In this document: piece by piece, positions 1-64,000 of the stretch
Numbering within the stretch: position 1 is the stretch's first letter
Layout: every line of letters begins with the position of its first letter
NCBI RefSeq assembly: GCF_024199945.1
Contig: NZ_JANADP010000001.1
Coordinates: 3,038,001-3,102,000 of the forward strand
Direction of reading: 5' to 3'
DNA: 64,000 nt
DNA from: Bradyrhizobium sp. CCGUVB4N
GTDB lineage: Bacteria > Pseudomonadota > Alphaproteobacteria > Rhizobiales > Xanthobacteraceae
Notes under the pieces: generated by a model
Seen by the model: only the letters and a program-made list of their open reading frames with translations
Told to the model about the DNA's origin: nothing
The model's database searches: none
Program-made: the position numbers and the translations under genes

Positions 1-1
1 C

Positions 2-469
2 GTCAATTTGGCTGCGCTGCTCGAGCGCGGGCCAGTCGCGGTGATGTTCTTCCGCGGACATTGGTGTCCGTATTGCCGGCTCAATGTCCGCGCCGTTGTG
101 CAGGCACTGGATCGCATCGCGGCGATCGGCGCGCGGATCGTGGCGATCATGCCGGAGACGCAAGAATACACGCAGCAGGTCAAGGCCGATTCCGGCGCAC
201 CATTTCCGATCCTGACGGATCTCGACAATGGCTATGCTCTGTCGCTGAATCTCGCGATCTGGCTCGGTGCCGAAATCCAGAACCTGTTGTCCTATCAGGA
301 CATGAGCAAATTCCATGGCAATAATGCCTGGATGCTGCCGATCCCTGCCGTATTCGTTGTCGGGCGCGACGGCCTTGTGAAAGCCCGCTTCGTCGACCCC
401 GATTTCCGCAAGCGCATGGAGATCGACGATCTGCTTGCGGCACTCGAAGGCGCGAGCCGCGAGAGCTGA
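2..469 (+). CDS. peroxiredoxin-like (AhpC/TSA family) protein, 5' end missing
   Basis: The reading frame is open from the first bases of the window, so the gene starts upstream; the TTG at 8 is only an internal codon. The visible 155 residues are the C-terminal thioredoxin-fold part of an AhpC/TSA-like protein. Close to the left edge is FFRGHWCPYC, a peroxidatic-type Cys in a WCPYC (CxxC) setting on the strand-to-helix junction, followed by the cis-Pro-type segment MLPIPAVFVVGRDG. By family it would reduce hydroperoxides or act as a thiol oxidoreductase in the cytoplasm; the sequence cannot separate the two. It converges on the LysR gene with a 26-bp gap. Good family call, specific substrate unknown. 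Confidence 0.8.
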   Translation, partial: VNLAALLERGPVAVMFFRGHWCPYCRLNVRAVVQALDRIAAIGARIVAIMPETQEYTQQVKADSGAPFPILTDLDNGYALSLNLAIWLGAEIQNLLSYQDMSKFHGNNAWMLPIPAVFVVGRDGLVKARFVDPDFRKRMEIDDLLAALEGASRES

Positions 470-495
470 TCTCGTTTTGTCGGACGGGTGCGAAC

Positions 496-1383
496 CTATC
501 CCGCGATTGCCCGCCAGTCCGCTCCGCGCAGCATTCGCATCACGGCGTTGGCGACTGCCGTGCGTTGCCGGCCAGCCACCCCGTAAAGGCTGACGGTCCG
601 GCGGGCGTCCAGCCCGGTGACCGCGGCGCGCGTCATGCCGTCCGGTACGGGCGAGGTGTGAGGCACCATGGCAACGCCGATGTCGGCCTCGACAAGCTCG
701 ATCAGATCGTGCTCGTTCGAGATCTGATGGTCGTGCTCGACGTCGACGCCGTGTTCGCGCAGGCTCGCCGAGATCCGGCCGGAGTGTTCGCAGAACGTCC
801 GGCTCAACAATTGCTCGGAGCGCAGATCGTCCAGCTCGACCGAGCTGCGGCCGGCAAGCCGATGTCCGTCGTTGACGACGAGCTCGAAGGCCTCGGTGAA
901 GAGCGGCCAGATGTCGAGTCGATCCCAGGCTTCGTCGATCTCGGCGGCGATGCCGAGCTCCGCCTCGCCTTTCCTTAAGAAATCACCGACCTCGCGGCTG
1001 GTCCCGCGCAGGAAACGCAGTTCAAGCCGGTTGAATTGCCGCCTGATCTCGTTGAGATGCGGAATCAGCAGCGCGAGATCGATCGAGTGCGTCAGCGCGA
1101 TACGCAACGCGCCAATCTCCCCGCTCTTGAACGAGGACGCCAGCGAGCGTGCGCCGGTGGCGGCGTCGTAGCACTGCTTCAGCAGCGGATGCATGCGTTG
1201 GCCTAGCTCGGTCAATTGGGCCGCAGGGCGTTCGCGACGAAACAGGTCTCCGCCAAGCTCGGCCTCGAGCTGTTTGATCGCGCGCGTCAGCGAGGGCTGC
1301 GTCACGTTGCACTCCTCGGCGGCGCGCGTGAAATTCAAGAGTTGCGCCACCGCGAGGAAATAGCGAACCTGGTGCATTTCCAT
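496..1383 (-). CDS. LysR-family transcriptional regulator
   Basis: A 295-residue LysR regulator. I take the ATG at 1383 (protein begins MEMHQVRYFLAVA), preceded by a GGGAG Shine-Dalgarno. An upstream in-frame start at 1488 adds 35 residues that do not look like LysR. The N-terminal winged helix-turn-helix spans about residues 3-60, with the recognition segment near NVTQPSLTRAIKQLE. The rest is a periplasmic-binding-protein-like effector domain. It is divergent from the patatin-like gene at 1584, the usual arrangement for a LysR protein controlling its neighbour and itself. The intergenic region holds a perfect CGAATATTCG palindrome at 1546-1555 that could be part of an operator. The effector is unknown. 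Confidence 0.9.
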   Translation of the reverse strand: MEMHQVRYFLAVAQLLNFTRAAEECNVTQPSLTRAIKQLEAELGGDLFRRERPAAQLTELGQRMHPLLKQCYDAATGARSLASSFKSGEIGALRIALTHSIDLALLIPHLNEIRRQFNRLELRFLRGTSREVGDFLRKGEAELGIAAEIDEAWDRLDIWPLFTEAFELVVNDGHRLAGRSSVELDDLRSEQLLSRTFCEHSGRISASLREHGVDVEHDHQISNEHDLIELVEADIGVAMVPHTSPVPDGMTRAAVTGLDARRTVSLYGVAGRQRTAVANAVMRMLRGADWRAIAG

Positions 1384-1583
1384 GGATCGGCTCCCAGCAG
1401 GATCAGTGCGGACCCTAGCCGATTGGGGCGAGGAATGACATCCCGGCCGCCATAGCTCGGACGTATGGACTTGGAAGCCAGCCGGCATTTCAAAAGGTCC
1501 CGCGATCTCGTAAAACGATCAGGCGTAACAAAACCACGCGTTCGACGAATATTCGACCAGTACGGGCTCATCAGGAGCAAACC

Positions 1584-2720
1584 ATGAACGGCATGCAAGG
1601 CAGAGGTGCTAACCTTCCGGGTCAAGTCGTCCTCGTGCTTCAGGGCGGCGGCGCTCTCGGCTCCTATCAGGCGGGCGTCTACCAGGCCCTCCACGAGGCG
1701 GGCATCGAGCCGGACTGGATCATCGGTACCTCGATCGGCGCCATCAACGCGAGCCTCATTGCAGGCAACGCTCCCGAGCACAGGCTTCCGCGCTTGAGGG
1801 AGTTCTGGAAACGGATGGAGCAGAAGCCGGTCTGGGACTGGCGCTCGGCGTTTCCCGGCTTCAACGAGAAGCTGGCCTATTGGTCAACCGTCACCCACGG
1901 CATCCCAGGTTTCTTCCGGCCCAATCCGCTGGCGCATGCGGGAGATTCCTATCCGCTGGGCGCCGATCACGCCGGATACTATTCCACCGTGCCGCTGGAG
2001 GCGACTCTGAGCGAGCTTGTCGATTTCGATCTGGCCAATCGCTGCACGCCGCGCCTGACTGTCGGTGCGGCCCATGTCGGCACCAGTGAAATGCGTTATT
2101 TCGACAGCCGCGACGGCGAACTGACAGTGAAGCATGTGATGGCCTCCGGCGCGTTGCCGCCGGCCTTCCCGGCGGTGCGCATCGATGGCGAGCTCTATTG
2201 GGACGGCGGCATCCTGTCGAACACGCCGACGGAAGCGGTGTTCGACGACAACCCACGCCGGGATTCGCTGATCTTCTCGGTGCATTTGTGGAATCCCGTC
2301 GGCGCCGAGCCGACGACGATGGCGGAGGTGATGAACCGTCACAAGGACGTGCAATATTCCAGCCGCATTGCAAGCCAGATCGTGCGACAGCAACAGGCCC
2401 ATCGCCTGCGTCACGTCATCAACCAGCTCGCGGCGCGCCTGCCGGAGAGCGAGCGCAACGACCCCGCGGTCAGGGAGCTGACGAGCTACGGCTGTCCGAC
2501 CCGCATGCATGTGGTGCGGCTGCTGGCACCGCAGCTCGAGCGCGAGACCCATACCAAGGATATCGACTTCAGCCCATCCGGCATCTCGCTGCGCTGGAAT
2601 GCAGGCTATGCCCATACGAAGTCGGCGCTTGCGCGCAAACCGTGGGTCGGCGAATTCGATCCGCTGGCGGGCGTGGTGCTGCACGAGCATATCGACCAGA
2701 TGCCGCTGGCCGCGGAATAG
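1584..2720 (+). CDS. patatin-like phospholipase (DUF3734-type C-terminus)
   Basis: A 378-residue patatin-fold acyl hydrolase with a Ser-Asp dyad. The oxyanion loop GGGALG is at residues 21-26, the nucleophile elbow GTSIG at 48-52 (Ser50) and the catalytic Asp motif DGG at 207-209. The 150 residues after the patatin core match the kind of extension seen in DUF3734-containing patatins. No signal peptide is visible, so it is probably cytoplasmic. The expected activity is hydrolysis of phospholipid or other acyl esters. ATG at 1584 follows CAGGAGCAAACC, a good ribosome site. It is divergent from a LysR gene, its likely regulator, and the DUF2236 gene follows 84 bp later. Confidence 0.88.
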   Translation: MNGMQGRGANLPGQVVLVLQGGGALGSYQAGVYQALHEAGIEPDWIIGTSIGAINASLIAGNAPEHRLPRLREFWKRMEQKPVWDWRSAFPGFNEKLAYWSTVTHGIPGFFRPNPLAHAGDSYPLGADHAGYYSTVPLEATLSELVDFDLANRCTPRLTVGAAHVGTSEMRYFDSRDGELTVKHVMASGALPPAFPAVRIDGELYWDGGILSNTPTEAVFDDNPRRDSLIFSVHLWNPVGAEPTTMAEVMNRHKDVQYSSRIASQIVRQQQAHRLRHVINQLAARLPESERNDPAVRELTSYGCPTRMHVVRLLAPQLERETHTKDIDFSPSGISLRWNAGYAHTKSALARKPWVGEFDPLAGVVLHEHIDQMPLAAE

Positions 2721-2804
2721 CGCCACGGCCACCGTCGGCTTCATCGAATTGCCACAGGCCTTGGGAATCGTCGGCTTTCGCCCGCAATCGATGAGGCCCT
2801 GCAA

Positions 2805-3755
2805 GTGGTGACCGGGAACGATCTGGAATTGGCCCTCGATCAGGTCCGCGCCAATGCGGCGGGACCGGTGGGCGGTGTGTTCGGCCCCGACACGGTGACC
2901 TGGCGGATCGACCGCGAGGCCGTCATCTTTCTCGGTGCCGGTCGTGCGTTGCTGCTCCAGCTCGCGCATCCCTGGGTCGCCGCCGCCATCGCCGAGCATT
3001 CCAAAACGTTTGCCGATCCGATCGGCCGTTTCCATCGCACCTTCGACATCGTCTTTGCCATGGTGTTCGGCACGCTCGACCGCGCCATGCTGTCGTCGCG
3101 GCAACTGCATCGGCGCCACGCGATGATTGTCGGCGAGATGCCCGAGACGGTCGGTCCCTTCGCGGCGGGCTCGCGCTACACCGCCAACGACATCCCCTCG
3201 CTGCGCTGGGTTCACGCGACGCTGGTCGAGACTGCGCTGATGGCGCACGATCTGGTCCTGCCGCCGCTCGCGACGGAGGAGCGCGAGCGCTACTGGACCG
3301 AGAGCCGGGCCTTTGGCGCGTTGTTCGGACTGACGGGCGATGATCTGCCGGCAGATTGGTCCGGCTTTGCCGCTTACACCGCCGCGATGGCGCAGTCGGA
3401 CACGCTGACCGTCAGCCCGGCCGCACGCGAGATCGCCGCGCAGATTTTTGGCGGCGCGCGTCCGTGGCTGCGGCCGCCGCGATGGTACCGCGCGCTCACG
3501 GCGCGGATGCTACCGGAACGCCTGCGCGCAGGCTTCGGGTTGCAGCTCGATGAGCGCGACTCAAGAGCCGCCGACAATGCGCTGCGATGGATCAAGCGGG
3601 TCTATCCGCAATTGCCGGAACGGCTGCGCTATGTCGGTCCCTACCAGGAAGCGCAGGCGCGGCTCCGCGGCGAGCCACAGCCGGACTGGATGATCCGCTG
3701 TCTCAACCGCGCCTGGATCGGCCGGCCGCAGATGGATGTGCGCGGGAAGGGGTGA
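2805..3755 (+). CDS. oxygenase MpaB family protein (DUF2236)
   Basis: A 316-residue member of the DUF2236/MpaB-like family, which includes latex-clearing-protein-type haem oxygenases and mycophenolate side-chain enzymes. Visible family marks are the N-terminal GAGRALLLQLAHPWVAAAI stretch, with the conserved His of the putative haem or metal pocket, then HRTFDIVFAMVFGT and the WVHATLVETAL segment. No signal peptide or membrane span is evident. The start is a GTG (2805, or the next GTG at 2808) with AGG about 8 nt upstream; no ATG fits. It runs in the direction of the patatin gene and ends at a long palindromic repeat. The substrate is unknown. Confidence 0.8.
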   Translation: MVTGNDLELALDQVRANAAGPVGGVFGPDTVTWRIDREAVIFLGAGRALLLQLAHPWVAAAIAEHSKTFADPIGRFHRTFDIVFAMVFGTLDRAMLSSRQLHRRHAMIVGEMPETVGPFAAGSRYTANDIPSLRWVHATLVETALMAHDLVLPPLATEERERYWTESRAFGALFGLTGDDLPADWSGFAAYTAAMAQSDTLTVSPAAREIAAQIFGGARPWLRPPRWYRALTARMLPERLRAGFGLQLDERDSRAADNALRWIKRVYPQLPERLRYVGPYQEAQARLRGEPQPDWMIRCLNRAWIGRPQMDVRGKG

Positions 3756-3770
3756 GGCTCTAATCTTAAT

Positions 3771-3906
3771 CCGTCATCCTGAGGTGCGAGTGGCGCGATG
3801 CAAAAGCATCGCGCCGAGAGCCTCGAAGGATGCACGGCCCTGCTGTTGCAGCCGGGCCGTCGCCCTTCGAGGCTCGCCGAAGGGGCGAGCACCTCAGGGT
3901 GACGGG
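3771..3906. repeat. Intergenic long inverted repeat, type A
   Basis: The outer arms CGTCATCCTGAGGTGC and GCACCTCAGGGTGACG are near-perfect inverted copies. Inside are a further inverted pair built on GAGCCTCGAAGG and CCTTCGAGGCTC and a smaller palindrome, GCGATGC...GCATCGC. It fills the gap between two convergent genes and could fold as a long hairpin, terminating both. Elements of this look are common between genes in Bradyrhizobium chromosomes (recalled, not searched). Confidence 0.8.
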
Positions 3907-3931
3907 AGATAGAGTGTCGTGCTCCCCAGTC

Positions 3932-5347
3932 TCACACCGCCGCCAGTCTCCGGTACAGCGCGCTGTAACTCCCCGCCGAGATGCTCCACGAAAACGATCG
4001 GCCCATGGCGCTGCGGCGCATGGTGTCGAGCTGGTCGTGGGCCATGAACGCCGAGAAGGCGCGGCGGACGCCGCCGAGGAAGGACTCGTGCGAGGGTCTG
4101 GAGAACAGGAAGCCGGTCTCGCCGTCGGTGATGGTCTCGGCGAGGCCGCCGGTCTGGTGGCCGATCGGAAGCGAGCCGAAACGCTGGGCGTACATCTGGC
4201 TCAACCCGCAGGGCTCGAAGCGCGACGGCATCAATGTGAAATCGCTGCCGGCGAAGATGCGGCGCGCCTGCGCGTCGTTGAAGCCGATGGTGACGCCGAT
4301 GGCGTCGGGACGGCGGCGATGGGCATCGATCAGCGCCTGCTCGAGCGCGGGCTCGCCCGAGCCGGTGACCACGATCTGCCCGCCGGCATCGATAATCTCG
4401 TCGGCGGCCGACAGCACGAGGTCGATGCCCTTCTGGTGCACGAGGCGTGCGACGATCGCGAACATCGGCCCGCGCGAGACCGCGAGGCCGAATTGCTTGC
4501 GGACATAATCCGCATTGGCCTTCTTGCCGACCCAGTCGCCGGCGCCGAACTGCTGCGCGAGCTGGGCGCAGGAGCGCGGGTCCCAGCTCTCGTCGATGCC
4601 GTTGAGGATGCCGGTGAGCTCGGACGCATCAGAGCGGACGCGCAACAGGCCTTCGAGGCCGCAGCCGAATTCCTCCGTGGTGATCTCGCGCGCATAGGTG
4701 CCGCTGACGGTGGTGAGGTGCGAGGCATAGACGAGACCGGCCTTGAGGAAGGAGAGCTGGTCGTAGAACTCGACGCCGTCGATATGGAAGGAGCTTTCGG
4801 GAACACCGATCCGCCGCAGCGAGTCCTTCGGGAAGAGACCCTGATAGGCGAGGTTGTGGATGGTCAGGATCGACGGCAGCTTGGCGCCGCGCCAGGCGAG
4901 ATAGGCCGGCACGAGCGAGGCCTGCCAGTCGTTGGCATGGACCAGGTCTGCTGCCCAATTCTTGTCCAGCTTGCCCATGGCAAGCTCAGCGGCCGCCGAG
5001 GCAAAGCGCGCGAAGCGGATGTCGTTGTCCGGCCAGTCGCGACCGGACTCGTCGCCGTAGGGGTTGCCGGGCCGGTCGTAGAGTTGTGAGCACAACAGCA
5101 CATAGACCGGCAGGCCGTCCTTGGTGGCGGCCCGGCCGAGCGAGCAGGGGGGCATTTCCGCGAATGCCGGGCAGCGGCCAACGATCTGAATATGCGTCAG
5201 TTGCTCGATGATGTCGCGATAGCCGGGCAGCATGATCCGGATATCGGCGAAGGGGCGGAGCGCGCGGGGGAGGGCAGCGGAAACGGCACCGAGTCCGCCG
5301 ACGCGGACGAAGTCGTCCATCTCCGTGGTGACGAATAAGACCCTCAA
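3932..5347 (-). CDS. glgA: glycogen/starch synthase (GT5)
   Basis: A 471-residue GT-B glycosyltransferase of family GT5, expected to move glucose from ADP-glucose onto alpha-1,4-glucan in the cytoplasm. The C-terminal donor-binding loop SRFEPCGL is present, as are TIHNLAYQG, HANDWQ and the TGGLAETI stretch. The N-terminal glycine loop is VRVGGLGAV: the usual Lys (KxGGLGDV) is Arg here and the usual Asp is Ala. The start is a TTG with GAGGG about 9 nt upstream; no in-frame ATG precedes the conserved N-terminus. No other glg gene is in the window. It converges on the DUF2236 gene across repeat type A. Altered donor specificity or weakened activity is possible. Confidence 0.88.
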   Translation of the reverse strand: MRVLFVTTEMDDFVRVGGLGAVSAALPRALRPFADIRIMLPGYRDIIEQLTHIQIVGRCPAFAEMPPCSLGRAATKDGLPVYVLLCSQLYDRPGNPYGDESGRDWPDNDIRFARFASAAAELAMGKLDKNWAADLVHANDWQASLVPAYLAWRGAKLPSILTIHNLAYQGLFPKDSLRRIGVPESSFHIDGVEFYDQLSFLKAGLVYASHLTTVSGTYAREITTEEFGCGLEGLLRVRSDASELTGILNGIDESWDPRSCAQLAQQFGAGDWVGKKANADYVRKQFGLAVSRGPMFAIVARLVHQKGIDLVLSAADEIIDAGGQIVVTGSGEPALEQALIDAHRRRPDAIGVTIGFNDAQARRIFAGSDFTLMPSRFEPCGLSQMYAQRFGSLPIGHQTGGLAETITDGETGFLFSRPSHESFLGGVRRAFSAFMAHDQLDTMRRSAMGRSFSWSISAGSYSALYRRLAAV

Positions 5348-5541
5348 GAACGATTGCCCTCTTCCGATCCCGATTGCTGCTATGCAAGATCGGGTCCAGT
5401 TGCCCCTGGATATCTCAAGCCCCCCGCGAGACGCGTTCGTTCGGTAAAGACTTTCCTACTCAGCCGCCGCCATCTAGGGTCGGCGCACCAACAAGAGAGA
5501 ACATCGATAGTTCCTAAAGGGCGGGCCAAGGACTAAGCAGG

Positions 5542-6738
5542 ATGCAGCTACCAGATAAGCACGAAGACACGACGACAAAGGCCTTCGCCGGCCTGCGTGT
5601 CCTGGATTTTTCGACCACGATCGCCGGCCCCCATTGCGCGCGGATGCTGGCCGACATGGGCGCCGAGGTCATCAAGATCGAGACCGATGGCGGCGAGACG
5701 ATGCGGACGCGGCCGCCGCTGCGCAACGGCTGCAGCACCGTCTTCGGCCAGCTCAATGTCGGCAAGAAGAGCGCAGTGCTCGACCTCAAATCCGAGGACG
5801 GCAAGGAGGCGGTCCGCCGGCTGGTTGCCACCGCCGACATCCTGGTCGAGAATTTTCGTCCGGGTGTGATGCGCCGGCTGCGGCTCGACTACGACAGCCT
5901 TCGCCCGGTCAATCCCAGGCTGATCTACTGCTCGATCTCCGGCTACGGCCAGACCGGTCCCTCGGCCGAGCTGCCGGCCTATGCGCCGGTGATCCATGCC
6001 GCCTCCGGCTACGACATGGCGCATCTCGCCTATCAGCCCGGCCGCAACCGTCCGGACTATTGCGGCATCTACCATGCCGATGTCGTCACCGGCACCTACG
6101 GCTTCGGCGCGATCGCCTCCGCGCTCTATCAGCGCACCGCGACCGGGCTCGGCCAGCACATCGACGTCTCCATGCTGGAATCGATGCTGACCTTGACGGT
6201 GATCGAGCTGCAGAGCTCGCAATTCGCGGTGAAGCCGCCGCCGCGACCGATGTTCGGGCCGACCGAGACCGCCAACGGCTATGTCATGATCACGGTGGCC
6301 AGCGAGAAGACGTTCCAGGCCTTGATGGGCGTGATCGGCCGGTCCGAATGGATCTCCGATCCGCGCTTCTCCTCCTACGCCCCGCGGCGCGAGAACTGGG
6401 CCGACATGATGGACGGCGTCGAAGCCTGGTCGAAGCGGCTCACGACCGATGCGTGTCTTGTGGCTTTGAGCGCAGCCGGCGTGCCGGCCTCGGCCTATCG
6501 CACCATCAAGGAAGCTCTCGCCGATCCGCAGCTCGCGCACCGGCAGGCGCTCTCGTCGGTGGAAGACGGAGGCGGCGCGTTCAGGGTGATCAACCTGCCG
6601 TTCCGGATGACGGGCGCCGACACCACACCGGGCAAGATCATGGCCGAGCTCGGCGAGCATACGAACGAACTGCGCGAGGAGATCGGCCTCGGCGACGCCG
6701 CGCCAATTCCGTCAGGCAAAACACAAGCGACCAACTGA
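5542..6738 (+). CDS. CaiB/BaiF family (class III) CoA-transferase
   Basis: A 398-residue class III CoA-transferase, which moves CoA between carboxylic acids through an aspartyl-CoA intermediate. The N-terminal GLRVLDFSTTIAGPHCARMLADMGAEVIKIE is the family's Rossmann-like signature, and the nucleophile is Asp180 in HADVVTG, matching Asp169 of formyl-CoA transferase. The full length is typical. ATG at 5542 with AAGGA upstream. It is the first gene of a rightward block with an ABC importer, an alcohol dehydrogenase and an isopropylmalate-dehydrogenase-like enzyme, so it probably activates an imported carboxylic acid or an oxidation product of it. The exact acid is not readable. Confidence 0.9.
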   Translation: MQLPDKHEDTTTKAFAGLRVLDFSTTIAGPHCARMLADMGAEVIKIETDGGETMRTRPPLRNGCSTVFGQLNVGKKSAVLDLKSEDGKEAVRRLVATADILVENFRPGVMRRLRLDYDSLRPVNPRLIYCSISGYGQTGPSAELPAYAPVIHAASGYDMAHLAYQPGRNRPDYCGIYHADVVTGTYGFGAIASALYQRTATGLGQHIDVSMLESMLTLTVIELQSSQFAVKPPPRPMFGPTETANGYVMITVASEKTFQALMGVIGRSEWISDPRFSSYAPRRENWADMMDGVEAWSKRLTTDACLVALSAAGVPASAYRTIKEALADPQLAHRQALSSVEDGGGAFRVINLPFRMTGADTTPGKIMAELGEHTNELREEIGLGDAAPIPSGKTQATN

Positions 6739-6865
6739 GCTCATTGCGCTGCGCGTGCGGCATCGAACCTCGCGTGTTCCTCTTGCCGTCGCGTGCATTT
6801 GTCGCCAATCTCGCTCCCGAGTCATTCACGATCCGAAACATCGGACGAGGATCCCGGGAGGAACC

Positions 6866-8410
6866 ATGACGAACATTGCTGCCGCGGCGTGCAAGCGCGC
6901 GCCGATTTTCCTTGTTGCGGCATTTGCATTCCTTCCGCTGGCTCATCCGGTGCAGGCGCAGAAGGCCGGCGGCAGCATCACCGTCGGCCAGGAGCTGGAT
7001 ATTCCGGGCTTCGATCCGCTCAAGGTCGGCGTCTTCGATTCCTCGGGCTACACCGCGGCCGCCCTGATCTTCGACACGCTCACGACGCTCGACGACAAGG
7101 GCGAGGCTGCGCCGAAGCTCGCGGAATCCTGGACGCATTCCGACGACTACAAGAGCTGGACCTTCAAGCTGCGCAAGGGCGTGAAATTCCACGACGGCAC
7201 GCCGTTCAATGCGGAAGCCTTCAAGGCGAATTTCGACCGGCAGAAGGATCCCGCCAACAAGTGCCGTTGCGCCTTCTACATCACCACCGTGAAGGAGGTG
7301 CTGGCGCCGGACGAATACACCATCGTCTATAACCTGACCGATCCGTCCGTGAACCTGCCGGCGACGATGAGCATCCAGAGCACCAACAACGTGGTGCAGT
7401 CGCCGACGGCGTGGAAGACCAAGGGCGACGATTATAACCGCAACCCTGTCGGCACCGGTCCCTACATCCTGAAATCATGGACCGCCGGCGACCGCATGGT
7501 GCTGGAGAAGAACCCCGACTATTGGAACAAGGGCCATCCCTATCTCGACCGCATCGTCCTGAAGCCGCTGCCCGACGCGCAGTCGCGCTTCGCCTCGCTG
7601 CAATCGGGCGAGGTCGACATCATCTGGGACGACGAAAACGACTCCGACAATATCCTGAAGGCGCAGAAGGACTCCAAGCTGACCGTGCACACCTACAAGG
7701 GCTCGGGCGCGCAGGTCTATGCCTTCAACACCAAGGTGGCGCCGTTCGACGACGTCCGGGTGCGGCAGGCGCTGGTGATGTCGATCGATCGTCCGAAGAT
7801 GTCGCAGGCGATCAGCAACGGACTGAGCCGGCCCGCCACCAACCCCTACGGCGACGGTTCCTGGGTCAAGTGCAAGGACGACGGCGCGCTGCCTTACGAC
7901 CTCGAGAAGGCCAAGGCGCTGCTGAAGGATTACGGCAAGCCGGTCGACTTCAAGATGCTGGCGACGGCAACGCCGCGCGGCCGCGTGATCGGGCAGGTGC
8001 TCCAGCAATTCTGGAAGCGGGCCGGCGCCAATATGGAGATCGAGCAGGTCGACCAGGCGACGATCCCCTCGCGCGCCTTCTCGCGCCAGTTCCAGCTGAC
8101 GCCGTGGCGCATCGTCGATCTCGCCGACCCCGATCCGCAGATGTACGCGAATTTTCGCACGGGCAGCCCGGTCGCGCTCGCCGGCTTCTCCGATCCGGAG
8201 CTCGACAAGCTGCTCGACCATTCGCGCGTCACCGCCGATGTCGCCCAGCGTACCGAGGATTATTGCGCGATCAGCCGCCTGATCAACAAGGAGGCGATCT
8301 GGTTCTGGACCTTCCAGAACACCTACTATGCGCTGTCGAGCGCCAGGCTGAAGGGCTTCCCGAAGATCTATAACGGCGTGATCGACGTCTCGAACACCTG
8401 GCTGGAATGA
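6866..8410 (+). CDS. ABC transporter substrate-binding protein, family 5 (peptide/opine/organic acid type)
   Basis: A 514-residue periplasmic binding protein of the SBP family 5 (DppA/OppA type). The ATG at 6866 follows GGGAGGA. The signal peptide is clear: basic Lys-Arg, then a hydrophobic stretch and an AQA cleavage region near residue 30. The body has the family hallmarks DTLTTLDDKGEAAPKLAESW, the KFHDGTPFNAEAF motif and the NPVGTGPYIL motif. It precedes two permeases and two ATPases in one operon, giving a complete importer. The family takes peptides, opines, glutathione, nickel complexes or sugars; the flanking CoA-transferase and dehydrogenases argue for a small acid or amide rather than peptides. 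Confidence 0.92.
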   Translation: MTNIAAAACKRAPIFLVAAFAFLPLAHPVQAQKAGGSITVGQELDIPGFDPLKVGVFDSSGYTAAALIFDTLTTLDDKGEAAPKLAESWTHSDDYKSWTFKLRKGVKFHDGTPFNAEAFKANFDRQKDPANKCRCAFYITTVKEVLAPDEYTIVYNLTDPSVNLPATMSIQSTNNVVQSPTAWKTKGDDYNRNPVGTGPYILKSWTAGDRMVLEKNPDYWNKGHPYLDRIVLKPLPDAQSRFASLQSGEVDIIWDDENDSDNILKAQKDSKLTVHTYKGSGAQVYAFNTKVAPFDDVRVRQALVMSIDRPKMSQAISNGLSRPATNPYGDGSWVKCKDDGALPYDLEKAKALLKDYGKPVDFKMLATATPRGRVIGQVLQQFWKRAGANMEIEQVDQATIPSRAFSRQFQLTPWRIVDLADPDPQMYANFRTGSPVALAGFSDPELDKLLDHSRVTADVAQRTEDYCAISRLINKEAIWFWTFQNTYYALSSARLKGFPKIYNGVIDVSNTWLE

Positions 8411-8417
8411 CCGCGCG

Positions 8418-9368
8418 ATGCTGAACTTCGTCGTGCGGCGGCTGCTGGCCATCCTGCCGGTCCTGCTTGCCGTCTCGCTGCTCACCTTCCTGATCGCCTC
8501 GCTGCTGCCTGGCGATCTCGCCTTCGTCATCCTCGGCGATCAGGCGACGCCTGAGAATGTCGCGGCGCTCCGTCATGACATGGGGCTCGACCAGCCGATC
8601 TGGTGGCGCTACCTGAGCTGGCTCGGCCACGTGCTGCAGGGCGATCTCGGCCGCTCGTTCCGCACCGGGCAGACCGTGCTGCAGGCGGTGAGCGAGCGCA
8701 TCCCGGTCTCGCTCGAGCTGATGCTGATGGCCGAGTTCATCGGCCTCCTGATCGGCGTTCCCCTCGCGATCGCCTGCGCCGCGCGCGCCGGCGGTGCGTT
8801 CGACCGCTTCATGACCGGCAGCGCCTTTGCGATGCTGTCGATGCCGTCCTTCCTGATGGCGATCCTGCTGATCTACCTGTTCGCTGTCGAGCTGCACTGG
8901 CTGCCTGCGACCGGCTATGTGCCGTTCACCGAAGAGCCGCTCGCCAATTTGCGCTTCTTCGTGCTGCCGGCGCTGACGCTGGCGCTGGCGGAATGGCCGG
9001 GCATCATGCGGGTGCTGCGCTCCGACATGATCGCGACCCTGCAGGAAGACTACATCGCGCTCGCGAAAGCAAAGGGCCTCAAGCCTTCGCGCATCCTGTT
9101 CGTGCATGCGCTGAAACCGTCGTCGCTGACCCTGGTGACGGTGACGGGCATCAATATCGGCCGCCTGCTCGGCGGCACGCTGATCGTGGAATCGATCTTC
9201 GCGCTGCCGGGCATCGGCCGGCTGCTGGTCGGCGCGATCTACACCCGCGACCTCGTCATCCTCCAGGGCGTGGTGCTGCTGGTCGCCTGTGGCTTCGTCA
9301 TCGTGAACTTCATCGTCGACATGCTCTATGCCGTGCTCGATCCGAGGATCCGCCATGGCCACGCTTGA
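8418..9368 (+). CDS. ABC transporter permease, DppB-type
   Basis: A 316-residue inner-membrane permease of the DppB/OppB type. It has an N-terminal membrane span right after MLNFVVRRLLAILPVL, a periplasmic loop with DQPIWWRYLSWL and GDLGRSFRTG, then five further hydrophobic spans. The EAA loop, which contacts the ATPase, is seen in the segment around YIALAKAKGLKPSRIL. It lies 7 bp after the binding-protein gene and overlaps the next permease by 14 bp, so the genes are translated together. Confidence 0.93.
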   Translation: MLNFVVRRLLAILPVLLAVSLLTFLIASLLPGDLAFVILGDQATPENVAALRHDMGLDQPIWWRYLSWLGHVLQGDLGRSFRTGQTVLQAVSERIPVSLELMLMAEFIGLLIGVPLAIACAARAGGAFDRFMTGSAFAMLSMPSFLMAILLIYLFAVELHWLPATGYVPFTEEPLANLRFFVLPALTLALAEWPGIMRVLRSDMIATLQEDYIALAKAKGLKPSRILFVHALKPSSLTLVTVTGINIGRLLGGTLIVESIFALPGIGRLLVGAIYTRDLVILQGVVLLVACGFVIVNFIVDMLYAVLDPRIRHGHA

Positions 9369-10224
9369 GCTTTCGATGCAGGACGAGGTGTCGGCGCCGG
9401 TTCGGCGCAGGCGCAAGCTCGGGCTGCTGTTCTGGATCGCGAGCCTGTGGCTCGCCGCCATCATTGCGCTCGCGATCCTCGCACCGGTGCTGCCGCTGCA
9501 GAATCCCGTCGACATGGACATGCTGGAGCGCCGCGCCGCGTTCTCGACCGAGCACTGGCTCGGCACCGACGGCCTTGGCCGCGACGAGCTTGCCCGGTTG
9601 ATCTTCGGGGCGCGCGTCTCGCTGACCGTGGGGCTGATCGCGCCGATGATCGGCCTTGGTATCGGCGGCGCGCTGGGCCTGCTCGCCGGCTACTTCCGCG
9701 GCCGGTTCGAGACGCTGGTGGTCGGCAGCATGGACGTGCTGCTCGCTTTTCCGCCGCTGATCTTCGCGCTCGCGGTGACCGCCTATCTCGGCCAGTCCAT
9801 TCCCAATCTCACCATCATCCTCGGCGTGCTCGGCATTCCGGCCTTCATGCGGGTGGCGCGCGCGGCGACGCTGACACTGGCGCGGCGCGAGTTCGTCATC
9901 GCGGCCGAGGCGCTCGGCGCCAGCCATGCGCGCATCCTGCTGCGGGAGCTGCTGCCGAACGTGATCCTGCCGCTGCTGGCGTTCTTCCTGCTTGGCGTCG
10001 CCGTCACCATCGTGGTCGAGGGTGCACTGTCCTTCCTCGGGCTCGGCGTACCGCCGCCGATGGCGAGCTGGGGCAGCATGATCGGCGAGGGGCGCGACAG
10101 CCTCGACGTCGCGCCGCGGCTGGCCTTCCTGCCGGCGGTCGGATTGTTCCTGACCGTGCTGGCATTCAACCTCGTCGGCGACACCATGCGGGCATTGACC
10201 GACCCGCGTCAGGGGGCGCTGTGA
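9355..10224 (+). CDS. ABC transporter permease, DppC-type
   Basis: A 289-residue partner permease of the DppC/OppC type with an N-terminal span, the GTDGLGRDELARLIFGARVS signature after it, and five more membrane segments. The EAA loop is EFVIAAEALGASHARIL. I choose ATG 9355 (MATLELSMQ), preceded by GAGGAT, over an in-frame start 27 bp upstream that lies deeper in the preceding gene. It overlaps the upstream permease by 14 bp, and its stop overlaps the next gene's GTG (GTGA), typical of tight coupling. Confidence 0.92.
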   Translation: MATLELSMQDEVSAPVRRRRKLGLLFWIASLWLAAIIALAILAPVLPLQNPVDMDMLERRAAFSTEHWLGTDGLGRDELARLIFGARVSLTVGLIAPMIGLGIGGALGLLAGYFRGRFETLVVGSMDVLLAFPPLIFALAVTAYLGQSIPNLTIILGVLGIPAFMRVARAATLTLARREFVIAAEALGASHARILLRELLPNVILPLLAFFLLGVAVTIVVEGALSFLGLGVPPPMASWGSMIGEGRDSLDVAPRLAFLPAVGLFLTVLAFNLVGDTMRALTDPRQGAL

Positions 10225-11213
10225 GCACGCCGCTTTTGACCGTCGAGGACGTCGCAGTCGAGCTGCCGACCCCGCGCGGCAATTTGCGCGCGGTCGATCA
10301 TGTCGACCTGTTGCTGGAGCCGGGCCGCACGCTCGGAATCGTCGGCGAATCCGGCTGCGGCAAGACCATGCTGTCGCGCGCGATCCTCCAACTGCTGCCG
10401 AAGAAGGCAAAGCTTTCCGGGCGCGTGATGTTCGACGGCCAGGATCTGGTCCGGCTCGCGCCTGAAAGCTTGCGCCGCCTGCGCGCGCGCGACCTCGCGG
10501 TGGTGTTCCAGGATCCGATGACCTCGCTCAATCCGGTGCTGACGATCGGAACCCAGTTGATGGAGACGATCCAGGAGCACCTCGAGCTCGACGCGCCGGC
10601 CGCGCGGAAGCGCAGCATCGAGCTGCTCGCCGCCGTCGGCATTCCTGCGCCGGAGCAGCGGCTCGCGCAATATCCGCATCAATGCTCCGGCGGCATGCGC
10701 CAGCGCATCGCGATTGCGATCGCGCTGTCCTGCGAGCCGAAACTTCTGATCGCGGACGAGCCGACCACGGCGCTCGACGTCACCATCCAGGCGCAGATCC
10801 TCGATCTGCTGGCGCGCGAGCAGCGCCGCCGCCACATGGCGATGATCATCATCACCCACGATCTCGGCGTGGTCGCCGGTCGCGCCGATGAGGTCGCGGT
10901 GATGTATGCGGGCAGGGTGGTGGAACGTGCGCCGACGCAGGCGCTCTTCAAACGCATGCACATGCCCTACACCGAGGCGTTGCTGGCGGCGATCCCGAAG
11001 CTGGAGACCGCGCCGCATACGCCGTTGCCTGCCATCTCCGGCCGTCCGCCCGATCCGACACGGCCGCTCAAAGGCTGCTCCTTCGCGCCGCGCTGTCGCT
11101 ATGCGGCCGGGCGCTGCCACGAAGCCAAGCCCGAGTTGAAGAGCGCCGAGATGCCGGGGCATCTCTACGCCTGCTTTCACCCGATCCAGATGACGGAAGG
11201 GATTGGCGCGTGA
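10221..11213 (+). CDS. ABC transporter ATP-binding protein, DppD-type
   Basis: A 330-residue ATPase of the DppD/OppD type. Walker A is GESGCGKT, the ABC signature is CSGGMRQR, Walker B is [11 protein letters not shown] and the H-loop is ITHDLG. The C-terminal oligopeptide-type region carries a Cys-rich tail ([15 protein letters not shown]), which in this family can hold an iron-sulphur cluster. The GTG start at 10221 overlaps the preceding TGA. The same frame stays open far upstream inside the permease genes, but only from 10221 is the protein ABC-like. It should pair with the next gene as a heterodimeric motor. Confidence 0.92.
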
Positions 11214-12181
11214 TGCAGCTCGCCGTGCAGAAGCAGCCGTTGCTGAACGTCGACAATCTCGTCGTCGAATATGGTCTCGGCAACAAGACGGTGCACGCGG
11301 TCTCCGGCGTCAGCCTTCACGTCGCGCGCGGCGAGACGCTGGGGCTGGTCGGCGAGTCCGGCTGCGGCAAGTCGACGCTGGGCCGCGCGGTGCTGCAATT
11401 GCGGCGTGCCAAAAGCGGCCGCGTGCTGTTCGATGGCGAAGACCTCACCGCGATGGAGGGCGATGCGCTGCGAAAGATGCGCCGCCGCGTCCAGCTGATC
11501 TTCCAGGACCCGATCGCCTCGCTCAATCCGCGCCGGCGCATCGGTGACATCGTCGCCGAGCCGCTGATCATCGCTGGTGTCAAGGATGCCGCCGAGCGCA
11601 AGCGGCGCGTTCACGAGGTTCTCTCCGCGGTCGGGCTCGATCCCGATCTCGTGGCAGGGCGGTTGCCGCACGAGTTCTCCGGCGGCCAATGCCAGCGCAT
11701 CTGCATCGCGCGATCGCTCGTGCTCAACCCCGAGTTCATCGTGTGCGACGAGCCGGTCTCCGCGCTCGACGTCTCCATCCGCGCGCAGATCCTCAACCTG
11801 CTGGAGGAGATGAAGGCGCGGTTCGGCCTGACGTTGCTGTTCATCGCGCATGACCTTGCCGTGGTCAAAGCGGTCAGCGATCGCGTCGCGGTGATGTATC
11901 TCGGTCGGCTCTGCGAGGTCGGCCCATCGGAGCAATTGTTCGCAAAACCTGCGCATCCCTATACCGGGCTGTTGCTTGAGGCGATCCCGGTGCCTGATCC
12001 GGACGTGCGTCCCGCCGAGAGCGTGGCGATCGGCGAGCCGCCATCGCCGATTGCGCCGCCATCCGGTTGCCGCTTCCGCACCCGCTGCCCGCGGGCGGAC
12101 CAGCGATGCAGCGCGGAGATACCGGAGTTGCGTGAGGTTGCGCCCGGCCAGTTCGCCGCTTGCCACCATCCGCTGGGCTAA
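11213..12181 (+). CDS. ABC transporter ATP-binding protein, DppF-type
   Basis: A 322-residue second ATPase (DppF/OppF type). Walker A is GESGCGKS, the signature FSGGQCQR, Walker B FIVCDEPVSALD and the H-loop IAHDLAVV, and the C-terminal Cys-rich segment (SGCRFRTRCPRADQRC) matches its partner's. The ATG at 11213 shares a base with the previous TGA; a GTG one codon earlier is also possible. It is the last gene of the importer. A short 79-bp gap leads to the alcohol dehydrogenase, on the same strand. Confidence 0.92.
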   Translation: MQLAVQKQPLLNVDNLVVEYGLGNKTVHAVSGVSLHVARGETLGLVGESGCGKSTLGRAVLQLRRAKSGRVLFDGEDLTAMEGDALRKMRRRVQLIFQDPIASLNPRRRIGDIVAEPLIIAGVKDAAERKRRVHEVLSAVGLDPDLVAGRLPHEFSGGQCQRICIARSLVLNPEFIVCDEPVSALDVSIRAQILNLLEEMKARFGLTLLFIAHDLAVVKAVSDRVAVMYLGRLCEVGPSEQLFAKPAHPYTGLLLEAIPVPDPDVRPAESVAIGEPPSPIAPPSGCRFRTRCPRADQRCSAEIPELREVAPGQFAACHHPLG

Positions 12182-12260
12182 ACTAAGACAGGTCCCGGGT
12201 TTGTCTCGCCCTGCCGGCCGTGGCATGGTGGCGCGACGAAGAGTATGCCGGGAGGACGCC

Positions 12261-13328
12261 ATGAAGAGTTTCAAGGTCGCCGATTTCAAGGCGCCGCTGC
12301 AGGAGTTCGACGAGGCGACGCCGCAACCCTCGGGCACGCAGGTGCTGATCAGGGTGAAGGCCGCCGGCGTTTGCCACAGCGACCTCCACATCTGGGAAGG
12401 CGGCTACGATCTCGGCCATGGCCGCAAGCCGCTGTCGTTGAAGGATCGCGGCATCAACCTGCCGCTGACCATGGGCCACGAGACCGTCGGCGAAGTTTTG
12501 GCGTTCGGGCCCGACGTGAAGCCGACCGATCAGGGCGGCCTCAAGCTTGGCGATGTCGGCCTGGTCTATCCCTGGATCGGCTGCGGCAAATGCGCTACCT
12601 GCCTCGCCGGTGACGAGAACATGTGCCTGACACCGCGCTCGCTCGGCGTCTATTGCGACGGCGGCTATTCCGATCACATGCTGGTGCCGCATCCACGCTA
12701 CCTGCTCAACCTGAAGGGCCTCGATCCCGCATCGGCTGCGCCTTACGCCTGCTCGGGCGTCACCACCTACAGCGCGCTGAAGAAGGTGGAGCAGCATCTT
12801 GATACGCCGATCGTGATGTTCGGTGCGGGTGGTCTCGGCCTGATGGCGCTGTCGCTGCTGAAGGCGATGGGTGGCAAGGGCGCGATCATGGTCGATATCG
12901 ACGCGAAGAAGCGCGAGGCCGCCGAGAAGGCCGGCGCACTCGCGACCGTCGATCCCAAGGCGGGCGATGCGCTGGAGCAGCTCGCGAAGAAAGCCGGCGG
13001 GCCGATCCGCGCCGTGATCGACCTCGTCGGCAATGCCGCGACGACGCAGCTTGGTTTCGACTGCCTGACCAAGGGCGGCAAGCTCGTCATCGTCGGCCTG
13101 TTCGGCGGCGGCGCGACCTGGGCCTTGCCGCTGATCCCGATCAAGGCGGTGACGATCCAGGGCAGCTACGTCGGCAATTTGCGTGAAACGCAGGAGCTGC
13201 TCGACCTCGTCCGCGCCAAGAACGTGGCGCCGATCCCGGTGACGAAGGCGCCGCTCAACAAGGCCAACGACGCGCTGCTGCAGTTGCAGCAGGGCGCCGT
13301 GGTCGGGCGCACGGTGCTGACGCCGTAA
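12261..13328 (+). CDS. zinc-dependent alcohol dehydrogenase
   Basis: A 355-residue medium-chain zinc alcohol dehydrogenase, oxidising an alcohol to an aldehyde or ketone with NAD(P). Catalytic zinc ligands are in VCHSD (Cys, N-terminal) and GHETVGEV (His). The structural zinc loop has four Cys in GCGKCATCLAGDENMC. The Rossmann motif is GAGGLGLMAL. ATG at 12261 follows GGGAGGA; the frame is open upstream but not ADH-like. It probably belongs to the same catabolic block as the importer. The loop region HIWEGGYDLGHGRK is longer than in classical ADHs, as in 6-hydroxyhexanoate-dehydrogenase-like subfamilies; the substrate is uncertain. Confidence 0.9.
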   Translation: MKSFKVADFKAPLQEFDEATPQPSGTQVLIRVKAAGVCHSDLHIWEGGYDLGHGRKPLSLKDRGINLPLTMGHETVGEVLAFGPDVKPTDQGGLKLGDVGLVYPWIGCGKCATCLAGDENMCLTPRSLGVYCDGGYSDHMLVPHPRYLLNLKGLDPASAAPYACSGVTTYSALKKVEQHLDTPIVMFGAGGLGLMALSLLKAMGGKGAIMVDIDAKKREAAEKAGALATVDPKAGDALEQLAKKAGGPIRAVIDLVGNAATTQLGFDCLTKGGKLVIVGLFGGGATWALPLIPIKAVTIQGSYVGNLRETQELLDLVRAKNVAPIPVTKAPLNKANDALLQLQQGAVVGRTVLTP

Positions 13329-13349
13329 TTCGAAGCCGTTTGTTTCTCA

Positions 13350-13437
13350 TCATGGCCGGGCTTGTCCCGGCCATCCACGCCTTCTCGTGGAAATGGCATT
13401 AAGACGTGGATGCCCGGGCCAGGCCCGGGCATGACGG
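13350..13437. repeat. Intergenic inverted repeat, type B (copy 1)
   Basis: The element opens with CATGGCCGGG, has CTTGTCCCGGCCAT next and the arm CCACGC, then the reverse half with GTGGATGCCCGGGCC and ends CCCGGGCATGACGG. A second copy of the same family is at 33861-33946. It sits between the alcohol dehydrogenase and the isopropylmalate-dehydrogenase-like gene, 20 bp before the latter's ATG, so transcription of 13458 onward passes through a hairpin or starts beyond it. Confidence 0.85.
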
Positions 13438-13457
13438 AGAGAGTAGGAAATCCTTAA

Positions 13458-14537
13458 ATGTCCGCAAACAACGCTTTCCATATCGCTGTGCTCGCCGGTG
13501 ACGGCATCGGTCCCGAAGTCATGGCGCCCGCGCTCGAGGTGCTGCGCAAGATCGAGTCCAAATCCGGCTTGAGCTTCCGCTTCACCGAGGCGCCGGCCGG
13601 CGCGAATAATTATCGCGCCACCGGCAAGTCGATGCCGGAGTCCACGATCAAATTGTGCGAGGAAGCCGACGCGATCCTGCTCGGGGCCTGCGGCCTGCCG
13701 TCGGTGCGTTACCCCGACAATACCGAGATCGCGCCGCAGATCGAGCTGCGCTTCATCTTCGATCTCTACGCCGGCGTGCGCCCGGCGCGGCTCATTCCGG
13801 GCGTGCCGAGCCCGATCGTCGGCGCCGACAAGCGCGGCATCGATCTCGTCGTGATCCGCGAGTCCACCGAAGGCCTGTTCGCCTCGATGGGCAAGGGCGT
13901 CGTCACCCATGAGGACGCGCGCGAGACCATGGTGATCACGCGCAAGACCTCCGAGCGGCTGTTCGATTTCTCGTTTCGCCTGGCCGAGCGGCGCAAGGCA
14001 CGCGGCAAGCCGGGATCGCTCGCCTGTGTCGACAAGGCGAATGTGTTCAAGGCCTTTGCCTTCTTCCGCGGCATCTTCGATGAGATCGCGAAGAAGCATC
14101 CCGAGGTGAAGACCGATCGCCTCTATGTCGATGCCTGCTCGGCCATGCTGGTCAAGCGTCCCTGGGATTTCGACGTGATGGTGATGGAGAACATGTTTGG
14201 CGACATCGTCTCCGACATCACCGCGAGCCTGATCGGCGGCCTCGGCATGGCGCCGTCGGCCGATATCGGCGACAAATACGCCGTGTTCCAGCCGTGCCAC
14301 GGCACCGCGCCCGACATCATGGGGCAGGGCAAGGCCAATCCCACCGGCATGATCCTGTCGGCGGCGATGATGCTGGACTGGCTCGCCGACAAGCACGGCG
14401 TCGAGAGCGCGGCGGAGGCCGGTGAGCAGATCGAACGCGCGGTCGATCAGGTCTATGCCGGCGGCCTCAAGCCGATGGAGTTCGGTGGCAGCAACGGCAC
14501 GGCCGATATCACCAAGGCGGTGCTCGCCGCGTTGTAG
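13458..14537 (+). CDS. isocitrate/isopropylmalate dehydrogenase family protein
   Basis: A 359-residue beta-decarboxylating dehydrogenase. It starts with the family motif VLAGDGIGPEVM, has the substrate-binding VIRESTEGLFAS segment in place of the RELTGG of true LeuB, and ends with the metal/NAD region MENMFGDIVSDITASLIGGLGMAPS and HGTAPDI. These point to an NAD-dependent 2-hydroxyacid oxidative decarboxylase, such as a tartrate/malate-type enzyme or a LeuB paralog, acting in the cytoplasm. ATG at 13458 with AGGAAA upstream. It is co-directional with the importer and alcohol dehydrogenase, separated by repeat type B. No other leu gene is adjacent, so a biosynthetic LeuB role is less likely. 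Confidence 0.85.
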   Translation: MSANNAFHIAVLAGDGIGPEVMAPALEVLRKIESKSGLSFRFTEAPAGANNYRATGKSMPESTIKLCEEADAILLGACGLPSVRYPDNTEIAPQIELRFIFDLYAGVRPARLIPGVPSPIVGADKRGIDLVVIRESTEGLFASMGKGVVTHEDARETMVITRKTSERLFDFSFRLAERRKARGKPGSLACVDKANVFKAFAFFRGIFDEIAKKHPEVKTDRLYVDACSAMLVKRPWDFDVMVMENMFGDIVSDITASLIGGLGMAPSADIGDKYAVFQPCHGTAPDIMGQGKANPTGMILSAAMMLDWLADKHGVESAAEAGEQIERAVDQVYAGGLKPMEFGGSNGTADITKAVLAAL

Positions 14538-14584
14538 GAGGGGATCGCGCCGCAAGGCGGCGGCCCTGAAGGGCTTGGACCACC

Positions 14585-14983
14585 ATGAACAAGCCGGTGC
14601 CCGAACGATATCGAGATCTCCGGACGTTTGCCTTCGGCGACAGTCCGGCGCTTGCCGATGAACTGCTCGAGCTCGTCGTCAAGGGCATCAAGACGGCGAC
14701 CTGCAGCACGGAAGACGAGCCCAACACGTCGACGCCCGGTGAGCGCTGGGTCGTGCTCGACGGGCGGGGAGAGCCGCGCTGCGTCATCGAATCCGTCGAG
14801 ATCGCCTACCGGCGCTTCAATGACGTCGACGCGGCCTTTGCCTACGATGAGGGCGAGGGCGATCGCAGCCTCTCCTATTGGCGCAACGCCCATCGCACCT
14901 ATTTCGGCCGGCTCGGACGGTTCAGCGAAGACATGATGCTCATGTGCGAGCGCTTCCGCCTGATCGAGGTTTTCGGCGATTGA
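14585..14983 (+). CDS. ASCH domain-containing protein
   Basis: A 132-residue protein made almost entirely of one ASCH domain (a PUA-related beta-barrel). Typical features are the helix with LLELVVKGIKTATCS near residue 32, the GERWVVLDGRGEPRCVIESVEIAYRRF strand pair and the EGEGDRSLSYWRNAHRTYF helix with the conserved E-G-D-x-S-x-x-x-W pattern. The family is thought to bind RNA or nucleotides; some members hydrolyse acetylcytidine. It follows the dehydrogenase gene by 47 bp on the same strand. Confidence 0.85.
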   Translation: MNKPVPERYRDLRTFAFGDSPALADELLELVVKGIKTATCSTEDEPNTSTPGERWVVLDGRGEPRCVIESVEIAYRRFNDVDAAFAYDEGEGDRSLSYWRNAHRTYFGRLGRFSEDMMLMCERFRLIEVFGD

Positions 14984-15004
14984 TCGCGTGCGATGTCTTC
15001 CAGG

Positions 15005-15027
15005 AAAAAGGGGCCTCGCGGCCCCTT
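15005..15027 (-). terminator. Rho-independent terminator of the small secreted-protein gene
   Basis: Read on the minus strand, AAGGGGCC, a 4-base loop and GGCCCCTT form an 8-bp hairpin, followed by further T residues (15007-15005). It sits 7 bp after the stop of the leftward gene at 15034. On the plus strand it also lies just behind the ASCH gene but lacks a T-run there. Confidence 0.75.
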
Positions 15028-15033
15028 CGTCAT

Positions 15034-15321
15034 CTACCAGCGGTGCCAGTGGCGATAGCCACCGCCCCACGGACGCGGGCCGTAACCGTAGAAGCGTCGC
15101 GGGCCGCCGTAATAGCCGTAGGCGCCGTAATAGTTCGGGCGCCACCAGCAGCGGCCCCAGGCGTTGCAGACCATCCGCACCTGGTCGACATGCGCGGCCG
15201 GTCCGCCGGCGACTTGATCGGCCTGCGGAATGCCGTTCGGCATCGCCGCGAGCGCTTGTCCCGACGCCAGCGCAGCACTGCCAAGGGCAACCAGGCCAAG
15301 AACAGCAAGTTTGAGTCTCAT
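15034..15321 (-). CDS. small secreted Tyr/Gly/Trp-rich protein
   Basis: A 95-residue protein of unknown function. It has a clear signal peptide (MRLKLAVLGLVALGSAALASGQALA, cleaved about residue 25), then a short linker, a VRMVCNAWGRCWWRP motif with two Cys, and a tail rich in Tyr, Gly, Arg and Trp. This composition is typical of small exported proteins in Bradyrhizobium; the two Cys could form a disulphide in the periplasm. A good terminator follows it. I know no biochemical role. Confidence 0.75.
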   Translation of the reverse strand: MRLKLAVLGLVALGSAALASGQALAAMPNGIPQADQVAGGPAAHVDQVRMVCNAWGRCWWRPNYYGAYGYYGGPRRFYGYGPRPWGGGYRHWHRW

Positions 15322-15464
15322 CGCGATCTCCCTCGTTGGTGGCGGGAGAACTTGCGGCGGATCAATTGGTTGCTATCGCAGCGCAGGGCCGTGAGGAATT
15401 TAATCTTGGTGAACAAGTGTTCAGAGGAACGACGTCGTCGCGATCCTGGTCTGTGGGGCGTTGT

Positions 15465-16541
15465 TCAAGCACGCATCCCCATCGCAGGCCGAAATGGCGG
15501 GTCATGCTCGGGCGATGGTGCCGGGGCATAATGATCGAATTCCATTGTGAAGGTCGCGCGCCCCTGGCTCATCGAGCGCAGATCATTCGCGTAGCCGAAC
15601 AGGTGAATGAGCGGCACCATCGCGTTGATGACGGTGAGGTTGCCGCGCGCGGCTTGACCCTGGATTTGCCCGCGTCGCAAATTCAGGTCTTCGATGATGG
15701 AGCCGACACGGTTCTCCGGTGTCACGACCTCCATCTTCATGATCGGCTCGAGCAGCACCGACTCCGCCTTTTGGAGTGCCTCGCGGAATGCGGCACGTGC
15801 GGCGATCTCGAAGGTCTGTGCCGAGGAGTCGACGTCATGATACTTGCCGTCGATCAGCTCGACTACGATGTCGACCACCGGAGCGCCGGCGACCACGCCC
15901 GAGGGAAGCACGCTCGCGATCCCGTTCTCGATACCGGGAATGTATTCTTTCGGAACCGCGCCGCCGGCGATCCTGGACTCGAACCGATAGCCCTGGCCGG
16001 GCCCGTTCGGCGCGACGCGCAGCTTGACGGCCGCGAACCGGCCCGAACCGCCGGACTGCTTCCTGTAGGTAAATTCCACCTCGGCCGGCCGAGTGATGCG
16101 CTCACGGAACGCCACCTGCGGCGCCCCAACTCTGAGACCGACGTCGTAGGTGCGCCTGAGGGTTTCGAGCTTGGCGTCGAGATGGAATTCGCTCACGCCC
16201 TTCAGGATGATCTGTCCCGACTCGTGATCGATCGACATGTCGAAAGCAGGGTCCTCGGCCGCGAGCTTTGCCAGCGCAATGCCGAGCTTCTCCGCATCGG
16301 CCTTCGAGTTCGGCTCGATCGCGATCTCGACGAGCCGCGGCTGTGAGAACATTTCGTTCGCCGTGACATACGGATTGATTCTGGGAGTGCCGGACTTCCA
16401 GTTCACCCATTCCTGAGCTTCGCGGTGCGAAACAAAGTCGGCGATCGGCAGATCGGTGAGGTCAGCCCGCCGGTGAATGACGCGCCAGCCGCCTTCTTGA
16501 AGGCGCTGGATAATGAAGGATTCCATGGGCAAGCCGGTCAT
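15465..16541 (-). CDS. EF-G-like protein lacking the GTPase domain (domains III-V only)
   Basis: A 358-residue protein (or 353 from the second Met at 16526). After about 45 residues unrelated to EF-G ([17 protein letters not shown]...), it aligns with elongation factor G from domain III onward. The domain III core is [17 protein letters not shown], the III/IV junction is [13 protein letters not shown], domain IV has [12 protein letters not shown] and [10 protein letters not shown], and domain V has [18 protein letters not shown] and [10 protein letters not shown]. There is no P-loop, no switch regions and no domain II; full EF-G is about 690 residues. The ribosome-facing residues are well kept, which argues against a decaying pseudogene. 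No clear Shine-Dalgarno is visible. The function is unknown; it may bind the ribosomal factor site without hydrolysing GTP. Confidence 0.85.
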
Positions 16542-16572
16542 TGGCGAACATTAAAACCCAAGCAGGCCGGTT

Positions 16573-17319
16573 TCAGAGCGCAAAGTCGTGGGTCGCGTGC
16601 TTCGCAAAGAACGTCGTCTGACGCGTAATTGCAACCGTGTGCCCCGTAATCGCTCGCAAGATCGCCGTTAGCGCAAACCACCGGTCAGGCGGCGCGCTTT
16701 CCTTGTTCTCGATGATCAGTTTCGCAAAGCTGACGCCGGCCGCTTCTCGCGCCAATTCGCCGATCGTGAGAATGCGACGCGGAATGGTCCGGAAGATCAG
16801 CCACCCCAGGCAGCCAAGGCTAATGTCGACGCAGAGTGCGCCCGCCATGAGCATGAAAAGCCGATAGTCCCATGGGATTCCAAAGGCCATCCATAGGCAC
16901 ATGAGCGTTCCCCACACAAAAGGGGCCCGCCAACGAACGACGCGCTCCGAACACTGGAAAGAGGTTTCCAGACTTGGAAGATCAAGGCCTGAATTCTGCG
17001 CAAGCCGGCGCCATTTCGGAGCTATCGAACGAGGCTCGATTTGCTCAAGAATTGAAATGGGTGTTTGGGGCGTGATCTCGCCCGCAATTCCCATGATCTT
17101 AAGTGCGCGGCGCAGGCGGTAGAATGCCATTTGAGACAGGCACGCTTGCGTCCTGGTGCCGGCATTCGGACGCTTCAATTCGATCAGATCGTAAAGCTGG
17201 CCGACGGTGCGTGTCTGCTCCGCTTCCGCGTCGGTCAGCTTGATCCCAAAGGTTCGTTCGACGTCGAAGATGACGTCCACATCGTCACCATCGCCGACGA
17301 AGTTCAGCGTGTTTTTCAT
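16573..17319 (-). CDS. acyl-carrier-protein-like N-terminus with two membrane spans, function unknown
   Basis: A 248-residue protein from ATG 17319 (MKNTLNFVGDGDD); an in-frame start at 17469 adds 50 residues of low-complexity character. Residues about 11-48 resemble helices II-III of an acyl carrier protein (VIFDVERTFGIKL, then DAEAEQTRTVGQLYDLIEL), but the phosphopantetheine Ser (DSL) is replaced by Gly-Asp-Gly, so it cannot carry a prosthetic group in the usual way. Two hydrophobic spans follow at about 131-149 and 152-176, then a cytoplasmic-looking tail. It lies 31 bp upstream of the half EF-G gene on the same strand, probably in one transcript. Not a family I can name. Confidence 0.7.
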   Translation of the reverse strand: MKNTLNFVGDGDDVDVIFDVERTFGIKLTDAEAEQTRTVGQLYDLIELKRPNAGTRTQACLSQMAFYRLRRALKIMGIAGEITPQTPISILEQIEPRSIAPKWRRLAQNSGLDLPSLETSFQCSERVVRWRAPFVWGTLMCLWMAFGIPWDYRLFMLMAGALCVDISLGCLGWLIFRTIPRRILTIGELAREAAGVSFAKLIIENKESAPPDRWFALTAILRAITGHTVAITRQTTFFAKHATHDFAL

Positions 17320-17531
17320 GTTGCGTCCAACCGACGGGTTGCACTGATTGTAGCATTGCCGCGACCGCGCGCCAGAGCCCATTGTTCCGGTCCCGCTCGC
17401 TTCAGCGACCCCAAAAATGCTTCCACATCGTCGCTCAACGACCGCACGAGCGTCACAATGAATCATCAAAGCGCCGTTTCGAGAGCGGTCAATGAGGCAG
17501 GAGCTGGGTCTACTCTGTACGGAGGGAAACC

Positions 17532-19412
17532 ATGGCGCTCCATTTCCGCACCATCGACGGTTCAGACAACAACCTTGCGGACCCGGCCCTCAATCAGGCC
17601 AACACAGACTTTGCACGCGTGGGGCCGGCGAATTTCGCCGATGGCTTCGACGCCATGCAGCCTGGTCCGAACCCGCGCGAGATCAGCAACATCGTGGTGG
17701 CGAACGCGCCGGACACCCATCTTGAGGTCAACGGCGTCGCGCTGTCCGGGATGATGTATGCATGGGGTCAGTTTGTGGATCATGACCTCGATCTGGAAAA
17801 GAGCGGGGTCAACACGGCGGATATTTCAATTCCCGTTCCGGCGGGCGACACGCTGCCTCAAGGCACCGTGATTCCCGTGACGCGGGTGGCAATCGATCCG
17901 GCGACCGGCGTGCCCGGGCATCCCGCAACTGCCATCAACACAGTGACCGGTTGGCTCGATGGCTCCCAGGTGTATGGTTCCGACCCCGTCACCGCGGCCA
18001 GCCTGCGCACCGCGGATGGTCACATGAAGGTGTCGGCCGGGGACAATCTGCCGATCGTCATGACCGCGCAGGGACCCGCCTTTGCGGCAGGGGATGTGCG
18101 GGCGCAGGAGAATCCCGATCTGACGGCGCTGCAGACCTTGTTCGTTCGCGAACACAATTACCAGGTCGATCAATTGCAGCAGGAGCATCCGGGCTGGAGC
18201 GGCGACCAATTGTACGAGATGGCCAGGGCGATCACGACCGCGGAAATGGTCAACATCACCTATAATGAGTTCCTGCCGCATTTGCTGGGAAAGAATGCGA
18301 TTCCGGCCTATCACGGCTATGATCCCAACGTTAACGCGCGCATCACCGAGGAATTTGAAGGAGCGGCCTATCGTTTCGGTCACTCCATCGTGTCGGCCGA
18401 CATCAATGGCATCAGCAATCTGGGCGCGACCACAGCCGAACAATCGCTGGCGGACACGTTCTTTGAAGCGCCGGCGGCGTTCATTGCCAATGGCGGCGCC
18501 GACGGACTGTTGCGGCATCTTGCCAGCGATACCGCGCAACCGCTCGATACCCATATCGTTGAGGAGCTCCGAAGTTTCCTGAGTGATCCTCCGGATGCAA
18601 TCGATCTGGCGGCTACCAACATCCAACGCGCGCACGATCTGGGTCTCGGGACACTGAACCAGACGCGGGAGGCGTTGGGGCTTGCTCCCTACAAGAGCTT
18701 CGACCAGATCACCTCGGATGCGGCCACGGCTTCGGCGTTGAAGCAGGCTTATGGCTCGGTCGATGCCGTAGACCTGTGGACGGGCGGGCTGGCGGAGGAT
18801 CATACGGCGGGAGCGGCCATCGGTCAGACCTTTGGCAGGATCATCGCTGACCAGTTTACGGCGTTGCGCGATGGGGACCGGCTGTATTTCGAGAACCAGG
18901 GTTTCGATCGGCAAACCCTGCAGGACATCAAGTCGACTACACTCTCGGACATTATCGAACGCGATACGACAGGTACGACCGCCATGCAGGCGGATGCGTT
19001 CGTATCAACCGAGCGACATTCCGGCACGCTTGGTGGGGTTGATCCGACCGGAGCGAACGCCGTGAGCGGTCAGGCTCAGCTGGTGGTGGGATCTCCAGGC
19101 AAGGACACGCTGACCGGCGGTAGCCTGGACGACACCTTGGTGGCGGCAAGTGGTCACATGACGATGACCGGCGGCGCCGGCGCCGACACGTTTGTTTTCG
19201 ATCTTGGCAACCTCACGGGACAACACAACACGGCGGTCATCACCGACTACGATCCCAAGGTCGATAAGCTGCAACTGCTGCAGAACGGTAGCTTTGCTGC
19301 CGTCAGAGTATCCTCCGATCATCACGGCGGAACCCTTTTGCATCTCCGCAACGAAACGATCGACCTGCTCGGCGTGAACCCCAACGAATTGCACCATCAC
19401 GATTGGGCCTGA
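17532..19412 (+). CDS. animal-type haem peroxidase with RTX-like C-terminus
   Basis: A 626-residue peroxidase of the animal/cyclooxygenase-like superfamily. The distal haem region WGQFVDHDLDL holds His84. The REHNYQVDQL helix is the family's conserved segment, and the proximal His is near residue 282 in YRFGHSIV. The last 120 residues carry glycine- and aspartate-rich calcium-binding repeats (GSPGKDTLTGGSLDDTL, TGGAGADTFVFD), the usual C-terminal signature of type I secretion substrates, and there is no N-terminal signal peptide. It therefore is probably exported by an unlinked type I system and oxidises halides or organics outside the cell. ATG at 17532 follows GGAGGG. Confidence 0.88.
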   Translation: MALHFRTIDGSDNNLADPALNQANTDFARVGPANFADGFDAMQPGPNPREISNIVVANAPDTHLEVNGVALSGMMYAWGQFVDHDLDLEKSGVNTADISIPVPAGDTLPQGTVIPVTRVAIDPATGVPGHPATAINTVTGWLDGSQVYGSDPVTAASLRTADGHMKVSAGDNLPIVMTAQGPAFAAGDVRAQENPDLTALQTLFVREHNYQVDQLQQEHPGWSGDQLYEMARAITTAEMVNITYNEFLPHLLGKNAIPAYHGYDPNVNARITEEFEGAAYRFGHSIVSADINGISNLGATTAEQSLADTFFEAPAAFIANGGADGLLRHLASDTAQPLDTHIVEELRSFLSDPPDAIDLAATNIQRAHDLGLGTLNQTREALGLAPYKSFDQITSDAATASALKQAYGSVDAVDLWTGGLAEDHTAGAAIGQTFGRIIADQFTALRDGDRLYFENQGFDRQTLQDIKSTTLSDIIERDTTGTTAMQADAFVSTERHSGTLGGVDPTGANAVSGQAQLVVGSPGKDTLTGGSLDDTLVAASGHMTMTGGAGADTFVFDLGNLTGQHNTAVITDYDPKVDKLQLLQNGSFAAVRVSSDHHGGTLLHLRNETIDLLGVNPNELHHHDWA

Positions 19413-19421
19413 GTCCAAAAT

Positions 19422-19450
19422 GCCGCGTCGCTCAAAGCGAGCGGCGCGGC
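19422..19450. terminator. hairpin between convergent peroxidase and enoyl-CoA hydratase genes
   Basis: GCCGCGTCGCTC pairs with GAGCGGCGCGGC (12 bp with one G-T pair) around a 5-base loop. It lies in the 41-bp gap between two convergent stops and could end both transcripts, though no T-run is present. Confidence 0.55.
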
Positions 19451-19453
19451 AGA

Positions 19454-20269
19454 TTACTTCCCCGAAAACTGCGGCTTGCGCTTGTCCATGAAGACCTGCC
19501 GGCCTTCGCGGAAATCCGCGGAGTCCATGCAGGCCGTGCCGACCGCCTTGATCGCGTCCATGTCGCGCTGGCTTTCGTCCTTCAGCACTTCTGCGATGGT
19601 GACCTTGGCGGCCTTGATCGCGAGCGGCGCGTTGTGCGAGATCGTCTCGGCAATCGCCATGGTCTCGCCCCAGAGTTGATCGTCCGGGATCACGCGCTCG
19701 ACGAGGCCGATGCGCAGCGCTTCGGTGGAATCGATGCGCATGCCCGTGTACATCAAGAGCCGCGCCCAGGACGGGCCGACCAGCGACACCAGGTGCCGCA
19801 GGCCGTCATAGCCATAGGCGATGCCGAGCCTGGCGGCGGGAATGCCGAACTGGCTGTCATGCGCTGCGATGCGGATGTCGGCGAGCATTGCGACCTGCAT
19901 GCCGCCGCCGAGGCAAAAGCCCTGGATGCAGGCAATCGTCGGCTTCGGGTAATCGGCGAGCAGCGCGCGCTGGGCGGCGCTGCGCTTGCCGTACTCTTCG
20001 GAGGCGGCCGCGTTGTGGCGGGTCTTCTCGAACTGGCTGATGTCGGCGCCCGAGACGAATGCCTTGCCGCCGGCGCCGCGCATGATCACGACGCGCACCG
20101 TCTCGTCGTCGCGCAAGGCGGTCAGCGCCTCGCCGAATCCCTCCCACATCTCCAGCGACATCGCATTGCGCTTGTCGGGATTGTTGAAGGTGATCACGCC
20201 GACGCCGTCGGTGACCTGCTTGAGGATCTTGCCGTCGGCGTAGGGAGTTTCCTGGGATAGATCTGGCAT
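19454..20269 (-). CDS. enoyl-CoA hydratase/isomerase family protein
   Basis: A 271-residue crotonase-fold enzyme. The first oxyanion-hole loop is KAFVSGADISQFEK, the second is IQGFCLGGGMQVAMLADIRIA. The position of the first catalytic Glu of true hydratases appears as Met-Gln in GGGMQV, and the second region is FGIPAARLGIAYGYDG, so hydratase chemistry is not certain; isomerase or other crotonase activity is possible. The end of the protein (GRQVFMDKRKPQFSGK) is typical of the family. The ATG at 20269 is immediately preceded by a strong hairpin (20273-20298) and no clear Shine-Dalgarno. The gene upstream on the same strand is the L,D-transpeptidase. Confidence 0.87.
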   Translation of the reverse strand: MPDLSQETPYADGKILKQVTDGVGVITFNNPDKRNAMSLEMWEGFGEALTALRDDETVRVVIMRGAGGKAFVSGADISQFEKTRHNAAASEEYGKRSAAQRALLADYPKPTIACIQGFCLGGGMQVAMLADIRIAAHDSQFGIPAARLGIAYGYDGLRHLVSLVGPSWARLLMYTGMRIDSTEALRIGLVERVIPDDQLWGETMAIAETISHNAPLAIKAAKVTIAEVLKDESQRDMDAIKAVGTACMDSADFREGRQVFMDKRKPQFSGK

Positions 20270-20272
20270 CGC

Positions 20273-20298
20273 GCGCTCGCTTGTCGTTTGGCGAGCGC
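20273..20298 (-). promoter_or_regulatory. hairpin abutting the enoyl-CoA hydratase start codon
   Basis: GCGCTCGC and GCGAGCGC form an 8-bp perfect stem with a 10-base loop, ending 3 bases before the ATG at 20269. Any ribosome-binding bases would lie within the stem. It may lower translation or act as a processing site; inferred only from the sequence. Confidence 0.5.
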
Positions 20299-20377
20299 AA
20301 TGTGCGACCGGGCGAAGGCTCCGGTCAACCGCGGCGGGGGATGCAGCCTTGCATCCGCCCGTGCCGCGATTGCATGC

Positions 20378-21745
20378 CTACTGCGCCATATGCGCGGTCA
20401 GCGGATGGCTGCCGGCATTGCTGAAGAAGGCGGCTTCTTCGGCGGTCGCCTCCAGCAACTGCTCGTCCTGATTATAGACGTCGTTGCGGAACTGGATGGT
20501 CTGGTCCTTGGTCATCCACGCCGTCAGGTAGATCCAGGCCACGGGCACCTTCCTGGCCATGGCGACCTCCTGATGCTGCCCGGTCGCGATCTCGGTGTCG
20601 ATCGCGGCACGGCTCCACTTCGGCTGGTCCTTGAGCAGCCAGGCGGCGAGATCGCGCACATTGTCGACGCGGGAGCAGCCGTGGGAATCGAAGCGGTAAT
20701 CGTCGCTGAACAGATTACGCTGGTTGGTGTCGTGCATGTAGACCGAATAGGAGTTCGGCATGTCGATCTTCACCGCGCCGAGCGCGTTGAACGTGCCGTT
20801 CTGCTGGCGCACGGTGAAGTTCGGCGTATGCGTGCCCGACCAGTCGACCGAATGCGGGTCGATCGGATTGTCGTGCCCGTCGAGCACCTCCATGTGCATG
20901 CGCGACAGATAGGTCGGGTCCTTGCGCATATGCGCGGAGATCTCGGTCTTGGCGATGGAGGAGGGCACGGTCCAGGTCGGGTTCAGCACCACGGCGGTGA
21001 TCTGGGCCGTCAGCGTCGGCGAAGGTTTTTCGGTCTTGCCGACGATGACGCGATAGCGCCGCACCACGACGTCGTTCTCGACCGCCTCGGCAAAGGCGGC
21101 GGGGATGTTGACCACGACATAGCGCGGGCCGAAGCTGAAATTGGTGTTCTCGAGCCGCTCGAGCGACGCCTCGAGTTGCTTGATGCGCTTTTGCACCGTG
21201 ACGTTCATCGCCGCGAGCGTGCGCGGCGTCATCGTGCCCGTCGGCGCAAGGCCGTGGCGAGCCTGGAAGCGCTTCACACCGTCGGCGAGATCCTGGTCGA
21301 AAGCGCCGCTCGCCTTCTCCGCGGCGAGGTCGCCCGAGAGGATCAGCCGCTTGCGCAGGAGGTCGTCATTGGCGCCTTGCACGCCGAGCGTGAACTTGGC
21401 GTCCGCGGGAATCGTCGGCCAGCCGCCACGCACCGCGAGATCGGAATAGCTCAGCGCCGCATCCTTGATCCGTTGGGCGGTGCCCTCGTCATAGGTCGGC
21501 TCATGCGTCAGCGCGAGCGCCGCGGCCGAGCGGCTCTCGGCGGTCGAAGCCGGTGCCGCAGCGGCAGCTTTGGGAGCCGCGGCGTGAGCCGGGTTGGCGG
21601 CTGCGGGCACCGTGCCGGACGGGGCGGCGGGCTTGGACCCGGCCTGGCCCGTGGTCTCGGTCTGCGCGAGCGCGGAGGCACTGGCGAGGAGGCCCATGGC
21701 AATGATCACGGCATGGCGTTTCGACATCTGTCTGGTTTTCCCCAT
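20378..21745 (-). CDS. L,D-transpeptidase (YcbB-like) with peptidoglycan-binding domain
   Basis: A 455-residue periplasmic enzyme that forms 3-3 cross-links in peptidoglycan. Residues 1-28 are a signal peptide ending near ALAQ; an Ala/Pro-rich linker follows (about 30-75). A peptidoglycan-binding helical bundle contains the motif VKRFQARHGLAPTGTMTPRT around residue 155. The YkuD catalytic domain ends with HGCSRV (active-site Cys near residue 360) after YMHDTN. The architecture and length fit the YcbB/LdtD group, which is unusually large. Starts at 21745 or 21727 are both plausible. It is upstream of enoyl-CoA hydratase on the same strand, with a 108-bp hairpin-rich gap. Confidence 0.9.
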   Translation of the reverse strand: MGKTRQMSKRHAVIIAMGLLASASALAQTETTGQAGSKPAAPSGTVPAAANPAHAAAPKAAAAAPASTAESRSAAALALTHEPTYDEGTAQRIKDAALSYSDLAVRGGWPTIPADAKFTLGVQGANDDLLRKRLILSGDLAAEKASGAFDQDLADGVKRFQARHGLAPTGTMTPRTLAAMNVTVQKRIKQLEASLERLENTNFSFGPRYVVVNIPAAFAEAVENDVVVRRYRVIVGKTEKPSPTLTAQITAVVLNPTWTVPSSIAKTEISAHMRKDPTYLSRMHMEVLDGHDNPIDPHSVDWSGTHTPNFTVRQQNGTFNALGAVKIDMPNSYSVYMHDTNQRNLFSDDYRFDSHGCSRVDNVRDLAAWLLKDQPKWSRAAIDTEIATGQHQEVAMARKVPVAWIYLTAWMTKDQTIQFRNDVYNQDEQLLEATAEEAAFFSNAGSHPLTAHMAQ

Positions 21746-22092
21746 GAGGCAATTCCCGGCCGCTTGCTGCGTGCGCCGATTCGCGAAATCGGCGGGAAGC
21801 TAGGGCATCAGAGTTGCGGTCCCATTAAGCGCATCGAGGCCTCCACGGTCCAGGCGGAGGCTCTCGATTAGGTCGCAACAAGGTTGGGGCGGGTTCGCGT
21901 CACCGGCGACGAATGCCAAAAAAAGAGGGCGGCTAGGCCGCCCCAAAAACCGAAGGCCGCGCGCGTAGGACGCGCTAGCCCTTATCCTGCAAGTCAGGTC
22001 TCATCCTGCCAATCGGGCCTCGCCCAATCCAGCCGCGCCCCCGCGACGCGGCGGATTGAACATTGGCCCTGAAGGCCAGACCGTCGACCGGC
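21746..22092. other. intergenic region between the transpeptidase and XRE-regulator genes
   Basis: A 347-bp stretch with no convincing gene. It contains the minus-strand terminator at 21918-21944 and, to its left, presumably the promoter of the leftward transpeptidase gene. I see nothing clear in 21950-22090. Confidence 0.6.
21918..21944 (-). terminator. Rho-independent terminator downstream of the LysR-XRE operon
   Basis: On the minus strand, a 7-bp stem of GGGCGGC and GCCGCCC with a 3-base loop is followed by CTC and a run of seven T. It lies about 150 bp after the XRE gene stop and is the only strong T-tract terminator for that operon. Confidence 0.75.
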
Positions 22093-22485
22093 TCAGCTCT
22101 CGTTGGCTGCGATCGATTCCATCAGCGAGACGAGCTGACGCTGCACCGTCTGATCCTTGATCTTGCTGTAGGCGCGCAGCAGGCGGAGGCTGAAAGCCGA
22201 GTCCAGGAACAGGAGGCTTTCGACTTCGCGGGCCTTGTTGTCGCCGTCATAGAAGAAGGTCACGGGCACATCGAGGGCGGAGGCGATCTGCTGCAGCCGA
22301 GCCGCGCCGACGCGATTGACGCCCTTCTCGTACTTCTGGACCTGCTGGAAGCTCACGCCGAGCTTTTCACCGAGCTCGGCCTGCGAGATCTTCATCTCGA
22401 CGCGCCGCAAGCGAATCCGCTTGCCAAGCTCGATGTCCGGCTTGCCGGCACTGCGCTGCTTCATTCTCTTCGCCGCTGCTTTCAT
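22093..22485 (-). CDS. XRE-family helix-turn-helix regulator
   Basis: A 130-residue DNA-binding protein. The HTH is in ELGKRIRLRRVEMKISQAELGEKLGVSFQQVQKYEKGVNRV (about 20-60), the Cro/C1 type, followed by a helical tail (LLRAYSKIKDQTVQRQLVSLM) that probably dimerises. The first possible start is a GTG at 22497 whose A-containing overlap (GTGA) joins it to the preceding LysR stop. The ATG at 22485 is more likely, because AAAGGTGA lies 8 bases before it, so the GTG is part of the ribosome site. Short single-domain XRE proteins of this type are common in rhizobia; the target is unknown. Confidence 0.88.
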   Translation of the reverse strand: MKAAAKRMKQRSAGKPDIELGKRIRLRRVEMKISQAELGEKLGVSFQQVQKYEKGVNRVGAARLQQIASALDVPVTFFYDGDNKAREVESLLFLDSAFSLRLLRAYSKIKDQTVQRQLVSLMESIAANES

Positions 22486-22493
22486 TTTATTTT

Positions 22494-23543
22494 TCACCTT
22501 TGTTCTTCGGTTGAAAATCCCCCGAAGAGCTGGGTCAGGGGTTCGCCCATATACGAGTCCTTGAATTCATGCGGGTGCACGAATTCTTCCTTAAACCACG
22601 GGAAGCGAGCTGGATTGAAAGCTTCGATCAGCCAGTCAATCATGTGCCGCACGCGGGGAATCCGGCCGCTACCAGGGTGGTAGGACAACCAGATATCCAG
22701 CGGTCGGTTCAACTCGACCTCCAGTGGAATCAACTTCCCGCCCAGCGCAATGGCATAGCTCGGGAATACGCCGATGCCGGCGCCATTCGCGACAGCCCAG
22801 TAGTTGGCGCTTGAGACGTTGGTCTTCATGACCAGAAGGTCACGTTCCGGAATGCCCGGGAAGAAGCTCTCAAAGGTTTCCTTGGCGGCGAGCTGGTCGG
22901 CGAATTGCAGCACCAGGCGGTGCTTGATCAATTCGAGGGCCGAGCGCGGCGTGCCGTATTTCTCAAGGTATTTTTCCGAAGCCCAGAACATCAGATGCAT
23001 GCGGCCGAGCCGCACCAGCTTGACGTCGAGTGCCGACGGCCGCGACAGATGGATGGCAACGTCGGCCTCGTGGCGGGAGACGTCGGCCGAGCGCATCGCG
23101 CAATGCAGGTCGACGATGATCTTCGGATAGGCCTGCTGGAATTCGACCAGCCGCGGGGCGAGCCAGAACGTGCCCAGTCCCTCGGTGACGGCGACGCGGA
23201 CCTCGCCAGTGAGGGCGTTGGCGGTCGAGTCGCTGGTACGCAGCACGTCGAAGGCGGCCGCCTCCATGCGCTCGACGGCGGAAACCACCAGCGCACCTTC
23301 GTCGGTAAGATGGGTGCCGTGGACGTCGCGGGTGAACAGGGTGGTGCCGGTCTGGCGCTCGAAATCATCGATCCGGCGGCGGACGGCGTTGATCGACAAA
23401 GACAAGCGTTCGGCCGCCGAGCGGAAACTGCCGCATCGAACGACTTCCAGGAAAATGCGGGCCGCATCCCAATCGGAGAGGCCGCTGATATTTGTCTTTA
23501 GGCGTTCCTCCAGTGGAACGCCCCTTTCCGCCAAGGAGTGCAT
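22494..23543 (-). CDS. LysR-family transcriptional regulator
   Basis: A 349-residue LysR protein with an unusually long N-terminus: about 20 residues (MHSLAERGVPLEERLK...) precede the winged helix, whose recognition part is RSAAERLSLSINAVRRRIDDFERQTG. The effector-binding domain shows GEVRVAVTEGLGTFWLAPRLVEF at its start. The tail beyond residue 330 (HEFKDSYMGEPLTQLFGG) is extra for the family. ATG at 23543 with AAAGGA upstream. Its stop overlaps the start region of the XRE gene, so both are translated from one mRNA. Confidence 0.9.
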   Translation of the reverse strand: MHSLAERGVPLEERLKTNISGLSDWDAARIFLEVVRCGSFRSAAERLSLSINAVRRRIDDFERQTGTTLFTRDVHGTHLTDEGALVVSAVERMEAAAFDVLRTSDSTANALTGEVRVAVTEGLGTFWLAPRLVEFQQAYPKIIVDLHCAMRSADVSRHEADVAIHLSRPSALDVKLVRLGRMHLMFWASEKYLEKYGTPRSALELIKHRLVLQFADQLAAKETFESFFPGIPERDLLVMKTNVSSANYWAVANGAGIGVFPSYAIALGGKLIPLEVELNRPLDIWLSYHPGSGRIPRVRHMIDWLIEAFNPARFPWFKEEFVHPHEFKDSYMGEPLTQLFGGFSTEEQR

Positions 23544-24014
23544 ACAAGTCCTTTCGGGTCGCTAAACTGGCAGAATCTAGCGCAAACCACAACCACGACG
23601 GGTTGGGGATCGGTGAGTTTTGAACGCCATACTTACCGCGCCCGAGGTGGTATTTTAGTGTGCTAAGGTCTGGGAATCGGGCAAATTGTTGCCCGGAAGA
23701 GGGGTTAGTCGTGCGTTCCGTTGCGAGCCTTACCGTGGCTGCGGGATTGCCGGGTCCATGTGGACCGGAGGGTAGCGTGCGAAATGCCGCGTGCGCTCGC
23801 GGGATGGATCGATCGCGCAGGCCCAAACGTTTCAGCTTTGATCGCTCTGACCTGCGTCGCCTGGTGATGCCGTCTGGAACAGTGGTTTCGGCGCCGAAAC
23901 ACATTGAAATCATCTTCGAGGGCGCGGACTCCCCATGTTATCCTCGGCTCGCTTTGGGGGCGAAGGGGATCGTTTCAAGCACGTCTCGTAGCCCGAACTA
24001 ACGGAAAGAACGCC
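23544..24014. other. 470-bp gap with a chain of hairpins; no convincing gene
   Basis: No coding frame here looks real. Three perfect or near-perfect hairpins lie in a row: CGGGCAA/TTGCCCG (23678-23695), GGTCCA/TGGACC (23753-23766) and a CCGCG/CGCGG stem near 23785-23800. They could be a small RNA or a long structured 5' leader of the gene at 24015. The left part must hold the promoter of the leftward LysR-XRE operon. Confidence 0.45.
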
Positions 24015-24281
24015 GTGTCGCATTCAGACGAACAGCTACAGTCGGTGCTCGAGACGCTCGAGGAGTGCCGCAAGGTTCTCAATGAGAGCAACAGCCGTGA
24101 GTCGGCTGAGCTGCTCTCGATCGTCATCCTCGATGTCAGGATGAAGCTCAAAGGAATTGACAGTGCCGACCTCAAGGCGCTGTGCGACGAAATGCTGCGG
24201 AGCGCTGCCAGCGAACCGCTGCCCCCCTCCAAGCAGACGCAGGACCAGCCCCGGCGTCCGCTGCTCCGCGTGGTGAAGTAG
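24015..24281 (+). CDS. small conserved-looking helical protein, function unknown
   Basis: An 88-residue hydrophilic protein read from a GTG at 24015 (VSHSDEQLQSVLETLEECRKVL), with GGAAAG a few bases upstream. The same frame is open further left but with no protein-like character. The N-terminal 60 residues form amphipathic helices with heptad-like Leu spacing and two Cys; the C-terminal tail is Pro/Gln/Arg-rich (PPSKQTQDQPRRPLLRVVK). No known domain is recognised. The first in-frame codons fit the codon usage of the neighbours, so I think it is expressed. Confidence 0.6.
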   Translation: MSHSDEQLQSVLETLEECRKVLNESNSRESAELLSIVILDVRMKLKGIDSADLKALCDEMLRSAASEPLPPSKQTQDQPRRPLLRVVK

Positions 24282-24322
24282 CCGCGCCGCCGAATCTCGC
24301 TTTTTGGCGAGGTTTGTGCGCG

Positions 24323-24360
24323 TCCCGATGCCGCATCTGTGATCGCAGACGGCATCGGGA
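24323..24360 (+). other. strong imperfect palindrome (15-bp stem-loop)
   Basis: TCCCGATGCCG is answered by CGGCATCGGGA, and inside them TCTG pairs with CAGA around a 6-base loop. It lies between the 88-residue gene and the CcdA gene. There is no T-run, so it is not a standard terminator; a processing site or protein-binding palindrome is possible. Confidence 0.5.
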
Positions 24361-24489
24361 GGAGCCCTGGTTTGATCGCGCCTCTGTTGCGCATTCCCCG
24401 GCATCGGCTACACCAGAGCCGGTTCGGCTCCGGTTGTGTGCGCATTTCCCGCGCGCTGCCCGAGGGCCCGGGATGGCTCCGACTGCATC

Positions 24490-25221
24490 ATGCAAAATGT
24501 TTCGATTACGGCCGCGCTGATTGCCGGCCTTGTCAGCTTCCTCTCGCCTTGCGTCCTGCCTCTGGTTCCGCCCTATCTGATCTATCTCACCGGCGCCACG
24601 ATCGAGCATGTCGAGAGCGGCGAGCCTGACAGGGCCTCCAAGCGCGCGATCATGATGGCGGCGCTGCTGTTCGTGCTCGGCTTCTCCACGGTGTTCGTGG
24701 CGCTCGGTGCCAGCGCCTCGCTGATCGGCGGGCTGATCCGCGCCTGGTCGGCCGAGCTGTCGATCCTGGCCGGCATCGTCATCATCATCATGGGCCTGCA
24801 TTTCCTCGGGCTGACGCGGATCGGCCTGTTGATGCGCGAGGGGCGCCTGACCGCGCCCAGGCCTGTTGGCCTCTGGGGCGCTTATGTGATGGGGCTCGCC
24901 TTCGCGTTCGGCTGGACGCCCTGTATCGGCCCGATCCTCGCCGCGATCCTCTCGATTGCCGCGGCCGAGGCGACCGTGACGAAGGGCGCAGGGCTGCTGG
25001 CGGTCTACTCGGCCGGTCTCGGCATTCCCTTCCTGATCGCGGCGCTGATGATCGAGCAGTTCTCGAAACTGTTCGCGCGCATGAAAGGCCAGCTCGTCAA
25101 TGTCGAGCGTGCCATGGGTGTGTTGATGGTCATCACCGGAATCGGCTTCCTCACCGGCGCGGTCTCCAATGTGAGCATCTGGTTGCTGGAGACATTTCCG
25201 GCGCTGCAGACGATCGGGTAG
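24490..25221 (+). CDS. ccdA: cytochrome c biogenesis protein CcdA-type (DsbD family membrane domain)
   Basis: A 243-residue inner-membrane protein with six hydrophobic segments. The paired Cys that carry electrons across the membrane are in SPCVLPLVPPYLIYL (first span) and FGWTPCIGPIL (fourth span). By family it passes reducing power from cytoplasmic thioredoxin to periplasmic thiol proteins for cytochrome c maturation or disulphide repair. I start at ATG 24490 (MQNVSITAAL); an upstream in-frame start adds 18 residues without signal. The next gene is convergent, 9 bp away. Confidence 0.92.
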   Translation: MQNVSITAALIAGLVSFLSPCVLPLVPPYLIYLTGATIEHVESGEPDRASKRAIMMAALLFVLGFSTVFVALGASASLIGGLIRAWSAELSILAGIVIIIMGLHFLGLTRIGLLMREGRLTAPRPVGLWGAYVMGLAFAFGWTPCIGPILAAILSIAAAEATVTKGAGLLAVYSAGLGIPFLIAALMIEQFSKLFARMKGQLVNVERAMGVLMVITGIGFLTGAVSNVSIWLLETFPALQTIG

Positions 25222-25230
25222 CGCCGAGGC

Positions 25231-26442
25231 CTACGCGATCTTTCTTGTCACGTCCGACGGCCGTTCCGCGAACGGATCCTGATAGAGCCAGGCGAGGTTC
25301 TCGCAGAAGCGCTCAAGGCTGGTCTCGCGCATGAGCTGATTGCGCAGCAGCGCATGGACGCCCGAGGAATGATAGACGTGGTCGCCGAGCTCGCGCGCCC
25401 CAAGCTGGACGCGAGCGGTGCGCAGCAGTCGCGCATTCCTGTATCGCTCGAGCGCGTGCGCGGGGTCGCCTTCACTCGCATCGAGTTCGTCGGCGAGAGC
25501 GACGGCATCCTCCAGCGCCATGCAGGCGCCTTGCGCGAAATATTGCAGCATCGGATGCGCGGCATCGCCGAGCAGCACGACGCGCCCGTCGATCCAGCGA
25601 TCGGTCGGATCGCGATCGCAGGTCACCCAGGCCTTCCAGTCCTTGCCATGATGAATGATCGCCTTGGCGCGGGGATGCACGTCGCGAAAACCTTCGAGCA
25701 CCTCGTCATGGGTCACGGGTCTGGCCGCGAACGCCTCCGCGGGATCGTTGTGACAGGTGATTGCGAGGTTGAACACCTTCCAGCCTGACAGCGGGTAGTG
25801 CACGAGGTGGCATTTGGCGCCGGCCCACAGCGTCGCCGCGTTCCAGCGCAGATCCTCCGGCATCTCTTCGGTCGGGATCACCGAGCGATAGGTGGTGTGG
25901 CCGGCGATCCGCGGCGCGCCGTCGCCGACCATCTGCTGGCGAATGCGGGAACGCAGCCCGTCGGCGCCGATCAGCAGGCATCCCGAGATGCGCTCACCGG
26001 ACTTGAGCAGGGCCGTGGCGCGTGTGCCATTCTGCTCGTAGCCGACCACATCGCAGTCGGTTCGCAGTGTGATGTTCCCATCCGCCTCGCAGGCGCGGAC
26101 GAAGATGCCGTGCAAATCGCCGCGGTGGACCACGGCATAGGGATTGCCGAAGCGCCGGCGAAAATAGCTGGTCAGATCGATATTGGTGATCTCCTCCGCC
26201 GAGATCGCGTCCATCAGGCGGAGCTGATCGATGAAAACGGCAATCGACCGAGCGGCATCACCGAGCGCAAGGCGATCGAAGGCGTGAAATGCATTGGGAC
26301 CGAGCTGAATGCCGGCGCCGATCTCCTGATAGCGCGATGCGCGCTCGAGGACCGTGACCTGGAAACCCTTTTGCGCCAGCGCGATTGCGGCTGCAAGTCC
26401 GCCGATGCCGCCGCCCGCGATGATGATGGGATCCTGTCGCAT
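25231..26442 (-). CDS. FAD-dependent monooxygenase, 3-hydroxybenzoate 6-hydroxylase-like
   Basis: A 403-residue class A flavoprotein hydroxylase. The FAD-binding Rossmann motif is IIIAGGGIGGLAAAIALA, the second flavin motif is GRVVLLGDAAHPMLQYFAQGACMALEDA, and the family DG motif lies in IGADGLRSRIR. The sequence resembles NagX/3-hydroxybenzoate-6-monooxygenases, which convert 3-hydroxybenzoate to gentisate with NADH. The neighbouring gamma-resorcylate decarboxylase also makes a resorcinol-type substrate conceivable, but resorcinol hydroxylases of the known gra cluster are a different, two-component type. It lies 16 bp from the MarR gene and is probably transcribed with it. Confidence 0.85.
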   Translation of the reverse strand: MRQDPIIIAGGGIGGLAAAIALAQKGFQVTVLERASRYQEIGAGIQLGPNAFHAFDRLALGDAARSIAVFIDQLRLMDAISAEEITNIDLTSYFRRRFGNPYAVVHRGDLHGIFVRACEADGNITLRTDCDVVGYEQNGTRATALLKSGERISGCLLIGADGLRSRIRQQMVGDGAPRIAGHTTYRSVIPTEEMPEDLRWNAATLWAGAKCHLVHYPLSGWKVFNLAITCHNDPAEAFAARPVTHDEVLEGFRDVHPRAKAIIHHGKDWKAWVTCDRDPTDRWIDGRVVLLGDAAHPMLQYFAQGACMALEDAVALADELDASEGDPAHALERYRNARLLRTARVQLGARELGDHVYHSSGVHALLRNQLMRETSLERFCENLAWLYQDPFAERPSDVTRKIA

Positions 26443-26458
26443 GTCCTCTCCTGTTTCT

Positions 26459-27004
26459 CTATTTCCTTGATGTCTTTCCGCGCGGCAGGCTCGCCTTGCC
26501 GCGTGTCTCGGCGCGCTCGTCCTTCGACTTGGCCGGCGGCGCGACGCTGATCAAACCGGCTTCGACTTCCTGCTCGAGCCGATCGATGTTGTGGTAGAGA
26601 TCGACCAGCACGCGCTTGAGCTCGACCGCCTCCTTGGCGGACATGCTGCCGGTGACGACCTCTTCATAATAGGCGGCGAGCGGCATCAGCCGTCCGGCGA
26701 GCTCCGCGCCTTTGGGTGTCAACGCGACTTGAAGGCTGCGCTGGTCATTCTCCGGCCGGTCACGCGTCAACAGGCCCGTGCGGCTCATCTCCGCGACGAT
26801 GCGCGACAGCGTGGATACGTCGGCCGACGTGAGCTCGGCGATCTCGCCCAGGCGCAACGGATGGCCCTGCTCCGACAGCGCGGCCAGCACACGGTACATC
26901 GGCAGCGTCAACTTCTCGTGACGTATCACACGCGTGAACAGGTCGCCCATGCGGACGCCCAGCCGAGCGAGCAGATAGGGAAGCGAATTCGAAAATCGAT
27001 ACAT
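26459..27004 (-). CDS. MarR-family transcriptional regulator
   Basis: A 181-residue MarR repressor. I prefer the ATG at 27004 (MYRFSNSLPYLLARLG), the natural start of the domain; the longer in-frame starts (to 27121) run into candidate operator palindromes. The winged HTH contains EIAELTSADVSTLSRIVAEMSRTGLL and the wing DRPENDQRSLQVALTPKG. A basic, lysine-rich tail follows. It is divergent from the decarboxylase-transporter operon, so by MarR precedent it represses both directions and responds to an aromatic acid. Confidence 0.9.
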   Translation of the reverse strand: MYRFSNSLPYLLARLGVRMGDLFTRVIRHEKLTLPMYRVLAALSEQGHPLRLGEIAELTSADVSTLSRIVAEMSRTGLLTRDRPENDQRSLQVALTPKGAELAGRLMPLAAYYEEVVTGSMSAKEAVELKRVLVDLYHNIDRLEQEVEAGLISVAPPAKSKDERAETRGKASLPRGKTSRK

Positions 27005-27072
27005 GAGTTTAGGTCCGGGCTTGGGTCCTGGCAGGACAGCTCCGCCCGGATTAAGCGCCAACCTTCGCATGT

Positions 27073-27102
27073 GCAATATTTGCGTTTCAATTATTTGCAA
27101 AT
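27073..27102. promoter_or_regulatory. candidate MarR operator palindromes
   Basis: Two palindromes lie in the divergent region: GCAATATTTGC (27073-27083) and the perfect ATTTGCAAAT (27093-27102). An inverted pair TTGACAA (27115-27121) and TTGTCAA (27145-27151) follows, and the first of these could also be a -35 element for the decarboxylase operon. Their placement fits a repressor controlling both the MarR gene and the 27181 operon. Confidence 0.5.
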
Positions 27103-27180
27103 GCAACTTTCTCATTGACAAGTATTTGGATCAGGTGCTTTGCATTGTCAACGCCGAAAGCAAGCCGAAGGAACGACGTC

Positions 27181-28248
27181 ATGCAGGGCAAGATTGCGCT
27201 CGAAGAGCATTTCGCGATGGAGGACACCGTCCAGGACAGCGCGGGCTTCGCGCCAGCCCAGGACTGGATCGAGCTCAAGGCGCGGCTGCTCGACATCCAT
27301 GAGCGGCGTCTCGCCGAGATGGACGCTCATGGCATCGAGCTGATGCTGCTGTCGCTGAACGCACCGGCCGTGCAGGCGATTCCGGATCGCAATCGTGCTC
27401 TGGACCTGTCGCGCAGGGCCAACGACTTTCTCGCTGAGCAGGTCGCAAGGCGGCCGGACCGTTTTCAGGGGCTTGCGGCGCTTCCGATGCAGGATCCGGA
27501 AGGCGCTGCGCGCGAGCTCGACCGCTGCGTCAGCACGCTCGGCTTTCGTGGCGCGCTGGTCAACGGCTTCAGCGAGCTCGCGGGCACCGATCACGCCATC
27601 TATTACGATCGCAAGGAGTTCTGGCCGTTCTGGGCGGAAGCCGAGCGCCTCGGCGTTCCCTTTTATCTGCACCCGCGCAATCCCATGGCGAAGGACGCGG
27701 CGATCTACGAGGGACATCGCTGGCTGTTGGGGCCGACCTGGGCGTTCGGTCAGGAAACCGCGGTGCATGCCTTGCGCCTGATGGGCTCCGGCCTGTTCGA
27801 CGCCTATCCGAACCTGCAGATCATCCTCGGTCACATGGGCGAGGGGCTGCCTTACTCGATGTGGCGGGTCGACAATCACAACAAGTGGATGCGGACCCAG
27901 AACGCCTATCCGGCGCAGCGCAAGATCGCCGACTATTTCCGGGAGAATTTCTACATCACAACGTCGGGCAATTTCCGCACCCAGGCTCTGATCGACGCGA
28001 TGCTCGAGATCGGTGCCGACCGCATCCTGTTCTCCGCCGACTGGCCGTTCGAGAACATCGACCACGCCGCCGACTGGTTCGACACCGCGACGATCTCCGA
28101 AGGAGATCGCATCAAGATCGGCCGCGACAACGCCCGCGCCTTGTTCGGGCTCGGCGAGACGACAATTCAATCTGCCGCAGAGCAGAAGACATCATCAGTT
28201 TCAATGGAGGCAACCCGTGAGCATCTCGTCCGAAATCGACGTGCATGA
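27181..28248 (+). CDS. gamma-resorcylate (2,6-dihydroxybenzoate) decarboxylase, amidohydrolase family
   Basis: A 355-residue amidohydrolase-superfamily decarboxylase that should convert 2,6-dihydroxybenzoate to resorcinol and CO2 (and may take 2,3-dihydroxybenzoate). The Zn ligands known for the Rhizobium enzyme (Glu8, His10, His164, Asp287) and the catalytic His218 occur at the same positions: ALEEH, YLHPRNP, LGHMGEG, FSADWPFEN. The last 25 residues go beyond the usual length of about 327. ATG 27181 has AAGGA upstream. The gene overlaps the transporter start by 32 bp. In the known gra cluster this gene is called graF. Strong family match; kinetics not inferable. Confidence 0.9.
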   Translation: MQGKIALEEHFAMEDTVQDSAGFAPAQDWIELKARLLDIHERRLAEMDAHGIELMLLSLNAPAVQAIPDRNRALDLSRRANDFLAEQVARRPDRFQGLAALPMQDPEGAARELDRCVSTLGFRGALVNGFSELAGTDHAIYYDRKEFWPFWAEAERLGVPFYLHPRNPMAKDAAIYEGHRWLLGPTWAFGQETAVHALRLMGSGLFDAYPNLQIILGHMGEGLPYSMWRVDNHNKWMRTQNAYPAQRKIADYFRENFYITTSGNFRTQALIDAMLEIGADRILFSADWPFENIDHAADWFDTATISEGDRIKIGRDNARALFGLGETTIQSAAEQKTSSVSMEATREHLVRNRRA

Positions 28249-29575
28249 GGAACTGTCCGGCGCCGCGATCGGTCCATTCCACAAGCGGCTCGGCGTCCTG
28301 ATCACGCTCATCACGTTGTTCGATGGCTATGACACCTTCAATCCGGCCTATGTCATCCACTATGTCATGCAGCCCTGGGGGCTCGCGCCAAGTCAGGCGG
28401 GGCTGCTGGTGAGCTCGGGTCTGTTCGGCTTCCTGTTCGGTGCAATCGGCCACGGCAGCATCGCCGATCGCTTCGGCCGGCGCGGCACGCTGCTGGCGGG
28501 CCTGTGGATCGTCAACATCTTCACATTGCTGACCGCGATGCTGGCCAGCGATTTCTGGAGCTATTGCGCCTTGCGCTTTGCCACGGGGCTCGGTCTCGGC
28601 GTGCTGCTGCCGCTCGGGACGACCTTCATCAACGAGCTCGCGCCGAAGCGCGTCAGCAACACGTTCTCGCTGTGGGGCGTGACGCTGGGCTGGTCGCTCG
28701 GCGGCGTCGCGGCCGGTCTCGTCGGTGTGTTCCTGACGCCGCAACATGGCTGGCAGATTCTCTATTATGTCGGTGCGCTGTCGATCCCGTTGACTTTCGT
28801 GGCCCACGCCATTCTGCCCGAGAGCCCGCGCTTCCTGGCTTCGCGCGCGCGTGTCCCAGAGCTGCGTGCCTTGCTTGCGCGGCTGCGACCGGAGCGGGCG
28901 GCGATCTATCGGGACGCGACGTTCGCAGCCGTCGACAGCGAGGTTTCCGGGAGCACGATCCGCGCGTTGCTAGGCCCGCGCTATCGCCGCGTCTCCCTGA
29001 CCATCTGGTTCACGGCGTTCCTTACGCTGTTTGCGATCTTCGGCCTCACCGGCTGGATTCCGACCGTCATGCTGAAACGCGGCGAGACTTTTGCGGCTTC
29101 CTTCGGCTTCGGCGCGCTGATGCAGGCGATGTCCTTCATCGGCGGTCTTACGCTTGCGATGCTGGCCGACCGCAATTTTGCGCTGACGCCCCGCTACCTC
29201 GCGACCTGGTGGATCACCGGTGGCATTGCCGTGCTGGCGCTCGTCTTCGTCAGCGGTCACGGCGTCAATCTCGCCATCGTCGCGATTGCCGGCTTCTGCA
29301 TCATCGGCGCGCAGCATGTGCTGAACAATTTCACCGCGGGCTCCTACGAGACCTGCTTCCGCGCCAGCGGCGTCGGGATGGAGTTGGGTATCGGCCGCGT
29401 CGGTGCGATTCTCGGGCCTTATGTGATCGGCTTGCTGCAGCAGATCACCGGCGGCCCGGATGCTGTGTTCTGGGCGATCGGCGGCGCGTCGATCGTCGGT
29501 GCGCTGGCGATCGGATCGCTCAGCATCGCCGCGGCCAACCGCCTGCCGCGCGCGGATGTTGCGCCGGCGGAATGA
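28217..29575 (+). CDS. MFS aromatic-acid/H+ symporter (AAHS type)
   Basis: A 452-residue twelve-span transporter. The start is GTG at 28217 after GGAGG, overlapping the decarboxylase's 3' end; the frame is open further left but inside the decarboxylase. The AAHS family motif with Asp in the first span (TLFDGYDTFNPAYV) and the loop 2-3 motif GHGSIADRFGRRGTLLAG are both present. It probably imports the dihydroxybenzoate or a hydroxybenzoate used by the neighbouring enzymes, across the inner membrane with protons. Co-transcription with the decarboxylase is near certain. Confidence 0.92.
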   Translation: MSISSEIDVHEELSGAAIGPFHKRLGVLITLITLFDGYDTFNPAYVIHYVMQPWGLAPSQAGLLVSSGLFGFLFGAIGHGSIADRFGRRGTLLAGLWIVNIFTLLTAMLASDFWSYCALRFATGLGLGVLLPLGTTFINELAPKRVSNTFSLWGVTLGWSLGGVAAGLVGVFLTPQHGWQILYYVGALSIPLTFVAHAILPESPRFLASRARVPELRALLARLRPERAAIYRDATFAAVDSEVSGSTIRALLGPRYRRVSLTIWFTAFLTLFAIFGLTGWIPTVMLKRGETFAASFGFGALMQAMSFIGGLTLAMLADRNFALTPRYLATWWITGGIAVLALVFVSGHGVNLAIVAIAGFCIIGAQHVLNNFTAGSYETCFRASGVGMELGIGRVGAILGPYVIGLLQQITGGPDAVFWAIGGASIVGALAIGSLSIAAANRLPRADVAPAE

Positions 29576-29602
29576 CGAGATATTCACCACAGGAGACAGG
29601 AC

Positions 29603-30067
29603 ATGCCGACTTCGACCCGTTCCGCTGATACCGCAGGCCCGCTCGATAGCTGGGTGCTTCTGTTCGCGCGCGTCGCGATCGCGCCGCTGTTTCTCTATAG
29701 CGGCGTCGGAAAGGTGATGGCATTCACCGCGACGGCGAGCCGGCTGCCTGGTGGCGCCGACGGCTTCGGCGCGTTGCTCGCCGCGGGTGCACTGACAGTT
29801 GAACTCGGAGGCGGCGCGGCGTTGCTGCTCGGCCTGTTCGCGCGGCCTGCCGCGGCGATCCTAATTCCGTTCACCATCGCGGCCACGCTGATGTTCCACA
29901 ATTTCTGGGCCGCGCCGGAAGCTCAGGTCGTGATGCAGACCATCAACTTCCTAAAGAATCTCGGCCTGCTCGGGGCTCTCGCGATGATCGCGACTTACGG
30001 ACCGGGGGCCTATAGCGCGCAGGCCGCCATGAAGTCCGGGCCCAATGGTGTTGCCGGACTGTCGTGA
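29603..30067 (+). CDS. DoxX family membrane protein
   Basis: A 154-residue protein with four predicted membrane spans of the DoxX type (VLLFARVAIAPLFLYSGVGKVMAF first, then LLAAGALTVELGGGAALLLGL, ILIPFTIAATLMFHNFW and GLLGALAMIATYG). The family is a small redox-related membrane module, roles poorly defined. ATG with AGGAGA upstream, 27 bp after the transporter; last gene of this operon. Confidence 0.85.
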   Translation: MPTSTRSADTAGPLDSWVLLFARVAIAPLFLYSGVGKVMAFTATASRLPGGADGFGALLAAGALTVELGGGAALLLGLFARPAAAILIPFTIAATLMFHNFWAAPEAQVVMQTINFLKNLGLLGALAMIATYGPGAYSAQAAMKSGPNGVAGLS

Positions 30068-30080
30068 TCCCCAGCGGACG

Positions 30081-31223
30081 TTAGTTCGACAAGCCGATCG
30101 CGAAGCGCGCCAATGCCTCGCGGTCGATCTCGATGCCGAGCCCGGGGCCCTCGGGCACGCGAACGACGCCGTTTGCGTGTTCGATCGGCTCTTTCAGGAT
30201 CGCCTGCCGGATTGGATGCTCGGTGCGGTCGAATTCCAGCAGCGGCTCGAGCGGTGCCAGCGATGTCGGCGTGTGCGACGGCAACACGGCGAGGAGCTGC
30301 AGCGAGGCCGCGATCGCAATCCCGGTGCCCCAGACATGCGGATTGTAGCGGATGCCGAACGCCTCGCTCATGTCCGCGATCTTCTTGCATTCGGTGAGGC
30401 CGCCGGCCGCGCAGGTGTCGGGCTGGGCGATGTCGAGCGCGTGCGAAGCAAACAGGTCGCGGAAGCCGAAGCGCGTGAATTCGCACTCGCCGCCGGCGAT
30501 CGGAATTGTCAGCGCGGATTTCACGGCGCGATAGCCCGCGACATCTTCCGGCGGTACCGGCTCCTCGAACCATCCGATGTCGTGGGGTTCGATCAGCCGG
30601 CCGAGCCGGATCGCGGCGACCGCATCATAGGCGTGGTTGGCGTCGACCATCAGCGCGACATCGTCGCCGATTGCCTCGCGCACGGCGCGCGTCATCGCGG
30701 CGTCCTCGGCGATGCCGAAGCCGACCTTCAGCTTCACGGCGCGGAAGCCTTCCGCGGCATAACCGGCCGCTTCGTCCGGCAGATATTTGAGCGGATCAAC
30801 CGATCTTCGCCGGTAGAGCCCGGTCGCATAGGCCTGCACTTCCTTGCGCGCGGCGCCGCCGAGCAGTTGATGGGCGGGCACGCCGAAATGCTTGCCCTTG
30901 ATGTCCCACAGCGCGATGTCGATGCCGCTCAGGCCCTGGATCACGACGCCCTTCTGGCCGTGATCGCGCAGGCGGGCATAGATCGTCTGCCACACCACGT
31001 CGGTGCGCAGGGGATCCTCGCCGACCAGCCAAGGCGCCACGCTGTTGACCACTGCCGCCGTCATCCGTGCCGGCCCGTAGCACTCGCCCCAGCCGGTCAG
31101 GCCGGTGTCGGTCTCGATTTCGACCAGCATCGCGGTGCGGCTGTCGTACCAGGCACGCGAATAGGCGAAGGGCTGCGAGAGCTTTGCCTCGAGGATGTGC
31201 GTGCGAATTTTTGTGATCTTCAT
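30081..31223 (-). CDS. mandelate racemase/muconate-lactonizing enzyme family protein
   Basis: A 380-residue enolase-superfamily enzyme using Mg2+ to abstract a proton alpha to a carboxylate. The base Lys is in AVKLKVGFG; metal ligands are in VDANHAY (Asp), WFEEPVPPED (Glu) and IAGGECEF (Glu); the C-terminal segment has NPHVWGTGIAIAASLQ, the His-like region of this group. The ATG at 31223 follows GGGGGA; an earlier start would overlap the kinase gene. Exact substrate unknown: acid-sugar dehydratase or muconate-type cycloisomerase are both possible. It lies 16 bp after the histidine kinase on the same strand. Confidence 0.88.
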   Translation of the reverse strand: MKITKIRTHILEAKLSQPFAYSRAWYDSRTAMLVEIETDTGLTGWGECYGPARMTAAVVNSVAPWLVGEDPLRTDVVWQTIYARLRDHGQKGVVIQGLSGIDIALWDIKGKHFGVPAHQLLGGAARKEVQAYATGLYRRRSVDPLKYLPDEAAGYAAEGFRAVKLKVGFGIAEDAAMTRAVREAIGDDVALMVDANHAYDAVAAIRLGRLIEPHDIGWFEEPVPPEDVAGYRAVKSALTIPIAGGECEFTRFGFRDLFASHALDIAQPDTCAAGGLTECKKIADMSEAFGIRYNPHVWGTGIAIAASLQLLAVLPSHTPTSLAPLEPLLEFDRTEHPIRQAILKEPIEHANGVVRVPEGPGLGIEIDREALARFAIGLSN

Positions 31224-31239
31224 CGCCGATGTCCCCCGT

Positions 31240-32748
31240 TCAGCGCTCCTCATCCAGCGCGCATGTCACCGTGCAGACCACGCCGCGCGGCAAAAAGTCC
31301 ACCGTTGCCTCGCCGCCGAGTTGGTCCCGCGCGCTGCGCTCGATCAGGCGCGAGCCGAAGCCGCGCTGCACTGGCGCCGTCACCGGCGGGCCGCCGATCT
31401 CGGTCCAGATCAGTCGAAGCCGCGGCTTCGGCGCGTCGGCAATGATTTCCCAGTCCAGTGTGACCCGGCCGGCTTCGTTGGACAGCGCACCGTATTTCGC
31501 GGCGTTGGTCGCGATCTCGTGCACGATCATCGAGAGCACGACCGCAAGCCGCGGCGACAAAGGAACCGCGGGGCCGGCCATCCGGATGCGGTCGGGATTG
31601 GCCAGCAGGAATGGCTGCAGTGCGCGGGCGATCACGTCCCTCAGCTCCGAGCCTGCCCACTTTTCCTGGCTGAGGAGATTGTGCGCTTCTGCGAGCGCGC
31701 CGAGCCGGCCCTCGAACTTGGTCCGCTCGTCGCGGCTGGCGCTGCGAAACGTCTGCACCGCGATGGCCTGCATCAGCGCCAGCGTGTTCTTGACGCGGTG
31801 ATTGAGCTCTTCGATCAGCAGATTATGCAGCATGTCGCCGCGCGCGATCGTGGTCGCCATCCTCACCGCAAAGGTGAGGCCGACCAGCAGCAGCACGCCG
31901 CCGATCAGGCTGGTGATCGCGATGTTGCGCCAGAGCGGCGCGATCAGCGAGCTCTCGGTGACACCGGCCGCGACGGTCCAGCCGGTCAGCCGCGAGCGCG
32001 TATAGGCCGAGGCGAGGGCGACGCCATCGAGCGACACGCTCGACAGAGCCGCCTCGGGTGAGCGGAACATCGCCTCGTACAGCGACGGCGAGGCCTGCTT
32101 GCCGAAGGTCTCATTCGGATTGGGAGTGCGCGCAAACACGACGCCCTTGCTGTCCAGCAGCGACACGGTCCATTGGTCGTCGGGACGCTGCCGCTCGACC
32201 AGATGCTGGAAGATGTCGATCGGCGGGCTGAAGGAGAGCGCGTAGACGACCTCGCCGTCGCGCAGCACCGGGACTTCGACCGTGACGATCGGCCGCTTCT
32301 TGGACGAGCCGGTGAACAGATCGGAAAATTGCGGCGTCTTGCTCGCGAACACCCGTTCGACGATGTCGCGGTTGTTGCGCGGCGGCAGGCTCGCCGTGTC
32401 GGTCGTCAGCGTCGAGAACAGCTGCTGCCCGGACTTGTCGGCCAGCAGCAGGACGCTGTCCTCGCCATACTGGTTGATGAACCCGACTGCGGAGCGGCGG
32501 AAACTCTCGAAGTCGCCCCTGCGCAAGGATTCGCTGAGCGCGAGCACCTGCAGGCCGCCCGTCATCCGCTGGACCTCGGAATCGAGCACGAGGCGCATGC
32601 TTCGCACCGTCTCGAGCACGCGGCGCGTGGCGTCGCTGCGGTCCTGGCGATAGTTGGAATAAGCGAGGCCGACGGCGAAAACGATCAGCGGCAACATCGT
32701 TCCCGTGACCAGGAGAGCGAGCCGGACCGGCAGGGTGAGCTTTGACAA
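31240..32748 (-). CDS. membrane sensor histidine kinase, HWE type with Cache-like sensor
   Basis: A 502-residue kinase. It begins with a span (LALLVTGTMLPLIVFAVGLAY), then a periplasmic Cache-like sensor of about 230 residues, a second span (NIAITSLIGGVLLLVGLTFAV), and a cytoplasmic kinase. The H-box EELNHRVKNTLALMQAIAVQTFR is the HWE/HisKA_2 type, with a compact ATP domain (MIVHEIATNAAKYGALS and GFGSRLIERS). The start is TTG at 32748, without a clear ribosome site. No response regulator is next to it. HWE kinases often feed the general stress response through PhyR, which is not in this window. Confidence 0.88.
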   Translation of the reverse strand: MSKLTLPVRLALLVTGTMLPLIVFAVGLAYSNYRQDRSDATRRVLETVRSMRLVLDSEVQRMTGGLQVLALSESLRRGDFESFRRSAVGFINQYGEDSVLLLADKSGQQLFSTLTTDTASLPPRNNRDIVERVFASKTPQFSDLFTGSSKKRPIVTVEVPVLRDGEVVYALSFSPPIDIFQHLVERQRPDDQWTVSLLDSKGVVFARTPNPNETFGKQASPSLYEAMFRSPEAALSSVSLDGVALASAYTRSRLTGWTVAAGVTESSLIAPLWRNIAITSLIGGVLLLVGLTFAVRMATTIARGDMLHNLLIEELNHRVKNTLALMQAIAVQTFRSASRDERTKFEGRLGALAEAHNLLSQEKWAGSELRDVIARALQPFLLANPDRIRMAGPAVPLSPRLAVVLSMIVHEIATNAAKYGALSNEAGRVTLDWEIIADAPKPRLRLIWTEIGGPPVTAPVQRGFGSRLIERSARDQLGGEATVDFLPRGVVCTVTCALDEER

Positions 32749-32890
32749 CGCGGGCGTCCCGGTTCCGGCGCTGTGGCGCCGGATTTATGATTTTGTCGAA
32801 CCATACGGGCAGGACCCGCGCCGCGCCATGGTTTTTGCATCCGGCGGTGCCGACTTGGGCATGGGATTTTGCAGCGCAGCCGCCAACGCT

Positions 32891-32983
32891 TCAGCTCATG
32901 CTGATGGCGGTAAGCAGCAGGCACACGGCGTAGACGGCCGCCAGGCTGAGGCCGGCGATCCGGGCTTCTCGATGCGATGTCAT
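32891..32983 (-). CDS. 30-residue single-span membrane micro-protein
   Basis: A frame of 30 codons: short basic start (MTSHREARIAG), then one hydrophobic span (LSLAAVYAVCLLLTAISM) to the stop. GGAG lies 9 bases before the ATG. It sits 55 bp after the DUF1236 gene on the same strand, so it may share its mRNA. The layout (polar start, one span, few residues) is typical of bacterial small membrane proteins. Not recognised by name; support is structural and positional only. Confidence 0.5.
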   Translation of the reverse strand: MTSHREARIAGLSLAAVYAVCLLLTAISMS

Positions 32984-33038
32984 GTGATCAACTCCGAGAG
33001 GGCGACCGCTGCCGGGGCGGACGCCCATCCGTTACGTC

Positions 33039-33383
33039 TCAGTCGATTTCCTGCACGACCGTCCGTGTGCCGGGATCCACCAGCATCACGCGTTCGCCGG
33101 AGTAGACGTAGCGATATTGCGTAAGCGAGGGCCCCCAATCGGCCGGGACCGCCTCGAGCTCGACATCGCCTGGAACCGTCGCGCCGACGATAATCTTCTC
33201 CTTCGTCGTCACCGGCCGCAGGTGATGCTCGGTGACGTAGGACTTGATCCGCGTCCGGTATTGCGGCTCGATTTGAATTGCCGCGGCGTGACCGGTTCCG
33301 GTCGTGGTCACCACGGTGGATTGCGCGAACGCGCCGGTCGAGATCATCAGCGCCGCAGCAGATAGCAGGAACAGATTCTTCAT
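33039..33383 (-). CDS. DUF1236 domain-containing exported protein
   Basis: A 114-residue exported protein. Signal peptide MKNLFLLSAAALMISTGAFAQ, then a body with the repeated DUF1236 pattern (RIKSYVTEHHLRPVTTKEKIIVGATVPGDVELEAVPADW and YRYVYSGERVMLVDPGTRTVVQEID). The domain is common in rhizobial periplasmic proteins without known activity. Start ATG 33383 has a GGAGGA site. An EcfG-like promoter faces it (see 33416-33440). Confidence 0.88.
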   Translation of the reverse strand: MKNLFLLSAAALMISTGAFAQSTVVTTTGTGHAAAIQIEPQYRTRIKSYVTEHHLRPVTTKEKIIVGATVPGDVELEAVPADWGPSLTQYRYVYSGERVMLVDPGTRTVVQEID

Positions 33384-33415
33384 TTTGTCCTCCTCCTCGA
33401 GATAAGCGCGGCGTC

Positions 33416-33440
33416 AACCTCTTACGTCGGACGGCGTTCC
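33416..33440 (-). promoter_or_regulatory. EcfG-like promoter (minus strand) for the DUF1236 gene
   Basis: On the minus strand GGAAC is followed, after 16 bases, by GGTT (consensus GGAAC-N16/17-CGTT of the alphaproteobacterial general stress sigma factor). One mismatch in the -10 part. Predicted transcription start about 25 bases before the ATG at 33383. Confidence 0.4.
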
Positions 33441-33449
33441 TGCTGCTTA

Positions 33450-33475
33450 GGAACAAATTGCTAGTTTTTCCCGTT
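33450..33475 (+). promoter_or_regulatory. EcfG-type promoter for the 33522 operon
   Basis: GGAAC at 33450-33454, 17 bases, then CGTT at 33472-33475, a full match to the general-stress-response sigma factor EcfG consensus. The start of transcription would be near 33482, about 40 bases before the ATG at 33522. Confidence 0.6.
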
Positions 33476-33521
33476 CGTGTTTCGACCGGGCGCGGAAGCC
33501 CGGCAATTGGAGGAGGAGAGA

Positions 33522-33755
33522 ATGAAGCTAAGGATCGCAACCGCAGCATTGATGATTGCTGCGTTTTCCCTGCCGGCGTTCGCTGCCGACGAGTTTTACG
33601 TCGTGCAGGACGTCAAGACCAAGAAGTGCACCGTCGTCGACAAGAAGCCGATGGACACGTCGATGACCGTCGTCAGTCCCTCGGGCACGATCTACAAGTC
33701 GCGCACCGAGGCCGAGAGCGGCATGAAGACCGTCAAGGTCTGCACGTCAAACTGA
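33522..33755 (+). CDS. small exported protein of unknown function
   Basis: A 77-residue protein: signal peptide MKLRIATAALMIAAFSLPAFAA, then a compact body of about 55 residues (DEFYVVQDVKTKKCTVVDKKP...VKVCTSN) with two Cys that may form a disulphide in the periplasm. ATG preceded by AGGAGGAG. An EcfG-type promoter upstream suggests induction by general stress. A 26-residue membrane protein follows 12 bp later. Common in Bradyrhizobium-like genomes as a hypothetical protein; no family name recalled. Confidence 0.8.
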   Translation: MKLRIATAALMIAAFSLPAFAADEFYVVQDVKTKKCTVVDKKPMDTSMTVVSPSGTIYKSRTEAESGMKTVKVCTSN

Positions 33756-33767
33756 GGAGGACGACAA

Positions 33768-33848
33768 ATGCCGGTTCTGATCTTGTGGGCCGTGCCGGCC
33801 GTGCTGGTTGTCGGCGGCGGCATCTATCTGATCGGCCACTTCCACTGA
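33768..33848 (+). CDS. 26-residue single-span membrane micro-protein
   Basis: Reads MPVLILWAVPAVLVVGGGIY and ends LIGHFH: almost entirely one membrane span with a short His-containing tail. ATG has GAGGAG 8 bases upstream, 12 bp after the preceding stop, so it is likely translated from the same EcfG-driven mRNA. Supported by ribosome site, position and protein character only. Confidence 0.6.
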   Translation: MPVLILWAVPAVLVVGGGIYLIGHFH

Positions 33849-33860
33849 ACCAAAACGAAC

Positions 33861-33946
33861 GTCATGGCCGGGCTTGTCCCGGCCATCCACGCCTTGGCTT
33901 AGCTGCGCGAAGAACGTGGATGTTCGGGACAAGCCCGGGCATGACG
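33861..33946. repeat. Intergenic inverted repeat, type B (copy 2)
   Basis: Same layout as 13350-13437: GTCATGGCCGGGCTTGTCCC, then GGCCATCCACGCC, a variable centre, and the reverse arm GTGGATGTTCGGGACAAGCC and CGGGCATGACGAC. Outer arms are near-perfect inverted copies. It separates the micro-protein gene from the convergent beta-lactamase-fold gene. Confidence 0.85.
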
Positions 33947-33973
33947 ACCTTTCGTGAATAGTTGTCAGGAACG

Positions 33974-35248
33974 TCAGAGATTGCTCTCGGTGATCGCGGC
34001 GTAGACCATGCTGCGCAGCTCACGGCGGAGCGGGTAGGCGCTCGACGGCAGCACCTGCGTCATGAAGATCGTGATCAGCTCTTCGGCCGGGTCGATCCAG
34101 AACGAGGTCGTGGCGGCGCCGCCCCAATTATATTCGCCGGGGCTGCCGGCAATCAGCGTCTCCGCCGGGCGCATTGTCACGGCAAAACCGAGACCGAAGC
34201 CGATGCCGTTGTAGCTTGCCTCGGAGAACAGCGAGCGCGACATTTCCGGCAGCGACTGTCCGCCTGGAATGTGATTGCTCGTCATCAGCGCCAGCGTCTT
34301 CGGTCCGATCAGGCGCACGCCGCCAAGCTCGCCGCCGTTCAGCAGCGCACGGCAGAAGGTGAGGTAGTCTGCCATCGTCGAGCACAGCCCGCCGCCGCCG
34401 GAGATGAGGGAAGGCGGTGACAGGAACGAGCTCTTGGTCGGGTCGTCCTGGAGCGTCAGGCCCTCGCGGCGCTGGCCGGCGTGGAAGGTGAATCCGCCGG
34501 CGGGATCGGCGTTGTAGCAGGCGGCGAAGCGGTGCGCCTTCGAGGCCGGCACGTAGAAATCGGTATCGGTCATGCCGAGCGGATCGAGGATGCGTTGCTT
34601 CAGGAACTGCTCGAAGGGCATCCCTGAGATCTTGCCGACGAGATAGCCGATCACGTCGGTCGAGACCGAGTAGTTCCAGGACTCACCCGGCGAGAACTCC
34701 AGCGGGATTTTGGCGAGGCTCTCGATCATGCCCTGGAGCGTGCCTGACTTCTCGACTTCGCCGATTTTCTCGGCGCGATAGGCCGCATCGACATTGGAGC
34801 GTTGCTGGAAGCCGTAAGTCAGCCCCGAGGTGTGGCGCAGGAGGTCGACGATCAGCATCGGCCGGGCCGGTGGCCGGGTCAGGAAGTTCGGCGAAGTGCC
34901 GGCGACGAACACGCCGAGATTCTTCCATTCGGGAATATATTTCGCAACGGGCTCGTCGATCGCGACCAGGCCTTCCTCGACCAGCATCATGAAGGCGACG
35001 CTGGTGAGCGGCTTGGTCATGGAATAGATGCGGTAGATGGTGTCGTCCTTGACCGGCACCTTGCGCTCGACATCGGCAAGGCCCTGCAGCGAACTGTGGG
35101 CGATCTTGCCGCGGCGGTAGACGAGCAGATGCGTGCCCGGGAAGCGGCCGGCGTCAATATAACGGTTCTTCAGATGGGCATCGACGCGGTCGAGCGCGGC
35201 CTTGGACATGCCCACGGATTCGGGCGAGGCGGGGGTAGGGGCGAGCAT
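33974..35248 (-). CDS. beta-lactamase-fold serine hydrolase (class C/esterase type)
   Basis: A 424-residue penicillin-binding-fold hydrolase. The catalytic SxxK is SMTK (Ser76, Lys79 from ATG 35248), the second motif is NYSVST near residue 190 (Tyr), and the third resembles WGG in EYNWGGAAT. These fit the EstB/class C-like carboxylesterases rather than true beta-lactamases; no signal peptide is seen. I start at ATG 35248, after GGAGGA; the longer frame to 35476 runs into the divergent promoter of the dioxygenase. It may hydrolyse an ester or amide in the aromatic region, but that is a guess. Confidence 0.88.
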   Translation of the reverse strand: MLAPTPASPESVGMSKAALDRVDAHLKNRYIDAGRFPGTHLLVYRRGKIAHSSLQGLADVERKVPVKDDTIYRIYSMTKPLTSVAFMMLVEEGLVAIDEPVAKYIPEWKNLGVFVAGTSPNFLTRPPARPMLIVDLLRHTSGLTYGFQQRSNVDAAYRAEKIGEVEKSGTLQGMIESLAKIPLEFSPGESWNYSVSTDVIGYLVGKISGMPFEQFLKQRILDPLGMTDTDFYVPASKAHRFAACYNADPAGGFTFHAGQRREGLTLQDDPTKSSFLSPPSLISGGGGLCSTMADYLTFCRALLNGGELGGVRLIGPKTLALMTSNHIPGGQSLPEMSRSLFSEASYNGIGFGLGFAVTMRPAETLIAGSPGEYNWGGAATTSFWIDPAEELITIFMTQVLPSSAYPLRRELRSMVYAAITESNL

Positions 35249-35417
35249 CGGTTCCTCCGGGCAGTTTTGTCGGCAAGTTGATAGCCGAAATGACGCCCTC
35301 ATTCCAAGCGGGTCGCGCTTGGCCCGGCGGTTGGTGTAGGCTCCAGTCTGGAACGCCTCCAGGGAGCCCCCAAGGATCTCTTGTGGGCCAACGAGAAAAG
35401 CCAAGGGCAAACGCACC

Positions 35418-36335
35418 ATGACCCAGTTCAACGAGACCGAACTCACCGAAGCGGTCGTCAAAAGCTTCGACAACACGCCAAACCCGCGTGCGAAATTCCT
35501 GCTCCAGGAATTGGTGAGGTCGCTGCACGATTACGTGAGTAAGACCGGTCTCACCTTCGAGGAGTGGGAATACGCCATCGATTTCCTGACCCGCACCGGC
35601 CAGAAATGCACCGACACCCGCCAGGAGTTCATCCTGCTCTCCGACGTGCTCGGCGTCTCCATGCTGGTCGATGCCGTCAACCACCGCGACCGCGATGGTG
35701 CGACCCAGACCACCGTGCTCGGCCCGTTCTATGTCGGCGAGCACAAGATCACCGCCCACGGAACCGATATCTCGCCGAACAATCTCACGGGCGAACGGAT
35801 GTTCGTGCAGAGTCGCGTCACCGATCTCGAGGGCAAGCCGCTCGCGAATGTCCCCGTCGACGTCTGGCATGCCGACGATGACGGCTTCTACGATTCACAG
35901 AAGGCGAACTATGACGAGGTCGGTGCCTCGGCGCGGGCGCGCTTCATCACCGATGCCGACGGCCGCTTCTTCTTCCGCACGATTCTGCCGTGCAGCTATC
36001 CGATCCCGACGGACGGCCCGGTCGGCGAGATGATCGTGCAGACCAAGCGCCACCCGATGCGGCCGGCGCATGTGCACTTCCTGGTCAACGCCAAGGGCTA
36101 CGAGCCGCTGATCACCCACGTCTTCATGGACGGCGACAAATATCTCGATTCCGACGTGGTGTTCGGGGTCAAGGACGACCTGGTCGCCAAGGTTGAGCCC
36201 CGCAACGACCGCGAGATGCCCGACGGCACCAAGGCGAGCGGGCAGTGGCACCTGATGACCTATGAATTCCACCTCAAGCCGGGCGGCGGGATCGCGCCGA
36301 AGCCGCTGGGGACGAAGGCGGCCGAGCCGGCCTGA
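35418..36335 (+). CDS. intradiol ring-cleavage dioxygenase (hydroxyquinol/catechol 1,2-type)
   Basis: A 305-residue non-haem Fe(III) dioxygenase that splits a catechol-type ring between the two hydroxyls. Iron ligands visible: Tyr158 in GFYDSQ, Tyr194 in CSYPIP, His218 and His220 in RPAHVHF. The N-terminal helical dimerisation domain (LLQELVRSLHDYV...) is the catechol 1,2-dioxygenase type. RPAHVHF and the shorter C-terminus favour hydroxyquinol 1,2-dioxygenase, the ring-opening step that would follow resorcinol hydroxylation after gamma-resorcylate decarboxylation. No maleylacetate reductase is in the window. Divergent from the hydrolase gene; 15 bp from the convergent PP2C-kinase stop. Confidence 0.87.
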   Translation: MTQFNETELTEAVVKSFDNTPNPRAKFLLQELVRSLHDYVSKTGLTFEEWEYAIDFLTRTGQKCTDTRQEFILLSDVLGVSMLVDAVNHRDRDGATQTTVLGPFYVGEHKITAHGTDISPNNLTGERMFVQSRVTDLEGKPLANVPVDVWHADDDGFYDSQKANYDEVGASARARFITDADGRFFFRTILPCSYPIPTDGPVGEMIVQTKRHPMRPAHVHFLVNAKGYEPLITHVFMDGDKYLDSDVVFGVKDDLVAKVEPRNDREMPDGTKASGQWHLMTYEFHLKPGGGIAPKPLGTKAAEPA

Positions 36336-36350
36336 CCGGAACCGGCCCTA

Positions 36351-38084
36351 CTAGCGCGCGTGCAGCGCAGCGAGCAGGGCCACGACGGCGCAGGCCAGGA
36401 TCACGGTGGTGAGCTTCCAGAACAGCAGCGGATTGCGCTCGAGCAGGGGCGTCGTCCGTGTGCTGAGATAGGCCGGATTGGGGTTCCGGAGCTCATAGGC
36501 GAATTCGGACAGGTCCTCGTGGCGCTTGTTCGGATCGGGATGCAGCGCCTTTCGAAGCGCACCGTCGATCCAGACGGGGACGGCCCGGTCATCGTGGCCG
36601 GCCGGACGATATCGGAGTTTCCATGCGTCCGATCGCCCCCTGATGCGGGCGACCTGGGCGCCATAGGGCAGGCTGCCAGTCAGCATCTGGTAGCAGATGG
36701 TCGCCAGCGAGAACATGTCCGAGCGCGGCGAGCCGCCCTCGCCGAGAAAATATTCAGGCGCCGTGTACTGCACCGTGCCGAGGATTTCGGCATCAGCCGG
36801 ATTTGCCGCCGCCTCGACGATTCCGGCGACCTTGACTGCTCCGAAGTCGATGATCTTCGCGGTGCCGGTCTTGTCGATCAGGACGTTGTCGGGTCTCAGA
36901 TCCTGGTGCAGCATCTCCATGCGGTGGAAGGCGCGCAGGCCCGCAGCGATCTGGTCCACGATGTCGCGGACGGTCTCAAGATCGGGACGCGGATTGTCCA
37001 GCATCCATTGCCTCAGCGTCTGCCCCTCGATGAATTCGGTTGCGACATAGAGATAGTTGCGCCGCTTGGACCGCGAGCGCGGCTTCAGGACGTGGGGGCT
37101 GTCGATCCTGCGCGCGATCCACTCCTCCATCAGGAAACGCTTCAGATAGCCCGGATCGTCGCGAAGAGCGATCGAGGGGATCTTCAATGCGACCATCTCT
37201 TCGGTCTCGGTGTCGACCGCAAGATAGATGTGGCTCCGGCTGCTCGCGTGCACCTCCCGGATGATTCTGTAGCCGTCGAACAACGCTCTCGGCTCCGGGA
37301 GTGGGGGGAGTGGCAGTTCGTGTGTGCCGTCGAAAAAGTCGGATGTCGCGGTCTGCGGCAACTCGTCGATGCGCAGGATCTGGACTGTGATGTTGTCGTC
37401 GCTGCCGCGCCGGTAAGCCTCCTCGGCGATGGCTTGGGCTGCTGCATCGAGATCGGCGGCGTGCGCGGCGAGCGTACCGGTGATGAAGCGATGGTCGACG
37501 AACTCGTAGGCGCCATCGGTTGCCAGCAGGAAGATGTCGCCTTGCGCGACTTGCAGCGCCTGGTAGTCGATCTCGATCTGCGGATTGATCCCGAGCGCGC
37601 GGCCAAGATAAGTCTGCTCCGGCGACACGATGATCCGGTGATCCTCGGTGAGCTGTTCGAGGGCCTTGCCGGCGACGCGGTAAATCCGGCAATCGCCGAC
37701 GTGGAAGATGTGGGCCATGGTCGATTTGACGACCATGGCCGTGAAGGTGCAGACGTAACCCTTGTCGCGATCATAAGCGTATCGGCTGCGCCGCGTTTCC
37801 GCGTGCAGCCAAGAGTTCGTCGCTTCCAGAACGCGACGCGCCGACGTTTTCACCGTCCAGGATTCGGAAGTGCAGTAATAGTCGGTCAGGAAGCTTTTGA
37901 CCGCCGACTCGCTCGCGACCTGGCTCACGGCGCTGCTGGAGATGCCGTCGGCGAGGACGACGGCGATGCCCTTCAGGCTCAGCAGCGGCTCGGCCGGGAC
38001 GAGCGCGCCGTGAAAGTCCTGGTTGACCGGCTTGCGTCCCTTGTCGGAGTGCTGCCCGATCGAAATTCGCAAGCCTCGGCCCAT
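36351..38084 (-). CDS. bifunctional PP2C phosphatase / Ser-Thr protein kinase
   Basis: A 577-residue fusion (start ATG 38084; TTG/GTG just upstream are possible). Residues about 1-245 form a PP2C phosphatase (NQDFHGA, VLADGISS, FHVGDCRIYR, LLATDGAYEF, GSDDNITV, all metal-site motifs). Residues about 265-520 form a kinase: VALKIPS (Lys), HQDLRPDN (catalytic Asp; HRD Arg is Gln and the usual Lys is Arg), DFGAVK. One span at about 550-572 anchors the C-terminus. The same fusion occurs beside nitrate-assimilation genes in Pseudomonas (PA1782 type). Here it follows the nitrite/formate channel, likely one operon, so it may sense or gate nitrogen-oxide uptake. Confidence 0.9.
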   Translation of the reverse strand: MGRGLRISIGQHSDKGRKPVNQDFHGALVPAEPLLSLKGIAVVLADGISSSAVSQVASESAVKSFLTDYYCTSESWTVKTSARRVLEATNSWLHAETRRSRYAYDRDKGYVCTFTAMVVKSTMAHIFHVGDCRIYRVAGKALEQLTEDHRIIVSPEQTYLGRALGINPQIEIDYQALQVAQGDIFLLATDGAYEFVDHRFITGTLAAHAADLDAAAQAIAEEAYRRGSDDNITVQILRIDELPQTATSDFFDGTHELPLPPLPEPRALFDGYRIIREVHASSRSHIYLAVDTETEEMVALKIPSIALRDDPGYLKRFLMEEWIARRIDSPHVLKPRSRSKRRNYLYVATEFIEGQTLRQWMLDNPRPDLETVRDIVDQIAAGLRAFHRMEMLHQDLRPDNVLIDKTGTAKIIDFGAVKVAGIVEAAANPADAEILGTVQYTAPEYFLGEGGSPRSDMFSLATICYQMLTGSLPYGAQVARIRGRSDAWKLRYRPAGHDDRAVPVWIDGALRKALHPDPNKRHEDLSEFAYELRNPNPAYLSTRTTPLLERNPLLFWKLTTVILACAVVALLAALHAR

Positions 38085-38163
38085 CCTCGCCACCAATGCA
38101 AAGGGAGCTTCACCTTAGCAGGCAAAGCTCCCCCTCAGACAAGGCTCCCTCGTCGATGCCCAA

Positions 38164-39003
38164 TCAGGCCGCAGCGCGGGTCGACGCGTTGGCTGCCGGC
38201 TGGCGCTTCGGCTTCGTCAGCACGTGCGTCGTGTAGAGCGTCAGTCCGGTGAAGGCGAGGCCGCCGACCAGGTTGCCCAGCACGGTCGGGATCTCGTTCC
38301 AGATGAAATAGTCCATGATCGAGAATTTGGCGTGGAGCATCAGCCCCGACGGGAACAGGAACATGTTCACGACCGAATGCTCGAACACCATGTAGAAGAA
38401 CACCAGGATCGGCATCCACATCGCGATCACCTTGCCCGGGACCGTGGTGGAGATCATTGCGCCGACGACGCCGGTCGAGACCATCCAGTTGCAGAGCATG
38501 CCGCGAATGAACAGCGTCGCCATGCCGGCCGCACCGTGCGCCGCGTAACCCAGCGTACGGCCCTCACCGATGTTTCCGATGGCTGCGCCGACCTTGTCGG
38601 GATCCTGGGTGAAACCGAACGTCGTGACGAAGGCCATCATGAAGGCCACCGTGAGCGCCCCGCCGAAATTGCCGATGAACACGAGACCCCAATTGCGCAA
38701 CACGCCGCCGAGCGTGACGCCGGGCCGCTTGTCGATCAGCGCGAGCGGGGCGAGCACGAAGACGCCGGTCAACAGGTCGAAGCCCAGCAGATAGAGCATC
38801 GAGAATCCGACCGGGAACAGCAGGGCGCCGACGATCGGCTGGCCGGTATTGACGTTGATGGTGACGGCGAACCAGGCGGCGAGCGCCAGGATGGCGCCGG
38901 CCATATAGGCGCGGATGACTGTATCCCGGGTGGACATGAAGATCTTGGATTCGCCTGCATCCACCATCTTGGTGACGAATTCCGAAGGCGCGAGATACGA
39001 CAT
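38164..39003 (-). CDS. formate/nitrite transporter (FNT) family channel
   Basis: A 279-residue FNT pentameric channel protein with six membrane spans, the N-terminal helix YLAPSEFVTKMVDAG, the loop signature GNFGGAL, and GMLCNWMVSTGVV, the usual FNT hallmark. It is expected to move nitrite (or formate) across the inner membrane. ATG 39003 with AGGGAGC upstream; the longer frame to 39120 is in the leader. Transcribed leftward from a sigma-54-like promoter, with the PP2C-kinase downstream. Opposite it is narK, so uptake of nitrate and of nitrite or its export may be controlled together. Confidence 0.92.
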   Translation of the reverse strand: MSYLAPSEFVTKMVDAGESKIFMSTRDTVIRAYMAGAILALAAWFAVTINVNTGQPIVGALLFPVGFSMLYLLGFDLLTGVFVLAPLALIDKRPGVTLGGVLRNWGLVFIGNFGGALTVAFMMAFVTTFGFTQDPDKVGAAIGNIGEGRTLGYAAHGAAGMATLFIRGMLCNWMVSTGVVGAMISTTVPGKVIAMWMPILVFFYMVFEHSVVNMFLFPSGLMLHAKFSIMDYFIWNEIPTVLGNLVGGLAFTGLTLYTTHVLTKPKRQPAANASTRAAA

Positions 39004-39209
39004 TGCAGCTCCCTTGCTCCTGTGATCGAGCCGGCCTGTGCCGGATCGACGGTTCTGGCAAACCAGTGAGCTTTCGCGTCCCGTAGAACGGTGTGCGTAC
39101 CGGTGAAGGACCATGCGCAAAGGGACAGCGTCACGATGACCGCGCGTTAGCGGACCAGCGAACAGGCTTCCCAGTGGCCTTCGGTGGCTCGACGCTCCGG
39201 CTCACTGTC

Positions 39210-39223
39210 AGTCATCGTTGACT
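39210..39223 (-). promoter_or_regulatory. ANTAR-type hexaloop hairpin in the leader of the FNT operon
   Basis: On the minus strand: AGTC, hexaloop AACGAT, GACT. A 4-5 bp stem with A at loop position 1 and G at position 4, the ANTAR-RNA pattern. It begins within a few bases of the transcription start predicted from the sigma-54-like promoter at 39236-39252. Confidence 0.45.
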
Positions 39224-39235
39224 AGGCAGAATGGA

Positions 39236-39252
39236 AGCAATCGATGTGCCAG
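39236..39252 (-). promoter_or_regulatory. sigma-54-like promoter for the FNT-kinase operon
   Basis: On the minus strand CTGGCACATCGATTGC: TGGCAC, N5, TTGC with GG-N10-GC spacing, a full -24/-12 match. The start is expected near 39225, about 220 bp before the ATG at 39003. Confidence 0.65.
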
Positions 39253-39382
39253 ACGATCTGGCCTGACAGGCTGCCTTTCGAAGGAGATTTGCCCGCTCTG
39301 GACGTGAGATAGCCTCCAGGCGCAGGTCGCATCCGGCATCTGTCGAGATCGGCTGCCGCGAAAACGGGCTCATGCCCAACGC

Positions 39383-39397
39383 TTGTGCGACGCACAA
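39383..39397. promoter_or_regulatory. perfect 15-bp palindrome TTGTGCG-A-CGCACAA
   Basis: Arms of seven bases around a single central A, in the middle of the divergent nitrate control region. Too compact for an NtrC site of the usual TGCACC-N5-GGTGCA type; perhaps the site of an unlinked regulator. Confidence 0.5.
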
Positions 39398-39460
39398 TCA
39401 ACGGGCGAATCCGCATTCAAGAAATGAGCGGTTCGCAAGTTTTTGATGCAATTATGGGCG

Positions 39461-39477
39461 TGATTAAATTTTAATCA
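39461..39477. promoter_or_regulatory. perfect 17-bp AT-rich palindrome TGATTAAA-T-TTTAATCA
   Basis: Eight-base arms around one T, about 60 bp upstream of the narK -24/-12 element, where an enhancer-binding protein or IHF would sit. Not an FNR/FixK box (spacing differs). Confidence 0.5.
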
Positions 39478-39524
39478 TATCGTCCAAGCCATTTGAATCG
39501 CTGGTGTTTTTACTACAGACCGAT

Positions 39525-39541
39525 TTGGCACGGAGCTTGAA
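39525..39541 (+). promoter_or_regulatory. sigma-54-like promoter for the narK operon
   Basis: TTGGCACGGAGCTTGAA: TGGCACG, N4, TTGA, with GG and the -12 GA 10 bases apart. The only deviation is A for C in the final GC. The start is predicted near 39551, followed at once by the hexaloop hairpin at 39553. Confidence 0.6.
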
Positions 39542-39552
39542 TTAGAGCTTTC

Positions 39553-39570
39553 GACGCCATCGACGCCGTC
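39553..39570 (+). promoter_or_regulatory. ANTAR-type hexaloop hairpin in the narK leader
   Basis: GACGCC, hexaloop ATCGAC, GCCGTC: five pairs with one C-C mismatch, and A at loop position 1 and G at 4. A following segment GTCAACGA is shared with the FNT leader. Second hexaloop of the usual pair not found. Confidence 0.45.
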
Positions 39571-39591
39571 AACGAGCATCATTCAAATCGT

Positions 39592-39684
39592 GACACCGCC
39601 GAAAACGGGGGCTTCCCCGAGCGTGCATCTTTGCGCCTCCGCGTCCGTCGGTGTCCCGCTTCCTAGCGAAAGGGACTTTTTCCA
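39592..39684 (+). promoter_or_regulatory. attenuator-like fold overlapping the narK ribosome-binding site
   Basis: GACACCG (39592-39598) is fully complementary to CGGTGTC (39649-39655), enclosing a CGGGG-GCTT-CCCCG hairpin. The alternative fold uses GTCCC (39653-39657) with GGGAC (39672... 39676 is the end; arm 39672-39676), followed by five T, as a terminator hairpin. The two folds share GTC and exclude each other. The SD AAAGGGA is inside the 3' arm. Confidence 0.55.
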
Positions 39685-41067
39685 ATGAAGGAAGGCAATC
39701 CGACGTGGATTTCTGACTGGCGCCCCGAAGATGAGGCGTTCTGGAATGCGGGCGGCAAGGCCGTCGCCCGGCGTAACCTGATCTGGTCGATCGTGGCCGA
39801 GCATATCGGCTTTTCCGTCTGGCTGATCTGGAGCATCGTTGCGACCAAGCTGCCGCAGGCGGGGTTCCACTATTCGACCGACGAATTGTTCCAGCTCGTG
39901 GCCGTCCCCGGCCTGATCGGCGCTTTGATGCGCTTCCCCTATACGTTCGCGGTGACGACCTTCGGCGGTCGCAACTGGACCATCTTCAGCGCGGCGATCC
40001 TGTTTATCCCGACACTGTCGCTCGCCTATTTCGTGAGCCAGCCCGACACACCGTTCTGGCTGATGCTGCTGATCGCGTCGACCGCGGGCCTCGGCGGCGG
40101 CAATTTCGCCTCCAGCATGACCAACATCTCGTTCTTCTTCCCCGACCGGATGAAGGGCTCGGCGCTGGGTCTCAATGCCGCCGGCGGCAATATCGGCGTC
40201 TCCAGCGTGCAGCTCCTGACCCCGATCCTGATGACGCTCGGTGTCATCAATCTGTTCCAGGCAACGCCGGTCGGCGGCGTGTACTTGCAGAATGCCGGCT
40301 TGATGTGGGTGCTGCCGATCGCGATCGCGGTGTTCGGGGCGGTGTTCTTCATGAACAACCTCACCTCGGCCAAGTCGTCGATCAAGAACCAGCTTGCGAT
40401 CGTCAAGCGCAAGCACACCTGGATCATGGCTTTCATCTACATCGGAACGTTCGGCTCCTTCATCGGCTACTCGGCGGCGTTCCCGCTGCTGATCAAGACG
40501 CAGTTTCCGACGGTGACGATCTCGATTGCCTTCCTCGGTCCTCTGCTCGGTTCGCTCTCGCGTCCGTTCGGCGGCTGGCTCGCCGACAAGGTCGGCGGCT
40601 CCATCATCACGTTCTGGAATTTCCTCGCGATGGCGGCTGCGACGATCGGTGTGCTCTACTTCGTCGGGCAGAAGGATTTCACCGGCTTCCTGGCGATGTT
40701 CCTGATCCTGTTCCTGACGACGGGCATCGGCAACGGCTCCACCTACCGCATGATCCCTTCGATCTTCCGCGAGCAGAATTTGTTCAGGGTGCGCGGCAAG
40801 GGCGACGCGGCGCGTGCGGATGCGTTGAAGACGGCGAGCGTCGAGAGTGGCGCAGCAGTCGGCTTCATCGGCGCGGTCGGTGCCGTCGGCGGTTATCTGA
40901 TCCCGAGCAGCTTCGGCAAGTCGATCGCTGCGACCGGTGGTCCGTCGCTCGCGCTCGCCATCTTCCTCGCGTTCTACGCCGTCTGCCTCGGTTTGACCTG
41001 GTGGTTCTACCTGCGTCGCAGCCCGCAGGCTGAAGGCGCGCCAAGCCTCGCCGAAGCGCGAGTCTGA
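39685..41067 (+). CDS. narK: nitrate/nitrite transporter NarK
   Basis: A 460-residue MFS transporter of the nitrate/nitrite porter family with 12 spans. The nitrate signature in span 5, GGNFASSMTNISFFFPDRMKG, and its repeat in span 11, GIGNGSTYRMIPSIF, are both present. It imports nitrate (and may exchange nitrite). First gene of narK-bjgb-flp-nasC, known in B. diazoefficiens as a nitrate assimilation and NO-removal operon. ATG 39685 follows AAAGGGA, which lies inside a terminator-like hairpin. Confidence 0.95.
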   Translation: MKEGNPTWISDWRPEDEAFWNAGGKAVARRNLIWSIVAEHIGFSVWLIWSIVATKLPQAGFHYSTDELFQLVAVPGLIGALMRFPYTFAVTTFGGRNWTIFSAAILFIPTLSLAYFVSQPDTPFWLMLLIASTAGLGGGNFASSMTNISFFFPDRMKGSALGLNAAGGNIGVSSVQLLTPILMTLGVINLFQATPVGGVYLQNAGLMWVLPIAIAVFGAVFFMNNLTSAKSSIKNQLAIVKRKHTWIMAFIYIGTFGSFIGYSAAFPLLIKTQFPTVTISIAFLGPLLGSLSRPFGGWLADKVGGSIITFWNFLAMAAATIGVLYFVGQKDFTGFLAMFLILFLTTGIGNGSTYRMIPSIFREQNLFRVRGKGDAARADALKTASVESGAAVGFIGAVGAVGGYLIPSSFGKSIAATGGPSLALAIFLAFYAVCLGLTWWFYLRRSPQAEGAPSLAEARV

Positions 41068-41089
41068 CATCTGGCATGAAACACGCCTC

Positions 41090-41105
41090 TCCCCGTACGC
41101 GGGGA
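41090..41105 (+). repeat. short hairpin between narK and bjgb
   Basis: CCCCG, loop TACG, CGGGG (with an outer T-A pair), flanked by CTCTC and AAAGG. It resembles a clipped copy of the CCTCTCCCC...GGGGAGAGG palindromes common between Bradyrhizobium genes. Could process or partially end the operon mRNA. Confidence 0.5.
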
Positions 41106-41189
41106 AAGGTCTCTCTGATGACGTTTGACCCATGAACTTTTTCCGCAACGGCGCGGACAAAGGCAGACCGAAACAGACAGGAGAACATC

Positions 41190-41618
41190 ATGACGCCCCA
41201 GCAGATCGCCCTCGTGCAGCAAAGCTTTTCCAAGGTCGCGCCGATTTCAGAAGCAGCCGCCGTGCTGTTCTACGACCGCTTGTTCGATGTGGCGCCGTCC
41301 GTGCGTGCGATGTTTCCCGAGGACATGACCGAACAGCGCAAGAGGCTGATGGGCATGCTCGCCGCTGTCGTCTCTGGCCTGTCGAACCTCGAAACGATTC
41401 TTCCCGCGGCGTCCGCGCTCGCCAAGCGCCACGTCGCCTACGGCGCCAAGGCCGAGCACTATCCCGTGGTCGGCGCGACCCTGCTGTGGACCCTGGAGAA
41501 GGGGCTCGGCGAGGCCTGGACGCCCGAACTCGCCACTGCCTGGACCGACGCCTATGGCGTGCTGTCCGGCTACATGATTTCCGAAGCCTACGGCCCGCAG
41601 GCGCAGGCCGCCGAATAG
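41190..41618 (+). CDS. bjgb: single-domain haemoglobin Bjgb
   Basis: A 142-residue globin (FHb/SDgb type). Proximal haem His is His81 in LAKRHVAYG; the distal part lies in the N-terminal FYDRLF helix (FxxxLF). It has no reductase domain, so it relies on a partner (Flp, next gene). In B. diazoefficiens Bjgb removes nitric oxide formed during nitrate assimilation. ATG 41190 with AGGAG upstream; 10 bp to flp. Confidence 0.92.
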   Translation: MTPQQIALVQQSFSKVAPISEAAAVLFYDRLFDVAPSVRAMFPEDMTEQRKRLMGMLAAVVSGLSNLETILPAASALAKRHVAYGAKAEHYPVVGATLLWTLEKGLGEAWTPELATAWTDAYGVLSGYMISEAYGPQAQAAE

Positions 41619-41628
41619 GAGATGCCTT

Positions 41629-42846
41629 GTGAGTGAACCGCTCGTCATCGTCGGAAACGGTATGGCGGCAGCTCGTCTGGTCGACGAGCTCGCCAAGACC
41701 GCGCTCGGCCGCTATGCGGTCGCTGTGATCGGCGAAGAGCCGCGGCTCGCTTACAATCGCGTCTTGCTCTCTTCGGTGCTGGCCGGCGAGACCGGCTCGC
41801 ACGAGATCGAGCTCCGTCCGGCAGACTGGTGGCGCCATCGCGGCGTCACCGTGCGCTACGGCTATCGTGTCACCGAGATCGACACCGGCCGCCGCGAGCT
41901 GAAGATCGCCGGCGAAGAGAGCATGGAATATTCAAAGCTCGTGCTCGCCACCGGATCGACGCCGCTGCGCCTCAACGTCCCGGGCGCCGATCTCGCCGGC
42001 GTGCACACGTTTCGCGACACCCGCGATGTCGACCTTCTGTTGACGCTGGCGGCCGCCAAAAAGCGCGTCGTCGTGGTCGGCGGCGGCCTGCTCGGGCTCG
42101 AGGCAGCCTACGGCCTTGCCAAGGCCGGCGCGCCCGTGACACTGCTGCATCTGATGGACCGGCTGATGGAGCGCCAGCTCGATGGGCCTGCTGCCGATCT
42201 GCTCAAGACGCTGGTCGAGCGCAAGGGCATTCGCATCCTGCTCAATGCCTCGACCGCGCGCATCCATGGCGAGCGCCACGTCGAAGCCGTCGAGCTTGCC
42301 GACGGCAGCCGCATCGAGGCCGATGCCGTGATCTTCGCCGCCGGGATCAGGCCGAACATCGCGCTGGCCAAGGAGGCCGGCATCGCCGTCAATCGCGGCA
42401 TCGTCGTCAATGACGAAATGCAGACCGCATCGCCCGACATCTACGCGCTCGGCGAATGCGCCGAGCATCGCGGCACTTGTTACGGCCTGGTCGAGCCGGC
42501 CTACGAGCAGGCCCGCGTGCTGGCGAGGCATCTCGGTGGCCGCCCAGCGGCCTATCAGGGCAGCGTGGTCTCGACCAATCTGAAAGTCTCCGGCGTCAGC
42601 GTTTTCTCCGCCGGCGACTTCATGGGCGGCGAGGGCAGCGAGAGCCTCGTGCTGACCGACCGCCGGCGCGGCACCTACAAGAAGCTCGTGATCGCTGACG
42701 GATGCCTGACCGGTGCCGTGCTGATCGGCGATACCGCCGATGCGCTTTGGTATCTCGAGCTGATCCGCACCCGCGAGAAGATCGCTGGAATCCGCGCCGA
42801 CATGATGTTCGGCCGCGCGCTCGCGCTTCCCTCCAAAGCGGCGTGA
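41629..42846 (+). CDS. flp: NAD(P)/FAD-dependent oxidoreductase, NirB-N-terminal-like (Flp)
   Basis: A 405-residue pyridine-nucleotide-disulphide-oxidoreductase-fold flavoprotein. FAD motif at the N-terminus (VIVGNGMAAARLVDELAK), the NADH motif VVVGGGLLGLEAAYGLA, and the FAD-binding ASPDIYALGECAEH. It resembles the flavin part of nitrite reductase NirB and rubredoxin reductases; in the nitrate operon it should deliver electrons from NADH to NasC and Bjgb. GTG start at 41629 after AGGAGA; 15 bp before nasC. Confidence 0.92.
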   Translation: MSEPLVIVGNGMAAARLVDELAKTALGRYAVAVIGEEPRLAYNRVLLSSVLAGETGSHEIELRPADWWRHRGVTVRYGYRVTEIDTGRRELKIAGEESMEYSKLVLATGSTPLRLNVPGADLAGVHTFRDTRDVDLLLTLAAAKKRVVVVGGGLLGLEAAYGLAKAGAPVTLLHLMDRLMERQLDGPAADLLKTLVERKGIRILLNASTARIHGERHVEAVELADGSRIEADAVIFAAGIRPNIALAKEAGIAVNRGIVVNDEMQTASPDIYALGECAEHRGTCYGLVEPAYEQARVLARHLGGRPAAYQGSVVSTNLKVSGVSVFSAGDFMGGEGSESLVLTDRRRGTYKKLVIADGCLTGAVLIGDTADALWYLELIRTREKIAGIRADMMFGRALALPSKAA

Positions 42847-42861
42847 TGGAGGCAGCTTGAT

Positions 42862-45567
42862 ATGACGGCGATCGACCCGAATCTCCGCACCACCAAGACG
42901 ACATGCCCCTATTGCGGCGTCGGCTGCGGCGTACTCGCAACGCCCGACGGCGCGGGAGGCGCGGCGATCGCCGGCGATCCCGATCATCCCGCCAATTTCG
43001 GCCGGCTCTGCTCGAAGGGCTCTGCGCTCGGCGAGACCGTCGGGCTTGAAAGTCGTTTGCTTTATCCGATGATCCGCTGCAAGGGCGTGCTGGAGCGCGT
43101 TGCCTGGAGCGATGCGCTCGATCACGTCGCCCATCGTATGCAGCACATCGTCGCGCGCGACGGCGCCGATGCAGTCGCGTTCTATCTTTCGGGCCAGCTC
43201 CTCACTGAGGATTATTACGTCGCCAACAAGCTGATGAAGGGCTTTGTCGGCACGGCGAACGTCGACACCAATTCGCGGCTCTGCATGTCGTCCTCGGTCG
43301 CCGGCCACCGCCGTGCCTTCGGCGCCGACACCGTGCCCGGTTGCTATGAGGATCTCGACCAGGCCGATCTGCTCGTCTTCGTCGGCTCGAACGCGGCCTG
43401 GTGCCATCCGGTGCTGTTCCAGCGCATGCTGAAGAACCGGCAGGAGCGCGGCGCGCGGATGATCGTGATCGATCCACGCCGCACGGATACCGCGAGCGAT
43501 GTCGATCTGTTCCTCGGACTCAAGCCCGGCACCGATACCGCGTTGTTCTCGGGCCTGTTCGTCCATCTCGCCGACAGCGGCGCACTGGATCAGGCGTACA
43601 TCGCTCAGAACACGTCAGGCTTTGATGATGCGCTGGCGCGCGCGCGCAACATCGCCGGCAGCGTCACCGCGACCGCACTGGCGACCGGCCTCTCCGAGCA
43701 GGACGTCGCCGCCTTCTTCAAGATGTTCGGTGATACCGAGCGGGTCGTCACGCTCTATTCGCAGGGCGTGAACCAGTCGGCGCAGGGCACCGACAAGGTT
43801 AACGCGATCCTGAACTGCCATCTCGCGACGGGCCGTATCGGCAAGCTCGGTGCCTCGCCGTTCTCGCTCACCGGCCAGCCCAACGCGATGGGCGGCCGCG
43901 AGGTCGGCGGCCTCGCCAACCAGCTCGCCGCGCACATGAACTTCACGCCGCCCGACATCGATCGCGTCAGGCGGTTCTGGAAGGCGCCGCGCATCGCCAC
44001 CCATGAGGGGCTGAAGGCGGTGCAGCTGTTCGAGGCGATCAACCGCGGCGAGGTCAAGGCGCTCTGGGTGATGGGAACCAACCCCGCCGTGTCGCTGCCC
44101 GATGCCGACTTCGTGCGCGAGGCGCTGAAGAAGCTCGAGCTGTTCGTCGTGTCCGAAAACGTGCTCTCCAACGACACGGTCGATGCGGGCCCGCATGTGC
44201 TGCTGCCGGCGCTGGCCTGGGGCGAGAAGTCGGGCACGGTGACCAATTCCGAGCGCCGCATCTCGCGCCAGCGTTCGTTCCTCCCCGCACCCGGCGAGGC
44301 GCGCCCCGATTGGTGGATCCTCAGCGAAACCGCCAAACGCCTCGGTTTCGGCGACAGCTTCAACTACAAATCCGCCGCCGAGATCTTTCGCGAGCATGCC
44401 GCGCTGTCCGCGTTCGAGAACGACGGTAGCCGCGATTTCGACATCGGTGCGTTGACGTCGCTGTCCGACGAGGATTTCGACGCCCTGAAGCCCGTGCAAT
44501 GGCCGGCGCGCGAGGGCGAGCCGTCGGGCGAGCGTTTCTTCGCGCGAGGCGGCTTCTTCACCAATGACGGCAAGGGCCGCTTCGTCGCACCGGAAGTGCC
44601 GGCGCTCCGCAGCGAGACCGGACCGTCGCGTCCCCTGCGGCTCAACACCGGACGCATCCGCGACCAGTGGCACACCATGACGCGCACGGGGTTGAGCAAG
44701 CGGCTCGGCGCGCATCTGCCCGAGCCATTCGTCGAGATTCATCCCGATGACGCCAACAAATACGGCATCGTCCATGACGGCTATGCCCGCATCACCACCG
44801 ATTACGGCCAGTGCATTCTAAAGGCCGTGGTCAGCGAGCGACAGCAGCGCGGTGCGCTGTTCGCGCCGATCCACTGGAGCGCCATGAATGCCTCGCACGG
44901 CCGCGTCGGTGCGCTGGTCGCGCCGTTCACGGATCCGTTCTCCGGGCAGCCGGAGTCGAAGGCGACGCCGGCCGCGATCGCGCCCTATGAGTACGTCTTC
45001 CGCGGTTTCGCGCTGTCGCGGAAGCAACTCGATCTGCCGCCCAACCTGCTGTGGACTCGCGCGACTGTCGCCGGCGGCTTCGGCTATCTCTTCGCCGACA
45101 ATGCGGACCTCGCGCGCTGGCCCGCCTGGCTCGACGGGCTCGCCGGCGAGGACGTCGCCGACTACCGCGATTTCGGCGGTGGCGTCTATCGCGCGGCCTC
45201 GTTCACGGGTGATCGCATCGAGACCTGTCTGTTCGTCGGTCCCGCGCATGATGCCGGCGATTGGGAGGTGGTGAAGAGCGTGTTCGCGGCCGATCGCGTC
45301 ACCGATGATCAGCGCCGCATGCTGCTGTCAGGCAAGTCCAGCGAAGGCGCTGCTGCAACCGGCCCGATCGTCTGCGCCTGCTTCGGCGTCGGCCGTGGCA
45401 CCATCTGCGACACCATCGCGGCAGGCGCACGCACGGCCGCCGAGATCGGCGCCAAGCTCAAGGCCGGTACCAATTGCGGTTCCTGCATCCCCGAGCTGAA
45501 GCGGCTCATTGCGACGACCGAGGTGGCGCCGGCGAAGCAAGCCAAGCTCGCGGGCGCGGCCGGGTAG
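42862..45567 (+). CDS. nasC: assimilatory nitrate reductase catalytic subunit NasC
   Basis: A 901-residue molybdopterin oxidoreductase reducing nitrate to nitrite in the cytoplasm. The [4Fe-4S] Cys are Cys15, Cys18, Cys22 and Cys50. The Mo-bis-MGD part follows (NTNSRLCMSSSV, GTDTALFSGLF, the GQPNAMGGREVGG motif), then the dinucleotide-binding C-domain (RLNTGRIRDQWHTMTRTG). The last 60 residues are a BFD-like [2Fe-2S] domain (VCACFGVGRGTICD, NCGSC). Last gene of the operon. Ferredoxin-type nitrite reductase is not in the window. Confidence 0.95.
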   Translation: MTAIDPNLRTTKTTCPYCGVGCGVLATPDGAGGAAIAGDPDHPANFGRLCSKGSALGETVGLESRLLYPMIRCKGVLERVAWSDALDHVAHRMQHIVARDGADAVAFYLSGQLLTEDYYVANKLMKGFVGTANVDTNSRLCMSSSVAGHRRAFGADTVPGCYEDLDQADLLVFVGSNAAWCHPVLFQRMLKNRQERGARMIVIDPRRTDTASDVDLFLGLKPGTDTALFSGLFVHLADSGALDQAYIAQNTSGFDDALARARNIAGSVTATALATGLSEQDVAAFFKMFGDTERVVTLYSQGVNQSAQGTDKVNAILNCHLATGRIGKLGASPFSLTGQPNAMGGREVGGLANQLAAHMNFTPPDIDRVRRFWKAPRIATHEGLKAVQLFEAINRGEVKALWVMGTNPAVSLPDADFVREALKKLELFVVSENVLSNDTVDAGPHVLLPALAWGEKSGTVTNSERRISRQRSFLPAPGEARPDWWILSETAKRLGFGDSFNYKSAAEIFREHAALSAFENDGSRDFDIGALTSLSDEDFDALKPVQWPAREGEPSGERFFARGGFFTNDGKGRFVAPEVPALRSETGPSRPLRLNTGRIRDQWHTMTRTGLSKRLGAHLPEPFVEIHPDDANKYGIVHDGYARITTDYGQCILKAVVSERQQRGALFAPIHWSAMNASHGRVGALVAPFTDPFSGQPESKATPAAIAPYEYVFRGFALSRKQLDLPPNLLWTRATVAGGFGYLFADNADLARWPAWLDGLAGEDVADYRDFGGGVYRAASFTGDRIETCLFVGPAHDAGDWEVVKSVFAADRVTDDQRRMLLSGKSSEGAAATGPIVCACFGVGRGTICDTIAAGARTAAEIGAKLKAGTNCGSCIPELKRLIATTEVAPAKQAKLAGAAG

Positions 45568-45600
45568 GGCTCCACTTCTCAAGACAGATAAGACGGTCTC

Positions 45601-45730
45601 GTGCCCCGGACGCTGCGCAGCACGAAGTGATGCGCAGCAGAGCCGGGGCCCATCTAACAGCTGAGTGTTTGGCCTTTCTGGGTCCCGGCTCTGCGCAGCA
45701 GCGTTTCACGCTGCGGCGCGTCCGGGACAA
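45601..45730. repeat. Intergenic inverted repeat, type C
   Basis: Left arm GTGCCCCGGACGCTGCGCAG with CACGAAGTGATGCGCAGCAG and AGCCGGGGCCC; right arm GGGTCCCGGCTCTGCGCAGC with AGCGTTTCACGCTGCGGCGC and GTCCGGGAC. A long imperfect hairpin between nasC and the SMP-30 gene, probably ending the nitrate operon. Confidence 0.8.
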
Positions 45731-45826
45731 GAGAGTGGTGTGGACGCGACCACGCACCTCCCCAATCGACGCGCCCGCGATTGTGGCCTATGTTGCCGCG
45801 CGCTCCCCTCAACAATCATAAAAACC

Positions 45827-46726
45827 ATGATGTACCTGGAAACGCCGCCGCGCCTGATCGAAACCACAATCTTTTCCGCGATGCCCGACAATTTCCGCCG
45901 CAAGGGCGTGCGGACGGATTGGGCCGATGCCAACCGGCCGGGCGTGCCGACGGACAGTTTTATCGAAGGGCCCTCGTTCGACAAGGACGGCAATCTCTAC
46001 ATCGTCGACATCCCGTTCGGTCGCATCTTCCGCATTGCGCCGGATGGGACGTGGTCGCTCGTGATCGCGTATGAGGGCTGGCCGAACGGGCTGAAGATCG
46101 GCGCTGACGGTCGCATCCTGGTGGCCGATTACATGCACGGCATCATGGAGCTCGACGCCGGCGCGGGGCGCATCAAGCCCATCCTGACCGCGCGCAATTC
46201 GGAATCGTTCCGCGGCTGCAACGATCTGCATCTCGCCTCCAACGGCGACATCTATTTCACCGACCAGGGCCAGACCGGCCTGCATGACCCAAGCGGCCGC
46301 GTCTACAGGCTGGCGCCGAGCGGCCGGCTCGATTGCCTGATCGACACCGGCATCAGCCCGAATGGACTGGTGCTTGATCCGACCGAGACCGTGCTGTTCG
46401 TCGCGATGACGCGCGACAATGCGGTGTGGCGGCTGCCGTTCATGAAGGATGGCAGCGTGTCGAAGGTCGGCCGCTTCTGCTCGCTGTTCGGCACGTCGGG
46501 CCCCGATGGCATGACCATGGATGCGAGCGGCCGCCTGTTCGTCGGTCACGCCTCGCTCGGTCATGTCTTCGTGTTCGCGCCGAATGGCGAACTGATCGCG
46601 CGGATCAAGTCGTGCGCCGGGCCGAATTGCACCAATGTCGCCATCGGTGGCGCGCGCAAGGATCGGCTCTATATCACGGAGTCCGCGACCGGCAGCGTGC
46701 TGGTCGCTGACATCAGTGGCCTCTAA
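45827..46726 (+). CDS. SMP-30/gluconolactonase family protein
   Basis: A 299-residue six-bladed propeller lactonase. Metal-site and blade motifs: EGPSFDKDGNLYIVD (Glu, first ligand), CNDLHLASNGDIYFTD (Asn), and ISPNGLVLDPTETVLFV. It would hydrolyse a sugar lactone. The ATG at 45827 (or 45830) lacks a clear ribosome site. An 18-bp gap leads to an aldo/keto reductase, so the two may work on the same sugar. Confidence 0.88.
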   Translation: MMYLETPPRLIETTIFSAMPDNFRRKGVRTDWADANRPGVPTDSFIEGPSFDKDGNLYIVDIPFGRIFRIAPDGTWSLVIAYEGWPNGLKIGADGRILVADYMHGIMELDAGAGRIKPILTARNSESFRGCNDLHLASNGDIYFTDQGQTGLHDPSGRVYRLAPSGRLDCLIDTGISPNGLVLDPTETVLFVAMTRDNAVWRLPFMKDGSVSKVGRFCSLFGTSGPDGMTMDASGRLFVGHASLGHVFVFAPNGELIARIKSCAGPNCTNVAIGGARKDRLYITESATGSVLVADISGL

Positions 46727-46744
46727 GCATCTGAGGGAACAACC

Positions 46745-47584
46745 ATGAACACAAAACCCTTCGGCAAGACCAGCGCCAACGTCTCCGTGATCGGGCAAGG
46801 CACGTGGTATCTCGACCACGGCGATCGCAAGCGCGCGATCGCGGCGCTGCAGCGCGGGCTCGATCTCGGCATGACACATATCGACACCGCCGAGATGTAT
46901 GGCGATGCCGAGCTGGTCATTGCCGACGCGATCGCCGGCCGCCGCGACGAGGTGTTCCTCGTGTCGAAGGTGCTGCCGAGCAATGCCTCGCGCCGTGGCA
47001 CCATCACCGCCTGCGAGCGCTCGCTGAAGCGGTTGAAGACTGACAGCCTTGATTGCTATCTGCTGCACTGGCGCGGCTCGTATGACCTCGAGGACACCGT
47101 CGCCGCGTTCGAGGAATTGGTGACGTCCGGCAAGATCAAATCCTGGGGTGTCTCCAACTTTGATGCCGACGATCTCGACGAAATCCTCGATGTCTCCGGC
47201 GAAGGCAGGATCGCTTGCAATCAGGTGCTCTATCATTTGAAGGAACGTGCGATCGAGCACGCGGTCATCCCTTGGTGCGAGAAGCACGGCGTTGCCGTTG
47301 TCGCTTATTCACCGTTCGGTCACGATGATTTTCCCGATGAGCGCAGCAAGGGCGGCGCGGTGCTCGCGCGCATTGCCGAGGCGCGTCGTGCAACGCCGCG
47401 TCAGGTCGCGCTGAGCTTCCTCACCCGTGCGACTACGGTGTTCGCGATCCCGAAGGCGTCGTCCGCGGAACATGCCGGCGAAAATGCGGCGGCCGGTAAT
47501 CTCGTGCTGACGAAAGAGGAGATTTCGGCGCTGGATGCGGCGTTTCCGCGCGGTCCGAAGCCGCGCGGCCTGCCCATGTTGTAG
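46745..47584 (+). CDS. aldo/keto reductase
   Basis: A 279-residue NAD(P)H-dependent reductase with the TIM-barrel AKR signatures: GMTHIDTAEMYGDAELVIADAI (Asp and Tyr of the catalytic tetrad), FLVSKVLPSNA (Lys) and LDCYLLHWRGS (His). The C-terminal cofactor loop is IPKASSAEHAGENAAA. The ATG follows GAGGGAA. Paired with the SMP-30 lactonase gene upstream. Confidence 0.92.
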   Translation: MNTKPFGKTSANVSVIGQGTWYLDHGDRKRAIAALQRGLDLGMTHIDTAEMYGDAELVIADAIAGRRDEVFLVSKVLPSNASRRGTITACERSLKRLKTDSLDCYLLHWRGSYDLEDTVAAFEELVTSGKIKSWGVSNFDADDLDEILDVSGEGRIACNQVLYHLKERAIEHAVIPWCEKHGVAVVAYSPFGHDDFPDERSKGGAVLARIAEARRATPRQVALSFLTRATTVFAIPKASSAEHAGENAAAGNLVLTKEEISALDAAFPRGPKPRGLPML

Positions 47585-47772
47585 TGCACAAAGGCCTATT
47601 ATTAATGGAGTATTGACGCGCGCGGACGTGAGCGCATATCGGCATCCTGTTTTCGGAAGTTGTGAAAGCGGCGTATTTGTCGTTTTTTACGATCGCTCCC
47701 GAATCGTCGTTTTCCCAGGTTCCAGCCGTGACACCGCCGCCCGCCGCAGCCGCAAGGCTCGACAGTATTCCC

Positions 47773-48711
47773 ATGCCCGTGCCGGAGAAGAAGCAGACGC
47801 GCCGCGCGCCTGCGCGGGTCGATCATCCTTTCAAGGGTATCGCGCTGGTGCTGCTGTCGACGGTGTTTCTCGGCTGTTCCGACGTCACCGCGAAATATCT
47901 CTCGACCAGCCTGCCGTCGATCGAAATCACCTGGATCCGCTTCCTCACCTTTGCGCTGATGTTCACGCCGGTGATGCTGCCGGGCTCGCCGCTGCATGCG
48001 ATGCGTACCGAACGTCTCGGATTGCAATTGATGCGCGGCGTCGCGCTGCTCGGCTCCTCGCTGTTCTTCATCACCGGTTTGCGCTTCCTCCCCATCGCGG
48101 AAGCCTCTGCCACCGGCTTCGTCTCGCCGCTGTTCGTCACCGCGCTGTCGATCATCTTCCTCAGCGAGAAGGTCGGCATGCGCCGCTGGATCGCGACCGG
48201 GATCGGCCTCGTGGGCGTGATGATCATCCTGCGGCCGGGCTCGAACGCGTTCCACGTCGCCGCATTCTTCCCGATCGTCTCGGCGTTCTGCTGGGCCGCC
48301 GCGCTGATCCTGACGCGCCTGATGAGCGGCCGCGAAGCCGTGCTCACCACGATGGCGTACTCGGCTCTCACCGGCGTTGCGATCCTCACCGTGATGGTGC
48401 CGTTCGTCTGGGTCACGCCGAGCTGGACCGCAATCGGTCTCGGCATCGTGATCGGTGTCGCCTCCACCGTCGGCCAGTGGATCATCGTGCTCGCCTATCG
48501 CTACGGCGATGCCTCGGTGCTGGCGCCGTTCTCCTACACACAGCTGCTCTGGGTCAGCATTCTGGGCTTCTTCCTGTTCGGCGAGCTCCCAGACGTCTGG
48601 ACCATCACCGGTGCGGCCTTCATCGTCGCCAGCGGCCTCTACATCGCCCATCGCGAGCGTATCCGTCGCGCCCAGCTGCTGGTGCAGGCCGCGCGATCTC
48701 CGAACCCCTGA
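47773..48711 (+). CDS. DMT superfamily (EamA) transporter
   Basis: A 312-residue inner-membrane carrier with ten spans in two EamA halves: KGIALVLLSTVFLGCSDVTAKYLSTSL starts the first and FFPIVSAFCWAAALILTRLM the second. Family members export amino acids or metabolites. The start is uncertain: an in-frame GTG at 47662 would add 37 residues, but its ribosome site is too close; ATG 47773 keeps a short cytoplasmic basic head. A possible -35 TTGACG lies at 47613-47618. Confidence 0.82.
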   Translation: MPVPEKKQTRRAPARVDHPFKGIALVLLSTVFLGCSDVTAKYLSTSLPSIEITWIRFLTFALMFTPVMLPGSPLHAMRTERLGLQLMRGVALLGSSLFFITGLRFLPIAEASATGFVSPLFVTALSIIFLSEKVGMRRWIATGIGLVGVMIILRPGSNAFHVAAFFPIVSAFCWAAALILTRLMSGREAVLTTMAYSALTGVAILTVMVPFVWVTPSWTAIGLGIVIGVASTVGQWIIVLAYRYGDASVLAPFSYTQLLWVSILGFFLFGELPDVWTITGAAFIVASGLYIAHRERIRRAQLLVQAARSPNP

Positions 48712-48772
48712 CGCAAGTCCGCGCGCCCTGATACGTGCTATCAACGGCTCCAACAAGCATGGGAGGAGCCGG

Positions 48773-49852
48773 ATGCGCGCTGCGATCTTCAGGAACGGTG
48801 AGATTGTCGTCGACCGGATGGCTGAGCCGAAGCCCGGTCCGGGCCAGGTGCTGGTCAAGACACTCGCCTGCGGCATCTGCGGCTCCGACCTGCATGCCCG
48901 CCAGCACGCGCCGCGGATGGTGGAGATGGCGAAGAAGACCGGACGACCGCCGATGGATCTGTCGCGCGACGTCGTCTTCGGCCACGAGTTCTGCTGCGAG
49001 ATCCTCGACTACGGCCCCGGCACCGCGCGAAAACTCAAGCCGGGCACGCATGTGTGCTCGCTGCCCGCATTGCTGACGCCGGAGGGCATCAAGGGCATCG
49101 GCTATTCCAACGACTTTGTCGGCGGCTATGCGGAGCAGATGCTGCTCAGCGAGCCGCTGCTGCTGGAGGTGCCGAACGGCCTTGCGCCCGAACATGCCGC
49201 GCTGACCGAGCCGCTCGCGGTCGGCGTTCACGCGGTCGAAAAGGCCAACATCCGCGGCGGCGAGGTGCCGCTCGTCATCGGCTGCGGCCCGGTCGGGCTC
49301 GCCGTGATCGCCGCGCTGAGAATCAAGGGCCTGCATCCGATCGTGGCGGCCGACTATTCACCGGCGCGGCGCGCGCTCGCCGCAAAACTCGGCGCCGATA
49401 TCGTCGTCGATCCCAAGGTGTCGCAGCCCTATGCGACCTGGGCCGAGCACGCGCAGATGTCGGAGGCGGAGAAGGCGGCGCGGCCGCCGCTCCAGGCCAT
49501 GCTGCCGGCGCTGAAGCCTGCGGTGATCTTCGAATGCGTGGGCGTGCCCGGCGTGCTGCAGCAGGTGTTCGAAGGCGCGCCGCGCGATGCCAAGATCGTC
49601 GTCGTCGGTGTCTGCATGGAGAGCGACAAGAGCGAGCCCATGCTCGGCATCATGAAGGAGCTCAACGTCCAGTACGTGCTGGGCTACACGCCGGATGAGT
49701 TTTCGGCGTCGCTGCGCCTGATCGCGGAAGGGCAGGTGGATGCGGCTGCCATGGTGACGGCGGAGGTCGGCATCGATGGCGTTGCAAAGGCGTTCGCCGA
49801 TCTCGCCAGTCCGGAGGCGCACACCAAGATCATCGTGCAGCCGTGGAAATAG
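48773..49852 (+). CDS. zinc-binding alcohol/polyol dehydrogenase, without the structural zinc loop
   Basis: A 359-residue medium-chain dehydrogenase. It has the catalytic zinc Cys in GICGSDLHA and the His-Glu in FGHEF, and the Rossmann motif GCGPVGLAVIA. The four-Cys structural loop is replaced by SLPALLTPEGIKGIGYS, as in one subgroup of threonine/sorbitol-dehydrogenase-like enzymes. ATG 48773 with GGGAGGAG upstream. The 3' end overlaps the convergent TAXI gene by 23 bp. Confidence 0.88.
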   Translation: MRAAIFRNGEIVVDRMAEPKPGPGQVLVKTLACGICGSDLHARQHAPRMVEMAKKTGRPPMDLSRDVVFGHEFCCEILDYGPGTARKLKPGTHVCSLPALLTPEGIKGIGYSNDFVGGYAEQMLLSEPLLLEVPNGLAPEHAALTEPLAVGVHAVEKANIRGGEVPLVIGCGPVGLAVIAALRIKGLHPIVAADYSPARRALAAKLGADIVVDPKVSQPYATWAEHAQMSEAEKAARPPLQAMLPALKPAVIFECVGVPGVLQQVFEGAPRDAKIVVVGVCMESDKSEPMLGIMKELNVQYVLGYTPDEFSASLRLIAEGQVDAAAMVTAEVGIDGVAKAFADLASPEAHTKIIVQPWK

Positions 49853-51257
49853 GGAAGGGCTGAAGCACGGCGCCGTCGGGCTTTTGCGCGGCGTCGGCAT
49901 GGCCGATCTGGGCGATCACGGCCCGGCGGTCGACGATCGCCTGATGGAATTGCGCCAGCACGAGGCCGAAGGCGGCGAGATCGCCGTCCTCGATGGCGCC
50001 GTCTTCGTGACAGGCCAGCGTCTCGCGCAGGATGTCGTCGGCGGCGCTCTGCATGGCGGCGAGATCGTCGAGCGAGGTCGCCTCGCGTACGCTGGAGATC
50101 GCGGTGAGCAGGCGGTCGCGGTGCAGCGCGTTCTCGCTGCGCTCCTCGCGCCGCAGATAATGCCGCAGCCAGGCGGCGACCGAGCCAAGGCCGGAGAGCA
50201 GCAGCACCACGCCCCAGATATAGTCGCTGTACTTGTCCATGAAGCTGCGCTCGTTGCCGTCGATATAGGCGGCCGCTCCCGCATGCGCCGGCAGCGCGGC
50301 GTCCTTGTCGGTGTCGGGCTTCTGGATGTGGCTCGCGCCGGCGAGCTCCTTGACCAGCGACGGCTTGACCGCGAACAGGTCGCGGGTAAAGGCGCCGACC
50401 GTGTCGTCGGACAGCGTGCTCGGCGCCACGATCAGATGGTTGACGGCAATGGTTTCGATCTTGTCGTCGGGCCGCTGCGGTGAGGCGGCGAATGCGCCCG
50501 CCGGGATCTCCTCGGACTCGTAGAGCGGATGCCGCTCGGCGATGGCCTCGGAGACATCGACGGACAGGAATTTCGGCTCGCCGCGCAGGCGCGTGGTGGC
50601 GGCAATCGTCTCGGCGATGACCTTGTCGTCGAGCGCGCCGACCATCATGAAGGCATCGAGCGTGGTGTCCTGGGTCATCTCGGAGATGCGGTCGGCGCCG
50701 AACTGGGCGATCGTCACCTTCTGCGGGTTGACGCCGGATTCGCCGAGGATGACGCGCAGCAGATTGGGATTGGCATCACCGAGGCCGACGATGCCGATGC
50801 GGCGACCGCTGAGCGAGGCGATATCCGTGACCTTCGACTTGGGCACGCCCTTGCGCCCCGTCGGCGCCCACATCACCACGAAGTTCCGGCGCAGGATCGC
50901 GACCGAATTGGCATCGGGCGGCATGGTGAGATCGCCGCGTGCGACGGCGAGGTCGGCCTTGCCGGAGCCGAGCAGATTGAGGCTTTGCAGCGTGCCGTCG
51001 GTCTCGATCGGCGTCAGCCGCACCGCGCCGCTCTTCGCCTCGATCGCCTTGGCGATGGCCAGTACGAGCGTCTGGTCATCGCTCCCGGCCGGGCCGACCG
51101 CGATGCGCAGCGTCGCCGGCTGCCAGAGCCAATAGGCAAGTGCGAGCGCGACCGTCAGAAGCGACAGCAGGCTCGCCACCGCGAGCCACGGGCCGAGGCG
51201 ATTGCGGCGGCGGGAGGGAACGCCCCTCGTTACGCTCAGATCGCTCGGCACGGGCAT
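49830..51257 (-). CDS. TAXI-family solute-binding protein, membrane-anchored at both ends
   Basis: A 475-residue protein. ATG 51257 (MPVPSDLSVT) follows GAGGAAAG; the frame stays open to 52010 inside the PPK2 gene but only this part is TAXI-like. An N-terminal span (WLAVASLLSLLTVALALAYWLW) anchors it, then a TAXI binding domain (IAVGPAGSDDQTLVLAIAKAI..., TLDAFMMVG), a second span near residue 360 (YIWGVVLLLSGLGSVAAWL) and a cytoplasmic helical tail of about 100 residues. No TRAP permease gene is near. It probably acts as a sensor or regulator, not a transporter, and is transcribed with PPK2, 47 bp upstream. Confidence 0.85.
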   Translation of the reverse strand: MPVPSDLSVTRGVPSRRRNRLGPWLAVASLLSLLTVALALAYWLWQPATLRIAVGPAGSDDQTLVLAIAKAIEAKSGAVRLTPIETDGTLQSLNLLGSGKADLAVARGDLTMPPDANSVAILRRNFVVMWAPTGRKGVPKSKVTDIASLSGRRIGIVGLGDANPNLLRVILGESGVNPQKVTIAQFGADRISEMTQDTTLDAFMMVGALDDKVIAETIAATTRLRGEPKFLSVDVSEAIAERHPLYESEEIPAGAFAASPQRPDDKIETIAVNHLIVAPSTLSDDTVGAFTRDLFAVKPSLVKELAGASHIQKPDTDKDAALPAHAGAAAYIDGNERSFMDKYSDYIWGVVLLLSGLGSVAAWLRHYLRREERSENALHRDRLLTAISSVREATSLDDLAAMQSAADDILRETLACHEDGAIEDGDLAAFGLVLAQFHQAIVDRRAVIAQIGHADAAQKPDGAVLQPFPISTAAR

Positions 51258-51304
51258 CTCGCTTTCCTCATCCGGAAGCTTGCCCGCCAACGCGGCGGGT
51301 GCCG

Positions 51305-52225
51305 TCAGTATTTCGAAGGAACGTACATCTCCGACGGGATCGGGCCGCGGTGATAGTCGGGATTGCGGACGCGCGCCGGCAGCACCACCGGAACGTGCGC
51401 CACATCCTGGTACGGAATCTGGCTCAGGAGATGGGAGATACAATTGAGACGGGCGCGCTTCTTGTCCACGGCATCGACGATCCACCATGGCGAATCCGGC
51501 AGATGCGTGTGCTCCAGCATCGTCTCCTTGGCCTTGGTGTAGGCTTCCCAACGGCTGCGGGCTTCGACATCCATCGGGCTCAGCTTCCACTGCTTGAGCG
51601 GATCCTTGATACGCATGGTGAAGCGGAACTGCTGCTCGTCGTCGGTGATGGAGAACCAGTATTTGACGAGGATGATGCCGGAGCGGATCAGCATCCGCTC
51701 GAACTCGGGAACCGTCTTGAAGAACTCCTGATACTGCTCGTCGGTGCAGAAGCCCATCACGCGCTCGACGCCGGCGCGATTGTACCAACTGCGGTCGAAC
51801 AGCACCATCTCGCCGCCTGCGGGCAGGTGCGAGACATAGCGCTGGAAATACCATTGCGTGCGCTCGCGCTCGCTCGGCGCCGGCAGCGCCGCGACGCGGC
51901 AGATGCGGGGATTGAGGCGCTGGGTGATGCGCTTGATGACGCCGCCCTTGCCGGCGGAGTCGCGCCCCTCGAACAGAACCACGACCTTCTTCTTCTCGCT
52001 CTGCACCCAATCCTGGAGCTTGACCAGCTCGCCCTGGAGGCGGAGCAGCTCCCGGAAATAGAGCCGGCGATCGACCGTCGGACCGACGGCGTCGGTCTCG
52101 TCCAGGAGCTCGTCGAGACGGGCGTCATCCAGCTCCATCTCCAGCTCCTCGTCGAGATCGTCGGTCATTTCCCGGATGATGCGCTCGCGTTTGGCCATCT
52201 CAGGGGTGCGGTCGGATGCAGTCAT
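51305..52225 (-). CDS. ppk2: polyphosphate kinase 2 family protein
   Basis: A 306-residue PPK2 that transfers phosphate between polyphosphate and nucleoside di/triphosphates. Walker A GRDSAGKGG at residues 87-95, the lid/Walker B motif DRSWYNRAGVE at 144-154. The N-terminal 60 residues form an acidic helical region. ATG 52225 fits with GAGAG upstream; 14 more residues come from an earlier start. Upstream of the TAXI gene in the same operon. Confidence 0.9.
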   Translation of the reverse strand: MTASDRTPEMAKRERIIREMTDDLDEELEMELDDARLDELLDETDAVGPTVDRRLYFRELLRLQGELVKLQDWVQSEKKKVVVLFEGRDSAGKGGVIKRITQRLNPRICRVAALPAPSERERTQWYFQRYVSHLPAGGEMVLFDRSWYNRAGVERVMGFCTDEQYQEFFKTVPEFERMLIRSGIILVKYWFSITDDEQQFRFTMRIKDPLKQWKLSPMDVEARSRWEAYTKAKETMLEHTHLPDSPWWIVDAVDKKRARLNCISHLLSQIPYQDVAHVPVVLPARVRNPDYHRGPIPSEMYVPSKY

Positions 52226-52345
52226 GGGTCTCTCTCTCGGGCCGGAATGCCTGTCACCCGGGACCATCGACGGGGTTTATTGCGTCCATGTGACACCGGC
52301 GGCCGGCCGGGCCGACCGGCCCGAAAATCGCCCGGCGCGGGTCCG

Positions 52346-52807
52346 TCAGACCGGCAGCGCGATCGAATATTTGACCTGGCTGAGCGCAAAGCTCGACTCG
52401 ATCGAGGCAATGCCGTCGAGCCGGGTCAGCTTGGTCTTGAGGAACGTCTCGTAGGAGGCGAGGTCGGCCGCGACCACGCGCAGCAGATAGTCGCGGTTGC
52501 CGGTCATCAGATAGCACTCCAGCACCTCGTCCCATTTCGAGATGGCGCGGGCGAAACGATTCAGATCCTCCTCCTTCTGCCGCGCCAGCTTGATCGAGAT
52601 GAACACGCTGACATGCAGCCCCAGCGCCTTCTGGTCCACCGTTGCGATGTAGCGCGAGATGACGCCGCGCTCCTCCAGCAGCTTGACCCGGCGATGGCAG
52701 GGGGAGACCGACAGTCCGACCTTGTCGGCGAGCTGCTGCATGGTCAGCCGGCTGTCGGTCTGCAGCAAGGCGAGGATCTTGCGGTCGATGGCGTCGAGCT
52801 CAGGCAT
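52346..52807 (-). CDS. Lrp/AsnC family transcriptional regulator
   Basis: A 153-residue Lrp-type regulator: HTH QLADKVGLSVSPCHRRVKLLEERGVI, then the RAM/ACT-like ligand domain (LECYLMTGNRDYLLRVVA). Divergent from the E1-like transketolase; the classical layout of mdeR/bkdR-type local regulators controlled by amino acids or keto acids. Confidence 0.92.
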   Translation of the reverse strand: MPELDAIDRKILALLQTDSRLTMQQLADKVGLSVSPCHRRVKLLEERGVISRYIATVDQKALGLHVSVFISIKLARQKEEDLNRFARAISKWDEVLECYLMTGNRDYLLRVVAADLASYETFLKTKLTRLDGIASIESSFALSQVKYSIALPV

Positions 52808-52938
52808 TGGGATGAAACCTCTATTTCAGGGCAAGTCATTGGTACGGTATCCCAATATTGGCGGGTATGGCGCGAAAAATTGAGAAATCTGGCGCCGCCC
52901 GCAGGCGTATGATCCGCCTTATTTCCCGGAGCATCGCC

Positions 52939-55302
52939 ATGCCCGCTGATTCCGCGCGTCTCGATACCCTGACTGCACTGGCCCGCAAGGCGTTGTGGCT
53001 GTCGTCATGGACCATCCACCACGCCAATCACGTCCGATCGAACACGGATGGATTGAAGGTCGGCGGTCACCAGGCCTCGTCGGCCTCGCTCGCCACCATC
53101 ATGTCGGCGCTGTATTTCCATGTGCTGCGCCCCGAGGACCGCGTCGCAGTGAAGCCGCATGCGAGCCCTGTGTTCCACGCCATCCAGTATCTGTTCGGCC
53201 GGCAGACCCGCGAGAAGCTGGAGAATTTTCGCGGCTTCAAGGGTGCCCAGTCCTATCCGTCGCGTACCAAGGACGTCGACGACGTCGATTTCTCGACCGG
53301 CTCGGTCGGTCTCGGCGTCGCGCAGACGCTGTTCGCCTCGCTGGTGCAGGATTACGTCAAGGCGCATGGCTGGATGAAGGATCGCCGCGAGGGGCGGATG
53401 ATCGCGCTGGTCGGCGATGCCGAGATGGACGAGGGCAACATCTTCGAAGCCCTGGCCGAAGGCTGGAAGCACGGCCTGCGCAACACCTGGTGGGTGGTCG
53501 ACTACAACCGCCAGTCGCTCGACGCCGTCGTGCGCGAAGGTCTCTGGGAAAAGTTCGAGACCATGTTCCGCAATTTCGGCTGGGACGTGGTCATCGTGAA
53601 ATACGGCCGCCTGATGCGCGAGGCCTTCGCCGAACCCGGCGGCGAGGCGCTGAAGAGCTGGATCGACAATTGCCCGAACGCGCTCTATGCGGCGCTTTGC
53701 TTCCAGGGCGGCGCGGCGTTCCGCAAGCATTTGCACGACGAGATCGGCGACCAGGGGCCGATCACGAAGCTGATCGACAAGCGTAGCGACGAGGAGTTGC
53801 TGGCGCTGATGTCGAATCTCGGCGGCCACGACATGGCGAGCATGGTCGAGGCGTTCGAATCGATCGACCACGACCGCCCGGTCTGCTTCATCGCCTACAC
53901 CATCAAGGGTGTCGGCCTGCCGTTCCAGGGCCACAAGGACAACCATGCCGGCCTGATGACGGTCGCGCAGATGGAGAAATATCGCGAGAGCCAGAACATC
54001 CGTCCCGGCCACGAATGGGACAAGTACGAAGGCCTGATGCAGGACGCAGCCGAGCTCGAGGCGTTCCTCGCGCGCGTTCCGTTCAACAAGGATGGCCGCC
54101 GGCTGACCGCGCCGGTCGTCGAGGTGCCGCAACAGCTCGCCTTCAAGCCGTCGCCGCAGATGTCCACGCAACAGGGCTTTGGCCTCGTGCTGAACGAGAT
54201 CGCGCGCGGCGACAGCGAGCTGGCGCGGCGCATCGTCACGACCTCGCCCGACGTCACGGTCTCGACCAATCTCGGTCCGTGGGTGAACCGGCGCGGCCTG
54301 TTCGCGCGCGGCGAGAAGGCGGATTTATTCCGCAGCGAGAAAATTCCATCCACATTCAACTGGGACTTCTCGCCCAAGGGCCAGCATCTCGAGCTCGGAA
54401 TCGCCGAGATGAACCTGTTCATCATGCTCTCGGCGCTCGGCCTGTCGCACCAGATCAACGGCGCGCGGCTGCTGCCGGTCGGCACGCTCTACGATCCCTT
54501 CATCGAGCGCGGCCTCGATGCGCTCAACTACGCCTGCTACCAGGATGCGCGCTTCATGGTGGCGGCGACGCCATCAGGTATCACGCTCGCCCCGGAGGGC
54601 GGCGCCCACCAGTCGATTGCGACACCGCTGATCGGCATGGCGCAGGACGGGCTCGCCTCGTTCGAGCCGGCCTTCGTCGACGAGCTCGCCGTGATCATGG
54701 GCTGGGGCTTCGAGCACATGCAGCGCGATCCGGGCGAGGGCGGCTCGGTCTATCTCCGCCTCTCGACGCGCAGCATCGAGCAGGCGCAGCGCATCATGAC
54801 GCCCGAACTGCAGCAGGGCATCACGGACGGCGCCTATTGGCTGCGGAAGCCGGGCCCGAATGCCGAACTCGTGATCGCCTATACCGGCGCAGTCGCACCG
54901 GAGGCGATCGAGGCGACCGGGTTCATCGGCGAGAGTCGGCGCGACATCGGCCTGCTTGCAATCACCTCGGCCGATCGCCTCTACACGGGATGGACCGCCG
55001 CGCGAAAATTGCGGCGTGACCGGCGTGGCGTGCAGCATCTCAGCCACATCGAGAAATTGCTGGCGCCGCTGCCGCGCGACTGCGGCATCGTGACCGTGAT
55101 CGACGGCCATCCGTCTGCGCTCGGCTGGCTCGGCAGTGTCCGCGGCCATCGCGTCGAAGCGCTGGGTGTCGAGCAGTTCGGCCAGACCGGCACCATTGCG
55201 GACCTCTATCGGCACTATGGCATCGACGCGAATGCGATCATCGATGCGGCGGAAAGCCTCACCACCGGCGCGCCGATCGTCCATCGCAAGATGGCGGTTT
55301 AA
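52939..55302 (+). CDS. transketolase-family E1 (pyruvate/2-oxobutyrate dehydrogenase E1-like)
   Basis: A 787-residue thiamine-diphosphate enzyme of the homodimeric AceE type. The ThDP/Mg motif is GDAEMDEGNIFEAL (about 158-171) with VVDYNRQS; the transketolase-pyrimidine part shows LELGIAEMNLFIMLSALGL. True AceE is near 890 residues, so it lacks about 100. The likely reaction is decarboxylation of a 2-oxoacid such as 2-oxobutyrate (MdeB type), as an Lrp gene is divergent. No E2 or E3 subunit is adjacent. ATG 52939 with CGGAGC upstream. Confidence 0.88.
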   Translation: MPADSARLDTLTALARKALWLSSWTIHHANHVRSNTDGLKVGGHQASSASLATIMSALYFHVLRPEDRVAVKPHASPVFHAIQYLFGRQTREKLENFRGFKGAQSYPSRTKDVDDVDFSTGSVGLGVAQTLFASLVQDYVKAHGWMKDRREGRMIALVGDAEMDEGNIFEALAEGWKHGLRNTWWVVDYNRQSLDAVVREGLWEKFETMFRNFGWDVVIVKYGRLMREAFAEPGGEALKSWIDNCPNALYAALCFQGGAAFRKHLHDEIGDQGPITKLIDKRSDEELLALMSNLGGHDMASMVEAFESIDHDRPVCFIAYTIKGVGLPFQGHKDNHAGLMTVAQMEKYRESQNIRPGHEWDKYEGLMQDAAELEAFLARVPFNKDGRRLTAPVVEVPQQLAFKPSPQMSTQQGFGLVLNEIARGDSELARRIVTTSPDVTVSTNLGPWVNRRGLFARGEKADLFRSEKIPSTFNWDFSPKGQHLELGIAEMNLFIMLSALGLSHQINGARLLPVGTLYDPFIERGLDALNYACYQDARFMVAATPSGITLAPEGGAHQSIATPLIGMAQDGLASFEPAFVDELAVIMGWGFEHMQRDPGEGGSVYLRLSTRSIEQAQRIMTPELQQGITDGAYWLRKPGPNAELVIAYTGAVAPEAIEATGFIGESRRDIGLLAITSADRLYTGWTAARKLRRDRRGVQHLSHIEKLLAPLPRDCGIVTVIDGHPSALGWLGSVRGHRVEALGVEQFGQTGTIADLYRHYGIDANAIIDAAESLTTGAPIVHRKMAV

Positions 55303-55318
55303 TCGGGGTAACCACCTT

Positions 55319-55440
55319 GTCGCCCCGGCGAAGGCCGGGGCCCATACGCCGCGGCAGTCGTTGTAAGCCGCAGGTGGTCGACGCCAGAGCAAGCCAACTA
55401 AGCTTTGTGGTTATGGGTCCCGGCCTTCGCCGGGACGACA
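55319..55440. repeat. Intergenic inverted repeat, type D
   Basis: Left arm GTCGCCCCGGCGAAGGCCGG and GGCCCATA; right arm TATGGGTCCCGGCCTTCGCC and GGGACGAC. Perfect over most of its arms with a central AT-richer part. Lies between the E1 and aldehyde dehydrogenase genes. Confidence 0.85.
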
Positions 55441-55599
55441 ATACGTGTGAGGCGAGAGCCTTGCCACGTTCCCGCCATCGGCTCATATAACCTCCGTCCG
55501 CCGCAACGCTGGCCCCGCATATGGCGGGTTCAATTGCCGGCGCTTTCGTGCAAGGATGCCTGCCGAAACGCCCCCCAAGCCCCCAAGAAGAGGTTAACG

Positions 55600-57030
55600 A
55601 TGGTCAATCGCATGCAATTCTACATCGACGGCGCCTGGGTCGATCCCGCCGTCAAGAAGTCCACCCCGGTCGTCAATCCGGCGACGGAAGAGGCGATGTA
55701 CGAGATTGCGCTCGGCTCCAAGGCTGACGTGGACAAGGCGGTTGCCGCCGCCAAGCGCGCTTTTGCAACTTTCTCCCAGACCAGCCGTGAAGAGCGCGTC
55801 GCGCTGCTCACGAAAGTCATCGAGGTCTACAAGGGCCGTCTCAAGGAGATCGGGGCTTCCGTCTCCGACGAAATGGGCGCGCCGCTGCCGATGGCCGAAA
55901 AGCTCCAGGCCGGCGCCGGTCTCGGCCATCTCATGACCACGCTCGACGTGCTCAAGAACTATCATTTCGAGGAGCCGATCGGCACCGCCATGGTGCTGCG
56001 CGAGCCCGTTGGCGTGGTCGGCATGATCACCCCCTGGAACTGGCCGCTCAACCAGATCGCCTGCAAGGTCGCGCCCGCGCTTGCCGCCGGCTGCACCATG
56101 ATCCTGAAGCCGTCGGAATTCACGCCGACCTCGGCTTTGATCTTTGCGGAAATCTTGCATGAAGCCGGTGTGCCGAAGGGCGTGTTCAACCTCGTCAACG
56201 GCCTCGGCCCCGAGGTCGGTGCCGCCATGAGCGAGCACCCCGACATCGACATGATCTCCTTCACCGGCTCGACCCGCGCCGGCATCGACGTTGCCAAGCG
56301 CGCGGCGCCGACCGTGAAGCGCGTCAGCCAGGAGCTCGGCGGCAAGTCGCCGAACGTCATTCTCGAAGGCGCCGACCTCACGAAGGCGGTGACCGGCGGC
56401 GTGATGCACATGTTCAACAACTCCGGCCAGTCCTGCAATGCGCCCTCGCGCATGATCGTGCCGTTGTCGAAGATGAAGGAAGTCGCCGCGATCGCGAAGG
56501 CCGTCGCCGACAAGACCAAGGCGGGCGACCCGCGCGCCGAAGGCACCACCATCGGCCCGGTCGTCAACCGCGGCCAGTGGGACAAGATCCAGGCGTTGAT
56601 CAAGAAGGGTATCGACGAGGGCGCAACGCTCGTCGCCGGTGGCCCGGGCCTGCCCGAAGGCGTCAACAAGGGCTTCTATGTCCGCCCGACCATCTTCGCC
56701 GACGTCACCCCCGAGATGACGATTGCGCGCGAAGAAATCTTCGGACCGGTGCTGACCATCCTCGGCGCCAAGGACGAAGCCGAAGCCGTGCACATCGCCA
56801 ACGACACGCCGTACGGTCTCGCTGGTTACGTCTCCGGCGCTTCGGTCGAGGACGCCAAGCGTGTCGGCCGTCAGATCCGCGCCGGCAACGTCAACCTGCA
56901 GGGCGTGCCCAACGATCGCACCGCGCCGTTCGGCGGCTACAAGCAGTCGGGCAACGGCCGCGAGTGGGGCAAGTACGGCCTCGAGGACTTCCTCGAAGTG
57001 AAGGCGGTTGCGGGCTTCAACGCCGCGTAA
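55600..57030 (+). CDS. aldehyde dehydrogenase family protein
   Basis: A 476-residue NAD(P)-dependent aldehyde dehydrogenase. General base Glu in QELGGKSPN (about residue 245), nucleophile Cys in GQSCNAPSR (about 278; the usual G-Q-x-C), cofactor motif FTGSTRAG, N-terminal PWNWPLNQ. ATG 55600 after AAGAGG. A strong Rho-independent terminator follows, so this is a single-gene unit. Confidence 0.95.
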   Translation: MVNRMQFYIDGAWVDPAVKKSTPVVNPATEEAMYEIALGSKADVDKAVAAAKRAFATFSQTSREERVALLTKVIEVYKGRLKEIGASVSDEMGAPLPMAEKLQAGAGLGHLMTTLDVLKNYHFEEPIGTAMVLREPVGVVGMITPWNWPLNQIACKVAPALAAGCTMILKPSEFTPTSALIFAEILHEAGVPKGVFNLVNGLGPEVGAAMSEHPDIDMISFTGSTRAGIDVAKRAAPTVKRVSQELGGKSPNVILEGADLTKAVTGGVMHMFNNSGQSCNAPSRMIVPLSKMKEVAAIAKAVADKTKAGDPRAEGTTIGPVVNRGQWDKIQALIKKGIDEGATLVAGGPGLPEGVNKGFYVRPTIFADVTPEMTIAREEIFGPVLTILGAKDEAEAVHIANDTPYGLAGYVSGASVEDAKRVGRQIRAGNVNLQGVPNDRTAPFGGYKQSGNGREWGKYGLEDFLEVKAVAGFNAA

Positions 57031-57052
57031 GCGTCAGCGATTGAACAGAATG

Positions 57053-57091
57053 ACGCCGGAGCGGGAAACCGCCCCGGCGTTTTTGTTTTTG
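57053..57091 (+). terminator. Rho-independent terminator of the aldehyde dehydrogenase gene
   Basis: ACGCCGG pairs with CCGGCGT and inside GCGG with CCGC around GAAA; then TTTTGTTTTT. An excellent intrinsic terminator 23 bp after the stop. Confidence 0.9.
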
Positions 57092-57118
57092 CTCAGGTGT
57101 GTCGACAACGCGAGGTGC

Positions 57119-57210
57119 CGTAGGGTGGGCAAAGGAGCGAAGCGACGTGCCCACGATCTCGCGCGACGAACAGGCAGTGGTGGGCACGCTTCGCTTTGCC
57201 CACCCTACGA
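57119..57210. repeat. Intergenic inverted repeat, type E
   Basis: Left arm CGTAGGGTGGGCAAAG plus GCGAAGC; right arm GCTTCGCTTTGCCCACCC and TACG; an inner TGCCCAC/GTGGGCA pair. It lies between the aldehyde dehydrogenase terminator and the convergent SMP-30 gene. Confidence 0.85.
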
Positions 57211-57230
57211 GACCGTCATCGCGGCGACGG

Positions 57231-58208
57231 TTATCCCCCCATCGCGCCCTGCGTATTCACATACAGCGCGTAGATCGACTGGCTCGCCGCCATGAACAGG
57301 CGGTTGCGCTTGACGCCGCCGAAGCAGAGATTGGCGCAACGCTCGGGCAGCGCGATGCGGCCGATCATGACGCCGTCGGGTGCGAACACCACGACGCCGT
57401 CGAGCTCCGGATCGCCCATGCCCCAGCCGCACCAGAGATTGCCGTCGATGTCGCAGCGCATGCCGTCCGGCGTGCCGGGACCTGCATCGATGTGGACGCG
57501 TTTGTTGGAGATCGTGGTGCCATCCGCCGAGACGTCATAGGCGAGGATCTTGCGGTTCGGCACACCGCGCGATTCCACCACGTAGAGAATCTTCTCGTCC
57601 GGCGAGAAGCACAGCCCGTTCGGACCCAGCACGCCCTCGGCGACGACGCTCGCCTTGCGGGTCACGGGATCGAGCCGGTAGACGTTCGGTTCGATCTCGG
57701 GCTCCGCCTTGTAGCCCTCGTAATTGCCGAGCAGGCCGAAGGTCGGATCGGTGAACCAGATCGAGCCGTCCGATTTGACAACGATATCGTTCGGCGAGTT
57801 CAACCGCTTGCCGTTGAATTGATCCATCAGCACCGTGATCTCGCCGTCATATTCGGTACGGGTCACGCGGCGCCCGCCATGCTCGCAGGTGACGAGCCGG
57901 CCCTGCCGGTCGCGCGTGTTGCCGTTGGCGAAATTGGAGGGTTTTCGGAAAACCGAAACAGCGCCGGTCTCTTCTTCCCATTTGATGATGCGCTGGTTCG
58001 GAATATCGCTACAGAGCAGATAGCGCCCGTCGCCGAACCAGACCGGCCCTTCCGCCCAGCGCAGGCCGGTCGCCAGCCGCTCCACGGCCGAGAGTTTCAA
58101 CCAGTATTTTTCGAAACGGGGGTCGAGGACGTGAATGGCCGGATCGGGGTAATAGGTCGCCGGTCGCCAGCCTGGCCGTTCCTGGGTGTGGGACGATGCC
58201 TCATTCAT
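57231..58208 (-). CDS. SMP-30/gluconolactonase family protein
   Basis: A 325-residue propeller lactonase. Motifs: WAEGPVWFGDGRYLLCSD (Glu ligand), RLNSPNDIVVKSDGSIWFTD (Asn), GPNGLCFSPDEKILYVV, GTPDGMRCDIDGNLWCGW (Asp). I choose ATG 58208 with GAGAG upstream, rather than the longer start to 58283. Divergent from the uronate-dehydrogenase-like gene, with which it could form lactone production and hydrolysis. Confidence 0.9.
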   Translation of the reverse strand: MNEASSHTQERPGWRPATYYPDPAIHVLDPRFEKYWLKLSAVERLATGLRWAEGPVWFGDGRYLLCSDIPNQRIIKWEEETGAVSVFRKPSNFANGNTRDRQGRLVTCEHGGRRVTRTEYDGEITVLMDQFNGKRLNSPNDIVVKSDGSIWFTDPTFGLLGNYEGYKAEPEIEPNVYRLDPVTRKASVVAEGVLGPNGLCFSPDEKILYVVESRGVPNRKILAYDVSADGTTISNKRVHIDAGPGTPDGMRCDIDGNLWCGWGMGDPELDGVVVFAPDGVMIGRIALPERCANLCFGGVKRNRLFMAASQSIYALYVNTQGAMGG

Positions 58209-58297
58209 GTCGGTTCTCTCGTTTCGTTCCCTCTGGACATTCCTGCTATCATTAGAGACACGTGACCGCAAATTGGTTGCCAAAGACGAGGAAAGAC

Positions 58298-59122
58298 ATG
58301 CCGCGCATCTTGATGACGGGAGCTTCGGGCGGAATCGGAACGCGCCTGCGAAAACTGTTGCCGCCGATCTATCCGGACCTCCTGCTCAGCGACATCAAGC
58401 CGCCTGCCGATCTCGCGCCGAACGAGCAGTTCAAGGCGGCCGACCTGTCCGACCTTGCCCAGTGCGAGGCGATCTGCGAGGGCGTCGACGGCATCCTGCA
58501 TTTCGGCGGCTATTCGGTCGAAGGGCCCTGGAACGACATCCTGCAGGCCAACATCATCGGCGGCTACAATCTGTTCGAGGCGGCGTATCGCAAGGGCGTC
58601 AAGCGCGTGGTGTTCGCGTCCTCGAACCATGCCGTCGGCTTCTATCCCCGCCACCACAAGATCGGCACCGACGTCACCCCGCGCCCGGACGGCCGCTACG
58701 GCGTCAGCAAAGTATTCGGCGAAGCACTCGGCGCGCTCTATGCCGACAAGCACGGCCTGAAGGTGACGTGCCTGCGCATCGGCAATTTCGGTGATGTGCC
58801 GCTGGACCTTCGCCGGATCTCGATCTGGCTGAAGCCGGAAGATCTTGTGCAGCTCTGCCAGATCGGGCTCGAGCATCCCGGCATCCATTTCGAGGTGTTC
58901 TATGGCGCCTCGCTCAACGAGCGCGCCTGGTGGGATAACCACCGAGCCTACGAATTCGGCTATCGCCCCACCGGCCGCTCCGAGGATCACGTGGCGCATG
59001 CCATGGCCGAGCAGGCCAAGCTGAAGCCCGATCCGGTCGGCGACCACTACCAGGGCGGCGCATTCTGCAGCAACGAGTTCGACGGCGACGAGAGCCGGAT
59101 CATCGACTGGAACAAGCGGTAG
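58298..59122 (+). CDS. uronate-dehydrogenase-like NAD(P) oxidoreductase
   Basis: A 274-residue short-chain (extended) dehydrogenase. NAD motif TGASGGIGTR, catalytic YGVSK, and HFGGYSVEGPWNDILQANIIG and SSNHAVGFYP strings typical of uronate dehydrogenase (Udh) of Agrobacterium. It would oxidise glucuronate/galacturonate to an aldarolactone. Starts at ATG 58298 after GAGGAAAG. With the divergent SMP-30 lactonase it could form an oxidative uronate route. Confidence 0.88.
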   Translation: MPRILMTGASGGIGTRLRKLLPPIYPDLLLSDIKPPADLAPNEQFKAADLSDLAQCEAICEGVDGILHFGGYSVEGPWNDILQANIIGGYNLFEAAYRKGVKRVVFASSNHAVGFYPRHHKIGTDVTPRPDGRYGVSKVFGEALGALYADKHGLKVTCLRIGNFGDVPLDLRRISIWLKPEDLVQLCQIGLEHPGIHFEVFYGASLNERAWWDNHRAYEFGYRPTGRSEDHVAHAMAEQAKLKPDPVGDHYQGGAFCSNEFDGDESRIIDWNKR

Positions 59123-59133
59123 GACACAATGTT

Positions 59134-59161
59134 CTCTCTCGTCCCGTTCGGGGCGAGAGAG
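59134..59161. terminator. 13-bp stem hairpin between convergent genes
   Basis: CTCTCTCGTCCCG and CGGGGCGAGAGAG pair (one G-T) around TT. It lies between the stop of the uronate-dehydrogenase-like gene and the stop of the channel gene; likely a two-way terminator, without a T-run. Confidence 0.6.
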
Positions 59162-59185
59162 CCCTCGGCAGCAAGCGCCTGCCGC

Positions 59186-60016
59186 CTAATCCATTCCCTC
59201 ATCGGGAATGTTCAAAATGGTCCCGCAGGCCTTGCAATGCACCGCGTCGACGTCGTGGCGCTGGAGGCCACAGACCGGGCAGGAGAAGCGCACCTTCGAG
59301 GGCGCGAGCAGCGCCTTGGCAAGATTCAGGAACAGGGTCACGCCGAAGATCATGATGACGACGGTGATCAGGCGTCCGACGGTGCCGGGCAGGGTGATGT
59401 CGCCGAAGCCGGTCGTGGTCAGTGCGGTGACCGTGAAGTAGAGCGCGTCGGCATAATTGCCGATCTGCGGGTTGTGCGACTTCTGGGTCTCGTAGACCAC
59501 GCCCGTCATGATGAAGACGAACACGCCGAGATTGGCGACGGCAAAGATGACCTCTTCGTTGCGTCGGAAGAAGGCGCTGTCGATCCGCAGGCGCGCCACC
59601 ATCTGGTTGTCGCCCAGAAGCCGCAACGTTCGAAATGCGCGCAGGAAGCCGCCGGCCTCGCCTGCGAGCGGTGCAAGGAACGAGATGATGACCACGACGT
59701 CGGTCCAGGTCGATAGCCGCGCGAGGTCGTGCAGCGGGTGGCGACTGATGATCATCCGTGCGGAGAAGTCCGCCAGGATCAGGACACCGAACACGACATC
59801 GAGGGACTCGACGATCCCGCCGCGCGGCAGGAACGACGTCGCGATGATGAACAAGACCGTCGCGATGTCGAGCACGAGCAGCGCGTAGCGGAATCGGATG
59901 CAGCCGAAGGTGTCGCCTTCGTAAAGCTGCCGAAGCCTGCCCTTCAGGATCTCGAACGGGACGCTGATCGCGTCGAGCGGCCCATGTCCCTTGGTGCTGT
60001 CGTGATCAAGTGCCAT
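59186..60016 (-). CDS. voltage-gated-type potassium channel with C-terminal zinc ribbon
   Basis: A 276-residue ion channel subunit. S4-like span LRAFRTLRLLGDNQMVARLR with regularly spaced Arg, the pore TVTALTTTGFGD (filter TTTGFGD, a variant of TVGYGD) and a last span. The C-terminus carries CPVCG and CKACG (Cys246, 249, 261, 264), a zinc ribbon in the cytoplasm. The ribbon is unusual for a channel; it may bind nucleic acid or protein. Start ATG 60016 without a clear SD. Confidence 0.88.
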   Translation of the reverse strand: MALDHDSTKGHGPLDAISVPFEILKGRLRQLYEGDTFGCIRFRYALLVLDIATVLFIIATSFLPRGGIVESLDVVFGVLILADFSARMIISRHPLHDLARLSTWTDVVVIISFLAPLAGEAGGFLRAFRTLRLLGDNQMVARLRIDSAFFRRNEEVIFAVANLGVFVFIMTGVVYETQKSHNPQIGNYADALYFTVTALTTTGFGDITLPGTVGRLITVVIMIFGVTLFLNLAKALLAPSKVRFSCPVCGLQRHDVDAVHCKACGTILNIPDEGMD

Positions 60017-60049
60017 GGCCAGCGATCGCCGCGCGGATATTCCGGCGGC

Positions 60050-60955
60050 CTATCCCTCCGAAGGATCGAGCATTTCGCCGATTTTGTGAACGGCAACATT
60101 GATCGACATGCCCAAATAGTCGCCGGCATCGCCGAACCACGAGCCGGCCAGCGGCACGGCTTGGGCAGGGTGCCGCGCGATGGCGACCGGGATGAGATCA
60201 AAGCCCGCGTTCAGGCTGTTGGTCGGATCGTAATCGAGCCAGCCTGCACCGGGCAGGAACACCTGCACCCATGCGTGGGTGGCGCCAGAGCCGGTCATGC
60301 CGACAGCGCCGCCGTCGAGTGCCGCATCGTAGAGATAGCCACTGACGAAGCGGGAGGCGAAGCCGAGCCGCCGGAGCGTCTCGACCATCAGCCAGGCGAA
60401 GTCCCGGCAGGTGCCTGATTTCAGACGCAGCGTGTCGCCCGGAGACTGGGTGCCCTCGGCGTCTCTGCCGTGATATTTGAACTCGCTGCGAAAGATGCCC
60501 AGCATGCGGCGCAGCACATCCGCGGTCCGGTCCTGATCGCCGGCGACGAAGCTCTTGGTCCACGCCGCGTGGCTGCCGTCCGCGTCGTCGGCATGCGGAC
60601 GCAGATAACCGGCAAGGTCGGTCCATTCGTCCGGCGTATATTGCACGGGCACCTCCTCGGCCCGGGCTTCCAGCGGAAATGCCTCAAGGCCCTTGATGCC
60701 GAAATAGACGCCGCGCACCTTGAAGGTGAACGTCAGTTCGCTGGCAGGTTCGCTGAAATCCATCACCGTGACGGCGTTGGAGCGGGAGTCGCTGATCCAC
60801 AGCACCTTCGACGGCACGCTGGTGTGAGCGGACCAGCGCAGCAGGCGGGTCGAAGCGCCGCGCCGCGGCAGGAACATGGCGCGATGCGTGCCGAACGTCA
60901 CCGGCTTCGCATAGCGGTAGGTCGTGGTGTGCGTGATCTCGCCGATGATCGCCAT
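60050..60955 (-). CDS. transglutaminase-like (papain-fold) family protein
   Basis: A 301-residue protein: an N-terminal beta domain (HTTTYRYAKPVTFGTHRAMFLP), then the transglutaminase core with Cys183 in SGTCRDFAW, His227 in GATHAWVQ and Asp243 in DYDPTN. It may act as a protease or amidase in the cytoplasm. The gene lies upstream of the channel gene on the same strand, 33 bp away. Confidence 0.9.
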   Translation of the reverse strand: MAIIGEITHTTTYRYAKPVTFGTHRAMFLPRRGASTRLLRWSAHTSVPSKVLWISDSRSNAVTVMDFSEPASELTFTFKVRGVYFGIKGLEAFPLEARAEEVPVQYTPDEWTDLAGYLRPHADDADGSHAAWTKSFVAGDQDRTADVLRRMLGIFRSEFKYHGRDAEGTQSPGDTLRLKSGTCRDFAWLMVETLRRLGFASRFVSGYLYDAALDGGAVGMTGSGATHAWVQVFLPGAGWLDYDPTNSLNAGFDLIPVAIARHPAQAVPLAGSWFGDAGDYLGMSINVAVHKIGEMLDPSEG

Positions 60956-61043
60956 GCATCGATCCGCTATGCGCTTGCGGACTGGTCGAGCCGGTCCGCA
61001 CGGGAGGGGCGGCCGCCAGCTTTCGGTCTGGCCACATCTGCCC

Positions 61044-61059
61044 GTTGATCTAGATCAAC
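61044..61059. promoter_or_regulatory. FixK/FNR-type box GTTGATCTAGATCAAC
   Basis: A perfect 16-bp palindrome with the TTGAT-N4-ATCAA consensus, centred at 61051.5. It is in the right place to activate the gene at 61146 (start of transcription expected near 61093) under low oxygen; it could also affect the leftward transglutaminase gene. Confidence 0.75.
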
Positions 61060-61145
61060 ATTGCCCCCGGCATCGTCTGGCTCTTCAGGCAATCATGCAT
61101 TCCTTCAGACGTTGATGCGCGAATTGGCCGAATGGAGCGGTGGAC

Positions 61146-61406
61146 ATGGGTATCCTTTGGACGATCATCATCGGATTCATCGTTGGACTGGTGGCGAAAT
61201 TCATCATGCCCGGCGGCAACGAGCCCAAGGGGTTCATCTTGACGACGGTCCTGGGAATCGTCGGCGCGTTCGTTGCGACCTGGCTCGGTCAGGCCGTGGG
61301 GTGGTATCATTTCGGAGAGGGCGCGGGCTTCATCGGAAGCGTGGTCGGCGCCATCATCCTTCTCTTCCTGTACGGGCTTGTTCTGGGTCGTCAGGGGCGC
61401 GCTTGA
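61146..61406 (+). CDS. GlsB/YeaQ/YmgE family stress-response membrane protein
   Basis: An 86-residue transglycosylase-associated protein with three membrane spans (MGILWTIIIGFIVGLVAKF first) and the family string MPGGNEPKGFILTTVLGIVGAFV. The role is in stress tolerance, not defined. I start at ATG 61146 with GGAG upstream; a GTG two codons earlier is possible. A FixK-type box lies 88 bp upstream. The next gene overlaps the stop (TTGA). Confidence 0.9.
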   Translation: MGILWTIIIGFIVGLVAKFIMPGGNEPKGFILTTVLGIVGAFVATWLGQAVGWYHFGEGAGFIGSVVGAIILLFLYGLVLGRQGRA

Positions 61407-61807
61407 AGATCGCGCTGCTCGTCATTGCGACGATCGTGTCGGGACCGGCACGGGCGGCCACGCTCAGCGATGCCGAGGCGACGTTCCTCGACCAGCTCGT
61501 GACTGCATCCGCCGTGCTTGAGCAGCGATGCGACGGTTACGAGGCCGATGGCGCGGGCGGCGTTCAGCTCGGCGCGCGGCTGCTCGGCAGCCCCAATGCC
61601 GCGATGGCGATGATCGACGCCTACTCCGCAGCGATCAAGGCCCATGACGGCGAGAGCTACGATCCCGGCAAGTTTCGCCCGGAGGTGTTCGAGGCGGCCA
61701 GCAAGACGATCAAGCGCGTCCTGGCGGATCTGGTGAGGGATCCGACAAGCGCCTGCGTCAGCTATGGCGATGCCAGCGTGGATAGCGGCCTGCTGCGGCG
61801 TTATTGA
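61403..61807 (+). CDS. small exported protein of unknown function
   Basis: A 134-residue protein from a TTG at 61403 overlapping the previous stop, with AGGGGC upstream. Signal peptide LKIALLVIATIVSGPARA, then a helical body with three Cys (EQRCDGY, SACVSYG) and charged segments. The overlap with the GlsB gene suggests a common FixK-controlled mRNA. No family recognised. Confidence 0.75.
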   Translation: MKIALLVIATIVSGPARAATLSDAEATFLDQLVTASAVLEQRCDGYEADGAGGVQLGARLLGSPNAAMAMIDAYSAAIKAHDGESYDPGKFRPEVFEAASKTIKRVLADLVRDPTSACVSYGDASVDSGLLRRY

Positions 61808-61849
61808 ACGGGCCACCGAAAATCCCGCAGCGATGAGCTCCGACTGGTT

Positions 61850-62533
61850 CTAGCCTCCACTCGCAAATCCAACGAAAGTCGTCGCTTCATCGACTGACTT
61901 GCGCTCGGAGATGACGGCATTGGCGGGAAAGCTGTGATCAGGCCAGCCCAACGCGATGCTTTTCATGATCACCTGGTCATCCGCGATCCCGGCATGTTCG
62001 CGCACGACAGGGGATTGCATGATGCCCTGGCTGTTGATCACGGCGCCAAGCCCCCGCGACCACGCCGCGTTGACGAGCGCGGTCGCCACGGCGCCACAGT
62101 CGAAGGCCGTATCATCACTGGAGGCCAATTCGCGGTCGTATGTGATGATCACGCATACAGGCGCGTCGAACTGACGAAAGCCGCGCAGGACCCAGTCTTG
62201 CCGCTGCTGCTTGTCCTCTCGCGCAATTCCCATTGCGCTGAACAACTGCTTGGCAACGCCAATCTGGCGTTCGCGATGCACGCCCTCAAATGCCTGGCCG
62301 GTTCGAAATTCGCGCGAATGCGGCACGCCCGCCAGATTGCGCTCGGTATTGCCCTGACGGATACGATCCAGCGGCACTCCGGTGATGACGTAGAAATTCC
62401 ACGGCTGGGTATTCATCGACGACGGCGCGCGCATCGCCAGCGCCAGGATTTCCTTGATCAATTCCGGCGGGACAGGATCGGGCTTGTAACCGCGGATGCT
62501 TCGCCGCCCGAGAATGACATCATCAAACTCCAT
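61850..62533 (-). CDS. nitroreductase family protein
   Basis: A 227-residue FMN-dependent nitroreductase. Typical beginnings RRSIRGYKPDPVPPELIKEIL and the FMN-binding MRAPSSMNTQPWNFYV, then GLGAVINSQG and ALGWPDHSFPANA. It reduces nitroaromatics or quinones with NAD(P)H. ATG 62533 with AGGAAA upstream; converges on the exported-protein gene. Confidence 0.92.
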   Translation of the reverse strand: MEFDDVILGRRSIRGYKPDPVPPELIKEILALAMRAPSSMNTQPWNFYVITGVPLDRIRQGNTERNLAGVPHSREFRTGQAFEGVHRERQIGVAKQLFSAMGIAREDKQQRQDWVLRGFRQFDAPVCVIITYDRELASSDDTAFDCGAVATALVNAAWSRGLGAVINSQGIMQSPVVREHAGIADDQVIMKSIALGWPDHSFPANAVISERKSVDEATTFVGFASGG

Positions 62534-62733
62534 GTTTGCAGTTTCCTGAAATTGGCATCAGGCTGCGTTCTCCCCTACAGCTTTGATCGTGTCCATAGCT
62601 TTTTTCGGCGAGCGATTAGCCCGATCTTTTCGTATTCGCCAATTTCCTGCTGATGGACCGAGGGCAGGCTCGCGACCGGCGTCCTCCAGCGCTACCATTC
62701 TTCGCCGAACAATTTAGTGTTTACTTGTGTGGA

Positions 62734-62750
62734 CAATCAACTATTGATTG
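62734..62750. promoter_or_regulatory. perfect interrupted palindrome CAATCAA-CTA-TTGATTG
   Basis: Seven-base arms around CTA, 37 bp upstream of the ATG at 62787, in a stretch of low GC. Candidate operator for the following membrane-protein gene; the cognate regulator is unknown. Confidence 0.5.
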
Positions 62751-62786
62751 AATTTTCAGATCACGCGGTTAGTAGAAGTTATCGCG

Positions 62787-63209
62787 ATGCTGCCATACCC
62801 TGATAGTCCGGCCATTCTGCGCTTCCTTGCAGGCACATTGTTCTTTCCTTTGATCTACGGGGGCATGATCAAATATTTCGAGCGACGATTGCTTTTCTTG
62901 CAAGCTTATCTGATCGCACTAGTCGCGCACGTCTTTCTAGCTGCGTTACTTTTCACTTATGGTTTTGCTAGTTCGCAAATTGGCTTTCCTCCACTGTTGG
63001 ACGGATTGGCGAACCTCGCTTGGGTAGCGCTCTGGGCACTAATGATCACGCGACTGGCGGCGAACTACGGCATTAAAAAAGAAGGTAGGTTGGGTCTTGG
63101 AGCCAAGGTGGCTCTTGCAACAATCTTAATGATGCTTGCTTTCATTGTCGCTGTGGCGAGCCTCAACCTGCTCGTTGGAGCGGACGTCTTCTCGTGGTTA
63201 CGCAGGTGA
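62787..63209 (+). CDS. small integral membrane protein, AT-rich, function unknown
   Basis: A 140-residue protein from ATG 62787 (a TTG at 62748 would add 13 residues) with four hydrophobic spans: FLAGTLFFPLIYGGMI, LIALVAHVFLAALLFTY, LANLAWVALWALMI, and VALATILMMLAFIVAVASLNLLV. The local base composition is clearly poorer in GC than the flanks. The 3' end overlaps the leftward GntR gene by 12 bp. No family recognised; perhaps gained by transfer. Confidence 0.65.
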   Translation: MLPYPDSPAILRFLAGTLFFPLIYGGMIKYFERRLLFLQAYLIALVAHVFLAALLFTYGFASSQIGFPPLLDGLANLAWVALWALMITRLAANYGIKKEGRLGLGAKVALATILMMLAFIVAVASLNLLVGADVFSWLRR

Positions 63210-63887
63210 TGCGGTTTCCCCCGCGATCCTCGCCAGATAATCCGCCTTGCTGAACTGCATATGATCCACACACAGCTGCGCCAGCGCCCAGCTGTCGCGA
63301 CCTCTGAGCAACTCGATCATCAACTCGTGCTGGCGGCGCGACTGTGCGAGCCCGTCGCGGTCGGCGAGGTTCTTGGCGCGCATCGGCAGCGTCAGGCTCA
63401 TATAGTCCTGCAGCGAACGCACCAGATAGGGATTGCCGCAGGCGGCGAACAGCGCGACGTGGAAGGCGTCGTTGGCTTCGTGAATGCCACGCAGATCGCG
63501 GATGTCGGCCTTCGCGCAATAATCGCGCTGCAGGGCGGTCAACTCGTCGATCAAGGCTTGCGGCGCGGGCAGGGGGATCATCAGCGCGGCCTGCCGCGTC
63601 AGCATCTCCCTGACTTCGTAGATCTGCCGAACCTCCTCGGCTGAATAGAACCGTACGGTGGCGCCGACATTCTTCTCGCGGCGGACGATGCCGCGGCGCT
63701 CGGCATCCACCAGCGCCTGCCGCACGAAGTGCCTTGAGGTGCCGTAGCGCGACATCAGCGCGTCCTCGGTGAGGCGCGCACCCGGCGCGAGGCGGCCGAA
63801 GATGATGTCTTCCTCTAGCCGCGCGACGACGTCGTCCGGATCGTCGCGCCGGATAGCCATGGCGTCTGCTATGCGAATGTCGGACAT
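63198..63887 (-). CDS. GntR family transcriptional regulator (FadR/FCD type)
   Basis: A 229-residue regulator with the winged HTH (LTEDALMSRYGTSRHFVRQALVDAERRGIV) and an all-helical FCD effector domain (EVREMLTRQAALMI... ANDAFHVALFAACGN, with metal-type His and Asp). ATG 63887 with GAGGG close upstream. Its target gene is probably beyond the right edge of the window. The stop region overlaps the rightward membrane-protein gene. Confidence 0.9.
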   Translation of the reverse strand: MSDIRIADAMAIRRDDPDDVVARLEEDIIFGRLAPGARLTEDALMSRYGTSRHFVRQALVDAERRGIVRREKNVGATVRFYSAEEVRQIYEVREMLTRQAALMIPLPAPQALIDELTALQRDYCAKADIRDLRGIHEANDAFHVALFAACGNPYLVRSLQDYMSLTLPMRAKNLADRDGLAQSRRQHELMIELLRGRDSWALAQLCVDHMQFSKADYLARIAGETASPA

Positions 63888-64000
63888 GCCCTCAGCCTCC
63901 GGCGGGGCTCGCCGGTCCGCCTTGTGGAGCAGGGCAGGCTCCGATTGTCAATAATTTGTGTCCGCCGGCGCTGCCCGGAGCAGAAAGACCGGCGATCCGG

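Follow-up and report, generated by a model that had tools for sequence, protein, structure and literature searches.

The intergenic region at 39004-39684 of the window (the whole 64 kb stretch of DNA that was analyzed, from a 9.2 Mb genome of Bradyrhizobium type) separates two divergent gene groups, FNT-kinase on the minus strand and narK-bjgb-flp-nasC on the plus strand. It probably carries two divergent sigma-54 promoters, each followed by a 5' hexaloop that would be read by NasT, with nitrate-dependent read-through. The presence of sigma-54 promoters and ANTAR-type hexaloops at both operons is strongly supported by sequence comparison. Joint control of the narK and FNT operons by NasT is likely, since the box and hexaloop occur genus-wide at both operons and the genome encodes a single ANTAR protein. 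This protein is NasT, with ANTAR and receiver domains, encoded 1.9 Mb from the window next to an NMT1_2-type protein that we take to be NasS. The FNT and kinase genes are presumably co-transcribed.

The analysis establishes the sequences, their positions, their conservation and the predicted competing folds; binding by NasT, the direction in which control works, the activator and the termination step are inferred. In the proposed mechanism sigma-54 would start both transcripts, and an ANTAR-type hexaloop predicted to lie 2 nt into the RNA would be bound by NasT. Without nitrate, NasS would hold NasT and the leaders would fold so that expression stops. In the narK leader the competing fold would be a terminator-like hairpin of which the 3' arm is common to the second hexaloop (P2) and the Shine-Dalgarno sequence; in the FNT leader a downstream segment (anti-P1) could unwind the first hexaloop (P1). 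With nitrate, NasT would be freed and hold the hexaloops, and both narK-bjgb-flp-nasC and FNT-kinase would be transcribed past their leaders. The palindrome situated between the two promoters is probably the binding site of an activator, either NtrC or another enhancer-binding protein.

Table 1. Genes, promoters and predicted RNA elements of the region (window coordinates)
Feature	Position	Strand	Remarks
PP2C phosphatase + Ser/Thr kinase gene	36351-38096	-	Pfam PP2C_2, Pkinase; start codon uncertain; second gene of presumed FNT operon
FNT (formate/nitrite transporter) gene	38164-39003	-	Pfam Form_Nir_trans, E 7.5e-61
Anti-P1	39130-39142	-	Complementary to FNT P1 hairpin; duplex test and predicted fold of 39129-39225
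FNT P2 hexaloop	39177-39188	-	GCC-ACCGAA-GGC; A1, G4; three Watson-Crick pairs
FNT P1 hexaloop	39209-39224	-	TAGTC-AACGAT-GACTG; begins at predicted +2; outermost pair T.G
FNT sigma-54 box	39237-39251	-	TGGCACATCGATTGC; TGGCAC-N5-TTGC; full match
Palindrome	39383-39397		TTGTGCGACGCACAA; distance to FNT box 131 bp, to narK box 128 bp; candidate site for an activator
narK sigma-54 box	39526-39540	+	TGGCACGGAGCTTGA; TGGCAC-N5-TTGA; A for C at -12
narK P1 hexaloop	39553-39570	+	GACGCC-ATCGAC-GCCGTC; begins at predicted +2; internal C.C mismatch
Terminator-like hairpin	39653-39681	+	GTCCC...GGGAC, then five T; 3' arm holds Shine-Dalgarno, overlaps P2
narK P2 hexaloop	39660-39675	+	TTCCT-AGCGAA-AGGGA; five pairs (three Watson-Crick, one G.U, outer pair); overlaps Shine-Dalgarno
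Possible third narK hexaloop (P3)	39679-39694	+	TTTCC-AATGAA-GGAAG; start codon in loop
narK (MFS nitrate/nitrite transporter)	39685-41067	+	NCBIfam NarU/NarK models scored under cut-off
Hexaloop between narK and bjgb	41142-41157	+	TCCGC-AACGGC-GCGGA; A1/G4
bjgb, single-domain globin	41190-41618	+	Pfam Globin
flp, flavoprotein	41629-42846	+	Pfam
nasC, molybdopterin nitrate reductase	42862-45567	+	Pfam

Promoters and first hexaloops

For comparison of the upstream regions 146 genomes of the genus were searched for narK. A close narK was found in 81, and the upstream regions of 70 were compared; a close FNT was present in about 116 genus genomes, and 70 leaders were used. The counts leave out 11 narK genomes, about 46 FNT genomes and the FNT and narK paralogues of ca. 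35-52% identity. FNT counts given over 69 refer to the 70-leader set without L130.

The preliminary description of the region had placed two outward -24/-12 boxes and two A1/G4 hexaloops, AACGAT and ATCGAC, near the predicted starts. Both pairs of elements were confirmed, including the full match for FNT and the single mismatch for narK, and both P1 hairpins start from predicted +2. The box was present in 70/70 FNT leaders; in 23 the first T of TGGCA was replaced by C or G, and in one (L102) TTGC was replaced by CTGC. All 70 narK upstream regions contained TGGCA[CT]-N5-TTGA with an invariant A at -12. The GC at -13/-12 of the sigma-54 consensus TGGCAC-N5-TTGC is present in the FNT box, whereas the narK box has GA. 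Because GA was also found before a P-II (glnB/glnK) gene and the FNT2-nirA operon, both of the window's genome, and before nrtA of some relatives, it appears to be an ordinary variant in this setting, and it may be a genus-wide variant of the sigma-54 element. Upstream of the P-II (glnB/glnK) gene of locus L160 the sequence is TGGCACGGCATTTGA.

The FNT P1 sequence GTC-AA[CT]GA[ACT]-GAC occurred in 70/70 leaders. Its five loop types varied at positions 3 and 6, with A1 and G4 fixed. The GTC of the stem lay at +2 to +4 in 63 leaders and at +8/+9 in seven. The fourth pair varied by clade (A-T, G-C or G-T), and among the 39 distinct sequences there were 20 in which it did not form. In the window's own FNT loop a pair between the first A and the last T is possible, and the predicted fold forms it, leaving a loop of four bases, a point against the NasT-hexaloop reading; loops ending in C or A, as found in other clades, cannot close by first-last pairing.

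A narK P1 with A1 and G4 was found in 70/70 leaders by a search pattern that demanded these two bases, as did the pattern used for nrtA, and no narK leader failed it. Ten loop types were present, varying at positions 2, 3, 5 and 6 (for example ATCGTT in L064). The hairpin started at predicted +2 or +3 in 69 leaders and at +5 in one. Its stem had a constant C.C or C.A mismatch and invariant paired positions.

In both leaders the P1 stems were kept mostly by identity with little covariation, and RNAalifold consensus folds of the leaders gave little covariation support. Comparison of aligned leaders across the genus, as suggested in the preliminary description, bore out the box and P1 but hardly covarying stems. 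An Rfam scan at the gathering threshold and at E<=5 gave no credible family match. Among 25 FNT loci from other genera of the family, the box and P1 were kept in seven; 18 had no P1, of which eight encode FNT proteins only 45-48% identical. The scarce covariation, the Rfam result and the 18 loci without P1 weigh against the proposed NasT switch. In its favor are the occurrence of box and P1 in every narK and FNT leader compared, the constancy of loop positions 1 and 4, and the near-fixed distance from the -12 element.

The chance of finding such combinations was estimated in the window, which contained seven -24/-12 boxes on both strands. An A1/G4 hexaloop 12-24 nt after the box was accepted with at least three pairs and no mismatch (first rule) or at least four pairs and one mismatch (second rule). 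Sites were found at FNT by both rules, at narK by the second only and at 56280 by the first only. In 60 first-order Markov sequences of 64 kb each the mean numbers were 0.15 and 0.2 with a maximum of 2. The pairing of box and hexaloop is rare by chance, and this, together with the one NasT encoded beside a NasS-type protein, supports the main reading. A genome search for additional sigma-54 boxes with GTCAAYGA found the FNT leader alone. The narK P1 sequence was rejected as a genome-wide probe since it gave 190 forward and 186 reverse matches at <=2 mismatches and is useless alone.

The preliminary description also mentioned a sequence shared by both leaders, GTCAACGA. Among the 12 aligned narK leaders from the clade of the window, only L002 and L005 kept it, and it was dropped as a shared leader signal because it is not conserved in narK.

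The palindrome and its probable activator

The palindrome TTGTGCGNCGCACAA was found within two mismatches in 70/70 narK regions, at -142/-141 or at -120 to -117 from the box. In the FNT upstream regions it occurred with <=2 mismatches in 42/69 (at 107-185 bp) and with three mismatches in one, and it was absent in 26/69. These 26 regions are all from genomes without a close narK, so the palindrome seems tied to nitrate transport rather than to FNT; a copy is present, however, in six FNT regions whose genomes have no close narK. The palindrome-less FNT leaders (L091, L092, L107-L126, L131-L133 and L146) still have the sigma-54 box and P1. Genome-wide the palindrome occurred with <=1 mismatch at five places, against two for a reversed control pattern. 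Two other exact copies had no recognizable nitrogen gene nearby, as judged by eye from the ORFs. A function as general nitrogen-control site was not supported by these counts and neighbors.

The activator acting at the palindrome could be another regulator of nitrate transport instead of NtrC, an alternative that we put forward tentatively. The sequence TTGTGCGNCGCACAA presumably does not match the NtrC consensus; the two exact copies away from recognizable nitrogen genes and the restriction of copy-less FNT regions to genomes without a close narK point the same way. However, the near-fixed place, 117-185 bp upstream of the boxes, is as would be expected of an enhancer, the six copies in FNT regions of narK-less genomes argue against a link to nitrate transport, and a 2017 paper reportedly describes these genes as NtrC-dependent in B. 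diazoefficiens. The preliminary description had proposed that both operons are induced jointly by NtrC and antiterminated by NasT. The NasT part is likely for the reasons given above, whereas NtrC is a candidate only, the palindrome being apparently unlike its consensus, the other exact genome copies lying near no recognizable nitrogen gene and 26/69 FNT regions having no copy.

Predicted competing folds in the FNT and narK leaders

The earlier statement that each leader has one hexaloop was wrong, as a second A1/G4 hexaloop is present in both (narK P2 and FNT P2). The P1-P2 linkers are 20 nt (FNT) and 89 nt (narK). These exceed the 5-12 nt reported for eut leaders (PMC3369931), and a longer linker is reported to stop EutV antitermination in vitro (PMC8934654), which speaks against the main reading. 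The same report proposes a single hexaloop as the minimal ANTAR site (PMC8934654). The window's leaders resemble the EutV dual hexaloop in their A1/G4 loops and, for narK, in a second hexaloop that overlaps a terminator-like stem (PMC3369931, PMC8934654).

In the FNT leaders a [GA]CC-N6-GG[CT] hairpin occurred 22-27 nt after P1 in 62/70. The loop had A1/G4 in 33 of these; 24 kept G4 behind a different first base, and five had neither. A second A1/G4 hexaloop <=50 nt after P1 was present in 32/69 leaders, compared to 6% of shuffles, and absent in 37. No T-run was seen in the FNT leader.

The FNT switch may lie between P1 and anti-P1 and not involve P2, with NasT holding P1 or anti-P1 unwinding it and with a Rho-dependent or other non-intrinsic stop; we consider this rather unlikely. 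The complementarity is near-constant in position, ca. 65-80 nt downstream of P1, and <=5/100 shuffles were as good in 41/69 leaders (0/100 for the window's leader, L077). The best single-strand fold of the latter pairs P1 with anti-P1 (z -2.28, 1/200 shuffles as good), and in growing-transcript folding P1 was present up to 80 nt and lost at 95 nt. However, anti-P1 was weaker or absent in the other 28/69 leaders, which fail the shuffle test. In clades A and B the base facing position 6 of the P1 loop is complementary to it; in C and D it is mostly not, and in two clades it does not covary. In the seven P1-bearing relatives outside the genus, 2/200 shuffles were as good for L171 and L173, while the other five gave 10, 12, 69, 132 and 133 per 200. 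Such pairing was absent in narK leaders (0/69).

For the narK leader the preferred reading involves competition between P2 and the terminator-like hairpin, a predicted alternative that supports it. In 12/12 genomes of the window's clade P2 was conserved as TTCCT-A[GA][CT]GAA-AGGGA (L022 has CTCCT) and covered the Shine-Dalgarno sequence, whereas the full stem of the competing hairpin was present in 7/12. A generic terminator scan found none; the narK hairpin has a bulge. The incomplete stems, the empty scan and the FNT leader without a visible T-run count against termination as proposed. The possible P3, TTTCC-AATGA[AG]-GGAAG, was found in 10/12 genomes of the clade and may be due to chance. 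Outside this clade, CTGC-AnnGnn-GCAG occurred directly 5' of the Shine-Dalgarno sequence in 47/70 narK leaders. An A1/G4 hexaloop with >=4 Watson-Crick pairs in the last 75 nt was present in 57/70 narK leaders, against 2% of shuffles; these comprise 47 with CTGC-N6-GCAG and 10 with the start-codon hairpin of the window's clade, and 13 have none.

Since P2 contains the Shine-Dalgarno sequence and P3 has the start codon in its loop, NasT could block ribosomes or change mRNA stability, so that some or most of its action on the narK leader would be translational. We regard this as improbable. It would agree with the overlap of P2 with AAGGGA in 12/12 genomes, the AUG within P3 in 10/12 and the CTGC-AnnGnn-GCAG hairpin in the other clades. 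In a nasT mutant of denitrifying USDA 110, narK is reported to be up 4.86-fold and narK-bjgb-flp mRNA to rise (PMC6759348), which fits an effect on translation or stability and is at odds with the main reading. For Mycobacterium tuberculosis there is mention of stem-loops that cover ribosome-binding sites (PMC8934654). Against it, a transcriptional narK-lacZ fusion in B. japonicum is reported to require NasT for nitrate induction (PMC4724949), the conservation of P2 may be due in part to its Shine-Dalgarno sequence and to the close relatedness of the genomes, and P3 could be chance. A dual role, in which the 5' hexaloop licenses transcription and the hexaloops at the Shine-Dalgarno sequence and start codon limit translation or stability, appears slightly less probable still. 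If true, it would explain the rise of narK-bjgb-flp mRNA in the nasT mutant although narK-lacZ needs NasT in air, and would represent ANTAR control at a ribosome-binding site in a proteobacterium.

That the conserved elements are only DNA sites for sigma-54 and an activator, with incidental hairpins, is highly improbable. The scarce covariation of the P1 stems and the location of P1 in the initially transcribed region would agree with it, but the neighbors of loop positions 1 and 4 vary and these two do not, FNT and narK obey the same loop rule with different stems, and NasT dependence has been published for narK (PMC4724949).

Related systems and further genes with the same signature

The narK half of this system is known in outline, as NasT control is in print for B. 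japonicum (PMC4724949). The narK-bjgb-flp-nasC operon and NasT of Bradyrhizobium japonicum/diazoefficiens USDA 110 are the same as here (PMC4724949, PMC6759348), and NasT hairpins are stated to be predicted before narK and bjgb in that strain (PMC6759348). The dependence of narK-lacZ on NasT supports the main reading, and nirA-lacZ is also reported to be less induced without NasT (PMC4724949). In contrast to USDA 110, where nrtABC is described upstream of narK (PMC4724949), narK of the window directly faces FNT-kinase; FNT lies <=1.5 kb upstream of narK in 13/70 narK regions, the window included. The passages on the USDA 110 NasT operon contained no mention of an FNT leader (PMC4724949, PMC6759348). 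The FNT-kinase operon was not found as a NasT target in the literature searched by titles, abstract openings and passages, which is not proof of absence.

Two hairpins and NasT also characterize the nasA leader of Paracoccus denitrificans, like the leaders of the window (PMC5424462). They are reported to lie 137 and 91 bp before nasA, the first mattering most for induction (PMC5424462). The window differs in having a divergent pair with the hairpin at predicted +2. According to the same source an NtrC site is reported at nasT of Paracoccus, with none yet identified at nasA (PMC5424462). The Klebsiella oxytoca nasF leader with NasR, described in part by that source, combines general nitrogen control with nitrate-dependent antitermination as here, but NasR senses nitrate itself whereas NasT of the window's genome would act with NasS (PMC5424462). 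The present system is not of a new kind; it adds a second transporter to those with a known type of switch. New are the FNT-kinase half, the start of the hairpin at predicted +2, the wide spacing of the hexaloops, anti-P1 and the palindrome, together with the box and hexaloop before nrtA of relatives and before the FNT2-nirA operon. If the reading is correct, ANTAR hexaloop spacing can be wider than in the eut model.

In rpoN mutants of Bradyrhizobium DOA9 the genes nasA, nasD, nirA, nrtA, nrtB and fnt are reported as repressed (PMC13207237); for nrtA and fnt this is consistent with the sigma-54 promoters proposed here. The sigma-54 boxes listed for DOA9 nrtA and fnt in this 2026 study may not be the real ones, because related genomes (not DOA9 itself) have better matches further upstream (PMC13207237).

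The same signature precedes other genes, which further supports the main reading. In a relative, family searches gave the order FNT, nrtABC-type genes and narK (L148, 1810-9396). At this locus and 14 others a separate box (TTGA or TTGT) and the hexaloop GACGCC-A[TC][TC]GA[ACT]-GCCGTC precede the gene facing FNT; the gene was checked in L148 and taken as nrtA at the other 14 loci. The nrtA P1 loops were of four types with positions 1 and 4 constant. The FNT2-nirA operon of the window's genome has the box TGGCACACGTCTTGA and, further down, the hairpin CAGC-AACGAA-GCTG (read by eye). FNT-kinase and, by the same signature, nrtA of relatives would then join narK and nirA in one sigma-54 and NasT regulon, making nitrite movement and its kinase testable as nitrate-induced. 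In the window's genome nasT, the NasS-type gene, FNT2, nirA and a flavoprotein gene form a cluster (L147, 2389-8737). FNT2, located between nasT and nirA, is 45% identical to FNT.

The A1/G4 hexaloop between narK and bjgb was present with >=4 pairs in 18/30 genomes, with variation at loop positions 3, 5 and 6. Of the 12 genomes without it, at least two seem to have no bjgb (by eye). The conservation of this hexaloop, with a strong hairpin alongside, points to a second NasT site within the operon. The adjoining hairpin has the sequence CTCTCCCCGTACGCGGGGAAAG.
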